Part shown: piece by piece, positions 1-64,000 of the stretch
How positions within the stretch are numbered: the first letter of the stretch is position 1
How the letters are laid out: every line of letters begins with the position of its first letter
Assembly: GCF_016859285.1 (NCBI RefSeq)
Contig: NC_053403.1
Coordinates: 3,726,948-3,790,947, forward strand
Origin: Xiphias gladius
Taxonomy: Eukaryota; Chordata; Actinopteri; Istiophoriformes; Xiphiidae
Direction: 5' to 3'
DNA: 64,000 bases
Position numbers and translations under genes: made by a program
Notes under the pieces: generated by a model
What the model was told of the DNA's origin: nothing
Databases searched by the model: none
What the model saw: the letters and a program-made list of their open reading frames with translations, nothing else

Positions 1-34
1 TGCCATCGGCGACGACGTGGGAGGCCAGGTCGTC

Positions 35-410
35 CTATTGCTCCGACTCCCTGGCCGCTCTCTGCTGCTCCAACATCGACCGGATTGCAGGGGACATCAC
101 GGTGGGGGACACGGCTGGGGTGAAAGGTCGCAAGGGGTACTGGGCATTTTTACCAGGGACATAAATGCACTGGAAGTATCTCTGGCCTGTGAAGAGAGCA
201 AGCAGATAGATGATTGATAATGGGATGGTTTAAAATAAAAGTAATCAGGGGATAACGGTTGATTATAGTGATGGAGAAGAAAGTCATTAGGGCCTATTTA
301 ATTGCTTATTTTCCCCTCAGTAACTACCCATCACTTACAATGAGAACGGTTTCAGTAACCCTTACCTGGTTTCTTCTTCTCTGTAGTATTGTCCTCCGCT
401 TGGGGCTCTT
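35..410 (-). CDS. trdn: trdn exons 29 and 30: C-terminus and stop
   Basis: Exon 29 (410-366) codes KEEPQAEDNTTEKKKPG between TCTCTTGCAG and GTAAGG. Exon 30 (186-35) follows CTCTCTTCACAG and reads GQRYFQCIYVPGKNAQYPLR, then PFTPAVSPTVMSP, ending RAARESEQ and a TAG stop at 37-35. CIYVPGKNAQYPLRPFTP matches the human tail CVYLDGYNGYGFQFPFTP residue for residue in length, including the conserved Cys that forms inter-chain disulfides in mammals. The fish tail is about 20 residues longer. The 3' untranslated region continues off the left edge. Confidence 0.92.
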
Positions 411-3400
411 CTGCAAGAGATAGGAATAAATCAAATCGAGATTTTGGCATCATGTGCGACTGTGCGTGGGGCAGAAAGAAAGAGGAGACACGCATGCCAG
501 GAGGGAAAGGAAGAAGGACAGCCTGGAAAGAGGAAGAGAGGGAAAAAGGTTTTCATTCAACAAACACGCTGTGATGTTCTTCTGAATGATTTCTCTCTTT
601 ATATTTCCTACTGAAATGAAAACCCATTTTTGCTTTAGTTACCTCCCTGACATTTGTTTTGATTTGTGTACTTGTCATTGTCATTAACAGAAATATGGCA
701 CATAAATGTAATTTCTTTTTCCTGCGACGGTTGTGCCTCCTTTATTGTATATTGGTGTTCTCCGGTGGACGGACATTTTTGACTGTAATGAGGGACAAAC
801 ACAACACTGAGTGCGGGGAGCTTGCCAATGACTCGGCACAAGTTGGAATAGCATGCACAAAGAATAGCAACTGTTAGGATTCTCAGTTGTCGGTAAACTG
901 ATGCCATAGAAACACCCACGATGCTTAGACACTGTTTCCTCAGACATGTCCAAAACGGTTTTATCCTCTTTTGAAAGATACATAAAGATGTGCAATATCT
1001 GTATCAATACGGTTTATATTTCCTTACAAAAAAAGGAAGGAGAATTCAAATTTCATTTTTGTTTTTAACTACGATTTATAGAGGGTATGTTGTTATTTCA
1101 ATCAATCTGCAATGGGACCTTTTGTCATTAAAACTGTTCAAGGTCAGTTTCTCTCAAAAATGTAGCTGTTGTCCTTCAACAGAACTGTTGAGAATTGCTT
1201 TGTGGACAAAGGAGATCGTTTTGAATCTTGGTTGGTGTCGTCCATGAAGTAGTGAAATCTCAAAAAATAACATCTTGACAGACACATGGACGTCCGTTTT
1301 CCCCTGCTTTCCCAGTTTAAGCATCTGAAAACAACCCGAGTCCAAAATAATGCAGCAAACTCAACCTATGAATTTCAGCGTGGGTCAGAGAAGTCAAACA
1401 ATTTTTTGATTGCACTCCAGTAGACAGGAGCCACTGTGTGCGGCGTTGATAACAGAAAAGTGCAGCGTCACTCAGGGCAGTGGGGGAGTGTTGATACTCC
1501 ACTGGATGACTCAATAAGAACAGAGCCCTAATACCCCAATTTAATGGGTTTTGGTTCATGGATTTAATCAATCCGGCTAAGTATTATTATTGCTATATCC
1601 ATCACAGGCCATAATCTCTTCCATAACTCAAGGCAGTTCAAAAGAAGGAGTCTCGTCTAAATCAGCTCATCTCATTAAATTCTAATCTCTTATGTTCCTA
1701 ATCTCATTAGGAGCGGACGTCTCTTCATATTGAGTTAACCAGTGGAAAGACGGTGAAAATTAACTGAATACCTCAGGCCTTACGGGAAGCCGTCTTTGCA
1801 TTCTCTATGAACAACAAGCATATGGTATAAAGCGTTACTGTCAAGAAGTACAACAGTTAATGGCATCACTGTGTTTCTGTGTCGTTTCAGTCATCAGGTG
1901 ACAGAATATCCAGAAGTACCAAGTTGGATTCATTTAGGCTTGAACATGTTTCTCCATTCATCCAAGAGGCTTTATCAGTTTGTTCAAGTGGTGGGAATTT
2001 AAGCTTCAGGGCATTTTAGATGTTAAATGTTTGTTCAATTCAATTCACACTTGTGTCACACGATAACGTTGTCATAAACTCTTCTGTGCACCCAAAATAG
2101 TCCGACCCGAACCGGAGGTCTGTGGTGTGCAGCCCCATGCAACACATTTCTTTAGGGGAAATGTAATACTGATCGAGTTATGTTCCTTTTCAACATATCA
2201 GCGAAACATTCTGCAGAATCTTCACTGTCAATCTGTTATTCCAACAATATTTGTTGTGCCAGATTAAGCATGATGGAGGTGCTTACTGTCTGCTTACTTG
2301 TTTAAAGTTAGGGAAAGACTGTGGCTTGGTAGGGGTTAGGGTTGAGTACTAGAGTCTGAAGGTCGATCGGACACTAAGATACTGCTCAGATGTTTATTTC
2401 ATAGCTCTGGAAAGTTATCACATCAAGAACTATTTTATCTTTCATTGCAAGGATCACAAGCTAAACAGTAGAAATCCCCAAGTACCTTTTTGCCGAGTCG
2501 TAAGACCTTCAAAAAAGACCCTTCCTGCATTAAAACTAAACCATAGCAGTATGCATCTTATTATTGGTAAATAGTTGCTAATTAGTGGAATTCATAAGAG
2601 AGAGGGTTGAGCAGAGACACCAGAAACAGAAGCAGAGCGGAGAATGCTGAATCTGGGTCCTAGCTTTACGACGTATCCCCTGTTTCTGGAGGGATGAGGC
2701 CTGGAGCGCATTGCTACGCTGAGAGATTTGAGGCTTCACTAACTAACATATCTACAAACAGCATGCCTTCATTACGGTTTTTACTCCCTGAAAGGAGAGA
2801 ACAAAGTTCTCTATGTCAAACCTAAGCAACAATAAAAGACGCCCGAGACACCACATATGTAGCACATGCGGTGCCTGACACCCTTTAACACGCGGTTTGA
2901 CACCAATTCACGCTTGAATCACGCAGCTCCGATGACTCCGACATTAACAGCTCACTCGACCTTAACAACCCACAGGCGACATGATCGACCCAAAGAGGTT
3001 TTCAAGCCTGAAATGTTTTTCCAGTAGAACTAACAGAGTCTCTTGGATGAAGAGTACTCCTGGAAAAACAACACCGTCCACATTTGAGTTCACAGAAGCG
3101 TTCATCATTATTATGGTGGCCTGATATGAATGGCACTGGACATGGACTGGACTGTAAATAGCTTTCACGCTCTCACTTACTAGCTTGTGGTGGTTGTTTT
3201 TCTTTATCTAAAATTTGAGAGGGGGGAAAAAGGAGAGAATTTGATGACTGTCAGATGTACACAGCACACATTATTCACTTTCTAATTGTAAATCCATACC
3301 TTGAGCCTTTTCAGCCTTTTCTGCTTTGCCTGTAACAGAAAAGACAGCCCTATTACAGCGTGCCAAATAACTCTCCATAATTGTGGTGTACATTTAATAT

Positions 3401-5569
3401 TCCTACGATATTTTTCCCCTCCCGGTGTAATACAGCTTGACACGTCCCTAATTAGAACTTTATGATGCATAAAACAGCCCATTTAATCACATAATCTGCG
3501 ACTGTGTTTCCAAGAGGTGTGATCTGTCCCGAAAGATGTCAGTAGAAACTTAACATTTTCTCTGTAGCTAAAGAATGCCTCGTCAAACTTCTGTCACATA
3601 CTGTCCAGGTCTTGACATGACCAGGAAATAGATACTAATGTCTTGAGGTAGAGCTCGCGAGAAACAGAATCAGTGCAATCAAACATTTGTTCATGACCAT
3701 CTTGTAAAATTTGGAAACCACTCATTGCATTTTTTTTCGTTCATTTCAAAACAAGTAGCATTATGCTGCCTTCAAATCTGCCTCATGGGGTTGTATTCTC
3801 ACTGTGGGAACTTCCCGACTTTGCGGTTCAACTACTGGAACGTGACCGTAAAAAGTTGTTCCATATACTACAAGTGCTGCTGGAGGTTTGACCAGGTGAG
3901 TTATTCTAGCTACATTTTTCAAATTTTGTGGGCTTTGAGAATTAAAAAAAAAAAGACATTTTGGAAACTACCCTCAGTTGCCGTCTTGGAAGAATTAGAT
4001 GAGAAGATCGGTACCACTCCCGGGCCTGTCCGGTAGACATGAGGCCAGCTTAGCATAAAGAGTAGGAATATTTGTTGGCAGGGAGCGGCACCTGCCTGAA
4101 ATCTCCGCAGGTTTCCTGGCAAGCTCCCGGTGTCAAGCAAGACAAAACAGCACAGCACAGAACCGCCTTTAACACCACAACTTCTTACTCACTTAGACCT
4201 ACGCTAAGCTAACCTTCACCTGGTCGAGCTCTACTTCTAGCAGACAGACGCGAGAGCATCTTCAATCTTCTCATCTAACTATCGACGAGAAAATGAATAA
4301 AGCTCTCCTCCAAATGTCGAACTATTGCTGTATAAAGGTCAGTGTACAGTCTGCCACAGCTCCTGAGCTTTGGGAAAAGGTATCCTCCGAAAATGAGGTT
4401 GTGAATTCCACATCGGAGCGTCATTCAAGTGGACTCTCATGAACACAAGACCCCACTTGAAGGCACCGTTATCTACAGGATATGGATTCAATATGATGTG
4501 TGTAGTGTACAAACGAAGAAATACAAGCACACATACATATATTAAAATGAACACTTACTTTTCTTCTCTGTCACTAATTCTGATCTTGTCTTGGCTGACG
4601 ATAAAAAGACATAAAAATTAAGAGGTGCAAGTTTCGGTACAAGAGCCCCGCTCTGCTCCGCAGAGAAATCCCAAAAGCTCAAGGTAGATAGTTCAACAGG
4701 CTGATGAGTCACCTGGTTCAGACGAAGATCTGGCAGGTTTCTCCTCCTTGGCCTGAGAGGTAACATTGGCCCTTTTGACAGCTTCTGGTCTCGTTCTCAG
4801 TCTGATCGGCTGTGGACGCGGTTCTGGATCTGGATCTGTTTAAGACACGTTAACACCTAGATTTAAATTATATCACAAGTTAATGTTTAGCATCTGCATA
4901 AACTGAAAAGATAAGGCAAGTGAAAATTTGCGCCGTATTGGTTGATCAAAATCTTAAATCAAGTACAGCCAGAGTTTTACCTTTCTTGGCTGTGGATGCC
5001 TTGGCCTTGCTCTTGACAGGTGATGCTTCTGAGAGGAGCAAAATAATTAGTTTCCAGTCATCTCTCACATCACTGATATGAAGGATGACTGACTTTCTGC
5101 AAATTAATGAACATCAGCGTGTGTAGTTACCTGTCTTTTCAGAGGCTGGTTTCCTCTTCTGTCGTTCGGCTGCAGGCTCTAACATAATGAGGAAAGATCT
5201 GTGATTAGTGGCCTGAATAATTTGTTTTCTTAGTAAAATATTAGCTGTTCCTTCACATTAAAGAGGGAGGCTCCCTGCATTAGGTTTCATATTTTTCTAT
5301 AAACACCGGTGGCTTAATGATGTTTACCTGTCTTAGCAGCCGCAGCAGTTTTGGTTTTCTCTTTTACAGCTGGCTCTGTAAAAACAAAATATTTTAGCCA
5401 AATTAAATATATGAAAGAGCTTAATCCAGCTTGTTTTTTTTCGTAATGTATACATTTCATATTCTACCAAAATGATCATCACCTTTCTTAGTTACTGTAG
5501 GACTTTTGGTTTTCTCTTCTTTTGCAACTGGCTCTGTCACAACAAATACAATGAGTATATTCTAAGTTT

Positions 5570-5600
<31 letters not shown>

Positions 5601-8600
5601 TATACACATATATATACATGTATATATACATCAAGATACATGGATCCATTGTTAATAAGGTATTTACCTTTCTTTGCAGTGGCTGCTTTGGTTTTGTCTT
5701 TTGAAACAGCAGCATCTAGAGTTAGCAAACGTGTTGAATTATGTTATTCATATCTTACTCAAGTGTATAAATCTGTCTGAATACTTACAGCCAAGCAACG
5801 CTCAAATTGCTATCTGTATCATTCATAACAACATGGAAATATACAGCAGTGAAAACACCCTATTATCCGGCTGTAAACATAAATTACCTTTCTTTGTTTT
5901 CGCTTTGGCTGCTGCTGCTGCCTCTGAGGGGATAATTGGAGTGAAATGGCCATGCAGAGTTAATTTTCCGTAATGAATGCATTCATACAGCACACTGTGT
6001 CATTGTACATCACTGTTAGGTGCTGCAGCTGTAGTTTGTTACAGGGAATATTCCAGTTAGCTGACAATATTAAGCATTTAGTGGATCTGGGGAAATCATA
6101 CAGTTCAATTTTCTTCTTAGCAGCTGGAAAATTGTATTTTTCACTGCAGTAATTAAGAGAAAAATCATTATGTATTTGAGTTTAAATTAATAAATCACTT
6201 GTACCTTTCTTGGTGGAGATAGCCTTCACTTTGTCCTCAACAGTCACTGGTTCTTTAATGAAAAGAGTTTTGATAAAAAATTTTTTTAGTTAAATCTTTC
6301 TTCAAAAGCAAACATTTAACTCTTAATCATTCATTCATATTCGGAGGCTAAGATAAGTGTTTATATTGTAAATGAAAAAGTTTCCCCACATTTAAGAGAA
6401 ATTATAAAGATAAGATAAACTTCCAAACTCTTCCTCACCCTGGACAAGAGCTGCAGCTGGCTGAGCCTCAGCAGCTGGAGTCTGGACCTCAGCCTGAACA
6501 GGAGCCTCTTGTTCTGGGGCTTCTGGCTGCACAGGCCGGAGTGGTACAACTGGTTGAGCTGGTTCTGGTTGAGGCTGCATCACTGGCTGCAGTGGCGGTT
6601 GATTTGCCTGATATTGTGCATAGAGCGGCTGCATCGGTGGAAGCGGTTGTTGTTGATAGAGAGGCTGCATGGGTGGAGGCGGCTGTTGTTGATAGAGAGG
6701 CTGCATCTGTGGAGGCGGCTGTTGTTGATAGAGAGGCTGCATCGGTGGAGCACCTGGATGGACGGTCAGAACAGGAGCAGACGGAGCTAAAAAACAAATC
6801 CAAATTATATGTTTTTATCTTCCGGCAGAGGAGACAAGAAAACTGGGGAAATATATGATCACATTGGTCGGAAATCATATCACAGGAATAGTCTGATACT
6901 GATGTTATATCACCTATCACTGCTACGACAACGGTGTTGATACCTGACATGGTCGGAGGAGGGTACGGGTTGTCTGTGACGATGTGATGAACTGGAACAC
7001 AAAGAGTTAATCTGACATTTTAACAGGTTAACATTTGGAGGTACATAGAGGAGATCGGCATGTTTGCAGCAGGCCGTCAGAGTCGTCCAATCAGATATTT
7101 ATTTCCCCTGCGTTATAAATTCCCCGAGTGTTTCCAAATTCTTTGTCACTTACTGTACCAGCCAGGCGGGGACGGGCAATAGACTGGTGCCGGTCTGCAT
7201 GGGCCAACTGAAACAGATGGAAGAAAATATATGTTGGTTGTTTGTATCATCTGAAACCACAGTTTGGTTTTCTGTAATAAAGTGATCATACAGTCCCTCA
7301 AATTGACTACATGACAACAGATATATACTAATAATAATATAATATAGTATATTTACATTTTAATTTTGATGTTTTTAGATCATAATGAAAATAATAGGGA
7401 TACCTTCTTGTCCAGATTCTGGGACCTCTTCTTGTTTTTTGGTCACTGTCTCTGTCAATATAAATGGTCAGATGTAAAAACAAGTCAGCCTCACGACGTC
7501 CATATCTGTGGATATATCTATACACCATCTACCAAGTCTACTTTTGCTGTCTCCTGTCACAGAATGAGCGTAAATACGACTTGAATCCATCACCTGTTTT
7601 GAGGGTCTTGGTCTTCTCCTCTCGCTTGGCTTTTTGTTGTAAATTCAAAAGAGAAAACATCCCGTTAATTAAAACTGTAACAAAATCGTGACAGAAATAG
7701 TGAAAAAGCTTAGTTAGAAAGGTGCACTGTATATGAGAAAGTCTGAGTACCTCTAAGAAGAGCAGGGATTCTCCTGATCCTCCTGATTTTCGGCTCTAGT
7801 TCTGCAATTCTGGGAAGAGCTGGATACAGCACATGCACATAATTTCACTCCTTACTCCACAATAAGAACAATAAGAAGTATTAATACATACATTTAGTGT
7901 TGTCAAGACAAAGGTGGTATACAGATGGTATTGTGCAGTGTTCAGTGTTACCTTTCCCTTTTGGCTTTTCGTCCGTCCTCACAGCTTCATGGTCTAAAAA
8001 TAGAAATTGAACTGGAAGTCCTGCCGGTTCGCGGTTTTTATGCCTCCGCGGACCAGTCAAGCAGACCAGCCAAGTGACAGTTTACATCCATGTTTGTCCA
8101 GACACATATAATATTGTAGGTAGTGAAGCCGTTGAAGGAATTTAACAAAAGGTACTAAGTGTATTTTTTTCATAATTAGCAAATGAGTTCTTGAGTTATG
8201 GCCAAAAACATGTTTTGGGAGTTCACAATGAACATGACCTTTGACCTCTGACCATCAAAATCTACTCGGTTCTTCATTGTGTTAACAAGTCAAAGGAACT
8301 ATACCTCGCTACGCTTCACGCTGCTTCAATGAAGTTATCACTAGTTGTACATTAACAAGTTTCATCATTTTAGATGGTTAGCGACTTTCCTGCCCTGAAT
8401 TCTGCCTCTACAGTAGCATTTACTCCCGATCCTGCCTCCAGCCTGCTCCATCAACGAGTATTTAGTTTTAGCTTAGAGGCGTGGGCTGCTCAAAAACTAC
8501 AATGTCAACTTCATTATCATACATTAACTTTAATTTTCATTTGGACTCGAAGAATGTGTTTTTTACGAGAAGTTTTGGAATCCCTTCAGTCAAAACCTGA

Positions 8601-11600
8601 AATCTTTACCATTACCTTTTTTCCTTCTCAGAGCAGCAACCCTCCTGAGAACATCTGAAAACACAAACATGAGATCACAGACTCGAAGGTACAGACGGGA
8701 CACTGGGCTCATCACAGTGATCTACATCTGCCACCGCTCCACACGGAGTAGGATACAAACCTGCATTTATCATATCAACCCGAAAATTATATTCTAACAC
8801 CACTAGCAGGTAAGAAAGATCATTTTAGTGCAATAACTCAAAGACAAAATCTTTCGTCTACAGTTTCCGCTACTGAAATGAATCTTTATGCAACAGGTGC
8901 GAAACTATCAAAACCTTTTCATGTGAAACCAATAAATTAACACACCGTTCGTGGCCAGAGCTGTTTCTTCTAATTTGATCTTGAGACCAATATCACATTG
9001 TGCTATTAGTCTCATAATGAAATGTGATTATACTCGCCTTTCCTAACCAAACTTTAAAGCTATCTGTGATGAATATATTGGTGTTTTCTATAAATAAATT
9101 GTTGAAACATACTCAATTAATTCCAGGGCAGGAAAAAAAACTGTTTTCCTGCAATAAATTAACTTAGTAAGTAGGTGTAGTGACCTAAATTGTTCTTTGT
9201 GATGCATATTACTGTCTATATTATATATGAAGTTTTTTTTGGTGCTGTTTGGGTTATTTAAAAAAAATACCTGATTTTACCTGTCTCTGCTCTTTTGTGA
9301 AAATTTGATTTTGTTATTAGTGGCAATCTGGGGAAACAACAAATGGGTCTCCATCTGCAAATCATACTGGTCTACACTCCAGGTACCTAGATAGTAAACA
9401 ATACCTAACACCCTTTAACATAAAAATAAAGTAACCAGTGTAAGTAAACGTATTCAAATTAAGATGAGATATATCCAACATTATAGAGTCTCACAAACCT
9501 TTTTTCTCTGCGATCTTGATGACAGACTCTTTGGTTTTAGCAGAGTGCATACAGGGACACACTGAAATGAAAAAGCAGACAGTTAAAGTTACACCGAATC
9601 TTAACGGGATAAAATAGTTGTAATTGTCCTCAGTCCTGACCTGTGGGTTCGGTCTTCGCCGCTTCCTCCTCAGGTTCAGGCAAAGGCTTAATCACATCCA
9701 CCGTCGCCTTCTCCTCACCGTCGTCCTCATCGTACTCCTCTTTTTTGTCTTCTGGTTCATCCACAGATTTCTGTGCTGCAGGCAACGGCTCTTCATCCTC
9801 TCCCTCATCTTCCTCCTCAGGAGCAGCAGGCTGACTGGTAACTGAGGGTGAAAGCAGCAAGTGGCTCCAACGTGGATTTGTACTCATTACAAAGGATGGC
9901 TGATCACACTCACTGTGGCAAGAAAAATAGCTATGGACCAGTTTTCCTACTAAACCTGGGATAGGAAAGATACTAAAGGGATAGTTCTAAGTTTTAGGTC
10001 TTTATTTTGTTCCCATTACTCAGGCGGAACAAATGTGGGTTTCATGTTTCATAAAGTCCGTCAGTCTTTTCCTTCAGGCTCAGCTAATGCAGGACAAATC
10101 TAAAATCTGTCAAAGGCAAAAAGAAAAAAGTACACTACTGTACAATTCAGCTAAAACATGACTCCACGGAAATCTATCAACAAATGTGTCATCTGACCTG
10201 TTGAAGGTCTTTGTGATTAGAAAAACTTAAATAATAAATTTGGTGCTTTAAATCAATTTACATGAATGATATATGTACAGTAGAGGGGAAATAACGACAG
10301 TTAAATTATGTTGGCTTGGATGAACCATTCAGTGCATTGATTTGAATGTTTACCTTATTTTATCTTCAAATTTAATTTGATATTGAAGCTAAATTTTTTG
10401 TCCTATACTATAAGGCGCATCGGTTTCTGGATGGCGGGCTACAGCTGTGGTATGACGTGAGATATGACTGTGGAAAGGAAACCTCAGGACACATGAGATT
10501 TCATTTGCTACATAAGTTATGCGTAAATTATAGCGATAGACTTGAGAACTTCTGAATTATTATACAGGATAAAACATGGTTTAATGCACGACAATACATA
10601 AAACTGACAGTACCATACATGAATAGTCCTCTCGAAATACTAAATATCAGATGTATGTACTTTATTTCAGCTACAGTGATGGCACTGCCTATAAATGTTC
10701 ACTAAAGCTTTTCGAAAAAGTATAAAACCCTATTTATAGGGGAGGGAGTTTAATGATGTGTCTGCATGAGTTCTAATTAGCTCGTGTTGCTTAACAGTCT
10801 GTAAAACCCAGAAGCCATGATGGATGTGATACTCGCCAGTTTCTTCTGTTTCTGCCTCCTCAGTCTCATCTTCGTCACCAGCCCGACTGATCTCCTCCTC
10901 TCCCTCACCGTCGTCTGCCTCAGTCTTTACTGCCTCCTCCTGGGCAGTGAACGCTGCTGCAGCGGTGCCTTCAAATACACAGTATAGTATAAATACCAGG
11001 GTTCTCTGCGAAGGTTCACCAGGCCAGATTTAGGATGTTTGAAGGCTCTTTTTTAAGACCACATAGAATAAAACTTAAGGATATAAGTGAAAACCAGCGG
11101 GGATCCTTTAACTCTTGATATTATCTTTATTCATCACAATTTGAATGGACACCTGCCAGGCAGTCAGAAAGTAGTAAAACTGTAACATAAATCAAAATGA
11201 AAGTAATCAATGATGCTGGACTATACCTGCGAGCAAGACGTCATCAACATCATCATCATCGTCCTGATCTTCTCCATCCTCACTAGCTAAGGACTCTGAT
11301 GTGATTATATCTTTAAGTTCATCTTCATCTTCTCCACTGTCAGAAAATGTTTCTTTGTCTTCTTGATCAAAGATGAACTCATACGAGCTGGTATCAATGT
11401 CTTCATCATCTTTGTACTTATCGTCATCGTCACCATCAGTTGTGTCATAGGAGATATCGTCACTGAAGATACTCTCTCCATTGGATTCTTCATCTGTTTT
11501 AAGAGCAATGTCGTCATCATCATCACCTAAGATTCCACTGTCTGTACTCTCAAAGGGAGGGACGACAAAATCCTCCTCCTCCTCCTCTTTATCATCATCA

Positions 11601-14600
11601 TCATCATCATCATCAGTCCCCTCTTCATTGAAATAATCAGGTTTGTCATGATCGTCATCGTGTTCAGCGTCAAGGACAACGTCTTCGTCGTGGTCACTGT
11701 CTTCCTCGTCATCTGCAAAGTGCTCAGAGGAGGCAACAGAGATGTCCTCATCTGATTGGTCCAGATCAACATCATCATCCTCATCAGTGTCTTCAGCAAC
11801 TTTGACGTCTTCTTCCAGGTCTTCATCGTCAACTTCAACAGCAGGCAGAAGGGGAAGGTCCTCCTCTTCTGCAAGCTTAAGATCGTCAATATCCTCATCT
11901 TCCTCATCCTCACTAGTAAGAGTGATAGGAAGAAGATCAAGCTCCAGGTCGTCATCGCTGTCTTCCGCAATGACATCATCGCTATCCGACGTTGTGGCAC
12001 CCTCCGCTATACTATCATCTTCATCATAGTCATCATCCTCCTCTTCACTGGAAAGAAGTGCAGATTCACTGAGGTCTGAGGTATCAGTGAATGCATCATC
12101 AGTGGCATCGTCGTCGTCATGTTCTTCATCTTTTTCATCATCGTCATCAGTTTGAGTTATGCCCTCGTCACTGACTTTGACATCAGACTCAGAATGAGGA
12201 GACACTGCCGACTCTTCATCTTCAGAAGTGGAAACAGGTTCAGGAGAAACTAAATGATCATCGTCATCATCCTCAGCATCAGCAGCTGCAGGTTCCTTAG
12301 CAGACTCTTCTACATCATCTTCATCAGCAGCATCTGGCTTCTCTGCCTCTGCCTCATCATCTTCATCGTCTCCGTCCATCTCCTCTTCTGCAGCCTCCTC
12401 GTTCGATTCACCTTCATCGTCTTCATCAGTCTTTGGTGCAGCTGCTTCAGTTTCCTTCTCATCTTCCTCATCTTCATCATCTTGCTCCACCTCAGTAGCT
12501 ACCTCCTCCTCTTCTTCCTCCTCCACTCCTTCTTCGTCCTCTTCTGGTCCTTCCTCCTCTTCCTCCACTCCTTCCTCCTCCTCTCCTTCAGTTTCCTCCT
12601 CCTCCGCTCCTTCTTCCTCCTCCTCATCCTCCTCATAATCTTCCTCCTCCTCATATTCTTCCTCCTCCTCATACTGTTCCTCCTCCTCATACTCCTCTTC
12701 CTCCTCTAGTTCTTCCTCCTCTTCTGCCGACTCGTCCTCCTCCCCAGCAGCCTCCTCTTTGTCTCCCTCCTCTCCCACCTCCTCTTCCTCCTCCACAATT
12801 TCAACCACTGGTGGTTTATTCTTTGCTTGCATCTTTATAACTGAAAAATAAAAAGTTAGTGTCGTTTCTTACTATCGTAGTAATGAAATCTCAACATCGA
12901 GGAGTTTAGCAGATCTGCCTGTGTACAAATTATGTCTATACACTGTTTATAAAACTAGGAGTATAAGTTAAAGTGAATAGCTCAATAAAGTAGATTTGTT
13001 TTCAGATTTATGTTAACATTAATTCATTGGCTATGTAGACCAGTCCATTGTAAACTGTACCTATTCAGATCTTTTTCTACAGTTTCTTTTGATGAATAAT
13101 GGCAAGACAATGAAACACAGCCAGCCTCAATCTCACGGGGGTCACATCATACTCTGCGGTTACACTCACACTGTTTTCAAACTCACACTCCTGAAGCAAG
13201 GTGGCATGAATGGAAAACTTAAATCTTACACATTAAGAATATTTATTGTGCTGTAAGTGGTGATGAAATGTCAGATACTGAGGTGAACTAAAAATATACC
13301 ACGTACCACAGAGTACCGTAATGTCCCTAACTCTGTCTGTTTGTCGTTTGGTGCTGGGCAGGTAGTGTGCACTGGGTATAACCAGAGCTTATTCAGTGAA
13401 AACAGCTGCCTGCTGCTGCTGGAAACGACACTGACTAGAGTGTTGAGAGTGAACAAATCCGCAAAGTTGTATGCCAGAGAAGCAAAACAATGCGCTGAAA
13501 GACATTAAAACACTCCGTAAAGCTGAGGGAAACTTCTGAATCAGGAGCTTATTCCCTCTCTTTTCACATTATACACATTCATTTGATCCATTTTAAATAT
13601 ACAAATATAGATTAGTGCAGCTTCAAAAGGGAGGAAAACTAAGAGTTAATACAATAAAAAGGTTACAACACCAAAGCCATCGCTGAAATGCAAGAGGATG
13701 CTAACACTTAGCTTGTGAAGGTGCAATTAAAAGGAAATTAGCATCCAATCTACCAATCCAGCTACCTATCCCAGTCAAGAATTCAGCAGTTCCCATGTTC
13801 TTGTAGACTATAAACAATCAAGCTCAAATGTACGTGAATGTACCAAACAAAAGCTACAGACCTTTGCTTCGAGACGGTAGAAATTCCCCTATAATACAAA
13901 GAGAGAAATGGAAAATCAGCGTCACAACAAAAGCAAAATACAGATTAAACTGGATAAAGCACGCTAGAGTTTGATCCATTCAAACACACTACATTATCAC
14001 TCTTGTTGGAAGTTTAATATATCGGTGGCAGCAGTTAGCATAGAAAGTTAGTGACAAACAAAACCTTCTTACATGAAGATGTAACTATATTAGTGCAGCT
14101 AATAATCACAAACAACACATAGGTTTTTACTGTCGTTGAGTACTGTGATCTCCTGTTGTTTCCTCCATTAGTTTACTGTTACGGGGTGGGGAACAGGACT
14201 CATTAGTCATTATCTATGTAGAGTTAATCTACACAGTCCCAGAAATACAGCAATTGTAGTACCTTGAGTACCTTTTGCTTTCTTAATCTTCACCTCCATT
14301 TCCTCCTCCATTTCCTCCTCCTCCAACCATCTTGAATCTTTGAGATGGTTCATACATATAGACAGTTTAAAACTACCATCATAATAATAATCATCTGGCC
14401 ATGTTGTCACCTAGATCCATGTATTTTTCTCTATGGTCCCTCAGCCACACACTTTCTGTGAGCTTTTAACTAAACAAAGAAGTCATAAAGTCTTGTCTGT
14501 GAAGGTAGCCGCTTCTTGCAGTGGCATCATTATCCATCTAACGTCTTCATCTTAAGTTTTCATCTGTTGATTTCAGTTTATTAGGCAATGTTTGCTATCC

Positions 14601-17600
14601 TCGCACATCAAAGGTTTTGCAAAAAAGGCAAAGATTTTGGCCTCATTAAGTCACATCAAGAAAGATTGCGGAACATGTGCCGTAGATGGTAATGAATTAG
14701 TCGAAGCAGCATCTTTTTGTGGGTTTTTAAACAATCTTTGAGATGCACTTTAGGCAAACCAGACTTGTAACTGTGGCAAATACATTTCTGGGTGTGGATT
14801 ACTGGGAGTTAAAAATGACTTCTTCTTAGGGTTGTACACTCTAACTCCCCAGAGAAAAAAATCATGTGAAGAACAGCACATGTGATGAAGCGCAGTGTGA
14901 ACAAGACGTTCAGAAAGCAGAAAGCATTCATTTCTTATTCTGCAGCTGCATGATCATTGCAAAAGGAAATAAAATCCAAAGCTACAGTGATACAAACCTT
15001 TTTTTCTCACTGCGTATAGATTTCCTAGAGAAGAGCAGAGGGAAATGAGTAACTGTAGTACGAGCACTAACATGTAATAATTTGATCAGATAAGCTGTGA
15101 TCATGTTGTCCTGTTTACTTTATTTAACAAATCCAACGCGATTATGAAATAGCTCCGTTTTTTTGCAGCTTAATGTGTGTTTTTCTACCGTTTGTAGAGT
15201 GACTGTACCTTCGTCTTCTTCAGGAGCGATCAGGTTGGCAGCAAATTTTAATATTACACTGATCACGTTTGCTGATTCCTCCACAGCATCATTCACCACC
15301 TTTATGGGGTCTGAGCTGATCTTGCTGAGGCCTCCTGGTGGAGCAGGGACATAAATAGAGGCACACAATCACACCAGAGGATTTAGTCACTGATTTCGTT
15401 TGATTTACCAAACCGAACAAATACATAGCAATCATTTCAGTAGGAGCTTCTGACTCTTACATTTCCTCAATGTAGACACTGCTCTCATTCCTCTGCATTG
15501 AGGAAATGGCCAAAAACATAAACTCTATAGTAAAAGGTTAAGATGAGGTGGGGCAACAGGAACTGAAGTCAAAAAGCTGAAATCTGTATTTCAGAAATTG
15601 ATCAATTTCACGTTAGGAGCAAGGGTAACCTGCCTTCTAGTTTAACTACTGCAACAGGTCTTCTACACAGCATATTGCTGTGCAAATAGCACTTAACAAA
15701 ATCACACTGACCCTAGATCATCGAGTTACTATTCATGTGTTCTAATGTGCTTTTAAACAGTAAAAACCTTATAAAATTACCTCATGATACTAAGGTTTAG
15801 AATTTTCAACAGATTACAAAATAAGATTTCTGCTAGAAAAATATCAAATTTCTGTGTAAATGGCATTATGTACTTGATTTGAACAGCTGAATTTGAGCTG
15901 ACATCAACTCTCTGCTTGTTTAGAGGTTGTGCAGTTGTTTCAATAAACAGACAGCGAGGTTTACATGAGTCTCCCAGTGCTCAGTATGCAGTTGTTTCCA
16001 AGACAGTCTGATGAAGGAGGGCCAGTATTCCCAGTGTAAACACCATCAAAACATGATTTACTTTGAATCATGTTTGTCATTTAGATCCGAATTTCGAATG
16101 AAAGGTTGAGAAACTCTCAACTTGTGGAGATGTGAAAAGGAAGAAAACAGAATATTAGATTTTTGTTGTAGCCATGACGTGATATACATGAACTCTGTAT
16201 GCAAAGTATCAGTCAATCATGATTCCACTTTGGATTTTCATCCTTATTAAACACTTAAACCCTCAACTTGCCCATTCCCATTGTGTTTTGCATATCTCAC
16301 AATATTATTAGCCGTGAACGCAACCAGGTCTACACAAATGGCAAACATGCAAAGTAAACCCTCGGAATTATTCTAAAAAACGATAGAAACAAAACACAAA
16401 GGTATAGCCTTAAAATGCATTTTAAATCACTAAGGTTGAGATTTCAGAAGAGCTGGATTTCACTCGTTTTCTAGACAGGATCTTGTCTAGAAAATTAGAT
16501 AAATGAAGAACAAATCAAGTTCATCTGAAGTTCAAATATTCAAAACCAAGTTTTTCTGGTTTTCTGGAATCAAAATACTTGCGTTGGTTTTTCAAATATT
16601 TGAACCTGAGGTTTCTTATCCATACGGAAATATACAGGTAACACAAAGACATTTGAAATGGACAAGCTCTTTCTCCTCCTCCTAGAATAATGTCAATATA
16701 AAACCATGAACGTAATACCAGACAGAAAGCAGCTTGTACTTGGCATCCTTCTAAAGATCTACAGACTAATCTGTGAAGGACTGTCTAACATTGATAGCTC
16801 AGCAGTCAATGTTAGGTTGTTAGTTTTTCTATCAGCAAGTTAGTAGCAGGTAAGGTGCCTTGCCTCTATGCCCTGAATCCTTCAAAACCTTCCTGACGCC
16901 AGGAGGTGGGTGACCTGGTTGGATGAGAAACACAGTGGCCATAAGCAAAGACATTAAGCACAGAGCTGAAGCAAAAAGAGGACAGAAGGAGGATGGAAGG
17001 AAAGAAGGAAAAAAGAAGTGGTAGTGTAAGATAAAGTATTTCTGTGTTCACATTGTGATGGTATGATGATGATAAGGTTGTAACAAGCAGACTACTGCCT
17101 GTGACTTGGTAACTGAACATGAATTTGAATGAATACTGTGACGGACAGAACAAAAGAGAAATAGATATTTCTCTTAAAATCAATGCACACAATGATTTTT
17201 CCTCATTTTTCATGCATCCTCGTGTTCGAGATGAAATTGTGAATGTGGAAGATAATTAATCAGCAATATTGTAGTCTAGGAAAAATGCATGGACTGCTAT
17301 GTTTTGCTGATGCTAGGTCATTCCAGTTTTTTGCATGGATTTCTATTAATTTAAGGTGAGAATCATATGTAATAATTTGCAAAATGAAGGAGGATGTTCA
17401 TGTTAGGGTTAGAAAATTGAGTTGGACACAACAGAAATTAATGAAGTTTTGAAAGCATTGTTTGTTTTTATGTTATGTGGAGAAATGGAACCAATAGCTT
17501 TCAACTAAGTGATGACACTACAGATGAACAAATGAACAAGTAAAATTAGTAGATTTTTTTCATCAGGGCAGTCAGATGTGTTGTACAGAAACATAAAGAT

Positions 17601-20600
17601 AGAAGAATCATAGGGACATTAGGAAAAACACAGAAGAGAAAGATACGAAAAAAACCCAACATTTATGAAAGTTCAAAATAGTTAAAACAATGTTAAAATG
17701 GAAAGGAGAGAGGGCCACGTTCTACCTGTGATACAGATAGTGTCTGTTTAAAGCAAACCCCTAGTTGTTGTTGTTTACTGATGCTGCAGTATTAAATAGA
17801 TGCTGGTCACAGCAATCTAATTGCACCAAACTAATTTGTTGGTTTGTACTAGTGATACTTTAAAACAAATAAAACAAACAAAAAATTCATACTAACAGAG
17901 ATATCCATGTTCTCCGATTCAGAGAGCCTGTCCCACACTGCCTCTACTGTATGTACCGTGATGTTTTGCACATGACTTTCTGTCTTTCTGTTTGCATGAC
18001 AACTATGCAGACAAAACTGTCATTAATTGTACCGGTAGAATCCTCCTGTAGCTAACACCTTCTCAGTAGACAGCTACTTGTTCTTCTTGGCACTGTTACA
18101 TCCTTAAGGTCTATCTTTGAAACATAGTTTCCACATCATAAACTGATCCTCCATGCTGAAACACGGCGAGCCAAATATTTGGCATTAACACTTCTTATTT
18201 AGTTCTCAGACAGAGGCTGATAAAAGTGCAGGACTACATAAACAACAGCCGAATTCACAAAACAGTCAGTCTCAGTTAAACCTTTGAAGAAAAAAGTGAT
18301 GTAAGATAATGTGAGAAATGTGCAATCACTTTAAAATCTATCCTAATATACAAATCAAGTACAAAAACCCATGCTATGACCAGCATGTTACTTTAATAAA
18401 TTGCACTTTGCAGTAGAAAACAGATCTACTTAAAATCTCTATGTTACATCATACGCAGTATATTAGCGGTTGGTTGCTAAACTACTTGGATGTTAGACTT
18501 CTGACTCCTGAGCTGTTTTTGCCGCAACACTGATCCAAAACTCTTTTGTTTGCCTCGAACTGGAGTTACAGTAAGTTCTAACCCTCAAAACCGAGCCAAT
18601 CTGATAGCTGTATACAGTATGAGGCACAGCAGGTTCACATTTGGTCTTCTGGTGCCAGAACAGAGCCACGTGCCAACACTCAGCCACAATCTGCCTGATC
18701 TGGCTGACTAAAAGCTGGCTGTACCTTGTATGAAAATGCATATACTCCACCCAGGAGTTTATACATTTCCATACAACATGAAGATTTCCACAGTTCCGTC
18801 GAGAAGAGGCAAAAACCTATTCCTCTATAGCTCTTCCTCTGTGTCTGAGTCCAGTTAATACACCTCTGTATCTGAAACTGAGAAGCTAAGAGGTGACAAT
18901 GGGTGGAAGTACAAATGAACAACAAAAAACCTCCCATACCTGAAATGGTCTTGTAGTCCATCAGATCAAACATGATGACAAAAACACAAGACCATGTAAT
19001 GACGAGCGCCAGAACTAAGATCCAGGCCAGCGGGGAGCTGAAAGTAGAGCAGAGGTCATCTGTGAAGGTTTTCTTGGAGGTCCGTACAGACGAAGACCCG
19101 GCATCTCCAGTCTTACTGTCGATGACCATGGTGGTGGTGGTCGACGACCGTGCTGAGGAGTAAAATATGAGTAACCATGGTCAGATACAGTGCATCAAAT
19201 GTGGCCTTGATTACAATGGTTTTTTAATGAATTCATTTCCACAAATTCACACTGCTAGCTGCCCTGTGCAACCACCATTTTAATATTAGCAGAAGTAACC
19301 GTAGTAGCTATAGAGGAGCTATGGATGTAGTTATACTCCGTTGCCAGCTTATTAGGTACATCTAATAACGGATCATCAGTGTTAGTATTAATACTGCTGA
19401 TGACAATACATGACAACCTAAGCTGATATACTGTGTTCCTTTCAGTGTTCTGATTAATTTTGTCTGAAATGAACAGCTGGACCTGTTATACTCATCCAAA
19501 AAAACCAGTAATACTGAAGCACAATAAAATAATGAAATAATTAAAGAGCACTAAATGCTCTTTAATGTGAATGTATTGTATTTTAAAACATCAACAGCAA
19601 GCCAGAAGGACATTTTGAGATTTGGGTATCCCTTTTGGAAACTATAACAAAATCGACGAGTTAAACTTCTTAGGATCATCCATTCATGTCATCATGCTCC
19701 CCCCAAGGGGATGATTTCAAATTATTGTTTTGTTTATATGCAAAGGTACTCTAGAAAGCTGCCCCAGCTCCTGTATTGAGTCTTGGCCAGGATGTGTGGA
19801 AGCTGTTAACGAAGGCCAAAGACGGCCCAAGGGTGTATTGAACAGGGGTTGATATTTTTCTTGTCATTGACTGTGAATCTAACTCATGACATTTCATTTA
19901 TTTCTTAAGATGTCTCGTCAGACACATTTTTATAGTATCTGTTGCTCTTGCAGAGTTGACTGATCCTTTTAGTGTTTATTGTAGTAATTTGTGGTGTTTT
20001 CTAAAGTATTCAGAAGTGTAAATCTTCTGAGGGAAGTTCTTATGTAGTTTGGCGTAACTTTGGTGTAACAGTGAGGAGGTAGAAAAGGATAGTTGTAATT
20101 AGAGTAATTCCTCTGGTTGATCTGGCATTTAGTTACAGACATTAGAAGTGTATTTAAAGAATTTTGGCCACAAGGGCATGGGAACAGAAAAGAAAGCAAG
20201 CTAGCCTTGACATATTGCTAGCATTAAGTTGTTATGCTAAGGAGTTAGCAAACAGCTGCCCCTCACATACATATCCATCAGACACAGAGCAACATTAGCA
20301 TTCATTTGAATGTTGCTGTCCACTTGACAAATGTAAGTCCAATAGTTAGATCTGCTTTGGTATAAACCAACTTGTGAGAAAAAATATCTGGCTCTTTAAC
20401 TGCTAACATTAGATGTTTCACTTTTTTCGAAACTAAGCTAGTTGCTAACTGGCATTTGGTGCTGAGTGATTGGGGGTTGACTAGAGCAGTGAGGCGAAAC
20501 CAAGTAGCAAATAAATTTGCCCAAAGAACTTAAAGAGTAAAAAAAAACCCTCAAACCTTGGTTCATAATTTTCCTGATTTTGGTGTTTCATAAGATATTC

Positions 20601-21755
20601 TTGCCACCGGCAGTTGGTTTCAGTTCATCACTGTGTTGCCATAGCAACCCTTACTGGCAGAGTTCCATAGGAACAGCATTTTGCTATGGACTGACGATGT
20701 TAAAACCGCCCTCTTGTCAAATCTGTGACCAAGGATAAACACTGACAGGCATCTTTTGTCTACTCTCAGAACGCCTATGTTGCAGCATTATCTGTAGGTA
20801 TTTATTGTATTTGTTTTTTGATTGTTTAAGTGTGAGTTAGTTCGTTTAATTATGGGACCTGTTTAGGGCCAACCTTGCTAGCATTCTATTAGCAGTTAGC
20901 TAGCTGTCTGAGGCTAATGTGTTGCTATCTAAGTAATTGCCAATTAAAACTAACTTATATATTTTACTCTTTTTACTTATACATATTGGGATTTCTGTAT
21001 GTTTACTATTAGACTCATTAATGTGTTGTGCTACCTATTTGGACCTTATTTTGCTCTTTCAATGGTCATACTTTGTCTTTTCCTAGCGTGAGGGACAATA
21101 TACTCATTTGACCATAGTCTATAATTTTGTGAATCCTATTTCCTAGCCTTAATTAATTTCAACTTCACAGTTTCCTTCTGTAAAAACCTCAAACTCCTGT
21201 CTTTCAAAGTTCTTCTACTTCCTTGCATAGTTGTACATGCATAGTGAGGGCTGAGGAGAGTTATTATGCAGATTTGATATAAATTTTGAACAAAGGCAAA
21301 GTATTAATTAATTCTAATGCATATTAAAGTTTCTTGTTATGCTACACTATTTTCTCTTTTATAACAACTAACTACCCTTAGCTTCTGATAATTCAAACAA
21401 AGTAAAGTTCCAGTATTCATACATTTCAAGCACTCTAATCCACATTTCAAGTTACATTTCATGCCACAGGTTGTGATTTTCAGAGGAAATAAAGCGTCTA
21501 ACTGAACCTATGAGGAAAGTGGGTCAAGTACCATTTAGGGTCAGAAGATCAACAGTTAAATTTTACACCGATACCATAACGATTCGTTTTGTCTCATAAA
21601 ATCAGTCACTATGTAGTTGCTGGTGTCACTGTTTTAGGAGCTCAGACCACCTGTTGACTCTCTTCAGCTCAATGTTGGCAGCTACTGTATATTACTCTGT
21701 TACTGCTGGTTCAGACAGCTTAGCAGCACTCTAAACACACACACACGCACGCACG

Positions 21756-21826
<71 letters not shown>

Positions 21827-24800
21827 CTATCTAACCTCATTACTCCGATTCCAGGTCAGTTCAAAATATGAGTGACCACATTTGAAACTTCCGAGAGGCT
21901 AATGTGAGAACGACTGTCCTGATGCTGGATTGCTGGTATAGGTTTGAATAAGTGTGACTAAATGTCCTGAAAAATGTCAATCTGGCTTTTTTGAGGATAA
22001 GTCAGAGAGAGTAGCAAAAACTATACTTAAAAAAAAGTGCCATTCCTCTGCCTAGCTTTAACTAAAGTTAAAGTAAATTAATTGCTGTTTTAGAAAAATA
22101 ATACAAAGACAAATTTTGCCCATGGCAAATTAATGGAGGGCTTTTCTGCCATATGAATTACTTTTTTAAAACACTTTACCACACTGCAATGGAATTTGGT
22201 ATAGATACTCCTGATCTCTAGATGAATGACTCCTGAGGATTTTGGATTCCCCCTAAATATTAATCCAGTGACACCACTACGATTAGATTTTCACCTCGAA
22301 CAAAACTGAGCTTGAAACTAAAAACCAAATTGCTGGATTTTCATGTAATTTGTGTAAAATGAGAAATAAGGCATGAGTAGCTCTCATGCATCAAAAAAAA
22401 ATGCTCAAAAATATTTTGAATACTGAAGGTACGAGCTATAATATTCACTGTTTAAAATATGATCAGGATCAAATCTGAGTTGCCTAAAACAGTATAGGTC
22501 ACTTATGATTTGATTCATATACGAGGGAAGATGTAATGTATTGTAATTCATTAAGATTTTTAAATTGCTGTCATTTAATTAAAAGACAGAAACGAAACAG
22601 TCATAATACAGGTCATGTCATACTTCTCATGTTAACAACTATCGTGCTAGATAGCCAATGCTAACAAACAACCAGGCTAACAAAAACCAATATACCCTAA
22701 TCAACCATATGCCTTGATTCATCACGCATACATAGATATTTTATTATTTTATTAGCTAATTCACTGGATAAATTTGAGAGTTTGGTGTTAGCTAACATTT
22801 CAGCTACATGCTTGAACATGCTTGACGCCAAAGTAAAGTAAAGATAAAGTACATAAGCTAATAGTAAACTAGAATTAGCCTGAATTCAAGTTTATGAAGA
22901 GAAAGTAAATATCCTGATATACACAAACTTCACATAGAAACATCCCAGTCACAGTTAATTAATAAGAAGGCTACAACAGAAACTTGTCAGTCTCTGAGGT
23001 TTTGCAGAGGTTAAGATTTTTTGAGTAACTCACTATGCTACAGATCCAGAAAGCTGCACTGGGAGCTGCCCAGTAAAACCACAGTCTTCCTCTGATTAAC
23101 CAGACCCACGGCAGTTTGACTGTCAGTCATTGGGTAGATCCACTGTAATAGCTTACACGGGGCATTTCAGTGGCAGTTACTGAGTAAAGACAGAGTTTTT
23201 CCATCTAGCACTGTCAGGTCAAATGTTTTCTTGTTAAATATTGTGTTTTTTTTTTATTTTATTGGATTTTTATTGTTGTGCAGCAGTAAGGCAAAATCCA
23301 CTCTACATTTGCTCTTTTAGTGATGTAGTGCTAACCACTGAAACACTGAAACCTTGTTTTTCAGTTTCCCACAGGCACTCTGACTTTTCTGACACAGTCA
23401 GACAAAACTTTCCAGTTGTTCACAAAAAGAGTACCGAAATGAAAATGTTTAGATTGTCATAAAATTTACTCAGCAGATAATGTGCTCAAAAGGGGTGAGT
23501 AATTTTCACTCTGGTCACTCAGAGATCCAGATCCACAAACCCTCAGATCTCTGTCAAAATTACACACAAAATATTTAGTGAACTATTTTTGGACATAATT
23601 AATAGGCATTGAAATATTCATAACTTGTAAATCTCTCCTCCCCCCTTCAGTCTGATGCCTGTGTTGGGCACCACTCTCTGAGTGGTTTGATCAACCAGCC
23701 ATGCATGATTTCTCCCCTTATAGCTGACCTGTCTCCACACTGTGGACGACGTTTTTGTTGTTACTCTCACTGGGTATCCATGACAGCTCAGCTCAGAGCA
23801 GTTATATGGAGTTAGTTCAGTTCGTTCAGAATACAGGCACGTGTAGTCATAACATTTCCTCAATGAGTGCACAGAGCTGAACTGAGCACAGCAGAGACCT
23901 GTGCGACCCGGCTGGTTAAGCACGGTGGTGCTATTAATCAGGTTAGTAGCTTGACAGAAGCTGCTGTTTCCATGTCTCCAACTAGCCCGAGTGTTGCATC
24001 TGCTGTAATGTTAGAGCGGACACTGTAGACGGTCCATTCAGACAGTGTAGGATACAATAATGAGTGGGAGGAAATTGATTACAGGTCACCATAACTACAA
24101 AACGCCGACAACACATCCTACATACTACACTGCAGAAAAAAAACGACAGTATCACAGATTCCATGACTGTTTTACAGATTATTTGTAATCTATATTTGGA
24201 AAACGAGAATTTGCAACATACGAAATTAGGCACATGTTAGTTTCTCCACTTTTTTCTACTGGATTGTCTCCATTTCACAGTCACAAATTTTGTATTTGAT
24301 CTGCTTGCTGCCTCACAGACATCAATTCACTTCCTTGAGTATGGACCGTTTTTCAAACACTTTGTAAACACTTCTGACTGGCCTGATTTGTGCATTCACT
24401 GAACTGTCATAACCCCCATGTTTACTTTTAAACACACTTGCTGCCAAAAATTCCAGAAGAAGCCTTTGATATAAGTTCTCCTCCAAATGGTAAATGCAAG
24501 CAGCACTGTAATATCAGCACATCTCATATATCCACAGCAAAATCAAGCTAGAAGTTACAGTACATTTTCCAGAATGCTTTAACGTGAAGATCTTAGTTGT
24601 GCATAAGCCAAGTCACTAGTATAAATTTAAGGCCTGTTTATTGTGATCTCAAAACATGAAATTTTATGATCTTGACTTAATTATTGTAACACACCAAGGG
24701 GCTCTTATGTCTAAATGTTTTAAATGCAATAGTCTGAGTGAAATGTTGAATAATATTGTCATCTTTCACAAGATCAGGGGCTTCCACAATTTCACATTTT

Positions 24801-26046
24801 TTCTATGTGGCTATATGAGGAGGAGCCAACCCAGAAGAAAACTTAGGATAAAATAAGTAGGTCTTTTACCACCATTCATTTTCTTGTAGCAAGGAAATAA
24901 TTAGGAAGTAACTGTCAGAAAACAGTTTTATATCCTGAGATAAAAAGATAATTACATTGTTATTGGGAATTAGATTTGGTTTTTTTTTGGTTCTGAAAAG
25001 TTAATTCTCAACCTTTGGAAATAGCTGCTTGAAAAAAATATTTTAATCCCTCACTTGCTTTTTTCAGAGCTTTCAACCAAATGCTACAGTCTACATTAGT
25101 GAATGGCCATTTGCTAAGTTGTTATAGAATTGTTCTCAGTTGTTGTCGCCAGCTGCATTTGCTGATTAAGACCATGATGTGACAGATAACTCCAGAAAAC
25201 CTTGTGTAAATGGACCTTCTGTTAAAATCAAACATAATTTTTAACACACTATTTATGTTAATATCTCAAGAAAAACAGTCCTTATTCAAGATAATTATCC
25301 CTGAATTAAAGGGCCTGCACACCTACACAGGTGCTTTGAGTTATTCTGGTTTACGAGCTCTCTTCAGCTCAAAGGTATTCAGACCAAAGCTGAAGCAATC
25401 AAGCTCCGTTTACTTTTAAGAATATAATGCTTTTCCTACTTGATGTCAAAATCTCTTGTATGAAAAAGGCCTATCATAAGAGTGCAAGTTGTCCCGCCTT
25501 CACAAGTGCATTGAAACTGTCATGGGGCTGTCAATTAGGTACTTGCATGCACAGTGCTGAGATTATGTTTAATCAGCCAAAATAAGTGACAACGCCCGTG
25601 CAGGTGCATCATTGGTGTGTAATTAAGCCGTGACTTTCACGAGGTCTCAAGATAACAGGCTTCAAATCTTTAATGGCACCAACAGCTGCAGACCCTTTTG
25701 TCTTCTCAGACAAAAAACAGTTAAAATGGTATGACAACAATATCAGTTGGTGTGGTTACATGCAACAGGAGGCACAGTGTTGATGCTGACTGATCTTCTA
25801 CAGCACTGTAGATGTCACAGGGGTCTTGAAGCTGCCTTACAAAGAGCAGATACATGATAGCAGCATATTTTTAGATACTTCCAATCATGAAATTCCCCTA
25901 CACACAAGAAAGCACAACGTCACAGGGTCTGTGTGCAAAACAAACATACAGATCTTCATACCTATATTATGAGGCTTCTTTTATGTAATAAAACTGAATA
26001 AAAATACTTGATGTGATGATACTTTACCTTCAATTGCTTCAGTCAT
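35..26046 (-). CDS. trdn: triadin, complete coding gene (30 exons recognised)
   Basis: Triadin is a single-pass membrane protein of junctional sarcoplasmic reticulum. Its luminal part binds calsequestrin and the ryanodine receptor in the Ca2+ release unit of striated muscle. Coding exons, in transcript order (high to low coordinate): 26046-26028, 19152-18940, 15334-15209, 14337-14272, 13888-13862, 12840-11227, 10968-10837, 9841-9641, 9561-9499, 8654-8616, 7993-7952, 7819-7751, 7629-7594, 7451-7404, 7207-7154, 6991-6944, 6786-6439, 6252-6205, 5923-5888, 5715-5668, 5533-5483, 5375-5328, 5178-5131, 5028-4981, 4835-4713, 4594-4559, 3329-3300, 3207-3181, 410-366, 186-35. They total 3,885 bases, or 1,294 residues plus stop. 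All junctions are phase 1. Identity rests on the N-terminal TTTT-VIDSK motif, the membrane segment ending in MFDLMDYK, the SDPIKVVNDAVEE segment, the KEKE exons and the C-terminal tail. Small exons with weak acceptors (13862, 7594) are less certain, and a few tiny exons may be missed. Confidence 0.93.
411..3180. other. trdn intron 28 (about 2.8 kb)
   Basis: This lies between exons 28 and 29. No further exon with good splice sites and phase 1 was found. The sequence is AT-rich and mostly unique-looking. The short open frames on both strands have no coding character. Confidence 0.6.
3181..4835 (-). CDS. trdn: trdn exons 25-28: distal luminal exons
   Basis: Exon 25 (4835-4713, 123 bases) codes DPDPEPRPQPIRLRTRPE and on to EEKPARSSSEPG. 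Exon 26 (4594-4559) codes AKTRSELVTEKK and splices at A|GTAAGTG. Exon 27 (3329-3300) adds SKAEKAEKAQG. Exon 28 (3207-3181) adds DKEKQPPQA with a strong A|GTAAGTGAG donor. The unusual last base A in exons 26 and 28 gives sensible residues (Ser, Lys) when joined to the next exons. A palindromic repeat lies in the intron between exons 26 and 27. Confidence 0.8.
3985..4335. mobile_element. palindromic (foldback/MITE-like) repeat
   Basis: The left part reads TTAGATGAGAAGATCG near 3993, and the right part carries its reverse complement (CTTCAATCTTCTCATCTAAC) near 4260. A GCTTAGCAT / GCTAAGCTAA pair repeats the symmetry further in. Two more copies of one arm occur at about 46330-46490 and 58150-58320. 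The whole is consistent with a non-autonomous DNA element with long terminal inverted repeats, common in teleosts. I cannot name the family. Confidence 0.65.
4981..6252 (-). CDS. trdn: trdn exons 18-24: KEKE exon array
   Basis: There are seven phase-1 exons of 36-51 bases. 6252-6205: EPVTVEDKVKAISTKKG. 5923-5888: EAAAAAKAKTKKG. 5715-5668: DAAVSKDKTKAATAKKG. 5533-5483: EPVAKEEKTKSPTVTKKG. 5375-5328: EPAVKEKTKTAAAAKTG. 5178-5131: EPAAERQKRKPASEKTG. 5028-4981: EASPVKSKAKASTAKKG. Most follow the pattern E-P/A-x-(V/A)-K...K-T-K...K-K-G and look like duplicates of one ancestral exon. Alternating Lys/Glu (KEKE) segments are the calsequestrin- and RyR-binding part of triadin in mammals. Confidence 0.88.
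5576..5635. repeat. poly-A plus (TA)n low-complexity tract
   Basis: A run of A is followed by alternating TA/CA sequence in the intron between trdn exons 20 and 21. Open frames here are artefacts of the repeat. Confidence 0.9.
6439..6786 (-). CDS. trdn: trdn exon 17: Gln/Pro exon with MQPLY tandem repeat
   Basis: This 348-base exon (116 codons) follows a TTTGTTTTTTAG acceptor and ends at a GTGAGG donor. It begins APSAPVLTVHPGAPP and then has four 12-residue units starting MQPLY (MQPLYQQQPPPQ, MQPLYQQQPPPP, MQPLYQQQPLPP, MQPLYAQYQANQ), followed by PPLQPVMQPQPEPAQP and a Glu/Ala/Val/Pro-rich end. It lies at about residues 933-1048. The mammalian protein has a Pro-rich stretch at the matching position but, as far as I recall, no such repeat. 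Confidence 0.87.
6599..6742 (-). repeat. 36-base coding tandem repeat (MQPLY units)
   Basis: There are four in-frame 36-base units inside trdn exon 17. The middle units are nearly identical at the DNA level, and the fourth diverges after MQPLY. The unit length is a multiple of three, so copy-number change would keep frame. Confidence 0.9.
6944..7207 (-). CDS. trdn: trdn exons 15 and 16: Cys/Pro segment
   Basis: Exon 15 (7207-7154) codes VGPCRPAPVYCPSPPGWY and splices at A|GTAAGTG. Exon 16 (6991-6944) continues IHHIVTDNPYPPPTMSG. The joined segment YCPSPPGWYIHHIVTDNPYP resembles the human segment around FCRYMIDIFVHGDLKPG, which holds one of the two oligomerising cysteines and is likewise followed by a Pro-rich stretch. 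The correspondence is by position and pattern and is inference. Confidence 0.8.
7404..8654 (-). CDS. trdn: trdn exons 10-14: small basic/mixed-charge exons
   Basis: There are five short phase-1 exons. Exon 10 (8654-8616) codes DVLRRVAALRRKKG. Exon 11 (7993-7952) codes DHEAVRTDEKPKGKG. Exon 12 (7819-7751) codes ALPRIAELEPKIRRIRRI and then PALLRG. Exon 13 (7629-7594) codes AKREEKTKTLKTG and has a weak acceptor. Exon 14 (7451-7404) codes ETVTKKQEEVPESGQEG. All have GT donors and lengths divisible by three. Exons 10 and 12 are unusually Arg-rich for triadin, where Lys normally dominates. The intron between exons 10 and 11 contains an interspersed repeat. Confidence 0.75.
8015..8345. mobile_element. 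interspersed repeat in trdn intron 10
   Basis: It contains TGCCTCCGCGGACCAGTC, GTGACAGTTTACATCC and AACATGACCTTTGACCTCTG, segments I recognise as a frequent teleost interspersed repeat. No coding capacity remains. The assignment is from memory and the boundaries are approximate. Confidence 0.5.
9499..9841 (-). CDS. trdn: trdn exons 8 and 9: acidic exon and Cys-Pro-Cys exon
   Basis: Exon 8 (9841-9641, 201 bases) follows a TTTCACCCTCAG acceptor and codes VTSQPAAPEEEDEGEDEEPL, later DKKEEYDEDDGEEK, and ends KTEPTG at a GTCAGG donor. Exon 9 (9561-9499, 63 bases) codes VCPCMHSAKTKESVIKIAEK and ends KG at a GTTTGT donor. The Cys-Pro-Cys pair is notable because triadin forms disulfide-linked oligomers in mammals. 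From here on the protein switches from acidic to mixed Lys/Glu. Confidence 0.85.
10730..10739. promoter_or_regulatory. MEF2-type motif in trdn intron 7
   Basis: CTATTTATAG fits the MEF2 consensus YTA(A/T)4TAR exactly and sits in a small palindrome, about 100 bases downstream of exon 7. MEF2 drives striated-muscle genes, and trdn is muscle-specific in mammals. A ten-base match alone is weak evidence. Confidence 0.3.
10837..10968 (-). CDS. trdn: trdn exon 7: Glu-rich exon with a GC donor
   Basis: The frame codes GTAAAAFTAQEEAVKTEADD, an EGEEEISRAGDEDE stretch, and ends TEETG: 132 bases, phase 1 at both ends. The acceptor is GTATTTGAAG. The only donor that preserves phase is CTG|GCGAGT, a GC-AG type site rather than GT. 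Its composition continues the acidic character of the preceding exon. If the GC donor is not used, the exon would have to be skipped, which is also phase-neutral. Confidence 0.7.
11227..12840 (-). CDS. trdn: trdn exon 6: giant acidic (Asp/Glu) luminal exon
   Basis: A single open exon of 1,614 bases (538 codons) sits between a TTTTTATTTTTCAG acceptor and a GTATAG donor and joins in phase 1 on both sides, reading VIKMQAKNKPPVVEIVEEEEE at its start. By eye more than half of the residues are Asp or Glu. The first part is Glu-rich, with imperfect YEEEE repeats; the rest is Asp-rich with Ser, Thr and His. I see no Cys, Arg or Trp and very few Lys. It falls at about residues 151-688, in the SR lumen. 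Human triadin has only a short acidic run here. A high-capacity, low-affinity Ca2+-binding role like that of calsequestrin or HRC is an inference. The open frame, conserved phase and both splice sites argue that it is a real exon. Confidence 0.88.
13862..14337 (-). CDS. trdn: trdn exons 4 and 5: short Glu/Lys exons
   Basis: Exon 4 (14337-14272, 66 bases) codes DSRWLEEEEMEEEMEVKIKK and ends AKG at a GTACTC donor; its acceptor (CTCAAAG) has a poor pyrimidine tract. A second GTAC donor lies 9 bases downstream, so a three-residue longer form is possible. Exon 5 (13888-13862, 27 bases) codes GEFLPSRSK; it has a strong acceptor (CTCTCTTTGTATTATAG) but a weak donor (GTCTGT). Both keep phase 1. They lead directly into the large acidic exon. 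Exon 5 could be optional or spurious. Confidence 0.65.
15209..15334 (-). CDS. trdn: trdn exon 3: membrane-proximal luminal segment
   Basis: This 126-base exon codes GGLSKISSDPIKVVNDAVEE and continues to APEEDE. It aligns with the human segment IAKIGSDPLKLVRDAMEE that immediately follows the membrane helix. The acceptor is TGCTCCACCAG and the donor GTACAG; both ends are phase 1. It ends at the start of the acidic region, where human triadin has only a short Glu/Asp run. Confidence 0.92.
15335..18939. other. trdn intron 2 (3.6 kb)
   Basis: AT-rich sequence between exons 2 and 3. No additional exon with matching phase was found, and the open frames on either strand lack coding character. Confidence 0.6.
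18940..19152 (-). CDS. trdn: trdn exon 2: cytoplasmic tail and membrane segment
   Basis: The exon follows a TTTTACTCCTCAG acceptor and ends at a GTATGG donor. It codes about residues 7-77: a Ser/Thr-rich cytoplasmic tail (TTTT, VIDSK), a TFTDDLCSTFSSP segment, then one hydrophobic helix from about residue 47 to 69 (PLAWILVLALVITW onward), followed by MFDLMDYKTIS. The human counterpart around the helix is TVTEDIVTTFSSPAAW and then VMFDLVDYK. In the family the N-terminus is cytosolic and everything after the helix is in the SR lumen. Confidence 0.93.
19153..26027. other. trdn intron 1 (6.9 kb)
   Basis: A long AT-rich first intron. It contains a CA microsatellite, a short segment like a dispersed fish repeat near 19335-19400 (CAGCTTATTAGGTACATCTAA), and an unexplained minus-strand open frame at 23618-23923. 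Confidence 0.6.
21734..21824. repeat. (CA)n microsatellite with GCAC interruptions
   Basis: About 90 bases of CA dinucleotide repeat, with a short (GCAC)n block near the left end, inside trdn intron 1. Confidence 0.97.
26028..26046 (-). CDS. trdn: trdn coding exon 1 (start codon)
   Basis: This 19-base coding stretch reads MTEAIE plus one base of the next codon and ends at a GTAAAG donor. Human triadin begins MTEITAEG and also has a very short first coding exon, so I chose this ATG over the later in-frame ATG at 19129 in exon 2. The base at -3 is A. Joining it in phase 1 to exon 2 gives MTEAIEARSSTTTTMVIDSK. The 5' untranslated region and promoter must lie to the right, above 26,046. Confidence 0.85.
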
Positions 26047-26650
26047 AGTATCAAAATAAAAGTTCTAGTCCAACAGAAAATCCTTTGTACAGATTATGTT
26101 GCCATGAAAACAAATATTTACAGTAGATCCTCAACTCCTTTATGTGTGATTTATTCCCAGTTCTTAATTCCAATCCAGCAACGTCATGTGAATGGCTGGT
26201 GCCGAGGATATGTGGAAAACTCGAACCCTTTGGCAGCCACTGGTAACACTACACCTCTTTTTCCATTCAGGAGGAAATCTGCACTTTCCTTTCTTGTTCC
26301 AGAAGTCAGAAACTCTCGATGGGTCCAGATGACTGCGAGGTGGTCCTGATAGCTGACTTCCGTCCCAGTGGATGGGGCTGGGGAGACAGACAGAGACTAG
26401 GTTGAGGTGGTCAGTGTCTTTGCCCTTTCCCTGGTTGTGTTGTAGATAGAGCAGCCTGACCCCCCTCCACCAGCTCTGACAGAATTAGATTGACCACGGG
26501 GACTGACGGACGATGCAAGGGAAAGAGGGAAGAGAGACTGGGAGAGAGAGCTTCAAGGTAACTTTATCCCACCAGCCAATGTTGCTGCTGCAGTCACGTG
26601 ATAACAGTGTGGACAGTGGTTTCACACTGCTTAAAAATGTAAATAATCTT
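26047..26650 (-). promoter_or_regulatory. trdn: probable trdn 5' UTR and promoter region
   Basis: The translation start at 26046 requires transcription to begin above it. I see no clear TATA box on the minus strand in the expected range. An E-box (TCACGTGA) lies at about 26594. The placement is inferred only from the start codon. Confidence 0.35.
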
Positions 26651-29600
26651 GCCTTGACCATCATAATCTTTCTCTTTATTTGTTATTGTCAAAAATTTTC
26701 AACTGCCAACTATAAAAGTCTGAATCTAATTAGGTACTGTTACATTCATGCTGTGTTTCTGAGCCACAGGCCCTGAGTTATTCTTAGACCAGATCACTGC
26801 TGCTGGTATTCTGCTTTGCCTTTTTAGGCCAGAGGCGTGACCTTAACACCCCATCCCAGCAGCCCCCCCCGCCCCATGTTAACTAATCCCCATCCGCCAG
26901 ACCTCCACTGCTCAGCGCAAAGCTGTCATCAAGCGGCAAGAGAGAGAGAGAAAAGATCGGAACGGCTGAAGTGCTGGCAGTATTCTCAAAGTTAAATCAA
27001 ATTTGCAGCGATGTCATGGCACTAAAAGTAAACAACAGGACTCCAGGTCTGTTTAAGTCTGATAGATCAGGAAGCTTGAAAAATTAAACACAAAGTAATC
27101 AATAGTCGTATGACATGTCATCCAACCAGGTCTAAACGCAAAAGTGGTTTCACCGTTCCAAATGGCCACACTTGAAGGCAGGGCAAAAAGCCTGCCATCA
27201 TACTCTCCCGGTGTTTGTAGGCTCAACATGATGAATTGCGCACACTTTTAAACTCAAAAGTATTTATTGTGTTGTACCTTGGCAACCAGGCTATTTGCTG
27301 CTAATGGTGCTTGAATTGGTCATGATTTTGTTGGGTTGTGTGGGGGTTTCAGATACTGGTAGACGATCCCACATGCACTTTATTTGGATATACAGAGACG
27401 TTTAATGCAAATGTAGAAAGCTTGACATTCCTTTTAGTGTTTTATAGAGACAACAAATTCAGTGATGACAGCTTGACTTGGCTTTGTCTGATACCTGCCG
27501 CTACTTACAGTTTTGTTCACCTGGTGTGTCAGTTCTGTTAGATTGGATGTCATGGATTTTCATTTCTTTGGCTTTGCCACTTGGCAACTTGCCTTGACAT
27601 TAGTCTTCTAACATTTGCTTGGTTACATGCTTTACTGTTATCTTGCTCAAAGCTGAATCTCCATCCACATCACTCTAGAGCAGGTTTTCTTAAGGGATCT
27701 TTTATTTATTTGACTCCATTTACCGTCTCTTCAATCCTGACTGGACCCCCCAGGCTCTGTCGTCAAAAAGCATTTATGATCGTGCTGCCACAGTTCTTCA
27801 CAGTAGGGGTGGCCAGTGATGAGCTGGACCCTAAAGTTAAACTTATGTACATTCAAATGGAATTTGGAATTACAAATGGAAACTGAAGCTAGAATCTGTA
27901 TTTTTTTTTATGAAACTTTAACTAATTTTTGAAAGGAATCCATCACATTTGATTGACAGCTATAAGACAAATTTGCACAGTGAAGCCAACAGTTATGATA
28001 GTTACTCCGATTTGCTCACTCTTATTTATTCTTAATGAATAATGTAATCTTACTTTATAATATAACGATTTTATAATCGCACTTCAAGTGGCACAAAGTA
28101 GCAACAATCATTATTTTATATAGATTTTAGTCTTAATTTAAAACTTCATGGGATTGGAGCACATACTACTCTACTAAACACACATTTAAACATGTACATG
28201 ACAAAAAAAACTTGTATCTCGAGCACAGTTATTGGAGTTGAAATGAACTTAACCCTGGCTTTACATTCTCATTAAACAAAGGCTTCACATTTTTTCATGT
28301 CTATCTTATAACAATAGTGACATGCCCATTTGTACATTGAAAGGGTTTTTGGTTTCTGTCCGTACTAGCAGCAAAAAATGTCTTCTTATAACAATTTCAA
28401 TGAAAGTGATAGAGGGCGAAATATTAAGTCCTTGTTCCGTGTAAAAATTTAAATGTTAATTCAAAGTTCAGCTGAAGTTAATATGAGTTAGATAAATCAA
28501 GTGGATATATTTCAAAGTTACAGTGTATTTAGCACCCATTTCTCCCTTTGTGTTATCATCCCTCCTTGCAGCTCATCAACACCACAAAGAGGGCAATAAA
28601 AAGACTTAAACTTTGGAATATGTCCACTTGATTTGAAAACTGTGTCTGCTGAAGCATCATATTAGCTTCAACTGAACTTTTCGATGCATTCTTGCCCAAA
28701 ACGAAGACAGGATTTTGTCCCCCATCACTTACATTGCCAGTATGGACACGAGGAACAATTACAGCAACCATAAACCCTTTCAATGTACTGTACATGGTCG
28801 TGTTAGTCAGACAAGATGAGAAACTGTGGGCCTATCGTTTGAAGTAACTCACTTTTTATCTTATGGCAGCTTTGTGTAATGAATTGATGTTTTTTTTCTA
28901 ACATTCAGCCACTTTCTTAAGGCCTGTATCTGCAGATCTTCTATTTTTTTCCATCATTTCACTTTGTACTGTGCTGCAGATACAATATTTGTGACCAAAA
29001 GGTTCAGCCTAAAAACATGTATATCAGCCTTCACAATTATTCCACAGTTACAACAATAATAATATCCTAAACTGTGTGACTATCCTAAACTAAATGACTT
29101 AGCTAACATATTAGAATAATAATACCAATGTCATTATTTCTTAATGCAAAGGAAATGCAAGAAAATTCAAGGGTTTTTTACAACCTGGGAATTATTTTCA
29201 TAGTTCTGGCTATCAGACATGTCATATTCATTTTCTAAAATCTGGTGGACACAGAAACACTACAATATACACTATATACAATTATACTACAATGTCCACT
29301 GTGGAAAGCAACACAAGCTCAAGCCATGATAAAACAGATTTAGTTATTAAATCAGTCTGTTACATTGGAGTCCTACTAGGAAAGTATTGCTTTAAAGCCG
29401 GCATGGACACGAGGATTACACAGACCAATAACTCTTTTAATGTACATATGGCCATGTGAGTGAAGTATTAAGAGAGACTTAAAAAAAATCTGATCTGAAA
29501 ACTGAAATTCATGAAAACAGTTGCATTAACAAACACACAATTGATGGTGTTTTGAAAGAAAGAGTCCTGCAAGAAAGAAAGAAAGAGAGAAAAAACCTGA

Positions 29601-29741
29601 GAAATAAAAATTAGTAATAATCACTGACTGTGTGATGACAGTCACGTCACACAGTGACAGTCCCTTACTGACAATATCAGCTAACTCCACACTGATTGTG
29701 TGTAAGTCTGATTGTATTACATCAGTAAATCTAGTCATTAC
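26651..29741. other. intergenic, repeat-bearing
   Basis: No gene recognised. It contains a run of C at about 26862-26872, AT-rich sequence, and an interspersed repeat at 28310-28800. Confidence 0.55.
28310..28800 (-). mobile_element. interspersed repeat with inverted ends
   Basis: The left end has TGTACATTGAAAGGGTTTTT, and the right end has its reverse complement form AAACCCTTTCAATGTACTGT. The interior (GGGCAAGAATGC, CCATCACTTACATTG on the opposite strand) resembles a common fish repeat. A partial second copy (CATGGACACGAGGATTACAC) lies at about 29395-29470. The 79-codon open frame here is repeat-derived. Confidence 0.6.
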
Positions 29742-29935
29742 CTGGAATCCAAGATACTTCTTGATATCAAACCATGCCAGATCGTTGTGGTTACACTTCA
29801 GGAGTTTGCCTTCATAGAATAGAAAGTCCACTGTGAGGTAGACGTTCGAGTTCTTCACCAGTCTCCTGCTTTCAGCTACAACATGGTTCTGCTCAAAGGT
29901 GTGATGCATCACCACCAGGATTATCGGTTTACCAC
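29742..29935 (-). pseudogene. exon-like fragment of an unnamed coding sequence
   Basis: An open stretch follows a CTCTGTGCTTACAG acceptor and ends at CAG|GTAATG. It codes about 65 residues beginning GGKPIILVVMHHTFEQNHVV, then ESRRLVKNSNVYLTVDFLF and EGKLLKCNHNDLAWFDIKKY. Regular alternation of hydrophobic and charged residues and good splice sites make it look truly coding. It reminds me of an uncharacterised teleost protein family, but I cannot name it. No neighbouring exon with compatible phase is clear, so it may be a gene remnant or part of a small gene. Confidence 0.45.
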
Positions 29936-30253
29936 CTGTAAGCACAGAGATAACACAACCAATTTGAGTCAGGAACAAGTAGAAACTTAAGAGTGGAGAT
30001 CAGTTTGGTCTTTACTCCATTTGTAGTTTTGGTCTTCACCAACTCCTGAGAAATATGTCCAGCTCCTTAGCTGCTAAATTTTCCACTATGTGCACCAGCT
30101 AGTCACTGACAGCTGCGGCCTGCATCTGGAAACAAGGGTCGAGAGTTAAGGTGTGATGAGAGTCGTAACAGTAAAGTTGTGAACTGTAAGACCAAAACAG
30201 TGATCTGAAAGATTCAAAAAATCTGTAGAGTGGAGGGTAACGCGGGTGCTTAC

Positions 30254-30294
30254 GATCTTTGACCTTATCCCCAACATAAATATAGTTTTTTTGC
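30254..30294 (-). other. possible companion exon upstream of the fragment at 29742
   Basis: TTCCTTTCCAG is followed by 41 bases reading GKKTIFMLGIRSKI, then a GTAAGC donor. The splice sites are good, but its end phase (0) does not match the phase-1 start of the exon at 29935. Either another exon lies between them or this is coincidence. Confidence 0.25.
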
Positions 30295-33200
30295 CTGGAA
30301 AGGAATTTGAATTTATTATGTGGCGCTTACAATGCATAAAAACTACAATTTAAAAAATCGTCACCACACTTGCTCCCAGAAACAGTGTCTCAGTTATTGT
30401 GGATAATCCACAGACCTGTGGACACTCTTTTTTAAGGAATATTTCTTCAATAGAAAGTTAGCTTTAGCCAGTCATCAAACATGGATGCCAAGCCGTGCTG
30501 TTAAAGGCAGTATTCATCCTCCTAATTGTAAGGATCGGTCATGCCAGCATTTAAATAATAACGACATAATTTTGGACTAAGGATTGGCCAATTTGGGGCC
30601 TTGGGGGGAATAGTTAAGAATAAAGGCATTGCAAGACCAATTACAGCCTGTACAAAAACAATACTTATGTTCCAAAATAAGGAACATTTCACACTGATTG
30701 GTCATATTTCGCCGTATAAATTTTACCAGCCAGTGTGAAACTGGCCAAACATTAACCAGAGGCATTTCTTACCAGGACTTTCATCGTGAGGGGACAAAAA
30801 ACCAGACAGTAGTCACATTCTTCAGAATTGTTCACCTCAGTATGGCCACAGCCTTTAAACTTCTCGACAAAGACTTGATGAGCAGCAGTTTTTCCTGCCA
30901 AGAAGACAAAGAATGTTTTCCATGACGCTCACAACAAATGAAGAAGAATGTTTGAGACATTATTGAGCTGTAAGATAATTTTCCGTAACCACACTGCCTG
31001 AACCAGATTAAGTAAAATCTCATATAGACCAAGTTTTGTACCAAACTGAATAAAAACACTGATAACAAGCAACAGACTAAATGTAGAATCCAAGACTGAA
31101 CTGAGGATAGTCAGACGCAGCCCCATAATGTCCCATTGTTTACAGTAATATATCACTTACTGATGTGCGTACTGATCCACGTGTGAATGGCTATCTACAT
31201 AGTCAATAAGTGTTATATAACTGAACTGAACAAAACAATTCAAATCAGCAATTGATTACATTTTTGGGCTGGTGTTGCGGCGTGCATTTTTGTCAGCCAT
31301 ATTGTCTTTTGATACTACCACTAGGGGGTGCCAAAGTCAGAAATGTTTTAGATTATATACAGCTTTAATCTAAATATCGTTTGGGGTAAATTAATCAAAA
31401 AATATTCACATTTTTAATCACAACTGCTTTGCCAGCTCATAATGCAGCACATCTAGTCTCTAGTTATTTTGTTCTCATAACTTTGTGATTGTATAGTTAC
31501 ATTTTTACAACAAAGGTTTATTTAACCAATCTAATGGCAGTCACAAATGTTTTAGCTGCATTAGCTGGTTGTTTCAGCAATGACAACAAGCTGTAGACAC
31601 AATTATAATTTGTTAGCTTTTACTCGCCCAGAAGACACATTAGAGGTCTATAATCTGTAATACTCCGATGCGTGGTAGATATTCAGCAGTTCATAGCATC
31701 ACTATTTTAAAAAAATTTGGGAGGCTTATTTACAAAATAGACTGAGACTTTCTTACGGATGTCTACACTTGCCAGAAAATTAACTACGGTGTACTTTCAA
31801 TTTTGTTTTCACAAGCAAAGTGATCAAAGGTTGACCACAAAACAGGAAGTGCAGAGATGAAACATGCCATTGTGTCAGTGTTTAGACAGACATAAGATAT
31901 AAACACAACACAACAGCAGGAGGAAGCAGGAACTGTAGAGCAAATTTGCGCAGCCCTGCCAGTGCAATGCACGGCCACCGGCACTTACTATGTGTTGTTT
32001 TTAGAATACAGAAATAGCCTACCATGTTGAGTCCCCTCACATGGGGGTGGAGGGAGTCTAAGCACTAGGGCAGAACAGGATCAGCCTTTACCAGGTTAGC
32101 TGTGGAATAAACCTGCTTTTAAGTGTTAACTCACTAACTTGCTGCATATTTCATTATCTAGGTGAAAGCCACATAGAGGAACGTCTGAGCACCTTTCCTT
32201 TGTGCAACTGTAACCTTTGCAGCTTATTTCAGAGTTCAAGGGACATATATAATAATCAAACCTCAAACATAAGTGTAAGACGTATAGCCAATCGAGGTCC
32301 AATAAGCAGCTTAGACAAGTGAGATGTGGATACTTGAAAACTCCAGTGCACATTCACTGGGATTTTTCAGTCGAGACGTGTTATGTCCAGCAGTTAAACT
32401 TCTGCATAGTTTGCACAGTTAAAGAGTCTGGATTTTTTTTTTTTTTTTTTAATGAGGGAGAGGGAGTAGAGGTGTTTTAAGAATTTTTAACTTGGTAATT
32501 TTAGTCAGAAATTGTTATTTTTTGTTGAAAAGGTATTTCAACAATTTCAGAGGATTTCGGGAATGATCAATAGTTGTCTTTTTAGTCCAAACAAACACCA
32601 CAGCAGCTGATTTCTCTTCTCCCTCCTGTGTATTTAAGTGTTTATATTACTCTGTATTACCTACTGGTTGCAATTGGATGCTGTGTGGGCCAACTTGACG
32701 ATGACTCACGACTGAAAACCCTGTCAAAGAAAACCGAAAATTTCCATGCTGTAATTACCCACATTCAGTCAGGTCTCATTCGTTTGAGCTAAAGCCGTCT
32801 CTGCTTGGTATACTACTCAGTAACTAGGGCTGGTTAAAGCCTACAGGATACATCTAGAGAACCAATCAACATCTGACCATAAGAATCACATTAATCAATT
32901 AAAAGACACAGTTCTTGTCTTTGGAGCGGTAGGTTATGAACACAGGTAGAACGGAGGCTTAAATGGTGCATATTTAAATGTGTTAATCAGACAACCACAC
33001 AGCAAATCTGGTGCTGTTTAATTTTACAGCACAGTAAACTAGGACTCACACTTTTCTAAAATGTCAAATTTGAAGATATTAGGAATAACACTTATATTAA
33101 AATTACTTAAATGTAACCCTTGTCGCCTAATCCTAAACTACACTGTAGAATTGACATTGTTCCATTCATCGACGATGCCCCCACTACCTCAGCGAGCAAA

Positions 33201-34159
33201 GAGCTAACAGGTGACTTTAGCTTTGTTATCATGGTCATGTTACTGTGATAGAGTTGCCTTGCCTTTATTCATAATTTTTCCATCTATAATGTCGAATCCA
33301 AAAAGCTTAAACACATTACTTCTCGATGGTTTGTTGTCCTGATTATCCATTCGGCTCAACTTGCTAGTTATCTCCATTTTGTGTGCATTAGATAAGAGGG
33401 ACACGGCGGGATGAAATTATGAACTGTCAACTTCAGTTTTGGTCATATCATCACAGACTGAATATTTAATTTTTTCCTACGTTCAAACATATATTAAGTT
33501 TTTAACAAATAGTGGCAGCTCTGATAGAAATACAGTACGCAGGCCTCAGACGAGGTGAGCAACGGGGAATAAAAGAGTTGCAAAGTGTGAGGAGTTATTT
33601 TAGCTGCCCCTGGTTCTGGGAATAAAAGTCTAATTCATTTTTCCCAAAGAGCCGTGTTACCCCATCTTACGTGACGGGGTGGGAACTCTTCCTCGGCTTA
33701 GATCCGTACAAAAGTCTCCCGGTTGAATCCTCAGTCTAAACGATTAAACACTGTGTTATAAAATATCAGGTTCTTTGATAAAAAGTCAAAGGTACAAGCT
33801 TTTAAAATTTCCAGGGGAGAAGTCAACTATGACTCCCAAAGCGCATTTCGGCAGGAAACATCCAATCACTGAGCTTAAAGTTTTGTCACATGAGCTGCCA
33901 AATGTGGGGGCGAGAGCTAAAGATTACTGCGATGAGAAAAACTCGGACCATGACGTAGTCCCTAACTTTCTGATTCGCAACTCTGACCGGCTTCATCTCC
34001 AGAGCAACGCTGCCCGAGGCTCATGGATATTGTGCTATTAAGACGCCGTGTCAAAGTGACAGACAAAACATAGCTTCTCGGAAATGAAGCTGAAGTGAGT
34101 AGAGCTGGCGGCCATAACATAAACTTTCATGATTGTTACATTACCCAGGAGATTCCCGT

Positions 34160-35060
34160 GTAACATTAAGGATATCGCTTAAAGAAAAATTTGAAATAGG
34201 AACACAGACTCGGGGAGAGCCGGCGGCCCCTCCCATTTCACAACACTGTAGGGGCCCGGTAGCTCATTTCTGCCCATGGCCCTTCCCAGCCCATTAATCC
34301 GGCCATGCCAAAGGGTAGACATCGTTCACCTTCGAGGGTGGACTACATTAAGGCAGACTGTGAAATGAATTCACTTACGGGGGCTTTAAGTAATGCCATT
34401 AACAAAACACGAAGTGTGGGAACCGAGCAGTATTTTCATTTTTCATTAACTGAGATCGATGAAAACTAGAGTCACTCAAAAAAAAAAAAAAAAAAAAAAA
34501 GGTCGATATTTCCGACAGCACCTGAAGGGAGCAGCAGATGCGGGTCTTATTTGTTCTCTCCAGCAGGAGGGCGTTCCTCCGGAGAAGACACTAACACAGT
34601 GTGGTGAATTATGCCGGTGTACTGACTCATATTTAGATGCCGACCGAGCTTAGGTTGCGTCCCAGAGTTTTTTAAGCGGCCGGATCGGGACTCCCTCGAT
34701 GTTAGCCTTTCCCGGTGCTATCGCTGCCGGGGGAAAAGGCGACAGAGGAGGCCAGGCTCGAAGACATGGAGGCTAACCGTCCTTGCAGAGGGAGTGAGCT
34801 GTAGGACGGTAGGGCTCTCTAGCATTTCTTCCTACGATAAGAAACAATGAAAGGCGGACAGGTCAGGTTATGGTGTCTCTGCCTGGGGGGGGGTAAAAAA
34901 AAAAAAAAAAAAAAAAAAACTACAACAAAAAACCCCCAAACGGCTTGTTAACTGGCTAAGTCCACTTGTTCTGCTTTAGCTGCAGCTTTCGGACGTGTTT
35001 TCCTGCCCGTCGTCGTCAAAAGCCAAATGTTATGGTTTTTTTTTTTTTTTTTTTTTAATC
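34160..35060 (+). promoter_or_regulatory. znf512: probable znf512 promoter / 5' untranslated region
   Basis: The local GC and CpG content is raised (GAGAGCCGGCGGCCCCTCCC, GGTGCTATCGCTGCCGGG, AGGGGCCCGG) compared with flanking AT-rich sequence. It lies about 1.7-2.6 kb before the first recognised coding exon of znf512, a sensible position for a CpG-type promoter and non-coding exon 1. I could not fix a transcription start or a first donor site. Confidence 0.35.
34478..34500. repeat. poly-A tract
   Basis: An uninterrupted run of A. Similar homopolymer runs lie at 34896-34919 (A) and about 35036-35056 (T). Confidence 0.95.
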
Positions 35061-35150
35061 CCACACAGACAATAATGATGGTGGGTTGAAGTCCTCTCGC
35101 CTCAGTCCTGGAATGGCTGGTTGTAGAGGTTCACTGGACCAAGGAAAAAA

Positions 35151-35151
<1 letters not shown>

Positions 35152-35184
<33 letters not shown>
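35152..35184. repeat. (CA)n microsatellite
   Basis: About 16 CA units upstream of znf512. Confidence 0.95.
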
Positions 35185-35187
<3 letters not shown>

Positions 35188-36753
35188 CATACACTTTATC
35201 TGTTTCTTTTAACATATCAACATATTCGGGGATTTTTCTGTCGTTATTTAACAGCTCTGTTCATTAAACTGTAAGGCAGTGGCCTGCAAACGAGACAAGG
35301 GGCACAGCCAAATGCATGCACCGTCCAAATGTCAAGCATGATGGAAATACAACACACACTGTAAACATAACGGCTGCAGGAAAGGGTGCCTCCGGCGCCA
35401 ACAGTATGTCAGCAGAACCATTTTTTGGTACTTTAAAGAACCTTTTTTTTTTTTTTGAAAGAGTCTGCAGCAGCAGACCCAAATATTCTACCAAACACCT
35501 TTCAAGATGTTGCAGAGAAATCTTATTTTGCAATCCCCTGTATGTTGTAAAGCAGTGCTCCAACTATGCATCACAGAAACTCTTAATGAACCCCACTGTG
35601 GGTTTTTTTTTTTTTTTTAAATGATGTTTTTATTTTCCAGTTGCACAATCAAAAGTCATCATGGTTCCACATGTAAACACAGAACCTCTGTAGAAACTTC
35701 ACTCTGCATCTGTGACACTCTTGTCATAAATGTGGAGGTGTATTTTTGTAATAACCATTAGAGTATCTCACCATGGCCTTTAGAATGAAATTAAACTTGG
35801 AAAGTCATGCTACAGTATCACAATAATACTCTCCGTAGCGTCGCCCCTGTACATTTTCATAAAGTACTGCCGTGTGACACACCTGTCAGCTATTCCTTAA
35901 AAATATGTTGTTAGTACAGCATTGGGTTGGGACTGTTATCAGAATGATTCCAGATATATCCCATATATCAGTGAAAAATTACATAACTATGATAATCAAA
36001 GGTGTTTCCATGTGGAATTTACTGGCCAAGTTTTAATGGATTTAATTAACTTTTCTAAAATTAACAAGATTTGCTGATATAAAATAATGAACAGCCTGGG
36101 AGGAGATACAGCGTTAGTGTGTACCGTATTTCCTCAGATGCAATGATTTGTTGATGAAGAGATTTATAGGTTTACAGGTTAATTAAACATTAAGATCACT
36201 CCTAATGTAAACCCAAACGAGCTGGTCAAATAATGGGTCCATCCTCGTAGTTTTGATTCTCTGCTATTTGCTGATAACAAACAAGTTGGCTTATAAAAAA
36301 ATATAATAGATAATAATAATAACAATAATAATAATAAGACTAGGAAAATGTAAATGTAAATATAATATCACTAACACAGCTGTGGGAATAGTTATGAATT
36401 ATGTGATCAAGTGTAGGAGTAGTTTCCGAGCTCTTTGTTTTACTTAAAGCCCGTCACCCGGAGCAGGTACTGTAGCGGTGTCAGGTAACACCGGGTAATA
36501 AATACCAGGTGTGCCAGCTGATTGCTCAGTGGCTTTAAGGTAAAACCAACAGCTCGAAACTGCAACAATGCCTCTGTCTCACTTTTCTAGACTAGCTCTA
36601 CTATTATACGTTGTAAAAATCTGTGGATCTGCTGATGTGGGACCAGGTGGAAGCATAGTAGATAATAATATAGAAACCCGAATTAATTATTGAGATATGT
36701 AACACTGTCACGCATTTTTTGACGTTCTGTGATTCTTTCTTATATGTTTTCAG

Positions 36754-37904
36754 TGGTGAATTCTTTGAGGGGGGGGGTTGGCCCTCCTAGAATGGACCCC
36801 GCCCACATTGGAGGGGATATGTCACCTCTGTACGTGCCAAGAAAAAGAAAGTCTGTCCAGTCACAACCTAAAAGCGGAGTGCCATGTCCAGGTACAGAAA
36901 AAAAGACATTATTCAAATGATTATAAACAGTGTACACTCGACATTGCAGTAACTTTGACTGTGAAACATCGTGTTATTTCACCTGCCACTGTATCGCATA
37001 TGCGGACGAACGTGGCAGCTTTTGTTTTGAAAACTACGCCATCACTGTGCAACAGTGTCTTTTCATTATTTTGAATCACATAAAATTTCAGTCTTTCCAA
37101 CAGTTGTTCAGCGAATGCCAGAAAGAGCCTGTGAATCAAATGCAGTCGGATACCCTAAGGTGAGAATGAATATGCAGTTTGAATGGAATATACATCCCGC
37201 TGCTTATGGTTTTGCATGTGATTGTATTGTTCTTGTTTTAACCATGTGTTTGAATCAACAAAGCTATCTGGTGGTTACCAGGAAGTGTTGCTAATAAGTA
37301 GCGTTTGAATGCCTACAATCTGTTAACTTCATACACAACGTTGGATCCTCACAGTTCTGTACTTGAATGTTTTAGAATGACGAGTCTCAAGCCCAAGATG
37401 CTCTAAAGATGAAAAGAACTTATGGTAGAAAAAGGTAAGAGGCTGATCAGTGTGTCAACAGTTAATTTGAGTTTGCACGACAAATTGCGCGATCGAAGCA
37501 TTCTCAGCATGGTTATGAATGTGTCTCTTGATGTTATACTGAAATAGAAGTACGGCTACGATCCGCTCAGTGCCCTCAAATGCATCCAAATGCGAGCTTT
37601 ATATTTTGGATAATATGTGATTCACTTGCTGCAAATTGGTTCCAACTGATAATAACTGATTTGTTTATGTAGACATTAAGAATGAATTCATGCTAAGAAT
37701 GTTTGAGTTTACTAGAACTTTGGTTCGTCCATTTAGTGTGCGATCATACCAACATTACATCTCATCTCATCTTCGGAGTTGACCCTGCATTACTGCAGAC
37801 AAGCCAAGATTTATAACTGATAATAATAATAATAATAATAATTATACGTTCTCACTTTAGGATGCAGGAGAAAACCAAACCAGTGATTATTCCAGTGACT
37901 GACG
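36754..37904 (+). CDS. znf512: znf512 coding exons 1-4: basic N-terminus
   Basis: The first recognised exon follows TATATGTTTTCAG at 36754. Its ATG at 36792 gives [20 protein letters not shown], with a likely nuclear localisation signal (PRKRKS). Exon 2 (37104-37159) codes [19 protein letters not shown], exon 3 (37376-37434) [20 protein letters not shown], and exon 4 (37861-37904) [24 protein letters not shown] corresponds to human KKHKLYGRKQ. The phases run 1, 0, 2, 1. An ATA trinucleotide repeat sits just before exon 4. Confidence 0.82.
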
Positions 37905-40900
37905 GTAAATTATTCTGCTCTTAGTGCTTAAAGGCTTTATTTATCTCTTAACGGAAAAGAACTCTCAAAGAAATAATTGGATATTTGCGTTAACGGAGAC
38001 TGCTACCTCATACTCAGACCCTTATGTTTTATCCTAGTTACAGGTAACCAGGGGTGACGACAGTTCACTTGGGAAAAAAGAGATATCACTGCTTAAATAA
38101 ATGAAAAATAAACAGGAACCCTTGCTTGGACCAAGATCGTACCATACCCGTATTGTCGGCCATTCATCTCCTGGGCTTTGACTCAGGAACACAGCACAGT
38201 CCGGCTGTTGTCTTTTGCTTTCATGTGCAGAACGATGTTTGTGCCTCAGATGCTCTAATTAGGAAATTCGCTTCAGTCTTTGGTCGCCAAGTGTTGTAGT
38301 AAACACGTCTCTCAGAAAACACCACCCATTCATTGTTAACAGTTTGGAAACTTAAAAACCTTGATGATGATGCTGATGATGATGAGGATGATAATCATAA
38401 CTTCATTAATGTGGAATCTCGTCCAGATTAGAATCAATTCAAGTTAAGTGCTTCTCATAGGCAGCTTTAGTAATATTGATCAATTACGCAATAAATGTCT
38501 ATCAGACTGCATCCCATTGATAATGTCTGAGGCAGACGACCCTGACTGTTATTTAGAAAGGCCAATGACAGTCTAAGCACACTGTTGAATAATCAGGTTG
38601 TGTGTTCTGGGAATGTCTGTCTGCGACGACAGTTTAAGAACTTTCTTATAATCATTTCTGAAATAATAAGAATTTCATATCTTTTTTAATATCAGGTACG
38701 AGGACCTCCAGAGTGTCTCCATAGGAACAGTAGATTACCCAACCACCAGCTGCTCAGTGATGTCATCGGGTGAGCTGCCCAATGGGGTGGATCCTGGCTC
38801 CATGGCTCCGCCCACAGCAAGGCTGCCTCCAAGACTGGTGGCAAAGGACGCGTGGCCTCAAGGTCCGGAGGCCGGCAGGGAGCAGTCCCAGCCTCAGGAC
38901 CAAAGCTGGAACTCCAGCAGGGACAGAGGCCCCGATGCCTGGGCCCCAGGTAGAGACCGACCCCAGGAGCAGGTCTGGAATTCAGGCAGAGACCGAATGG
39001 GACACTCCAGTCAAGACCAGACATGGATAGCGGGCAGGGACAGAGCTCATACTGGACAGGACCAGGCCTGGATGACGGGTCGGGACCGAGGTCCTGAGCA
39101 GGGCTGGGCAGCTGGCAGAGACCGAGGTCAGGATCAGGCCTGGAACGCTGGCAGGGATCCAGGAAGAGACCGGGCCTCCACAGGGCCAGAGCAGTCTTGG
39201 GGATCTGGCCGAAACGAAGATCAAGCCTGGAGCAACACGAGCAGAGACAGAGGACACGTCTGGAGACCTGGTACATATTCAAACATGGGCTACAAGTTTG
39301 CATCAACTTGTGACAGATCCCACTTTAATTTCTAAAAGTTTGGTTTTTCAAAACTATTACGTCTCAGGTTAGGAATAATCATTTTCATGACGTTTTGAAG
39401 GTTAATATTAAATTATAAAACTGAATGAATTTGTAGACCAAAATCCTTCTAAAACTGGACTCTGATTGGCTGACTGCAGCAACACCTCTATTTTTAAAAG
39501 ACTACAAACTGGCCCGAATGAGCAAATTTTAAACAACAAAGTTATTTATCCTGAAGCTGTAATTATGGTGCATTTAGTGTGAGTTTATATAGTGAGCTTT
39601 TATTCGTAAATGCTCAAAAGAAATCAAATTTTTAAAAAATGTATCATTTAAGATTTATGTTCAGGTACTGTATGTTTGTATATGAAACAGTTTAATAGTA
39701 TTTAGAGAGCAGTATAATAGAAAGAATGTGTTTGTACAAAAAGTAGAGTCAACGGAGTGTTCTTAGAAATTTTTTGGCTTTGTAGTTTTGTAGATTGATT
39801 TTGTTCTTCCTGTGCCTTTTCAAAGACATGAACATGAAGAAGGTCCAGAGAGTGGAGATGGAGCGGAGCCCTCCTGTTAATAACTTCCCACAGCCCCAAG
39901 AGGGCAGAGACTCCTGTAAGTCACCACCCAGTCCGATATTTAGTGGATAAAAACACATATCCTTCAGATTCCCTCTCGCATCACAAGTTGTCTCGTTCAC
40001 CCATCCGATTTATCGTAACCCCTCCAATTCAGCATTTATAAGCAGCACACAAACATGTAGTAAATGGTTTATCTCAAACCGTAATGTAGCTAAAATGTCC
40101 TATATCTGCATACTACAACATTATAGTGTGTTGCATTTAGCATTTGACAAAAGCATTACTTGCATGGTCACAACAAATTAAAACTAAGGTTTTTAAAATT
40201 GAAACAGGGATTTATTAAATATTGAATATAAGGTACAACTTATTTTTGTATTATTCACTTTTTACACTGTTATTCTCTAGGTCAACAACAAAACTTACAC
40301 ACTGACATATGAATAATGGCAATGGTTGAATTATTTTTGTAAAACAAAGTTTGAGGAGTTGTCTCACATCTTTTCCACAACCATCATGGAACAAAACGAT
40401 AAATCTGCCGTAATTATAAAGTGGACTGACACCCCATTGTGCTTGACAGCAGCATTATAAGACACTTACATGTGTAGATACAGCCGTCTGATGGGCCAGT
40501 CCCACTGGCAGTGTCATTGTTTGGTCAGTAGAGGGCATTTCTTCATTTTGTTTCAGTGATAGCACCATTATTTTCCCAGTGTAATTGATGTTAATTTGGG
40601 CCTACAGTTATTTATCATGTTTAGTGCTATTGAGACAGAGGAATGTGATTGGTGTATAATAATGTCTTGAAGTTTAGAGCATGATGAGCACAATCAATTT
40701 GCAAGGATTTGATAGTTTGGTTGATACATACCAGAGATGGAGCAACTGTATTTCTTTTTCTGTTTTCAGTCCAAACATATTTCTCAGACAGATTGAAAAA
40801 AGGGCCTTTCTTAGCTGGGGCGTTTAATGAAATGACAAACAACAACAGAGGATGCAGTAAACGACAAAATAGGTTCTGGATAAAAAACAAAATTACTAAT

Positions 40901-43900
40901 CTAATGTAAATATTCCAGGTTCAGACGCAGCCAGTGTTGGTGAGGCCTCCACAGCCCAGCCCAGCGAGGAGCAGAAACCTCCGGTCTTCTCCACCAAGAA
41001 GGAGCCTCCTACCTACCCTCCAGGTGAGAGAGGCTGACCAGAGCAGCGCATGGTAACCACTGCAGTTTATATTTGGGTAGAAAATCTGTTCGCAGTAGTC
41101 CTTCTATCCCCACTGTCTCTTAGTCCCAGGAAAGGTTAAGGATGTTTGTTTTGAAAGGGGCTGTAATTCATTTAATTCTGAAATTTAAAAAACAAAAACA
41201 AAATCAGTCAATCCAACGTAAAATCAAATTAGACTTGGTATTAACTAAGCATCTGCAGCACCAGTATAAAAGAATTAGCAGCTAGTAGCAACAATAGACT
41301 ACAGCTAAGACTTGGACTTAATATCATCATACCGCCATTCTGGAACATCTCTACCGAGTAAAACAAGTAAATATCTTTACTTGTCAACATCCACCAGGAA
41401 GTCAAGAGGAGCGCTGGCAGCTCCAGATTGTGGCCAAAGGCAGAGTCACCTGTCCAAAATGTAAGAGTGTGAGCAGAAAGACTGTGGAGGGGCTGAAGAA
41501 ACACATGGAGAACTGCCGACTGGTGAGCACTCAGTGTTCAGACATCAACTAAGTCTACCTTAAAAGCAGTTTTAAAGCATACAGCATTTTACATATGTTG
41601 CCTGGTGAAGCCCTCACCCGTACAGTTTAGTAATCACGGAATACACAATCTGCTGTTATTTAGAGAAAACATACACCTCTGTACTGGAATTTATCCCAAC
41701 TGCAAAACCCCCAAACTAAGGAAGTGGCACGTATGATATAACTTTTAATCTGTCGCGTGCAGCAACCTTTTACCTGTCAACACTGTGGGAAACAGCTGAA
41801 GTCTTCAACAGGGATGAAGTATCACATCATGGCTGACCACAGCCATCTGGTAAGACTATTCATCTCTAATCCCTACTGTACAGGCCTACTTTTACCATTG
41901 AATTATTTCCTCTATCTCAGACACACAGTTTGCAACAATTTTCAGATTTTCTTACAACTATGCCTGATAATCTAGAGCTGTTTAATTGTGAGGAACATTT
42001 CTTCCAATAATGGACCTATGTATCGTCTATTTCTCGATAAACAAAACTTTAATTGAAGTAGCGGTGTTATTTGGCTCTAATGCGTATCATACGTAACGTT
42101 TCTATCATTCATAGAAACTGCACCATAGAGTGACCACACTCTTTGTGGAGTTTGACGGTTTCGACACTGATTTTAGCCAGCTGTTTTTGTCTGTTTGTAG
42201 CCTTCAGCAGACGATGCCAAGGGCCTGGATGATCGTGCCATCAAAGACAAACTGCGCAAAATCCTGAAGAGACTGGGCAAATTAAAATGCTCTAAAGAGG
42301 TAGACTGACATATCAAATCCATCTAAGAAAGGAGAATAAGTAAGATACGATAAGAGAAGATGCAACTTTGATGATGGCATGGTAAATGTTTTCCTTTTTT
42401 TCCCGTTTCAGGGCTGTAATGCTGCATTCACCAGTATTATGGGCTATGTATACCACATGAAGAAGTGTGGGAAGGAGGAGTCAGAGCTGGAGAAGATGTT
42501 GCTGAATTGCTCTCACTGTGGGAAAACATACAAATCCAAGGCTGGTCTGGAGTACCACCTTAAATCAGAGCACGCTCCTGTGAGTCATGTGTTTTCAATC
42601 TGCTAATTCAGGTGATTCAGACCAAAGGAACAGTTTAATTAGCACAGTTTATACGCAAATAAAGCCAACATGCTTCACATTAAAGGACATCAAAATGAAT
42701 GTATGTTTACTGGGTTACACTGGATTAAATCAGAATATATTTTAAATATCTGCCAATTTAAAAACTGGTTTTAAACTTTAGTTTTAAACCGTATAACATA
42801 CTTTCAAAATTCTCCCCTTCCTGTTACCCAGGTGCCCCAGAGGACTGAGGAAGATGAGGCACTGAAGGCCCAGAAGGAGTCCAACCCAGAGAGGACGGCC
42901 AGCGGCAGGGTCCAACGAGCCTCGGCACAGGTGGCCAACTTCCACCTGGCTGAAATCGCCAACAACGAGTTGCCCAAAGACTGGCCCAAGAGGAAGTTTC
43001 AGTCAGACCTGGTGCCCGATGACAAAAAGGTAAGAGGAGAATCAGTTTATATGCAGGATAGTTGGGAGAATATATGAGGGTATCTTTGTTTATTATGGAG
43101 TGTGTATTCAAACAGCGTAAAACTTTTTCACCAATTGGTAGGTGCTGTTTATAATCACCTGAAGGCCAAATGCACAGAGATATTAAAGATAACCATATAT
43201 GCCAGTATACAGTTTGTACACGTGTGCCTACATTGGCCTTTGCACTTTCACGAACGTCCTCTTGCTCGTGCTGTCCCGCGTAGTTAAAATATGCCCGACC
43301 AGGCCTCCCTGCCTTCAGCCAAGAAGTGCTGAGGAAGTGGAAGAATGAGGTGAAGCTGCAGAGGAAAGTCCAGTGTCCCAACCAGGTAGAAAACAACACT
43401 TTACTTCTTCAGATCAAATTATTAAATTCATGAATAATTTATTTTCTCTCTGTCTAGCTTTGATCACTGGTTTGTGCGAAGGCTGGTTATGGGATTATAC
43501 CTATTGTAATGAATGATATATACTGCATAAAGTTATTTTTTTGTGTTTGTGTTCATTTTATTAATGCTTTTAGCACATTTAATTGTTCATCAATTGATTT
43601 TTATTATGTATTATTTCAAAATAAGACAGGTTTGGTCCTGCATGTATGGAGATGATATTTCTATTTGTTAGATTCCAGCCAAATAATCAAGCTGTGTGGG
43701 CAGAAATCCAGAATGTTGTTTCTTTCTCCCTCAGGGTTGTGGCTGCACCTACACCAGTGTGTCTGGCCTGAAGGCTCATCTGGGACTCTGCACAAGGGTA
43801 AGTCACCTTTCTCCCGGTTTTACTCTCTTCAAGAATAGAAACGCCGTCATCGTGTATGTAAAGTCCAATGATCGTACAGAAATTGTGGCAGCCTGATGAC

Positions 43901-45097
43901 AAACCATAAAAAACACACCATAAAACACCATAAAAATCTAACCATAGATCATAGAATCATCATGATCAAATTATCAATAAAATTATTTCCTGTATTTTCA
44001 TGACCCTACTGCAGATGCAGTCAGTAGTTATTAAAGTATAGGATATTCCAGGGGCTGATGATCAAGTCACGACTCTCTGATTTGATCCCATTTCAGGGTG
44101 ACTTTGAGGCTGGAAAATACAGATGTCTCATCTGCAATAAAGAGTTTAACTCTGAGAGTGGAGTGAAATATCACATCAACTCTGTCCATTCACAGGTAAT
44201 GACATAGTTGACAACAGGTATCTCTAACTTTCCTCTCTGTTTGTGTTACTGTATGCAGACCACTTTGAAGAGTTCCCCTGCTAGCTTGCTCTGACCCTGT
44301 CCTGTATTTTCTCTCCTCCTGTCCTTGCTACATGCCACCAGGACTGGTTTGTGACGAACAAAAAGGCCTCCAAGAAGTTTGAGAAGTTCCTCAAAAACCA
44401 GCCCAAGGAGGTTGTCCATAATGTGGACAAGCAGATTGTGGATCAGTACCACCATCACCACCTCCAGCACCATCAGCAGCATCACCAGCACCAGCATCAG
44501 CACCACCACCACCACCATCACCATCAGCAGCAGCAGCAGCAGCTCCAGCACCAGCCCCTGCAGCACCCTCTCCAGCCACTGCATCACCTCCAGCACCAAA
44601 CCCAGCTCCTCCATCCAGAGCACCAGAACCTCCCTCCACAGGTGGAAACCCAGCTCCATCAGCCCATGCTCCACTACACCCCTCTAGAGCCTCCTGCGGG
44701 ACCACTGTGGGTGGATATGGACCGGAGAGGAGCCATGCCAGGGCCAGAGCAGGCCCCGATTGAGATGGAAATGGCTGACGTTGACAAACCTGCAGAGGAA
44801 AGCAGCGGGATGGTGGAGGTTAAAAGGAGAGAGAAGGGGGAGAGAGCAGGGGAGAGGGGGAAGGCTGATGGGAAGCGGAAGGATTGCTTCTCTTTCGGTG
44901 GTGGGGGTGGTGGTGGAGGTAGTGGTGGCAGCAGCAGCAGCAGCAGTAGCAGTAGCAGCAGTAATACAGGCAGCTCATCCAGCGAATCAGAGGTGGAGCA
45001 GCAGGACCGACAAAGACAGATTGACCAGTGGAATCTGAAAAGACCAGGCATCATGGAGCCCTACCCTGAGGCTGGAAAGCGACAAAGGAACACTTAA
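36792..45097 (+). CDS. znf512: zinc finger protein 512
   Basis: ZNF512 is a nuclear, chromatin-associated zinc-finger protein. Coding exons: 36792-36891, 37104-37159, 37376-37434, 37861-37904, 38731-39270, 39826-39915, 40919-41023, 41398-41522, 41763-41849, 42201-42299, 42412-42579, 42832-43029, 43284-43385, 43735-43797, 44097-44195, 44342-45097. They total 2,691 bases (896 residues plus stop) with consistent phases. The six-finger core matches human ZNF512 recalled from memory, including [29 protein letters not shown] and [13 protein letters not shown] prefer it over the paralogue ZNF512B because of the YGRKR and [10 protein letters not shown] segments and the WFV...KKFEKFLK stretch after the last finger. 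The human protein is about 570 residues; the excess is in exon 5 and exon 16. The N-terminal start is the first in-frame ATG in the first recognised exon and could lie further upstream. Confidence 0.93.
38731..39270 (+). CDS. znf512: znf512 exon 5: GRDR / QDQxW repeat exon
   Basis: An open stretch of about 540 bases ends at CCTG|GTACAT. After [20 protein letters not shown] it codes about eight degenerate units with the core QDQxWxxGRDR ([84 protein letters not shown]). Unit spacing is about 11-22 residues. The acceptor at 38730 is chosen only for phase; a stronger one at 38695 leads to an early stop. The segment is hydrophilic and probably disordered. I know of no counterpart in the human protein. 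Confidence 0.8.
39826..41023 (+). CDS. znf512: znf512 exons 6 and 7: linker before the fingers
   Basis: Exon 6 (39826-39915) codes [20 protein letters not shown] and ends EGRDS at T|GTAAGT. Exon 7 (40919-41023) codes [20 protein letters not shown] and ends [10 protein letters not shown]. The last motif matches human RKEPPVYAAG, which directly precedes the first finger. Confidence 0.85.
41398..44195 (+). CDS. znf512: znf512 exons 8-15: six zinc fingers
   Basis: There are three pairs of fingers. Each pair has a C2HC finger followed by a classical C2H2 finger: [22 protein letters not shown] then CQHCGKQLK...[30 protein letters not shown] then CSHCGKTYK...[30 protein letters not shown] then CLICNKEFN...YHINSVH. 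Conserved linkers include [37 protein letters not shown] and [20 protein letters not shown]. Splicing is GT-AG, phase 0 throughout after exon 8. The alternation suggests three ancient duplications of a two-finger unit, as in ZNF512/ZNF512B generally. Confidence 0.95.
44342..45097 (+). CDS. znf512: znf512 exon 16: last exon, low-complexity C-terminus
   Basis: It opens with [20 protein letters not shown] (human: DWFVVNPTTTKSFEKLMK) and continues [18 protein letters not shown] His/Gln tract of about 50 residues follows (44448-44550 and beyond), then a Gln/Pro/Leu stretch, an acidic and Lys/Arg segment, a Gly run and a Ser run (about 44900-44980). It ends [20 protein letters not shown] and GKRQRNT before TAA. 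In human the tail is short and basic. The tracts are pure enough to be slippage-prone but are in frame. Confidence 0.92.
   Translation, partial: DWFVTNKKASKKFEKFLKNQPKEVVHNVDKQIVDQYHHHHLQHHQQHHQHQHQHHHHHHHHQQQQQQLQHQPLQHPLQPLHHLQHQTQLLHPEHQNLPPQVETQLHQPMLHYTPLEPPAGPLWVDMDRRGAMPGPEQAPIEMEMADVDKPAEESSGMVEVKRREKGERAGERGKADGKRKDCFSFGGGGGGGGSGGSSSSSSSSSSSNTGSSSSESEVEQQDRQRQIDQWNLKRPGIMEPYPEAGKRQRNT
44448..44560 (+). repeat. CAC/CAG trinucleotide tract coding poly-His/poly-Gln
   Basis: Mixed CAC, CAT and CAG codons inside znf512 exon 16 give runs such as HHHHHHHH followed by QQQQQQ. Codon mixing suggests partial stabilisation against expansion. Confidence 0.9.
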
Positions 45098-46329
45098 AAA
45101 GGCCCTAAAAATGACACTAAGCTTAACACTCGTCTAACGCTCTCACGCACCAGAGCTGATTTTAACAGAGGTAGAAAAAGATACCATCGGGTGTCCGTCC
45201 ACACTTTGCCAGTTGTGACAGTGTGACATAGACGAAAACAAACCTAATTTTCCACAAGACAAACAGGTAAGAAGGCAGCTTATGACAGAGTAACAATTTT
45301 TAACTTCCGATGCTTTGGAAGTTCAGAAAGCTCTTAGGTGATGATGGATATCTTCAAGGAAACCTCAAGGTGTCAGCGTGGATACGAGACTTCTGGTTTA
45401 GAGGCTGTTTCTCTGTATTGAAATGGTCGTCACTGTATAGCCCTGAGAAATGTAGTTATACCGTTTATCTGTGTGTTTATACTGTATGTAACAGATTCTT
45501 TTCACCTACTTTAAACGTCTTATTCTTTTAAGAAGTTTGATAAACACTTCTCGTCTTTTATGTTCACCTTTATAGGGAAAAAAATTACTCTAAACTGAAG
45601 AGAGGATGCTTCACTATAGTATTTTGTTAGACTTGTCTAGTTGCTCACTCTCGGAAAACGTTTTGTGCCTCTTAAGTATGATCTATATAACTTCATACTG
45701 CTCATCAACACTTTTAATTACAAATTATTTGCCTTTTGTGGGCTGAATAATGTTGGAAATATAACTTTTCTGGTCAAATGTGATAGAAAAGAGGTTCTCC
45801 CTCACCTTTTCTCTTCCTTTACATTATTTTTATCTGTGGGATTTAAAGTTTTGTTTTTTTACTGTATATTGACCATGAAAGCACCTTGGTTCATGACTGG
45901 CTTCAAGCTGCCATCCTTGAACCAAGTCTTCTGGCAACTTCTGGTAAGATGAAAGAATCCGTTTGCACCTGTGCTCAGTGCAGTTACAGGAGTTATCGCA
46001 GGCAAATCACATGTGAAGAGCAATGAAGCAGAAAGAAAAAAAGAAGTTAATAGATATACTTAATAGATATACTTCAACACTTTAGTAAACACTTTATTTC
46101 TGAAAGATGAGAAGACCAACACCACTCTTGATAAGTCCGAAAAACCGATTCATCTCCCTCCGGTACTTCTGTGCCGAGTGTCTCTGGCTATGCTACAACA
46201 TTTTGCTAAGACATAGCGACAGCATTTTAAAACCACATATTGATGTTGTTACATTTATGTTTGTGGAGGGATTAAACTAATGAGATACAGCTTGTTGAGT
46301 AGCGAGCGTTAATAGTTTTGGTAAGGGTA

Positions 46330-46490
46330 GTTTTGTACTTGGGACAGAGCCAGGCTAGCTGTTCTCCCCTGGCCTTTAGTTTTTATGCTACGCTAAGCTA
46401 TTCGCACCCTGGATCTAGCTATGTACATAACACAGACATGAGAGTGGTCTCAATCTTCTCATCTAAATCTTGGAAAGAAAGTAAATCACT
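46330..46490 (-). mobile_element. copy of the foldback repeat family
   Basis: TATGCTACGCTAAGCTATTC followed by ACAGACATGAGAGTGGTCTC and CAATCTTCTCATCTAAATC matches the right arm of the element at 3985-4335. Confidence 0.6.
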
Positions 46491-46745
46491 TTATTACCTC
46501 CGCCAAGGTCTGTTTGTTTGTTGGTTTTTTTTTTTTTGGTTGTTGGTTTGTTTCTCAGCAGGATTACGCAAAAACTACAGAACTGATTTGCACCGAACTC
46601 GGTGGAGGGGTGAAGCATTGGCCAGGGAAGAACCCATTAGATTTGGGGGCAGTTCCGGATCATTTAGAAGTCAGATGTGTATTGTTTGACGTTGGCCTTG
46701 GCGGAGGTCTGCGCTCTGCTGACCGTGTTTTCCAGTTTCTCAAGA
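46490..46745 (+). mobile_element. interspersed repeat (CTCCGCCAAGG family)
   Basis: It starts ATTACCTCCGCCAAGGTCTG, contains AGCAGGATTACGCAAAAACT and GAAGAACCCATTAGAT, and ends CCTTGGCGGAGGTCTGCGCT. Its two ends are inverted copies (CCTCCGCCAAGG / CCTTGGCGGAGG), as in a non-autonomous DNA transposon. I recognise it as a frequent teleost repeat but cannot name it. Confidence 0.7.
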
Positions 46746-47165
46746 TATTACTCGAGATACTCCTTTTTAAAAAAAAGGGTTTGACAACACACGTCAGCCT
46801 ACAGCATGATACTATTCTCAACACTCATTTTCTAATTAACAGAAACATCAAAAAGTAAAAATGTGATTAATGTGATTAATTAGAACTTGAAATTGATCCC
46901 AACGGTGAGTGAAGCCCATGTCTAAATGTAGTTTTGAGATATGTATTCTTGTAGTCTCTTAAAAGTTGTTGAGATGTTGGAATCTTTCATTTGCGGTAAT
47001 GTGTTTTTTTTTTTTCTGTTCTTGTTGATGTTTGTGTTTTCTTTTTTTTAATCTTAGTTTTACAAAAAAAAAAAAACATCAAAGTATAGACCGCCACCTC
47101 AATACATTCACACTTCAACAATGGACTGGTTTCCATTGATGTAAAATAAAACATCTTAGAAGGTC

Positions 47166-50100
47166 CAATTGCTAGCTCTCTGCCATCTTGTGGTCTTCCT
47201 CAGTGGATGATTTTTGCTCATTCGATGGGCATGTGATGATAACTGAGATATCTCCATGACAACTGAGCCAATGCCATCAGCTGAAAAAGACAGCAGATGT
47301 GGTTGAAAGTTCTGTAAAAACAGAGTAAGTGGACCCTAAGTGAGGATGTTTTTACGGTTGCTACTAATAATTAGTTTCATCATGGACTAATCTGCTGATT
47401 ATTTTCTTGATTAATCAATGAGTTGTTTTGTCTATAAAATGCCCATCACCGTTTTCAACAAAGGTGACATCTTTAAATGTCTTGTTTTGTCCAACCAACA
47501 GTCCGAAACAAAAGTTATTAAGTTTCAGCAAAGAACATGATTAAATCTGCACATTTGGGAAACTGGAACTAGCAAATTTTTGCTTTATAAAATGAGTGAA
47601 ATGATTAATCATTTATTAAAATAGTTACCAATTAATTTTCTGGCGAATGACTAATTGATTAATCAACTAATCATTTCAGCTGTTATGTTTTTGTTAAACT
47701 GCTTTTTCCATGTTAAGAATGAACTTAAATGCTTGATTTTTTTTTTACCGATTTGTTGTTTTTTTGTTTTTGTTTTTGTTTTTTTTTAACCACAAATACA
47801 GCTGAAGTCCTTTTAAACATTCCAGGTATGTCTGTTGTTCACATCACAAAGTAATATCAGCAGGGAATCAAAAGAAAGCACAGAAATATGATGGTTAATC
47901 AAAAAACGAGAGCCAGTAAATATGTTGAGGACGTCTGGCGACTTATTGATTATTTTACAGTGCAGTGCGGTCGGAGTGGATGATTTTTGATGGCCAAATG
48001 AACAGAAGTATACGGCAGCACGCATCCTCTCCACCTCACCGACGCAGACATTGACACAGATGAACTACAATGACGGAAAGCTAACAAGCATTAAACGTGG
48101 AGGCTGGGTGTTTTTCTTTTCTGTTCATTCTTCAAATACAGACCTGCTTTTGTTTCACAGAATATTTAACCAACAGCATGTAGCCTAATGTTTGTGTACT
48201 CTGAATTTTGTATCTACTATGGTGGTGTCTGGTTGTGGATGGTTGTCATTGTTGTCATTTGTTTGTGGCATTTTAACACTATTTTTTATATATTTTACAA
48301 CTTTTTTTTTTGCATTTATGAATGTATTCGTTTCCCTTCTGCTGTGCACTTCTGTTAAGCCAGTTTTCCTCTTGAAAGGATAATTAATTTATCATTTCTC
48401 ATTGGATTTGATTTGAAACACTCAACGAGGATTACCCTTTAATCTGTGAATCTGTCTATAACAAACTATGTAAAAAATATTTACTGTATCTGATTCTGTT
48501 TAAAGTGCTTTACCCTTCACTGCCCTCCATCAGATGCCTTTTGGAAGAACAGCCTGTGTCATTTAAGTTAGAAACGTCCTAGTACATGGGAAGTAATTCA
48601 AAAAGCATGATTTCTTTTTATTTTTTATTATTCACCATGGATCTCAAGAAGTGGTGGAAAACAAGTTCAGTACCGCTTACTGACTTTGATTATTTTGCTT
48701 CAAGCCTTGTGAGAAGCCTGAGAACCCCTTTTCTATTAGGGATCCTAGCACCAGCATCACTCATTTTTTTTATTTTTTACTATGATTATATCTTTTCTAT
48801 TGAAAAGCGTCATTTGCATGGTAGCTCTGTAACTTCGTTGACGGACAAACGTATGTTAAACCACCTTTTTTAACCTGTATGCAGCCATTCTCTTGCGCCG
48901 GGTCAGTTAGCCTTTGATTCCAAAGTGTGTTGAGTGATTGGACCCCGGTATAATTGCATGCAAGTCTAGTTTTTATTTTTATCTTTACTTAAATCTTTCA
49001 TTTAACCAGGATGGACTTTGGAGATTGAAGACTCTTCTTCAAGGGTTCTAGCCATGTTAGCATTACATTGCTTGTAGAGCTAATCAGTTGTTGAATTGTT
49101 TACCAAGACTTTGATGAAGTCTGAATGTGTTGTGGTGGTGCTTTTTACTCTGTTTAGCCACTGTGGATGTTAGTGCTTGTGGTAAATACCCAGTACTTCC
49201 CAATAATAATCATAATAAGATAATTAATCAAATTATTTTTCATAGCCTAAGCCAGAGGTTTCCAACCTTTACGGCTTGTGATACCTTAATATCAAGCGGT
49301 ATTTACTTGTAACCCATGGTCACCGTAACCCATCGTTTATAACCAAGTCAACAAAAAAGTAAGAAAAGTAAAAGTAACTGAGTACTTTTTATTAATATAT
49401 TGCCCAGTCATTTCTAAGGAAAAAAGCAAAGCTGAAAACATAAATTTAATTTTGTGTGTATTTTTTTTTTTTTTTCTTGCTCTCCTATGCTGTTAGCTTT
49501 CTCACAAACACTTATTTATCTTGATTAATCTCGTGACCCCTTGGGGGGCTCCTGACCCTGAAGGACACCGCTGACTTACTGTATGTGTTCTCCTGTTGCT
49601 GTTGAAAAACTTCCCATGTCACAATATGCTTGTCACCAAATCTTTATCCCCCTGGATGCACTTTGAACCGTTTGATGGCACAAACAAAAGAGACTACAAG
49701 TATTTCACAAAGCACCCTGGGTCCCTGACTTCATGTTCTTTAATACTTAAAAAAAAAGAAAAAGAAAAAGAAAAAAAAAAGCTTTTACAATGAAAAAAGT
49801 CCAAGTGGAATTTTAAGCCATTAAATCAGACATTTAATGGCTTAAACTTCTTATTCCATAGGATGAACTACAGTAGTAAGTCTCGGACATGTTTTCACTA
49901 TGATAAAACATTTAGGTCTTGGACATTTTGTCACAGTACTTTGCACCTTGTCCTCCTGCTGTTACTTTATTTACAGTAGCATGTTTTTCTTAATGCTGGA
50001 GCACAGTTCTACAATCCAGATTTAGTCAAAGTAAAAAGCCTCATCTGTTATAATTTCTGTATTTTAGTGCCAGAAGATGAGTTGTGAACTACTGTAGGTG

Positions 50101-52190
50101 ACCATTTTCACAATAGAGAGTCAAATATTTTTCCAAGTACTGGAGGTTAAGTTTTGAAAGCCAGGTTGGAGTTATCTTTGAATGATTATTGTTATTATTT
50201 TTTTTTTTTAACTCATAAACCCCTCAACCCCTGCAGATGCTGTGTTTCAGGATATTTAGTGAACATGGAAAATCATGGTTAAAATCCTTGATTTGGTCCT
50301 GACCCCCTGAATTGAAGGGATTTCTTTTGAAAAAGGTTTCAACCAGTGGCCATTGTAGATGTGATGCTGGAAATAGACGTGTTATTAACCGTACAGTAAA
50401 GGGGCTCTGTGACATAAATGGAGAATGAAAACAATGAAAAGCCGTTCTCACATCTTGTGCCCCATTACCAGCATCCATACAGAAGATAATACAGTTAAAT
50501 ATTATCTAGGCCAGATTTAAATTAAGATTCAGTTAGTAGCCTTGTACCATTTGTAATCGCAAAAAGAAAGCACTTTTTCATTCTGTGAGACATAATTTTT
50601 ATTCAAGTGAAAACAGTTATCGTCTCAGCCAACACTACATTAAAAATCTGTATATTTAATGTTATTACTTGTTTGTTTTTTTTAGAAGTTATGTGCTGCT
50701 ATTTCATAGTACCAGCAGTGTTATAACAACAGATAATTAAAAGTTTAATCCATGGTCATTTTGGGCTCTGTGTCCTCAGTAACAGGGATGTGGGTACTGT
50801 GAGCTGGTGGGCGAGGAAAGCACAACATCTGTTCCTCGATTCGAGTACCTATTACCGCTCACATTTTGTATTCTCTAGATTTTGTCCGTCCACAGGTGCG
50901 ACCAGTGGGGTCGCTCGTCTTGCTTGACCTTCTCACATCAGCCTTCATGCAGTAGCGGTCCTCACCTGTCAAGTCTGCTCGACAAAGAGGCTCCATATGA
51001 GGTCCTGCGTACCTTTTTTAGCCTGGTCCAACAAATCCCTGGGCTTCAAAGACGGGACTCCCCTCCATCATTCTCATAGTGGTAAAGTAGCTCTCAAAGT
51101 CAACCACCTGTGTCCCTTTGACCAAACAGTCTGCTACCAAAAATACAACTGAAGTCGTGTTACAGCGGGTTTTTAATGTACATTTCAAGACTGTGGACAA
51201 CATCTTTCTAAGGCAATAACAAGGCACTTTAAAGTGCTATATCTTAAAAGGGCATTGTGACCACATATAAAAGTGGGTGGACTGTAAAATAGAATGAATA
51301 CAAATAAATCACTCATCATTTTGTACAGTTTTTTTTGTCAGGGTTTCCAGATAGAAAGTAGAGTCAATCGGTAGCCAGTGTCTATACACAGTATTGAGTC
51401 AATACAGTATCCTTCGTCCCAATGATCCACCTTCTATTTTGAGTGAAGTTAACAGTCAATTCTCTCACAGAAATCAAAAAAGTGAACCCAGTCTGCGAAC
51501 GCGAGAGCTTGGTCTTTGTGGTAAAAGCTGAAAAACTTCCAAAGAACTAAATCATGTCAACACCCACACACTTTTGAAACTACATATAGTGTTAAATAAT
51601 AGACGGCAAGGTTTGGCAGCTTTGTGTAGATTTGCAATATAAAAAGAGATGATAAAAAAATGTACAGTTTTGAACCACCATGGAAAACTTTCTTTACCCT
51701 GCTCAGTACAGTATTTACCTCTCAAATGTAGTGGAGTAGATGTATAATGTAAATTGGAGATGGGTAGGTACACTTTTAAGGTACAAGTGCCTCACATTTG
51801 CTCTTAAGCAAAGTAATTTACTGCAGCGGCTTCTAACCTTGTTTGCTCGTGAACCCTTGAAATGAATCATAGTCTACTTTTGACCCTTTATTGAAGTCTG
51901 AAGACTTCCTTTGAACTGGTCCTTCTTAGGTGGTTTCATTTGAAGAGGCCTAAAAGTATTCAGTATGTTGCAAGAAAACTATTCTTTTTTAAATTAGATA
52001 AGAGTCAACATCTAATTAAATGTAACGTAAAATTAAAGTATGTACACACGTTCTTTTGTCTTTCGTGCTGCTTTAATCATTTTGAACCCTCTGACCTATA
52101 AGATTCATTTTATGTTTTATTGGTAAAGCAGGACAAAATATAAATATACAGTGAGAGATTACATTAAACAGAGGACAGAGCATGAGTGCA
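47166..52190. other. gene-poor interval between znf512 and gtf3c2
   Basis: No convincing coding exon on either strand; the open frames are short and AT-biased. Apart from the repeat listed at 47340-47700 it is AT-rich with homopolymer T and A runs. A very long alternative znf512 3' UTR cannot be excluded. Confidence 0.5.
47340..47700 (+). mobile_element. AT-rich interspersed repeat, copy 1
   Basis: It contains CTAATCTGCTGATTATTTTC, TTGATTAATCAATGAGTTG, TTTGTCCAACCAACAGTCC and an inverted end (TGATTAATCAACTAATCA). Two more copies in the same orientation lie at 53868-54130 and 63632-63900. No coding capacity. Confidence 0.7.
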
Positions 52191-52199
52191 AGATGGGAG

Positions 52200-52895
52200 T
52201 TGATACAGGTGGATTAGGAACACCATACTAATACTGGGTAGGGCCTCCCTTTGCCCTCAAAACAGCCTCAGTTCTTCGAGGCCTAGATTCCACCAGATGT
52301 TGGAAACTTTCCTTTGAGATTCTGCTCCATGTTTACATGATTGCGTCGCATCATTTCATCATGGTAAACCTTGGCCATAAATGGATGCGCATGGTCAGCA
52401 ACAACACTCTGATAGGCTGTGGCATTCAAATGATGACTTATATGTGTTAAGGGCCCCAAAGTTCGCCAAGAAAGCGTTCCCCACACCATTACACCACCAA
52501 TACCACCCATGACTGTTGACACAGGGCAGGTTGGGTCCATGAATTCATGGTGTTGAATCCAAATTCTGACCCTTACATCTGCGTGCCACAGCAGAAATCC
52601 AGATTCATCAGACCAGGCTATGTTTGTCCAGTCTTCAGCTCTTCAGTTTTGGTGAGCCTGCGCCCCGACTGTGTCTCTGGCCACTCTCTCGTCAACAAGG
52701 CATTTCTGTCTGTAGAACTGCCGCAAACTGGATGTTTTTCGAGAGTCAACCCTAGAGACTGTTGTGGTCGAAAGTCCCAGGAGATCAGTAGTTTCAGAAA
52801 TCCTCAAACCAGCCTGTCCGTCACCAACAGTCATGCCACAGTCAAAGTCACTGAGATCACATTTTTCCCTAGTCTGATGTTTGATGCTCAAAAAT
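52200..52895 (-). mobile_element. decayed, internally deleted Tc1-like transposon
   Basis: Read on the minus strand, it begins with a helix-turn-helix segment (KCDLSDFDCGMTVGDGQAGL, then SETTDLLGLSTTTVSRV) and jumps to VDER. It continues with a segment around AWSDESGFLLWHAD that includes the first catalytic Asp, and MVWGTLSWRTLGPL ... LNATAYQSVVADHAHPFM. It then jumps to a piece like the transposase C-terminus (RAKGGPTQY-like, near 52240-52300). Two internal blocks are missing, including the region with the other catalytic acids, and there are stops. It cannot encode an active transposase. Confidence 0.85.
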
Positions 52896-52999
52896 GGCTA
52901 AATAGGCCGGTGGTTACAAAAAGAGGAATACTAAGAATTTTTTTAAAATGAACCCATAATTGACTATGTTTGGAACAGTGCTTAATGTATTAAGTGATT

Positions 53000-53390
53000 T
53001 CCAAGAGAGATATTCGGTGGCTTTAAAAATTGAACCCATGGCTGCAGCGGGAGATAATCGGTGTCATTCACACTTTCTGCACATAGGGGGCGGTGTGGCC
53101 CAACATGCCTGAACGGTAACATGGCGGTCTGATGTAAGCAGAAATTGAGTTTCGGCAACCTGGAGCACTTGAAACACCGCGGGTGATGATTACAGTTTGC
53201 CCTCCGTGAAAGAATAACGGCCGGATTTGTATGTCGGGTATGTCTCTACGGCTCCGGCGATCTTCTACGGTGTCGTTCCCGGGAGCAGAGTTTGGGATTC
53301 GATACCGAGCGACCGGGGTCTAGCTTCCCGGTTTCGGTACAGGGCTTTTCAGCCTTCGCCACCGGGGAGGAAGCCGCGGTTTCACGCAGG
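53000..53390 (+). promoter_or_regulatory. gtf3c2: gtf3c2 promoter and non-coding exon 1
   Basis: A locally GC- and CpG-rich stretch ends at CACGCAGG|GTGAGT, a strong donor at 53391. AACATGGCGG at 53118-53127 matches the YY1 motif often found just downstream of the start site in housekeeping promoters. No TATA box was seen. The first start codon of the frame is in the next exon, so exon 1 is non-coding. The exact transcription start is not determined. Confidence 0.65.
53118..53127 (+). promoter_or_regulatory. YY1-type motif
   Basis: AACATGGCGG matches the YY1 core (AANATGGCG). It lies about 260 bases before the first donor of gtf3c2. Confidence 0.45.
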
Positions 53391-53867
53391 GTGAGTTTTT
53401 AACGGTGCTAGTAGTCGTGCCGGTAACGTCTGTCGGTTACAGGCCGATTTTAAAAGTGCTGCCGTTACTCAACGACAGTGTAAGAAGCGTTACACTCCAC
53501 TGCTACTTTAGCCAGTTAGCGCTAGCTTTGTGTGGTAGCTCAGTAGCGTGGCAGGAGGAAGATGTGAATCACTGGGAAGATACGAGTTACAGAAGTTTAT
53601 TACTTAAATAACTTACTGCTCGATATGTATCATATTTAAAAGATGTGCCGAATCGATGAGTGGCTTAAAACTATTAAAAGTGTGAAATCCACACCTATCT
53701 ATTACCCACGTAGGCTTGCGAGTTCGGACGGGAGAATAAAACTGTCACATTACTGAATGAGGTTTGGCTTGTTAGCCTCAGACAACGGAAAACCGATGTG
53801 ATATCGTTGTAACGCCTGGCTCTGAATCCACTGTGCCACAGTAATTACTTTAAACTATCAACGTTAG

Positions 53868-54130
53868 GACTGCAACTAGCGAATATTTTCATTATAGATC
53901 AATCTGTGGATTATTTTCTCGGTTAATCATGTAGTCTATAACATGTAAGAATATAGTGAAAAATATCTATCCCAGTTTCTCAGAGTCCAAGGTGACCTCT
54001 TCAGATGTCTTGAAGGAATTTTTTATTTTTTATTTTTTAGCCATTTTTGCATGAAAAATTATTTTAACAATTAATCGATCAAAATAGTTGCCAATTAGTC
54101 TTCTGTTGGCTGATTAATCGGCTAACTTCC
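53868..54130 (+). mobile_element. AT-rich interspersed repeat, copy 2
   Basis: GACTGCAACTAGCGAATATT, ATCTGTGGATTATTTTCTCG, AGTCCAAGGTGACCTCTTCA and ATTAATCGATCAAAATAGTT correspond in order to the copies at 47340 and 63632. It lies in intron 1 of gtf3c2. Confidence 0.7.
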
Positions 54131-54239
54131 TTAGCAAGCTATGTAAAATAGAGTAAAGATTTCTCTGGTAATGATATTTACTGTGATTACTGAATTGTGG
54201 CTGACGACAGGTCTTAATTTCTGTTTCTTGTCTGATCAG

Positions 54240-54412
54240 CAGCAAAGCCAGAGTGAGAAGACACTTGCTCGACACATGAGGAGGCATCTGACAAGACAAG
54301 CACAGCACAAGAACACCCAGAGCCTATGGATCCCATTGACTCTGGACAAGGTTTACTACACCAGCTTTTTGACTAGCTGATAAATGCTTTAGTTTACTAT
54401 TCCTTGTAGAGA

Positions 54413-54481
<69 letters not shown>

Positions 54482-57391
54482 TTTTTATTTCATTTTCAGT
54501 GTCAACATGTGTCATAAACTTGGTCGTCATCAGGGGAAAAAATCATTTGTGAGCACAAATTAGTAATTTACACGTTGTTAACGACTCTGGTACGTTATGG
54601 AGGAATGTGCTGAGTGTCCGGCAAGTAGCTGTGTTTTGGTGTCGAGGTGACAATGAATACTGAATTCATTATTTTAAATTGCTATTGTTAGGTTACCAAC
54701 TGCATTCATGACATACATATCACATACACCACTCATTTTATAGGATTTTGATGCTAAACTGGAAAGTTTTCCAGCAATACTGGCTGGCTTTGGCTGCCAG
54801 GAGTCAGGTGCACATAAAGAGCAAAAGTTGTCAGGCCAAGGACAATAATAATCTTGCAAGGTGTTTGGATTTAATGCAGTGTTATTTATTTTTATATACA
54901 TGAACTTTATTTGGATTTTGCCTATTAAACAACACCATGTCAGGTTTGACATCCTGCTGGGACAGTATAATGGACAATCCCTCTCACCTTCTGCATCCAT
55001 CCCTAGAAGGACATCAGAGCACATTCAGCAGGAAACTTAATGCCCCTCGGTGCAGAACTCAATGGTATCAGACATCCTTTCTGCTGGAGGACACTCTATA
55101 ACTCTTCCCTTGGCAGGGAGATCACATAAAAACCCTTTCAGCAAGGACAATAACATCATTTTTTCATATAACGTTCTGTGGGCTCGAACTGAATATTTGC
55201 AATAATTAATTCACAATCTACATGAGTACAGTATCTGTAGAGGGTGCAGTTTTTTTACTCTTTCTGTATTGCTTTGGCAGTCAGTACTGTGGCCATGTTT
55301 TTATTATTTCAATATTAATATAAATTGTCACTTTCAACCCGTCACTGACAACTACATTCTATTTTGCACTGTCACATCCACGTCTTTAGCTGCAATTTGT
55401 AGATATTTTTATTTTATTTGCCTTTATTTTCAATTAGGTTATTTTATTTTTCTCTTTATTGTACATAGTATTTAGACATGAATAAGAAATGTCTTTCTTT
55501 ACCCAGTGTTTTTGTGCATTGAGCATTTGGTAGTGCGAGAATTTCCTTTGGAATTAATAAAGTTCTTTCTTATCTTACCTCTTAAACATATGTTAGAGCG
55601 TTAACACTATTGTTCAACATAATATTCCATTAATTTGTGTGCTCAGAGTTAATAATTCAAGAGCGCTAATTAATTTGTTCACACAAAAGATTCATTTGAG
55701 AGCAAAAAAAGATTAATTCTTATACAAATTACTTATTCAAGAACACTGATTAATAATTTGTGCTCACTTTCTTCCCTCCCTAGTGACACCTGCCACATTA
55801 TATTTGACTATGCTTCATAGTATGTTTTTTTTTTTTTGAGGATGCAGCTTGTAAGAGTAACATTTGGTTAGATGTAACCACAGAATAGATGGAAAGATGG
55901 TAGTGCGTGCACATGGTTGTTTTGTTGAAGCTATATCCTCTTGCAATTTAAAATAAATTTTTTTTTTAAATTTATTTAATTATTTTCTCCTTATACAATG
56001 TCCTGTACACCTGCGGAATAATAATAATCACTCTCCTCGCAGGGCAAGAACAGCCGTCAGAGGAGCACTGGGATTTAACGCCCAGCTCAAAAGGACGACA
56101 ACGGAAGAAAAATCCCAAATATTCTGATTATGAAACTGATGGCACGTTTGTTGTGCAAAAAACACCTAGAACGAGCTCAAGGGGACGAGGAAAAGCTTCT
56201 AAAACGACTCCGGCAAAGGTTGAAAAAGGTAAAGATACACAACAGCCTGCAGATGGAGAAAAAGAAGCAACGGATGCAACAAGTCAAGAGTCTGATGGAA
56301 AAACGTTAGAGGAAACTCCTAAAAAGTTAGTGAGAGCCAAAAGGACCCCATCAAAAAAGGCTCCGGCCAAAGAAACTCCCATGGCTGATGGGGGCCTCCC
56401 AAGTGGAGAGGGTGGAGTTGTAGATACTCTGCAACAAGACAATGGGACACCAAAGCCAAAGAGAAAGTATGTTAGGAAGCAGCCTGCACAGAAAGCAACG
56501 CCGGTTACAGAACCACCATGTGAGGAGGCTCAAGGGGAGCGTCCAGTTGAACCTGAGGAGGAGATCGAACCCGGTGGCCGCCGCAGGAGAGGTGCTGCTA
56601 AAGCGTAAGTCTCATGAAGTCTGCCACTGAATTTACTGTATTCAGTTACAACATACTTTAGTAAGTCGCATTTTACTTCTCTATATGGCATGTGCTCTGT
56701 ACATTGCACTGGAGAACAGGGCTTGATAAAGTAAAATCAATTTACCGATTAATTGTGTTTTTATTTGACTGATCAAATACCGTTTCTTCAAGTTATTACA
56801 ATGTGCACAAAAAGGTCATTTTAACTTAAATAGTGAAAGTATACGAGTTGCCTTGAGTCACGATAGACCTGTAAACGGTGACATGAATAATTACAGTCTG
56901 TGTGGACCTGCAACAGTACACAGGACTGTCGTGACTCCAGAGCTGACTCTGGATATCTCATACCGAATCTAGAGATTGCATATACGAAAGGGATAGATTG
57001 GAAACAGCCTCCGTTTGTTGAAGAGATATTTCTGGCGATGAGATGCTCTAGCCAGAAAAAAGCCAGGCTATGAGGTTGTTATTATTTGTGCTCAACTGTT
57101 TCTCACTTTTAGGCCTAAAAAAGTATAGATGTCACATTTTAGTCGTTTTGCATTTGCCAAATGATTTTTGCATCTGAAAAATTCTGAAATCGCAACCTTG
57201 TCATTCAGTGTTTTTAAAAAAAAAAAACAAAAAACCTTGAAAAATCTCTTCCAGGGCATTGAAGTACCTCCACATCTTGGCAAAAGAGGTGCTTGGTCAT
57301 CCCAATGATGAGTCAGACTCCCAGCCAGGTGCCAACAGTAAAGTCGCGACAGACCCGGTCACAAAGCGGAAAAGTCCCAAAGGAAGCAAAG
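54240..57391 (+). CDS. gtf3c2: gtf3c2 coding exons 1-3: basic, disordered N-terminus
   Basis: The first coding exon (54240-54350) carries a 5' leader and MDPIDSGQ. The next (56043-56604) continues GQEQPSEEHWDLTPSSKGRQ and has Lys/Arg/Pro-rich stretches such as SSRGRGKASKTTPAK and KPKRKYVRKQP, similar to AT-hook-like basic motifs in the human N-terminus. The third (57255-57391) codes ALKYLHILAKEVLGHPNDES, a conserved short helix, then KRKSPKGSK. Phases are 1, 2, 1. An out-of-frame ATG at 54278 lies upstream of the chosen start within the same exon. Confidence 0.85.
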
Positions 57392-60300
57392 GTACAGTGA
57401 AAATCCTGCTGGAAATCGTTTCCAATTCAGATCCTTAGCAGCTCCTCTTTCCGTCGATGCACCAATCACAGTTAACCATGATCTCTGACAACCTCAGTCA
57501 TCCCTGTGCTGGAACGGTGCCGTCAGACTGAAAGAAGCGGGACAGATTCACTTCCTTTTGTGGGTTGACCCGCCTCCTTCCCTTCATTGAGTTCAGTCTG
57601 ATTGAAGTTGGATGCGCATAATTGGGTGACTCTCCGATGTCCAGCTTGTTTGAGAGATGGGGCGGTGGGTTTGACCTCTCTTGCAGGAAATATTGTTTCC
57701 TAATATTCTTGTCTTATAACGGCAGGTGAAATAATACAAGCAGCAGAGAAAAGGGGATGTTGTTTGGCTGTAGTGAGTGTAAGGATGGTGAAAGAGATTT
57801 ACGACAGTAAAGTGTTTGATAAAATGCTACCACTTTATGGACTGCTGTTGTGAGTCCACTAGCCATGCTAACTCCCGCAGGTTATGTTTACAACTCTACC
57901 CCCAATTTTTTTTTACCGTTTACAGTATATGTTACATACTAAAAAATACCCTTTAGAGATGGTCAGAAGATGTGCCTGGGTGAGTTTTAAGGGACGTGGT
58001 CTGTACATCTGTTCAAAAGTCACATTGTAAGTCATGCAACTAGCATAAACTAACATGTACTACAGTTGATAGCCTGCCTGCAGCTGCTAACTTTAAACTG
58101 CCATAGGTGGCTAAGTGGTATAGACATAACCATGGTGTTGACTAAAAGGTGTCTGACAGTAAGAAAAGGTGTTTGAAGACATATTAGCCCCTGCTTCTAG
58201 TCTTTACGCTAAACTAGGCTAATTGCTCCTTGGCTTTAGCTCAATACTTGTCAATCTTCTTAACTAACTCTTGGAAAGAAAGCAAATCAGTGCATTTCCC
58301 AAAATGATGGACTATTCCTTTAATTTTATGCATTACCAAAGACTTTTTTTTTTTTCTTTAAGGAGTGTGTCTTGTTGCTGAACTTTCAGTTATCGGTGTA
58401 TAATTATGTATCATCACGTGGCCTTCAGGAGAATTAATGTTCCCACTGAGGAATTAATGTATTTTTTTTTCATAGCTTACCCAGAATTTTCCTTTTCTCT
58501 TTTAAATCCTCAATCCTGATTCAAAGTGCTGTGTCATACTCGTGACAGTGTGGCTTTCAGTAAGATGAGATAAGAGGCTAATGTGCATGTGTATGTTCCT
58601 GTCTTGGAACAGGGGTCAGGGGCGGGCCAGAAGCAGAGATATTACACAGGCTTTTTAGTTTAGTTTTTAATGCCTGGCCTGATCAGGACAGTAAGCTCCT
58701 GAGTGGGGGGAAAAAAGGTTATTTTCCCATCTGGTTATTTTATTTTGAAATGGTTTCCCCACTGAATTTGCAGAATACTGACAATAATGCGTGTCAATAA
58801 TGCAATGTAAAATTACATACACAGTGATGCAAGAATTTATCCGTATCACCCACCTCTACTAATAGCAGTAAAGATCTCAATGTACTCAATGTACAATGTA
58901 ATGATTCTTCTTTACATTCCTGCAGTGCGTAAAGGACAAAAGAGGAAACGTGCTGATTTTGACAGTGATGCTGAAGATGATGAGGACTTCGTGCCAGGTG
59001 TTGAAGAAGATGAGGTTGAGGAGATAGAGGATGAAGAAGAAGCAGAGGACTCAGATTTGGACTTGGACTTCAGGACAGGTGGACGAAGTCCAGCAGTTTA
59101 TCACATCAACAGGACCAATGTTAGTAGTTTTCTAATCTTTACCGTATTTCTTTGAAATGTGGAGGGCTAGTGAGAGTCTGTGGGTTCAGTTTGAAGTTGT
59201 GATTCCACAATTTTAGAGCCATGTGATAACACACATGTACTGTATGTTATGGTCATTCTGTTCATTCTGGAAAATCTTACTTAATAATTTTACCTTTTTT
59301 ATTAAAGACAAAGTTCCAAAACAAGGTGATTTATTCATGCAGTTTTTAATGGGCTGCATCTTTGGTTGTGACACTTAATTGACACTGAAGGGAAAAAGGT
59401 TTTCTTTTATCATCCGAGTCTAATGTTTCTGCCAATTATTCGTATTGGTTATGATCACCTTTTACCCACCTCCGTAAATACTGTGTTTCGGAGAGTTATT
59501 GACAGTAAACATGCGTTATTGGCAGAGGGATTATAATGTACAGATTGAATAAAAATATCACCAACAAAATTCATTTCCATTTACATGTAAGGGGCTTCCT
59601 AACTGTGATTATAACTGATCTACACCAAATCATGAATAATTATTAATTAAAATAAAGCTATGTATCCTTTAAGACAAAATCGAGGTGTCTGCAGAGTGAA
59701 TGTAACTGGACTCTAAAGTGAGCAACAACTCATCCAAATCTCCCATTTCTTCTGCAGACAGGCTCCAATGCCAAAGCCCCCAACGGACTCACCACGAATG
59801 TCATGAAAACTGTTTGGGACGCCATTGAGACGACCAAGAAGTTGTAAGGAGCTGCACTTACTGTTGCAGTCTGGTTGTGGTTGTTTCTGCCCATCTTGTT
59901 TTACCTTGTTTTTAGAGATAAAACATTAAATATCCTCATATTGAAAAAACCCTTTTGTAAGGCCTGTCATATTGACGTTTCAAAACTCTGCAGCAGAAAG
60001 AAATCTGTGTAACATTATGTCAATTTTCTAAACACATACACAATGAATACAAAATACAGCCCTGAGATTATTTCACAAATGACACAAATGAAAGTGCAAA
60101 ACATCACGAGAAAAACATACAATTGAGCTACTTTGGTGATTGGTTACTTAACTGGTTTTTGTTTTCAGCCATAACAAGAAGTCATGATATTTGTTTGTGA
60201 ATTATTTTGTTTGTGTGTTTTTTTTTTCAGCCGGGAGGAGCACTACAGCAGCTGGGTGTTCCCAGAGTGGGTCCCCACCACAAGTTACTGGCCCCTTGTA

Positions 60301-62969
60301 CCACAAAGGTAGTTAACCTTTAGTGCATTACTCCAGTCTTCTAAAATAAGGGCCCTTGTAAAATGATCAAAATAAAATCAGATCAGATATCAACTGTATT
60401 TTTAATTCTTCTATGGCCAAGCTTCCATTACTGTCCAATCTCAGAAATCCAAGTTTGAGGTTCTTACCTGTTAAAAGGTGATTATTTTTCAAGCCTAACA
60501 ATCTTGTCGCCCCCCCCAATAGTTTTATCACTATAGCATCACAGTGAGTTGTCAGAAGCCAGACAAGTTGTAACCTTTGTTTCTGGCCAGCTCCACCACA
60601 ATTGTATCATGAAGACATCTCATTTAAGTGGAAATTTAGATATCTCAGGCATGTTTCCGTCCTGTCATGGGTTGTGAAGTATCAACTGCGCATGTTGGGT
60701 GAGACATGTCTCAAACCTCTCTTATGTAAGTTAATAGTCAAATGTTTGTGTGTCTCATGTGTTACTTAGTGATTTGGAGAAATACCTGCCTCAGGAGCTG
60801 TGTTCAGCTGCTTTCAAAGTGTCCAGAGAGGGCCTCAGTAAGGAGGAGATACCGTTGCAAAGACTCAGCAGGTGAGCGTGATCAGCATCCAAGCTTGAGA
60901 TTATTATTAAAATTACCCACTGGAGACAAAGCTGGACAAATGTAGCTCAACGTTTTATATCTTTTGTCAATTTTGTAGAGAAATGTGTGATTCTGACTGA
61001 CTTCTCTTAAAGCGTCCCCAGGAAGATTTTTGTTTTTCACACTTTATTACTCCTTCACACATATCATTTGATCATTTATTATTTCAGTTCTTTTTTAACA
61101 CATCAGTGTTTTAATTGCCTGGGATTCTAGACATGCTGTGTTCTGTTGTGTCATCTAACTAAATTTTAAATCAGATTACAGTTTCCAAACCCTCATTTAT
61201 TAAAATAAGAGCCGAGTAAGACAATGGTATTTGTACTTACTCGCTGTGATGAGCAGAATGTGCCTAATTTACATATTTCATATTGATGCATTCACTTTTT
61301 GTAACTCAGCTTTAGCTCCTGACATCCCTGTTTTGGGTTTCAGCGCAGGTTCCTCTGCAAAGCTTTTTTAGGTAAATAATTGCACTGTAGTGTACTGTGC
61401 TAATAGCATGGATTATAAATATTATCCGGATGATTGTTTTTGTTGGTTTTGTACTGGGGAAGATCTGAAATAAATAAAAAATATGTTTTGATGTTAGTTC
61501 AGTGACATTTTAAAAGTTAGATCTGGTATTTTTGAGGTAAATAGAAAAAATAGTCATTTGTTCTTGTTTTTAAAGCATTTCTGTTAATGTAACTGACCAG
61601 GTTTGCAGCAGTTCCTGCTCACCCAGAACGCTGGGACATGTTGCTGTATGCAGGGGGACCGGTCTGGGCCATGGAGTGGTGTCCAACCCCGGATGGTGCT
61701 CCAGCCACCCAGTATATTGCTCTGGCCTGTCATCGAGGGATGGACGACCAGCACTACGTCAACAAGACATACACCGGACCTGGACTCATTCAGCTGTGGG
61801 ACGTGGGCAAGCTGGAGTACAACAGCAGGTACAGTTAGTTGAGGGCTGATAATGATATTTTTTGGCTCACTACACTCACTGAGTGGGTGAGTGAGTAATG
61901 AAGTTACTATATTGGTCAGCCGGCCAAGTGTTTGAGTTTCCCCATTGGCCGTTTCTATTCTATCAAATGAATTAGCATAAACAGTTTCTCTTCCATCATC
62001 AGGGGAGCATTTACAGGCAGTGTTGCCAACTTAGAGCCGCTGTCGCTAAATTTACTGACTTTTCACACCCCTTTAGCGGCTTTTTGGACAAACCTTTAGC
62101 TACTTTCTGTTAGAATAGAGATGCCAGTGTGGCCCCGCGAGCACAAGGTCGGGTTTTCCCTCTGCGGGCATACTCTCGTCTCATTTAATTGGACTGCACG
62201 GCAGCTGACACCGATGTGACTGAGAGTTCATTTTACAAGTAAAAATAGCCAAAATCACAGCACAGCCGTTGTCTTTAACCTATGTGTTTGGTGATTTTGT
62301 CAGACAACGTTATGGTTATAAAATCAGGATTTTATCAGTGCAGAGCAGCAACTTGCAAAATGGCTTGGAAGTGACTGCTGGTTGACATGCATTCTTAATG
62401 GGCCGCGTTTCAGTCACTATTTCATACTTGTTCCATCGTCTGACAACTGAAACAGAAAAACATAGATGTGAACAGCTTTAATGGGATGTGTATGTGAGCA
62501 CAGACAGTATGAGAGACAGATAAAAGGCGGTCCAGCCATATACTAGGTTTTGACCTAGTCTTGTTATGATGCATCTCATTCTGTCTTTTTGCACCTCCTT
62601 GTCTTTGTAGACCAGACTCCCAGCCAGTTTTGGCCTATGGCTTGGCTCAGGACAAAGGCTTCGTCTGGCATGTGAAGTGGTGTCCTGCAGGAGGCTGGGA
62701 GCCCCCCAGCTGTGGCAGAAAGGTGAGGTGTTTTCAATGTGGGCTTACACCAACATGAGTTTTATACTATACTTAGTACTATTTGACTAAGATTTGGTCT
62801 GGTGTTGTCTATAGCTAATATTTTGTGATTTCAAATCTCCTACCCCCAAAGGCTCCTTTCCTGCCGAGACTGGGTCTTCTGGCAGTTGCCGCCTCCACCG
62901 GCGTGGTCACCATTTACAGCCTGCCCCACCCTGATGCTCTGCACTCCATCAAGAAGCTCCCTGACTCTG
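54326..62969 (+). CDS. gtf3c2: general transcription factor 3C subunit 2 (TFIIIC110), 5' part
   Basis: GTF3C2 is a WD40 subunit of TFIIIC, which binds the B box of tRNA-type promoters and recruits TFIIIB for RNA polymerase III. Coding exons seen: 54326-54350, 56043-56604, 57255-57391, 58926-59119, 59758-59843, 60231-60308, 60770-60871, 61601-61828, 62611-62722, 62852-62969. They give about 547 codons; the human protein is about 911 residues, so roughly 40% lies beyond the right edge. Identity rests on RRRRGAAKAALKYLHILAKE (human [20 protein letters not shown]), APNGLTTNVMKTVWDAIETT, HPERWDMLLYAGGPVWAMEW and PRLGLLAVAASTGVVTIYSL. The start ATG at 54326 is the only one in frame with exon 3. The next exon is not in the window. 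Confidence 0.93.
54351..56042. other. gtf3c2 intron 2
   Basis: It contains an (AT)n microsatellite and otherwise AT-rich sequence. No extra exon was recognised. Confidence 0.6.
54413..54471. repeat. (AT)n microsatellite
   Basis: About 58 bases of perfect AT repeat just after the first coding exon of gtf3c2. Confidence 0.97.
57392..58925. other. gtf3c2 intron 4 with a repeat
   Basis: A 1.5 kb intron. A copy of the foldback family lies at about 58150-58320. No additional exon was recognised. Confidence 0.6.
58150..58320 (-). mobile_element. copy of the foldback repeat family
   Basis: TCTAGTCTTTACGCTAAACT, CAATACTTGTCAATCTTCTT and TTGGAAAGAAAGCAAATCAG align with the copy at 46330-46490 and the right arm at 4195-4335. 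Confidence 0.6.
58926..59119 (+). CDS. gtf3c2: gtf3c2 acidic linker exon
   Basis: It follows CATTCCTGCAG and codes VRKGQKRKRADFDSDAEDDE, an acidic stretch (EEDEVEEIEDEEEAEDSDLD) and GGRSPAVYHINRTN, ending at AAT|GTTAGT. Human GTF3C2 has a similar acidic stretch before the WD40 part. A closer GT (ACAG|GTGGAC) is rejected because the next exon needs phase 0. Confidence 0.88.
59758..62969 (+). CDS. gtf3c2: gtf3c2 exons leading into the WD40 propeller
   Basis: Six exons (59758-59843, 60231-60308, 60770-60871, 61601-61828, 62611-62722, 62852-62969) code TGSNAKAPNGLTTNVMKTVW, FREEHYSSWVFPEWVPTTSY, DLEKYLPQELCSAAFKVSRE, HPERWDMLLYAGGPVWAMEW, SQPVLAYGLAQDKGFVWHVK and APFLPRLGLLAVAASTGVVT. From about residue 395 the pattern of hydrophobic strands with GPGLIQLWDV and KGFVWHVKWCP is that of WD40 blades. 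The last exon ends at TCTG|GTGAGA, phase 1. All sites are GT-AG. Confidence 0.92.
61829..62610. other. gtf3c2 intron, 0.8 kb
   Basis: No exon recognised. The segment around 62010-62400 (GGCAGTGTTGCCAACTTAGA, TTAGCGGCTTTTTGGAC) may be part of a dispersed repeat. Confidence 0.45.
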
Positions 62970-64000
62970 GTGAGACTGTGATTATTAAACACAACGCACT
63001 ATGATTTAGAACCATTCAGTTACACGTATTACAACAATGATATAGTGGTCTTATGGTGTTCCTTAACAGCAAAAATTGTCAACGCACACTTGACCAGATC
63101 CAGACACCCAGACAATGGAGTGTGGCTTGTGTTCAGCAGAGGGCAGTGTTGCCTTTCTAAAGCCTGAAGTCAGTATGTTGGATATCTGATTCCTGCTGTA
63201 GGCTGTTAGGACACAGGACTGCAGTAAAGCACTGCTTTAGTGGGGATTATTGGATCACGGCAGCATAGTAAAAATTAACAGCTAGACTTAGATTTTTTCA
63301 CATCTCGCTAAACTCCACCCAACTGCTGATTTTAGCACTAGTTTGCTGCAGTGTATTACACAGCTCACTTACTCTATTTCTCCACACACCACAACAAAAG
63401 ACACATTAAACATAATTTAAAAAAAAAAGAAAACTAAGTAATAAATACACACATGAAATCCAATCTACCCTTAACTGCTTTCATTATCCGCTTAGCCACA
63501 CCCTTATGTCCCATAGCAGAGTGGTTTCAGTCATAGCTCCCATCCATATTATGACCACAGGAATGCAAGAAATAGAGGTTGAGAATAGGTGGTTTTAGCA
63601 GGCACCACAATCACTTTGAAGCACCACACACTAGGGCTGCAACTAACGATTATTTTACTTATTGAATAATCTGCGGATTATTTTCTCAATTAATTGATTA
63701 TTCGTTTAGTCTATGAAATGTCAGCAAACTTCAGACTTCCCACAGCCCAAGGTAACATCTTAAAATTGCTTGATTTGTCCGACCATCAGTCCAAAACTCA
63801 AAGTATTTCATAAACTATCATATATGACAAAGAAAAGCAGCAAATTCTCAAAAATTCTCAAAATATTTGTTCATTCTCTTTCAGTTTATTAATGGACTAA
63901 TTTGCTTAGCTCTACCATGCACCACCCATGTGAGTTCAGGAAACACAAAAGAAGCATCAAAATCAACAGGAACAATCTTTTCAAGAACAACACCTCTACA
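62970..64000. other. partial gtf3c2 intron at right edge
   Basis: No further coding exon before the window ends. It contains an A-rich run near 63416-63430 and a repeat copy at 63632-63900. Confidence 0.6.
63632..63900 (+). mobile_element. AT-rich interspersed repeat, copy 3
   Basis: AGGGCTGCAACTAACGATTA, AATCTGCGGATTATTTTCTC, CCCAAGGTAACATCTTAAAA and CTTGATTTGTCCGACCATC match the copies at 47340 and 53868 in the same orientation. This is the best-preserved 5' end of the three. Confidence 0.75.

Follow-up and report, generated by a model that had tools for sequence, protein, structure and literature searches.

The long triadin gene of the swordfish Xiphias gladius carries, as judged from its sequence, a genuine coding exon of 538 codons, 281 of whose residues (52%) are Asp or Glu. 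The explanation towards which we lean, with some reserve, is that this exon gives triadin a Ca2+-binding tether that is optional, disordered, and luminal and that acts like junctate. We found no published description of a giant acidic triadin exon in the literature searched. The gene lies on the minus strand of the window (i.e., the whole stretch of 64,000 nucleotides that was analyzed) in a genome of 690.8 Mb whose protein matches mark it as teleost, and the features recognized are collected in Table 1.

Table 1. Features of the triadin gene in the window, in the order of transcription
Feature	Position	Strand	Remark
Candidate exon 1 (MTEAIE)	26028..26046	-	One of two candidates from a relaxed scan; none by a stricter scan
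Triadin exon with transmembrane segment	18940..19152	-	
Probable cassette exon HPPPGVRKVLKDSGHR, GC donor	16864..16914	-	Counterpart in P0001
Membrane-proximal luminal exon	15209..15334	-	
Small exon NLYAVRKK	14998..15024	-	Peptide identical in P0001
Small exon GEFLPSRSK, immediately before the acidic exon	13862..13888	-	Peptide identical in P0001
Acidic exon	11227..12840	-	1,614 nt, 538 codons, phase 1-1, net charge -262
First part of acidic exon, 197 codons	12250..12840	-	Glu-rich, repeat-like
Second part of acidic exon, 341 codons	11227..12249	-	Asp/Ser-rich, scattered hydrophobic residues
Donor read-through	11207..11226	-	Six further residues (GIVQHH), then stop
AATAAA beyond the read-through stop (intronic polyadenylation possible)	11126..11131	-	Six-base match, not evidence of use
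Tentative acidic exon that comes next in the model, with GC donor	10837..10968	-	No counterpart in P0001
Acidic exon	9641..9841	-	P0001 counterpart directly follows the acidic segment there
Lys/Glu-rich exons and C-terminal exon (186-35)	35..6252	-	246 residues, net +25

The host gene

The N-terminal part matched four fish database entries with 46 to 60% identity (E 2.7e-38 to 9.3e-33), three of them named triadin and one "hypothetical protein, partial." The Pfam family PF05279 scored 22.5 bits in the window protein, slightly below the cut-off of 23, and 25.8 bits in the genome search. The candidate first exon is similar to the start of the salmon protein (MTEGVEARSS), the last exon resembles the triadin C-terminus of carp and bird entries, and the Lys/Glu-rich exons are also triadin-like when compared by eye with carp, salmon, and bird. 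The gene has the transmembrane exon, membrane-proximal segment, Lys/Glu-rich exons, and C-terminal exon of the long KEKE forms of triadin. In an N-terminal tree of 13 rows chosen by hand out of 63 entries, the window, and a second triadin-like gene, the window grouped with Pogonophryne (support 99/97), and five of the ten inner branches were left open. The second triadin-like gene, of which two exons were found in the genome, had no clear placement in this tree. Two scans with manually set filters, which covered the following 97 and 89 kb on the plus strand, detected no KEKE-like or long acidic exon; they gave one short stretch rich in D and G, plus two candidates that were short and weak.

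The acidic exon

The initial annotation had placed the exon at 11227-12840, with 538 in-phase, uninterrupted codons, all of which is correct; the exon is on the minus strand, measures 1,614 nt, and is free of stops. Its description as mostly acidic, with no Cys, Arg, or Trp, was likewise borne out by the composition (150 Glu, 131 Asp, 19 Lys, and zero of those three). The splice sites had been called good, which holds for the acceptor (ACTAACTTTTTATTTTTCAG), apparently strong, but less so for the donor CAG/GTATAG, which is moderate, with A at +5; both were graded by visual comparison with the splice-site consensus. A moderate donor would suit a chance open frame or a transcript separate from triadin, an explanation that we consider extremely improbable. 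Against no stops in the frame in phase with triadin, the other two sense-strand frames have 10 and 120, and the frame stayed open in 0 of 2,000 first-order and 0 of 2,000 second-order Markov simulations, in which the mean number of stops per simulated exon was 40 and 43, respectively. The 1.2-kb stretch past the first 400 nt was open in 0 of 2,000 simulations of each order as well. A separate transcript is also hard to reconcile with the in-frame junction peptides common to other fish triadins. That the exon is part of triadin is well supported, since predicted fish proteins carry an in-frame acidic segment after GEFLP[S/P]R[S/K]K, and we infer that it is transcribed and spliced into triadin. 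By the gene model, triadin would have 743 aa and a net charge of -7 without the exon, and 1,281 aa and -269 with it.

The exon is made up of two parts, whose border we placed at a VSPEP motif (the base position is approximate). The initial annotation mentions neither this division nor the length change driven by repeats, the stop and AATAAA reached by read-through, or the second triadin-like gene. The Glu-rich part corresponds to GA-rich, repeat-like DNA, comparable to DNA common elsewhere in the genome, and taken alone is therefore weaker evidence of coding. Its length differs between species, 197 residues in the window versus 384 in the notothenioid counterpart, whereas the Asp-rich part has 341 and 333 residues, respectively. 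No internal repeats were found in the Asp-rich part above shuffles (best pair 62 versus a shuffled mean of 65). Structure prediction, from an alignment of two sequences only, gave pLDDT values below 50 for 492 of the 538 residues, indicating disorder plus one Glu-rich helix (38-78). As for phosphorylation motifs, neither S-x-E sites (10 versus 10.9 in shuffles) nor [ST]xx[DE] sites (30 versus 32.3) were enriched in the exon.

Comparison with other fish and birds

One of the proteins compared is P0001 of a notothenioid, also a percomorph, a partial predicted protein whose second half (immunoglobulin-type domains) probably belongs to a neighboring gene; like P0001, all the triadin relatives compared are gene predictions. 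In P0001, a homologous acidic segment is joined to the same flanking triadin peptides as in the window, and the protein runs on past it into segments that correspond to later exons of the window, the first being the counterpart of exon 9841-9641. A protein database search (7,987 candidates scored) retrieved no relative of the acidic region at E 0.001, a result of little weight, since P0001 was beyond the length limit of the search. Aligned directly, the Asp-rich halves scored 810 versus shuffled means of 286 to 324 (200 shuffles each, z 25 to 33), and 86 of the 155 aligned non-acidic residues and 106 of the 146 acidic ones are identical. This conservation bears on the quite improbable reading of the exon as a functionally neutral low-complexity expansion within a tolerant disordered region. 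The repeat-like Glu-rich part, variable in length and similar to GA-rich DNA elsewhere in the genome, would fit such an expansion, as would the absence of the acidic stretch from several fish entries, but the Asp-rich part is kept in both sequence and length and is free of internal repeats above shuffles.

In the carp triadin P0004 (928 aa), an acidic stretch follows the GEFLP[S/P]R[S/K]K peptide, and the protein runs to the triadin C-terminus. The carp and percomorph stretches share the same position, which is supported, whereas homology of their sequences is not demonstrable. The whole acidic exon scored 417 against carp, which exceeded fully shuffled carp sequence (mean 345, z 4.2, 200 shuffles) but not carp sequence shuffled locally over 20 residues (z 0.1, with a mean of 416), and homology is not shown. 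The second half of the window exon gave z 0.2 (full shuffles) and 1.3 (20-residue local shuffles) against carp, and the notothenioid second half gave z -0.8 and 0.4 (200 shuffles each). The carp entries are also relevant to an alternative last exon, in which read-through of the donor would mainly yield a short, membrane-anchored, junctate-like acidic protein without the KEKE tail; as the principal product we find this improbable, although it is compatible with the tether explanation. The stop six residues on, followed by the AATAAA from 11131, makes such an isoform possible in addition, and the carp proteins P0003 (710 aa) and P0005 (697 aa) do stop without the C-terminal triadin exons. However, these short forms end further downstream than the acidic stretch, P0001 and P0004 extend beyond it, and a six-base AATAAA match is weak.

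Mammalian triadin is Lys/Glu-mixed, with a short acidic run at this place. In our comparison outside fish, which covered birds, the acidic stretch was present in 0 of 54 triadin entries, which have here a short acidic run with a net charge that goes no lower than -16 in any 150 residues, versus -100 within 150 residues in the window protein. Among nine fish entries, the full stretch was absent in three (salmon X40, the alewife Alosa X2, and Garra) and one had a partial acidic stretch only; the long stretch was seen in two other species only. Inclusion may thus be optional or lineage-dependent. The initial annotation had spoken of "fish triadin" as a whole, which is too general, given the three entries without the full stretch, the one with part of it, and a carp sequence that is not demonstrably the same.

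Comparison with known Ca2+-binding proteins

HRC is a histidine-rich Ca2+-binding protein with His-rich repeats, whereas 7 of the 538 residues encoded by the acidic exon are His, and histidine-rich acidic repeats are absent. In passages of one article, HRC is described as a protein of the sarcoplasmic reticulum (SR) lumen that interacts with triadin and that, like the segment studied here, is acidic and of low complexity (PMC10000884). The same passages present junctate (ASPH), from a related gene family, as an SR membrane protein that binds about 21 Ca2+ per molecule via an acidic luminal domain (PMC10000884). By composition and gene model, the window protein would also carry an acidic domain on a single-pass SR anchor, its luminal side following from triadin topology. 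However, junctate comes from a separate gene, a single exon supplies the acidic part in the window protein, where a KEKE tail comes after it, and we claim no sequence similarity. The window's gene is not ASPH, since asph-like exons are on C14 and C5 and the window's gene is on C4. As for calsequestrin, excerpts of PMC3511267 give 40 to 50 Ca2+ bound by the mammalian protein and 137 acidic residues out of 414 in one from fish. Acidic, high-capacity Ca2+ binding would be expected from the exon's composition too, but calsequestrin has three thioredoxin-like domains and polymerizes, neither of which is predicted for the exon, and neither a calsequestrin match nor a second Pfam family was found in the window protein (Pfam, E 0.001).

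Proposed function and implications

Known triadin topology would place the segment on the luminal side of the SR. In-frame splicing would then insert a mostly disordered polyanion of 538 residues after the membrane anchor and ahead of the Lys/Glu-rich tail. Like the acidic segments of junctate and calsequestrin, it may bind many Ca2+ with low affinity. A tethered Ca2+ reservoir would thereby adjoin the ryanodine receptor, and its charge could screen, or compete with, the contacts of the basic tail with calsequestrin. Since both flanking introns are phase 1, the exon can be skipped without a frame change, so that regulated inclusion or skipping might make triadin either near-neutral or strongly acidic. 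The Ca2+-buffer role is plausible from the sequence; replacement of calsequestrin is not indicated, as several teleost calsequestrins are known (from passages of PMC3511267). A bolder version, possible though doubtful, would make teleost triadin itself a Ca2+ store anchored at the ryanodine receptor, with splicing of one giant phase-1 cassette switching it between an acidic Ca2+ reservoir and a tether that, like that of birds, is near-neutral or basic. In that case, tether splicing, and not recruitment of calsequestrin alone, would determine how large the store is at the site of release.

Rather unlikely, in our opinion, is a polyanion that acts mainly through its charge, binding the KEKE regions of triadin or junctin or competing with the acidic tail of calsequestrin to tune assembly of the complex, with storage incidental. 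The Asp-rich tail of calsequestrin binds triadin via KEKE motifs, according to part of PMC8080761, and the same protein has a tail of 246 residues that is basic (net +25). Scattered non-acidic residues kept in the Asp-rich half, needless for pure charge storage, would also suit such a regulator, but they might equally serve Ca2+-dependent folding or other partners.

Calsequestrin is held near the release channel, and triadin is treated as its tether. If the Ca2+-binding tether explanation is true, fish triadin merges tether and store, its 281 acidic residues being about twice those of a fish calsequestrin monomer. Because the exon is deletable without a frame change, fish could then serve to examine whether Ca2+ release is shaped by where a luminal buffer sits and not by its amount. 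Zebrafish models of triadin disease might be affected too, should zebrafish triadin have such a segment; in one such model, human cardiac triadin gave a partial, not significant rescue of the heartbeat, as reported in a portion of PMC8471218.

The acidic exon of triadin

In this 690.8-Mb genome, which protein matches assign to the teleosts, a long triadin gene lies on the minus strand of the window (C4:3726948-3790947), and we modelled it as 29 exons with every junction in phase 1. The exons were hand-picked in that phase, so the uniform phase of the many small ones is partly a matter of choice; the frame of the acidic exon is independent of this, since such a large exon carries its own. It spans 1,614 nt, i.e., 538 codons with zero stops, while the remaining two sense frames have 10 and 120. 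Simulated sequences with matching dinucleotide or trinucleotide make-up never gave such an open frame (0 of 2,000 in each simulation), and the same was true for the 1.2 kb past the first 400 nt. It contains 150 Glu, 131 Asp and 19 Lys, lacks Cys, Arg and Trp, and has a net charge of -262; the single in-frame acidic exon described in the initial annotation is confirmed. The splice sites had also been called good: the acceptor does look strong, but the donor (CAG|GTATAG) is only moderate. Inclusion of the exon changes the modelled protein from 743 residues with a net charge of -7 to 1,281 residues with -269, and the tail downstream of it is basic (+25 over 246 residues).

Coordinates of the triadin features in the window
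Feature	Position	Strand	Remark
Candidate exon 1 (MTEAIE)	26046-26028	-	Relaxed criteria gave two candidates, of which this is one; a stricter scan gave none
Transmembrane exon	19152-18940	-	First of the 29-exon model
Probable cassette exon	16914-16864	-	Addition to the 29-exon model
GC donors (instead of GT)	16864 and 10837	-	Two model exons
Acidic exon	12840-11227	-	
Acidic exon, first part	12840-12250 (border approximate)	-	Glu-rich
Acidic exon, second part	12249-11227 (border approximate)	-	Asp-rich
AATAAA	11131 (start)		Past the acidic exon donor
Exon with a counterpart in Pogonophryne	9841-9641	-	
CPCMHS motif	9499-9561	-	Common to window, Pogonophryne, salmon, carp and Garra triadins
Pro/Gln-rich exon	6439-6786	-	348 nt; repeated MQPLYQQQPPP-like units
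Last exon	186-35	-	

The exon is made up of two different parts. The first (197 codons) is Glu-rich and repeat-like, and similar GA-rich DNA is widespread in the genome (161 matches); among the matches listed, all but the acidic exon itself fall within its first 526 nt. The second (341 codons) is Asp/Ser-rich, with hydrophobic residues scattered through it. AlphaFold2, with two sequences in the alignment, gave pLDDT values below 50 for 492 of the 538 residues and a single helix at 38-78, so this long in-frame polyanion is predicted to be disordered.

A second triadin-like gene, apparently short, is found on the same chromosome (C4:15523117). Its transmembrane and membrane-proximal exons were located, and two limited scans detected no KEKE-like or long acidic exon there. 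Exons on C14 and C5 are presumably asph-like, as judged by the family match.

Distribution among fish and birds

Protein searches retrieved four entries with the N-terminal region, none with the acidic region and 62 with the carp N-terminal region (three of them already in the first set). The 63 combined entries, many of them isoforms of one species, comprise 9 from fish and 54 from birds; mammals, reptiles, gar and shark are not represented, and the comparison covers fish and birds.

A counterpart is present in the notothenioid Pogonophryne (P0001, partial), where the acidic segment follows an identical GEFLPSRSK and precedes the counterpart of exon 9841-9641. Immunoglobulin-type domains later in this entry probably belong to a fused neighboring gene. 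The Asp-rich parts have 333 residues in Pogonophryne versus 341 in the window and their alignment scores 810, whereas shuffled sequences averaged 286 and 324 (z of 33 and 25); identity extends to 86 of the 155 non-acidic and 106 of the 146 acidic residues of the window that were aligned. The Glu-rich parts differ in size (384 versus 197 residues). The length of the first part thus varies between the two species, whereas the second part is conserved. The conserved half is shown in one other percomorph.

All four common carp entries (P0003 to P0006) are strongly acidic, P0006 being judged by charge alone. In P0003 to P0005 the stretch follows GEFLPPRKK. Its similarity to that of the window does not exceed that of locally shuffled sequence. 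Labeo has a portion of the carp-type stretch (z of 48 to 62 to carp); its entry (P0008, Labeo rohita) bears the name "putative serine threonine-kinase kinX," which is evidently wrong. The full stretch is missing from salmon isoform X40, Garra and Alosa isoform X2 (total net charge +21, +42 and +16; most acidic 150-residue window -54, -5 and -15, respectively); in these entries the stretch may have been skipped, or it may be truly absent. The three entries argue against a feature common to all fish.

The bird entries are all net positive (54 of 54, +11 to +72), and none of the 54 has a 150-residue window below -16. At the corresponding place, the three that we read (P0010, P0014 and P0020) have a short run such as WSDDDDDSDE. 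These three also share CDDPCLPPG after the transmembrane exon with carp (P0003) and Garra (P0007); no clear match to it appeared in the portion of the window search output examined. Separately, the reverse-transcriptase domain PF00078 (precomputed) is present in 34 of the 54 bird entries (ca. 1,100 to 1,230 aa; e.g., P0026); this may be a retroelement incorporated into the exons during gene prediction, or else an artifact of annotation.

Possible role in the sarcoplasmic reticulum

In the literature searched, mostly titles and abstract openings, with subscription papers largely outside, we saw no account of a fish triadin that carries a long acidic segment. A zebrafish triadin knock-down study reports ca. 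30% conservation with human triadin (PMC8471218).

If the exon is spliced into muscle triadin, the known topology of the protein would place the acidic segment in the SR lumen, where it would bind Ca2+ with low affinity and high capacity. A Ca2+-buffer role is plausible. The acidic luminal domain of junctate, which derives from the triadin-related gene ASPH, is reported to bind ca. 21 Ca2+ per molecule (PMC10000884), and mammalian calsequestrin 40 to 50 (PMC3511267). One fish calsequestrin is described as having 137 acidic residues out of 414 (PMC3511267), versus 281 in the acidic exon; by simple proportion, a guess for the latter would be ca. 80 to 100 Ca2+. Read-through of the donor reaches a stop after six residues, followed by the AATAAA, so the gene could also encode a short, acidic membrane protein that lacks the KEKE tail. 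The Asp-rich tail of calsequestrin is reported to bind triadin through a KEKE motif (PMC8080761), and the acidic segment may therefore also compete with calsequestrin.
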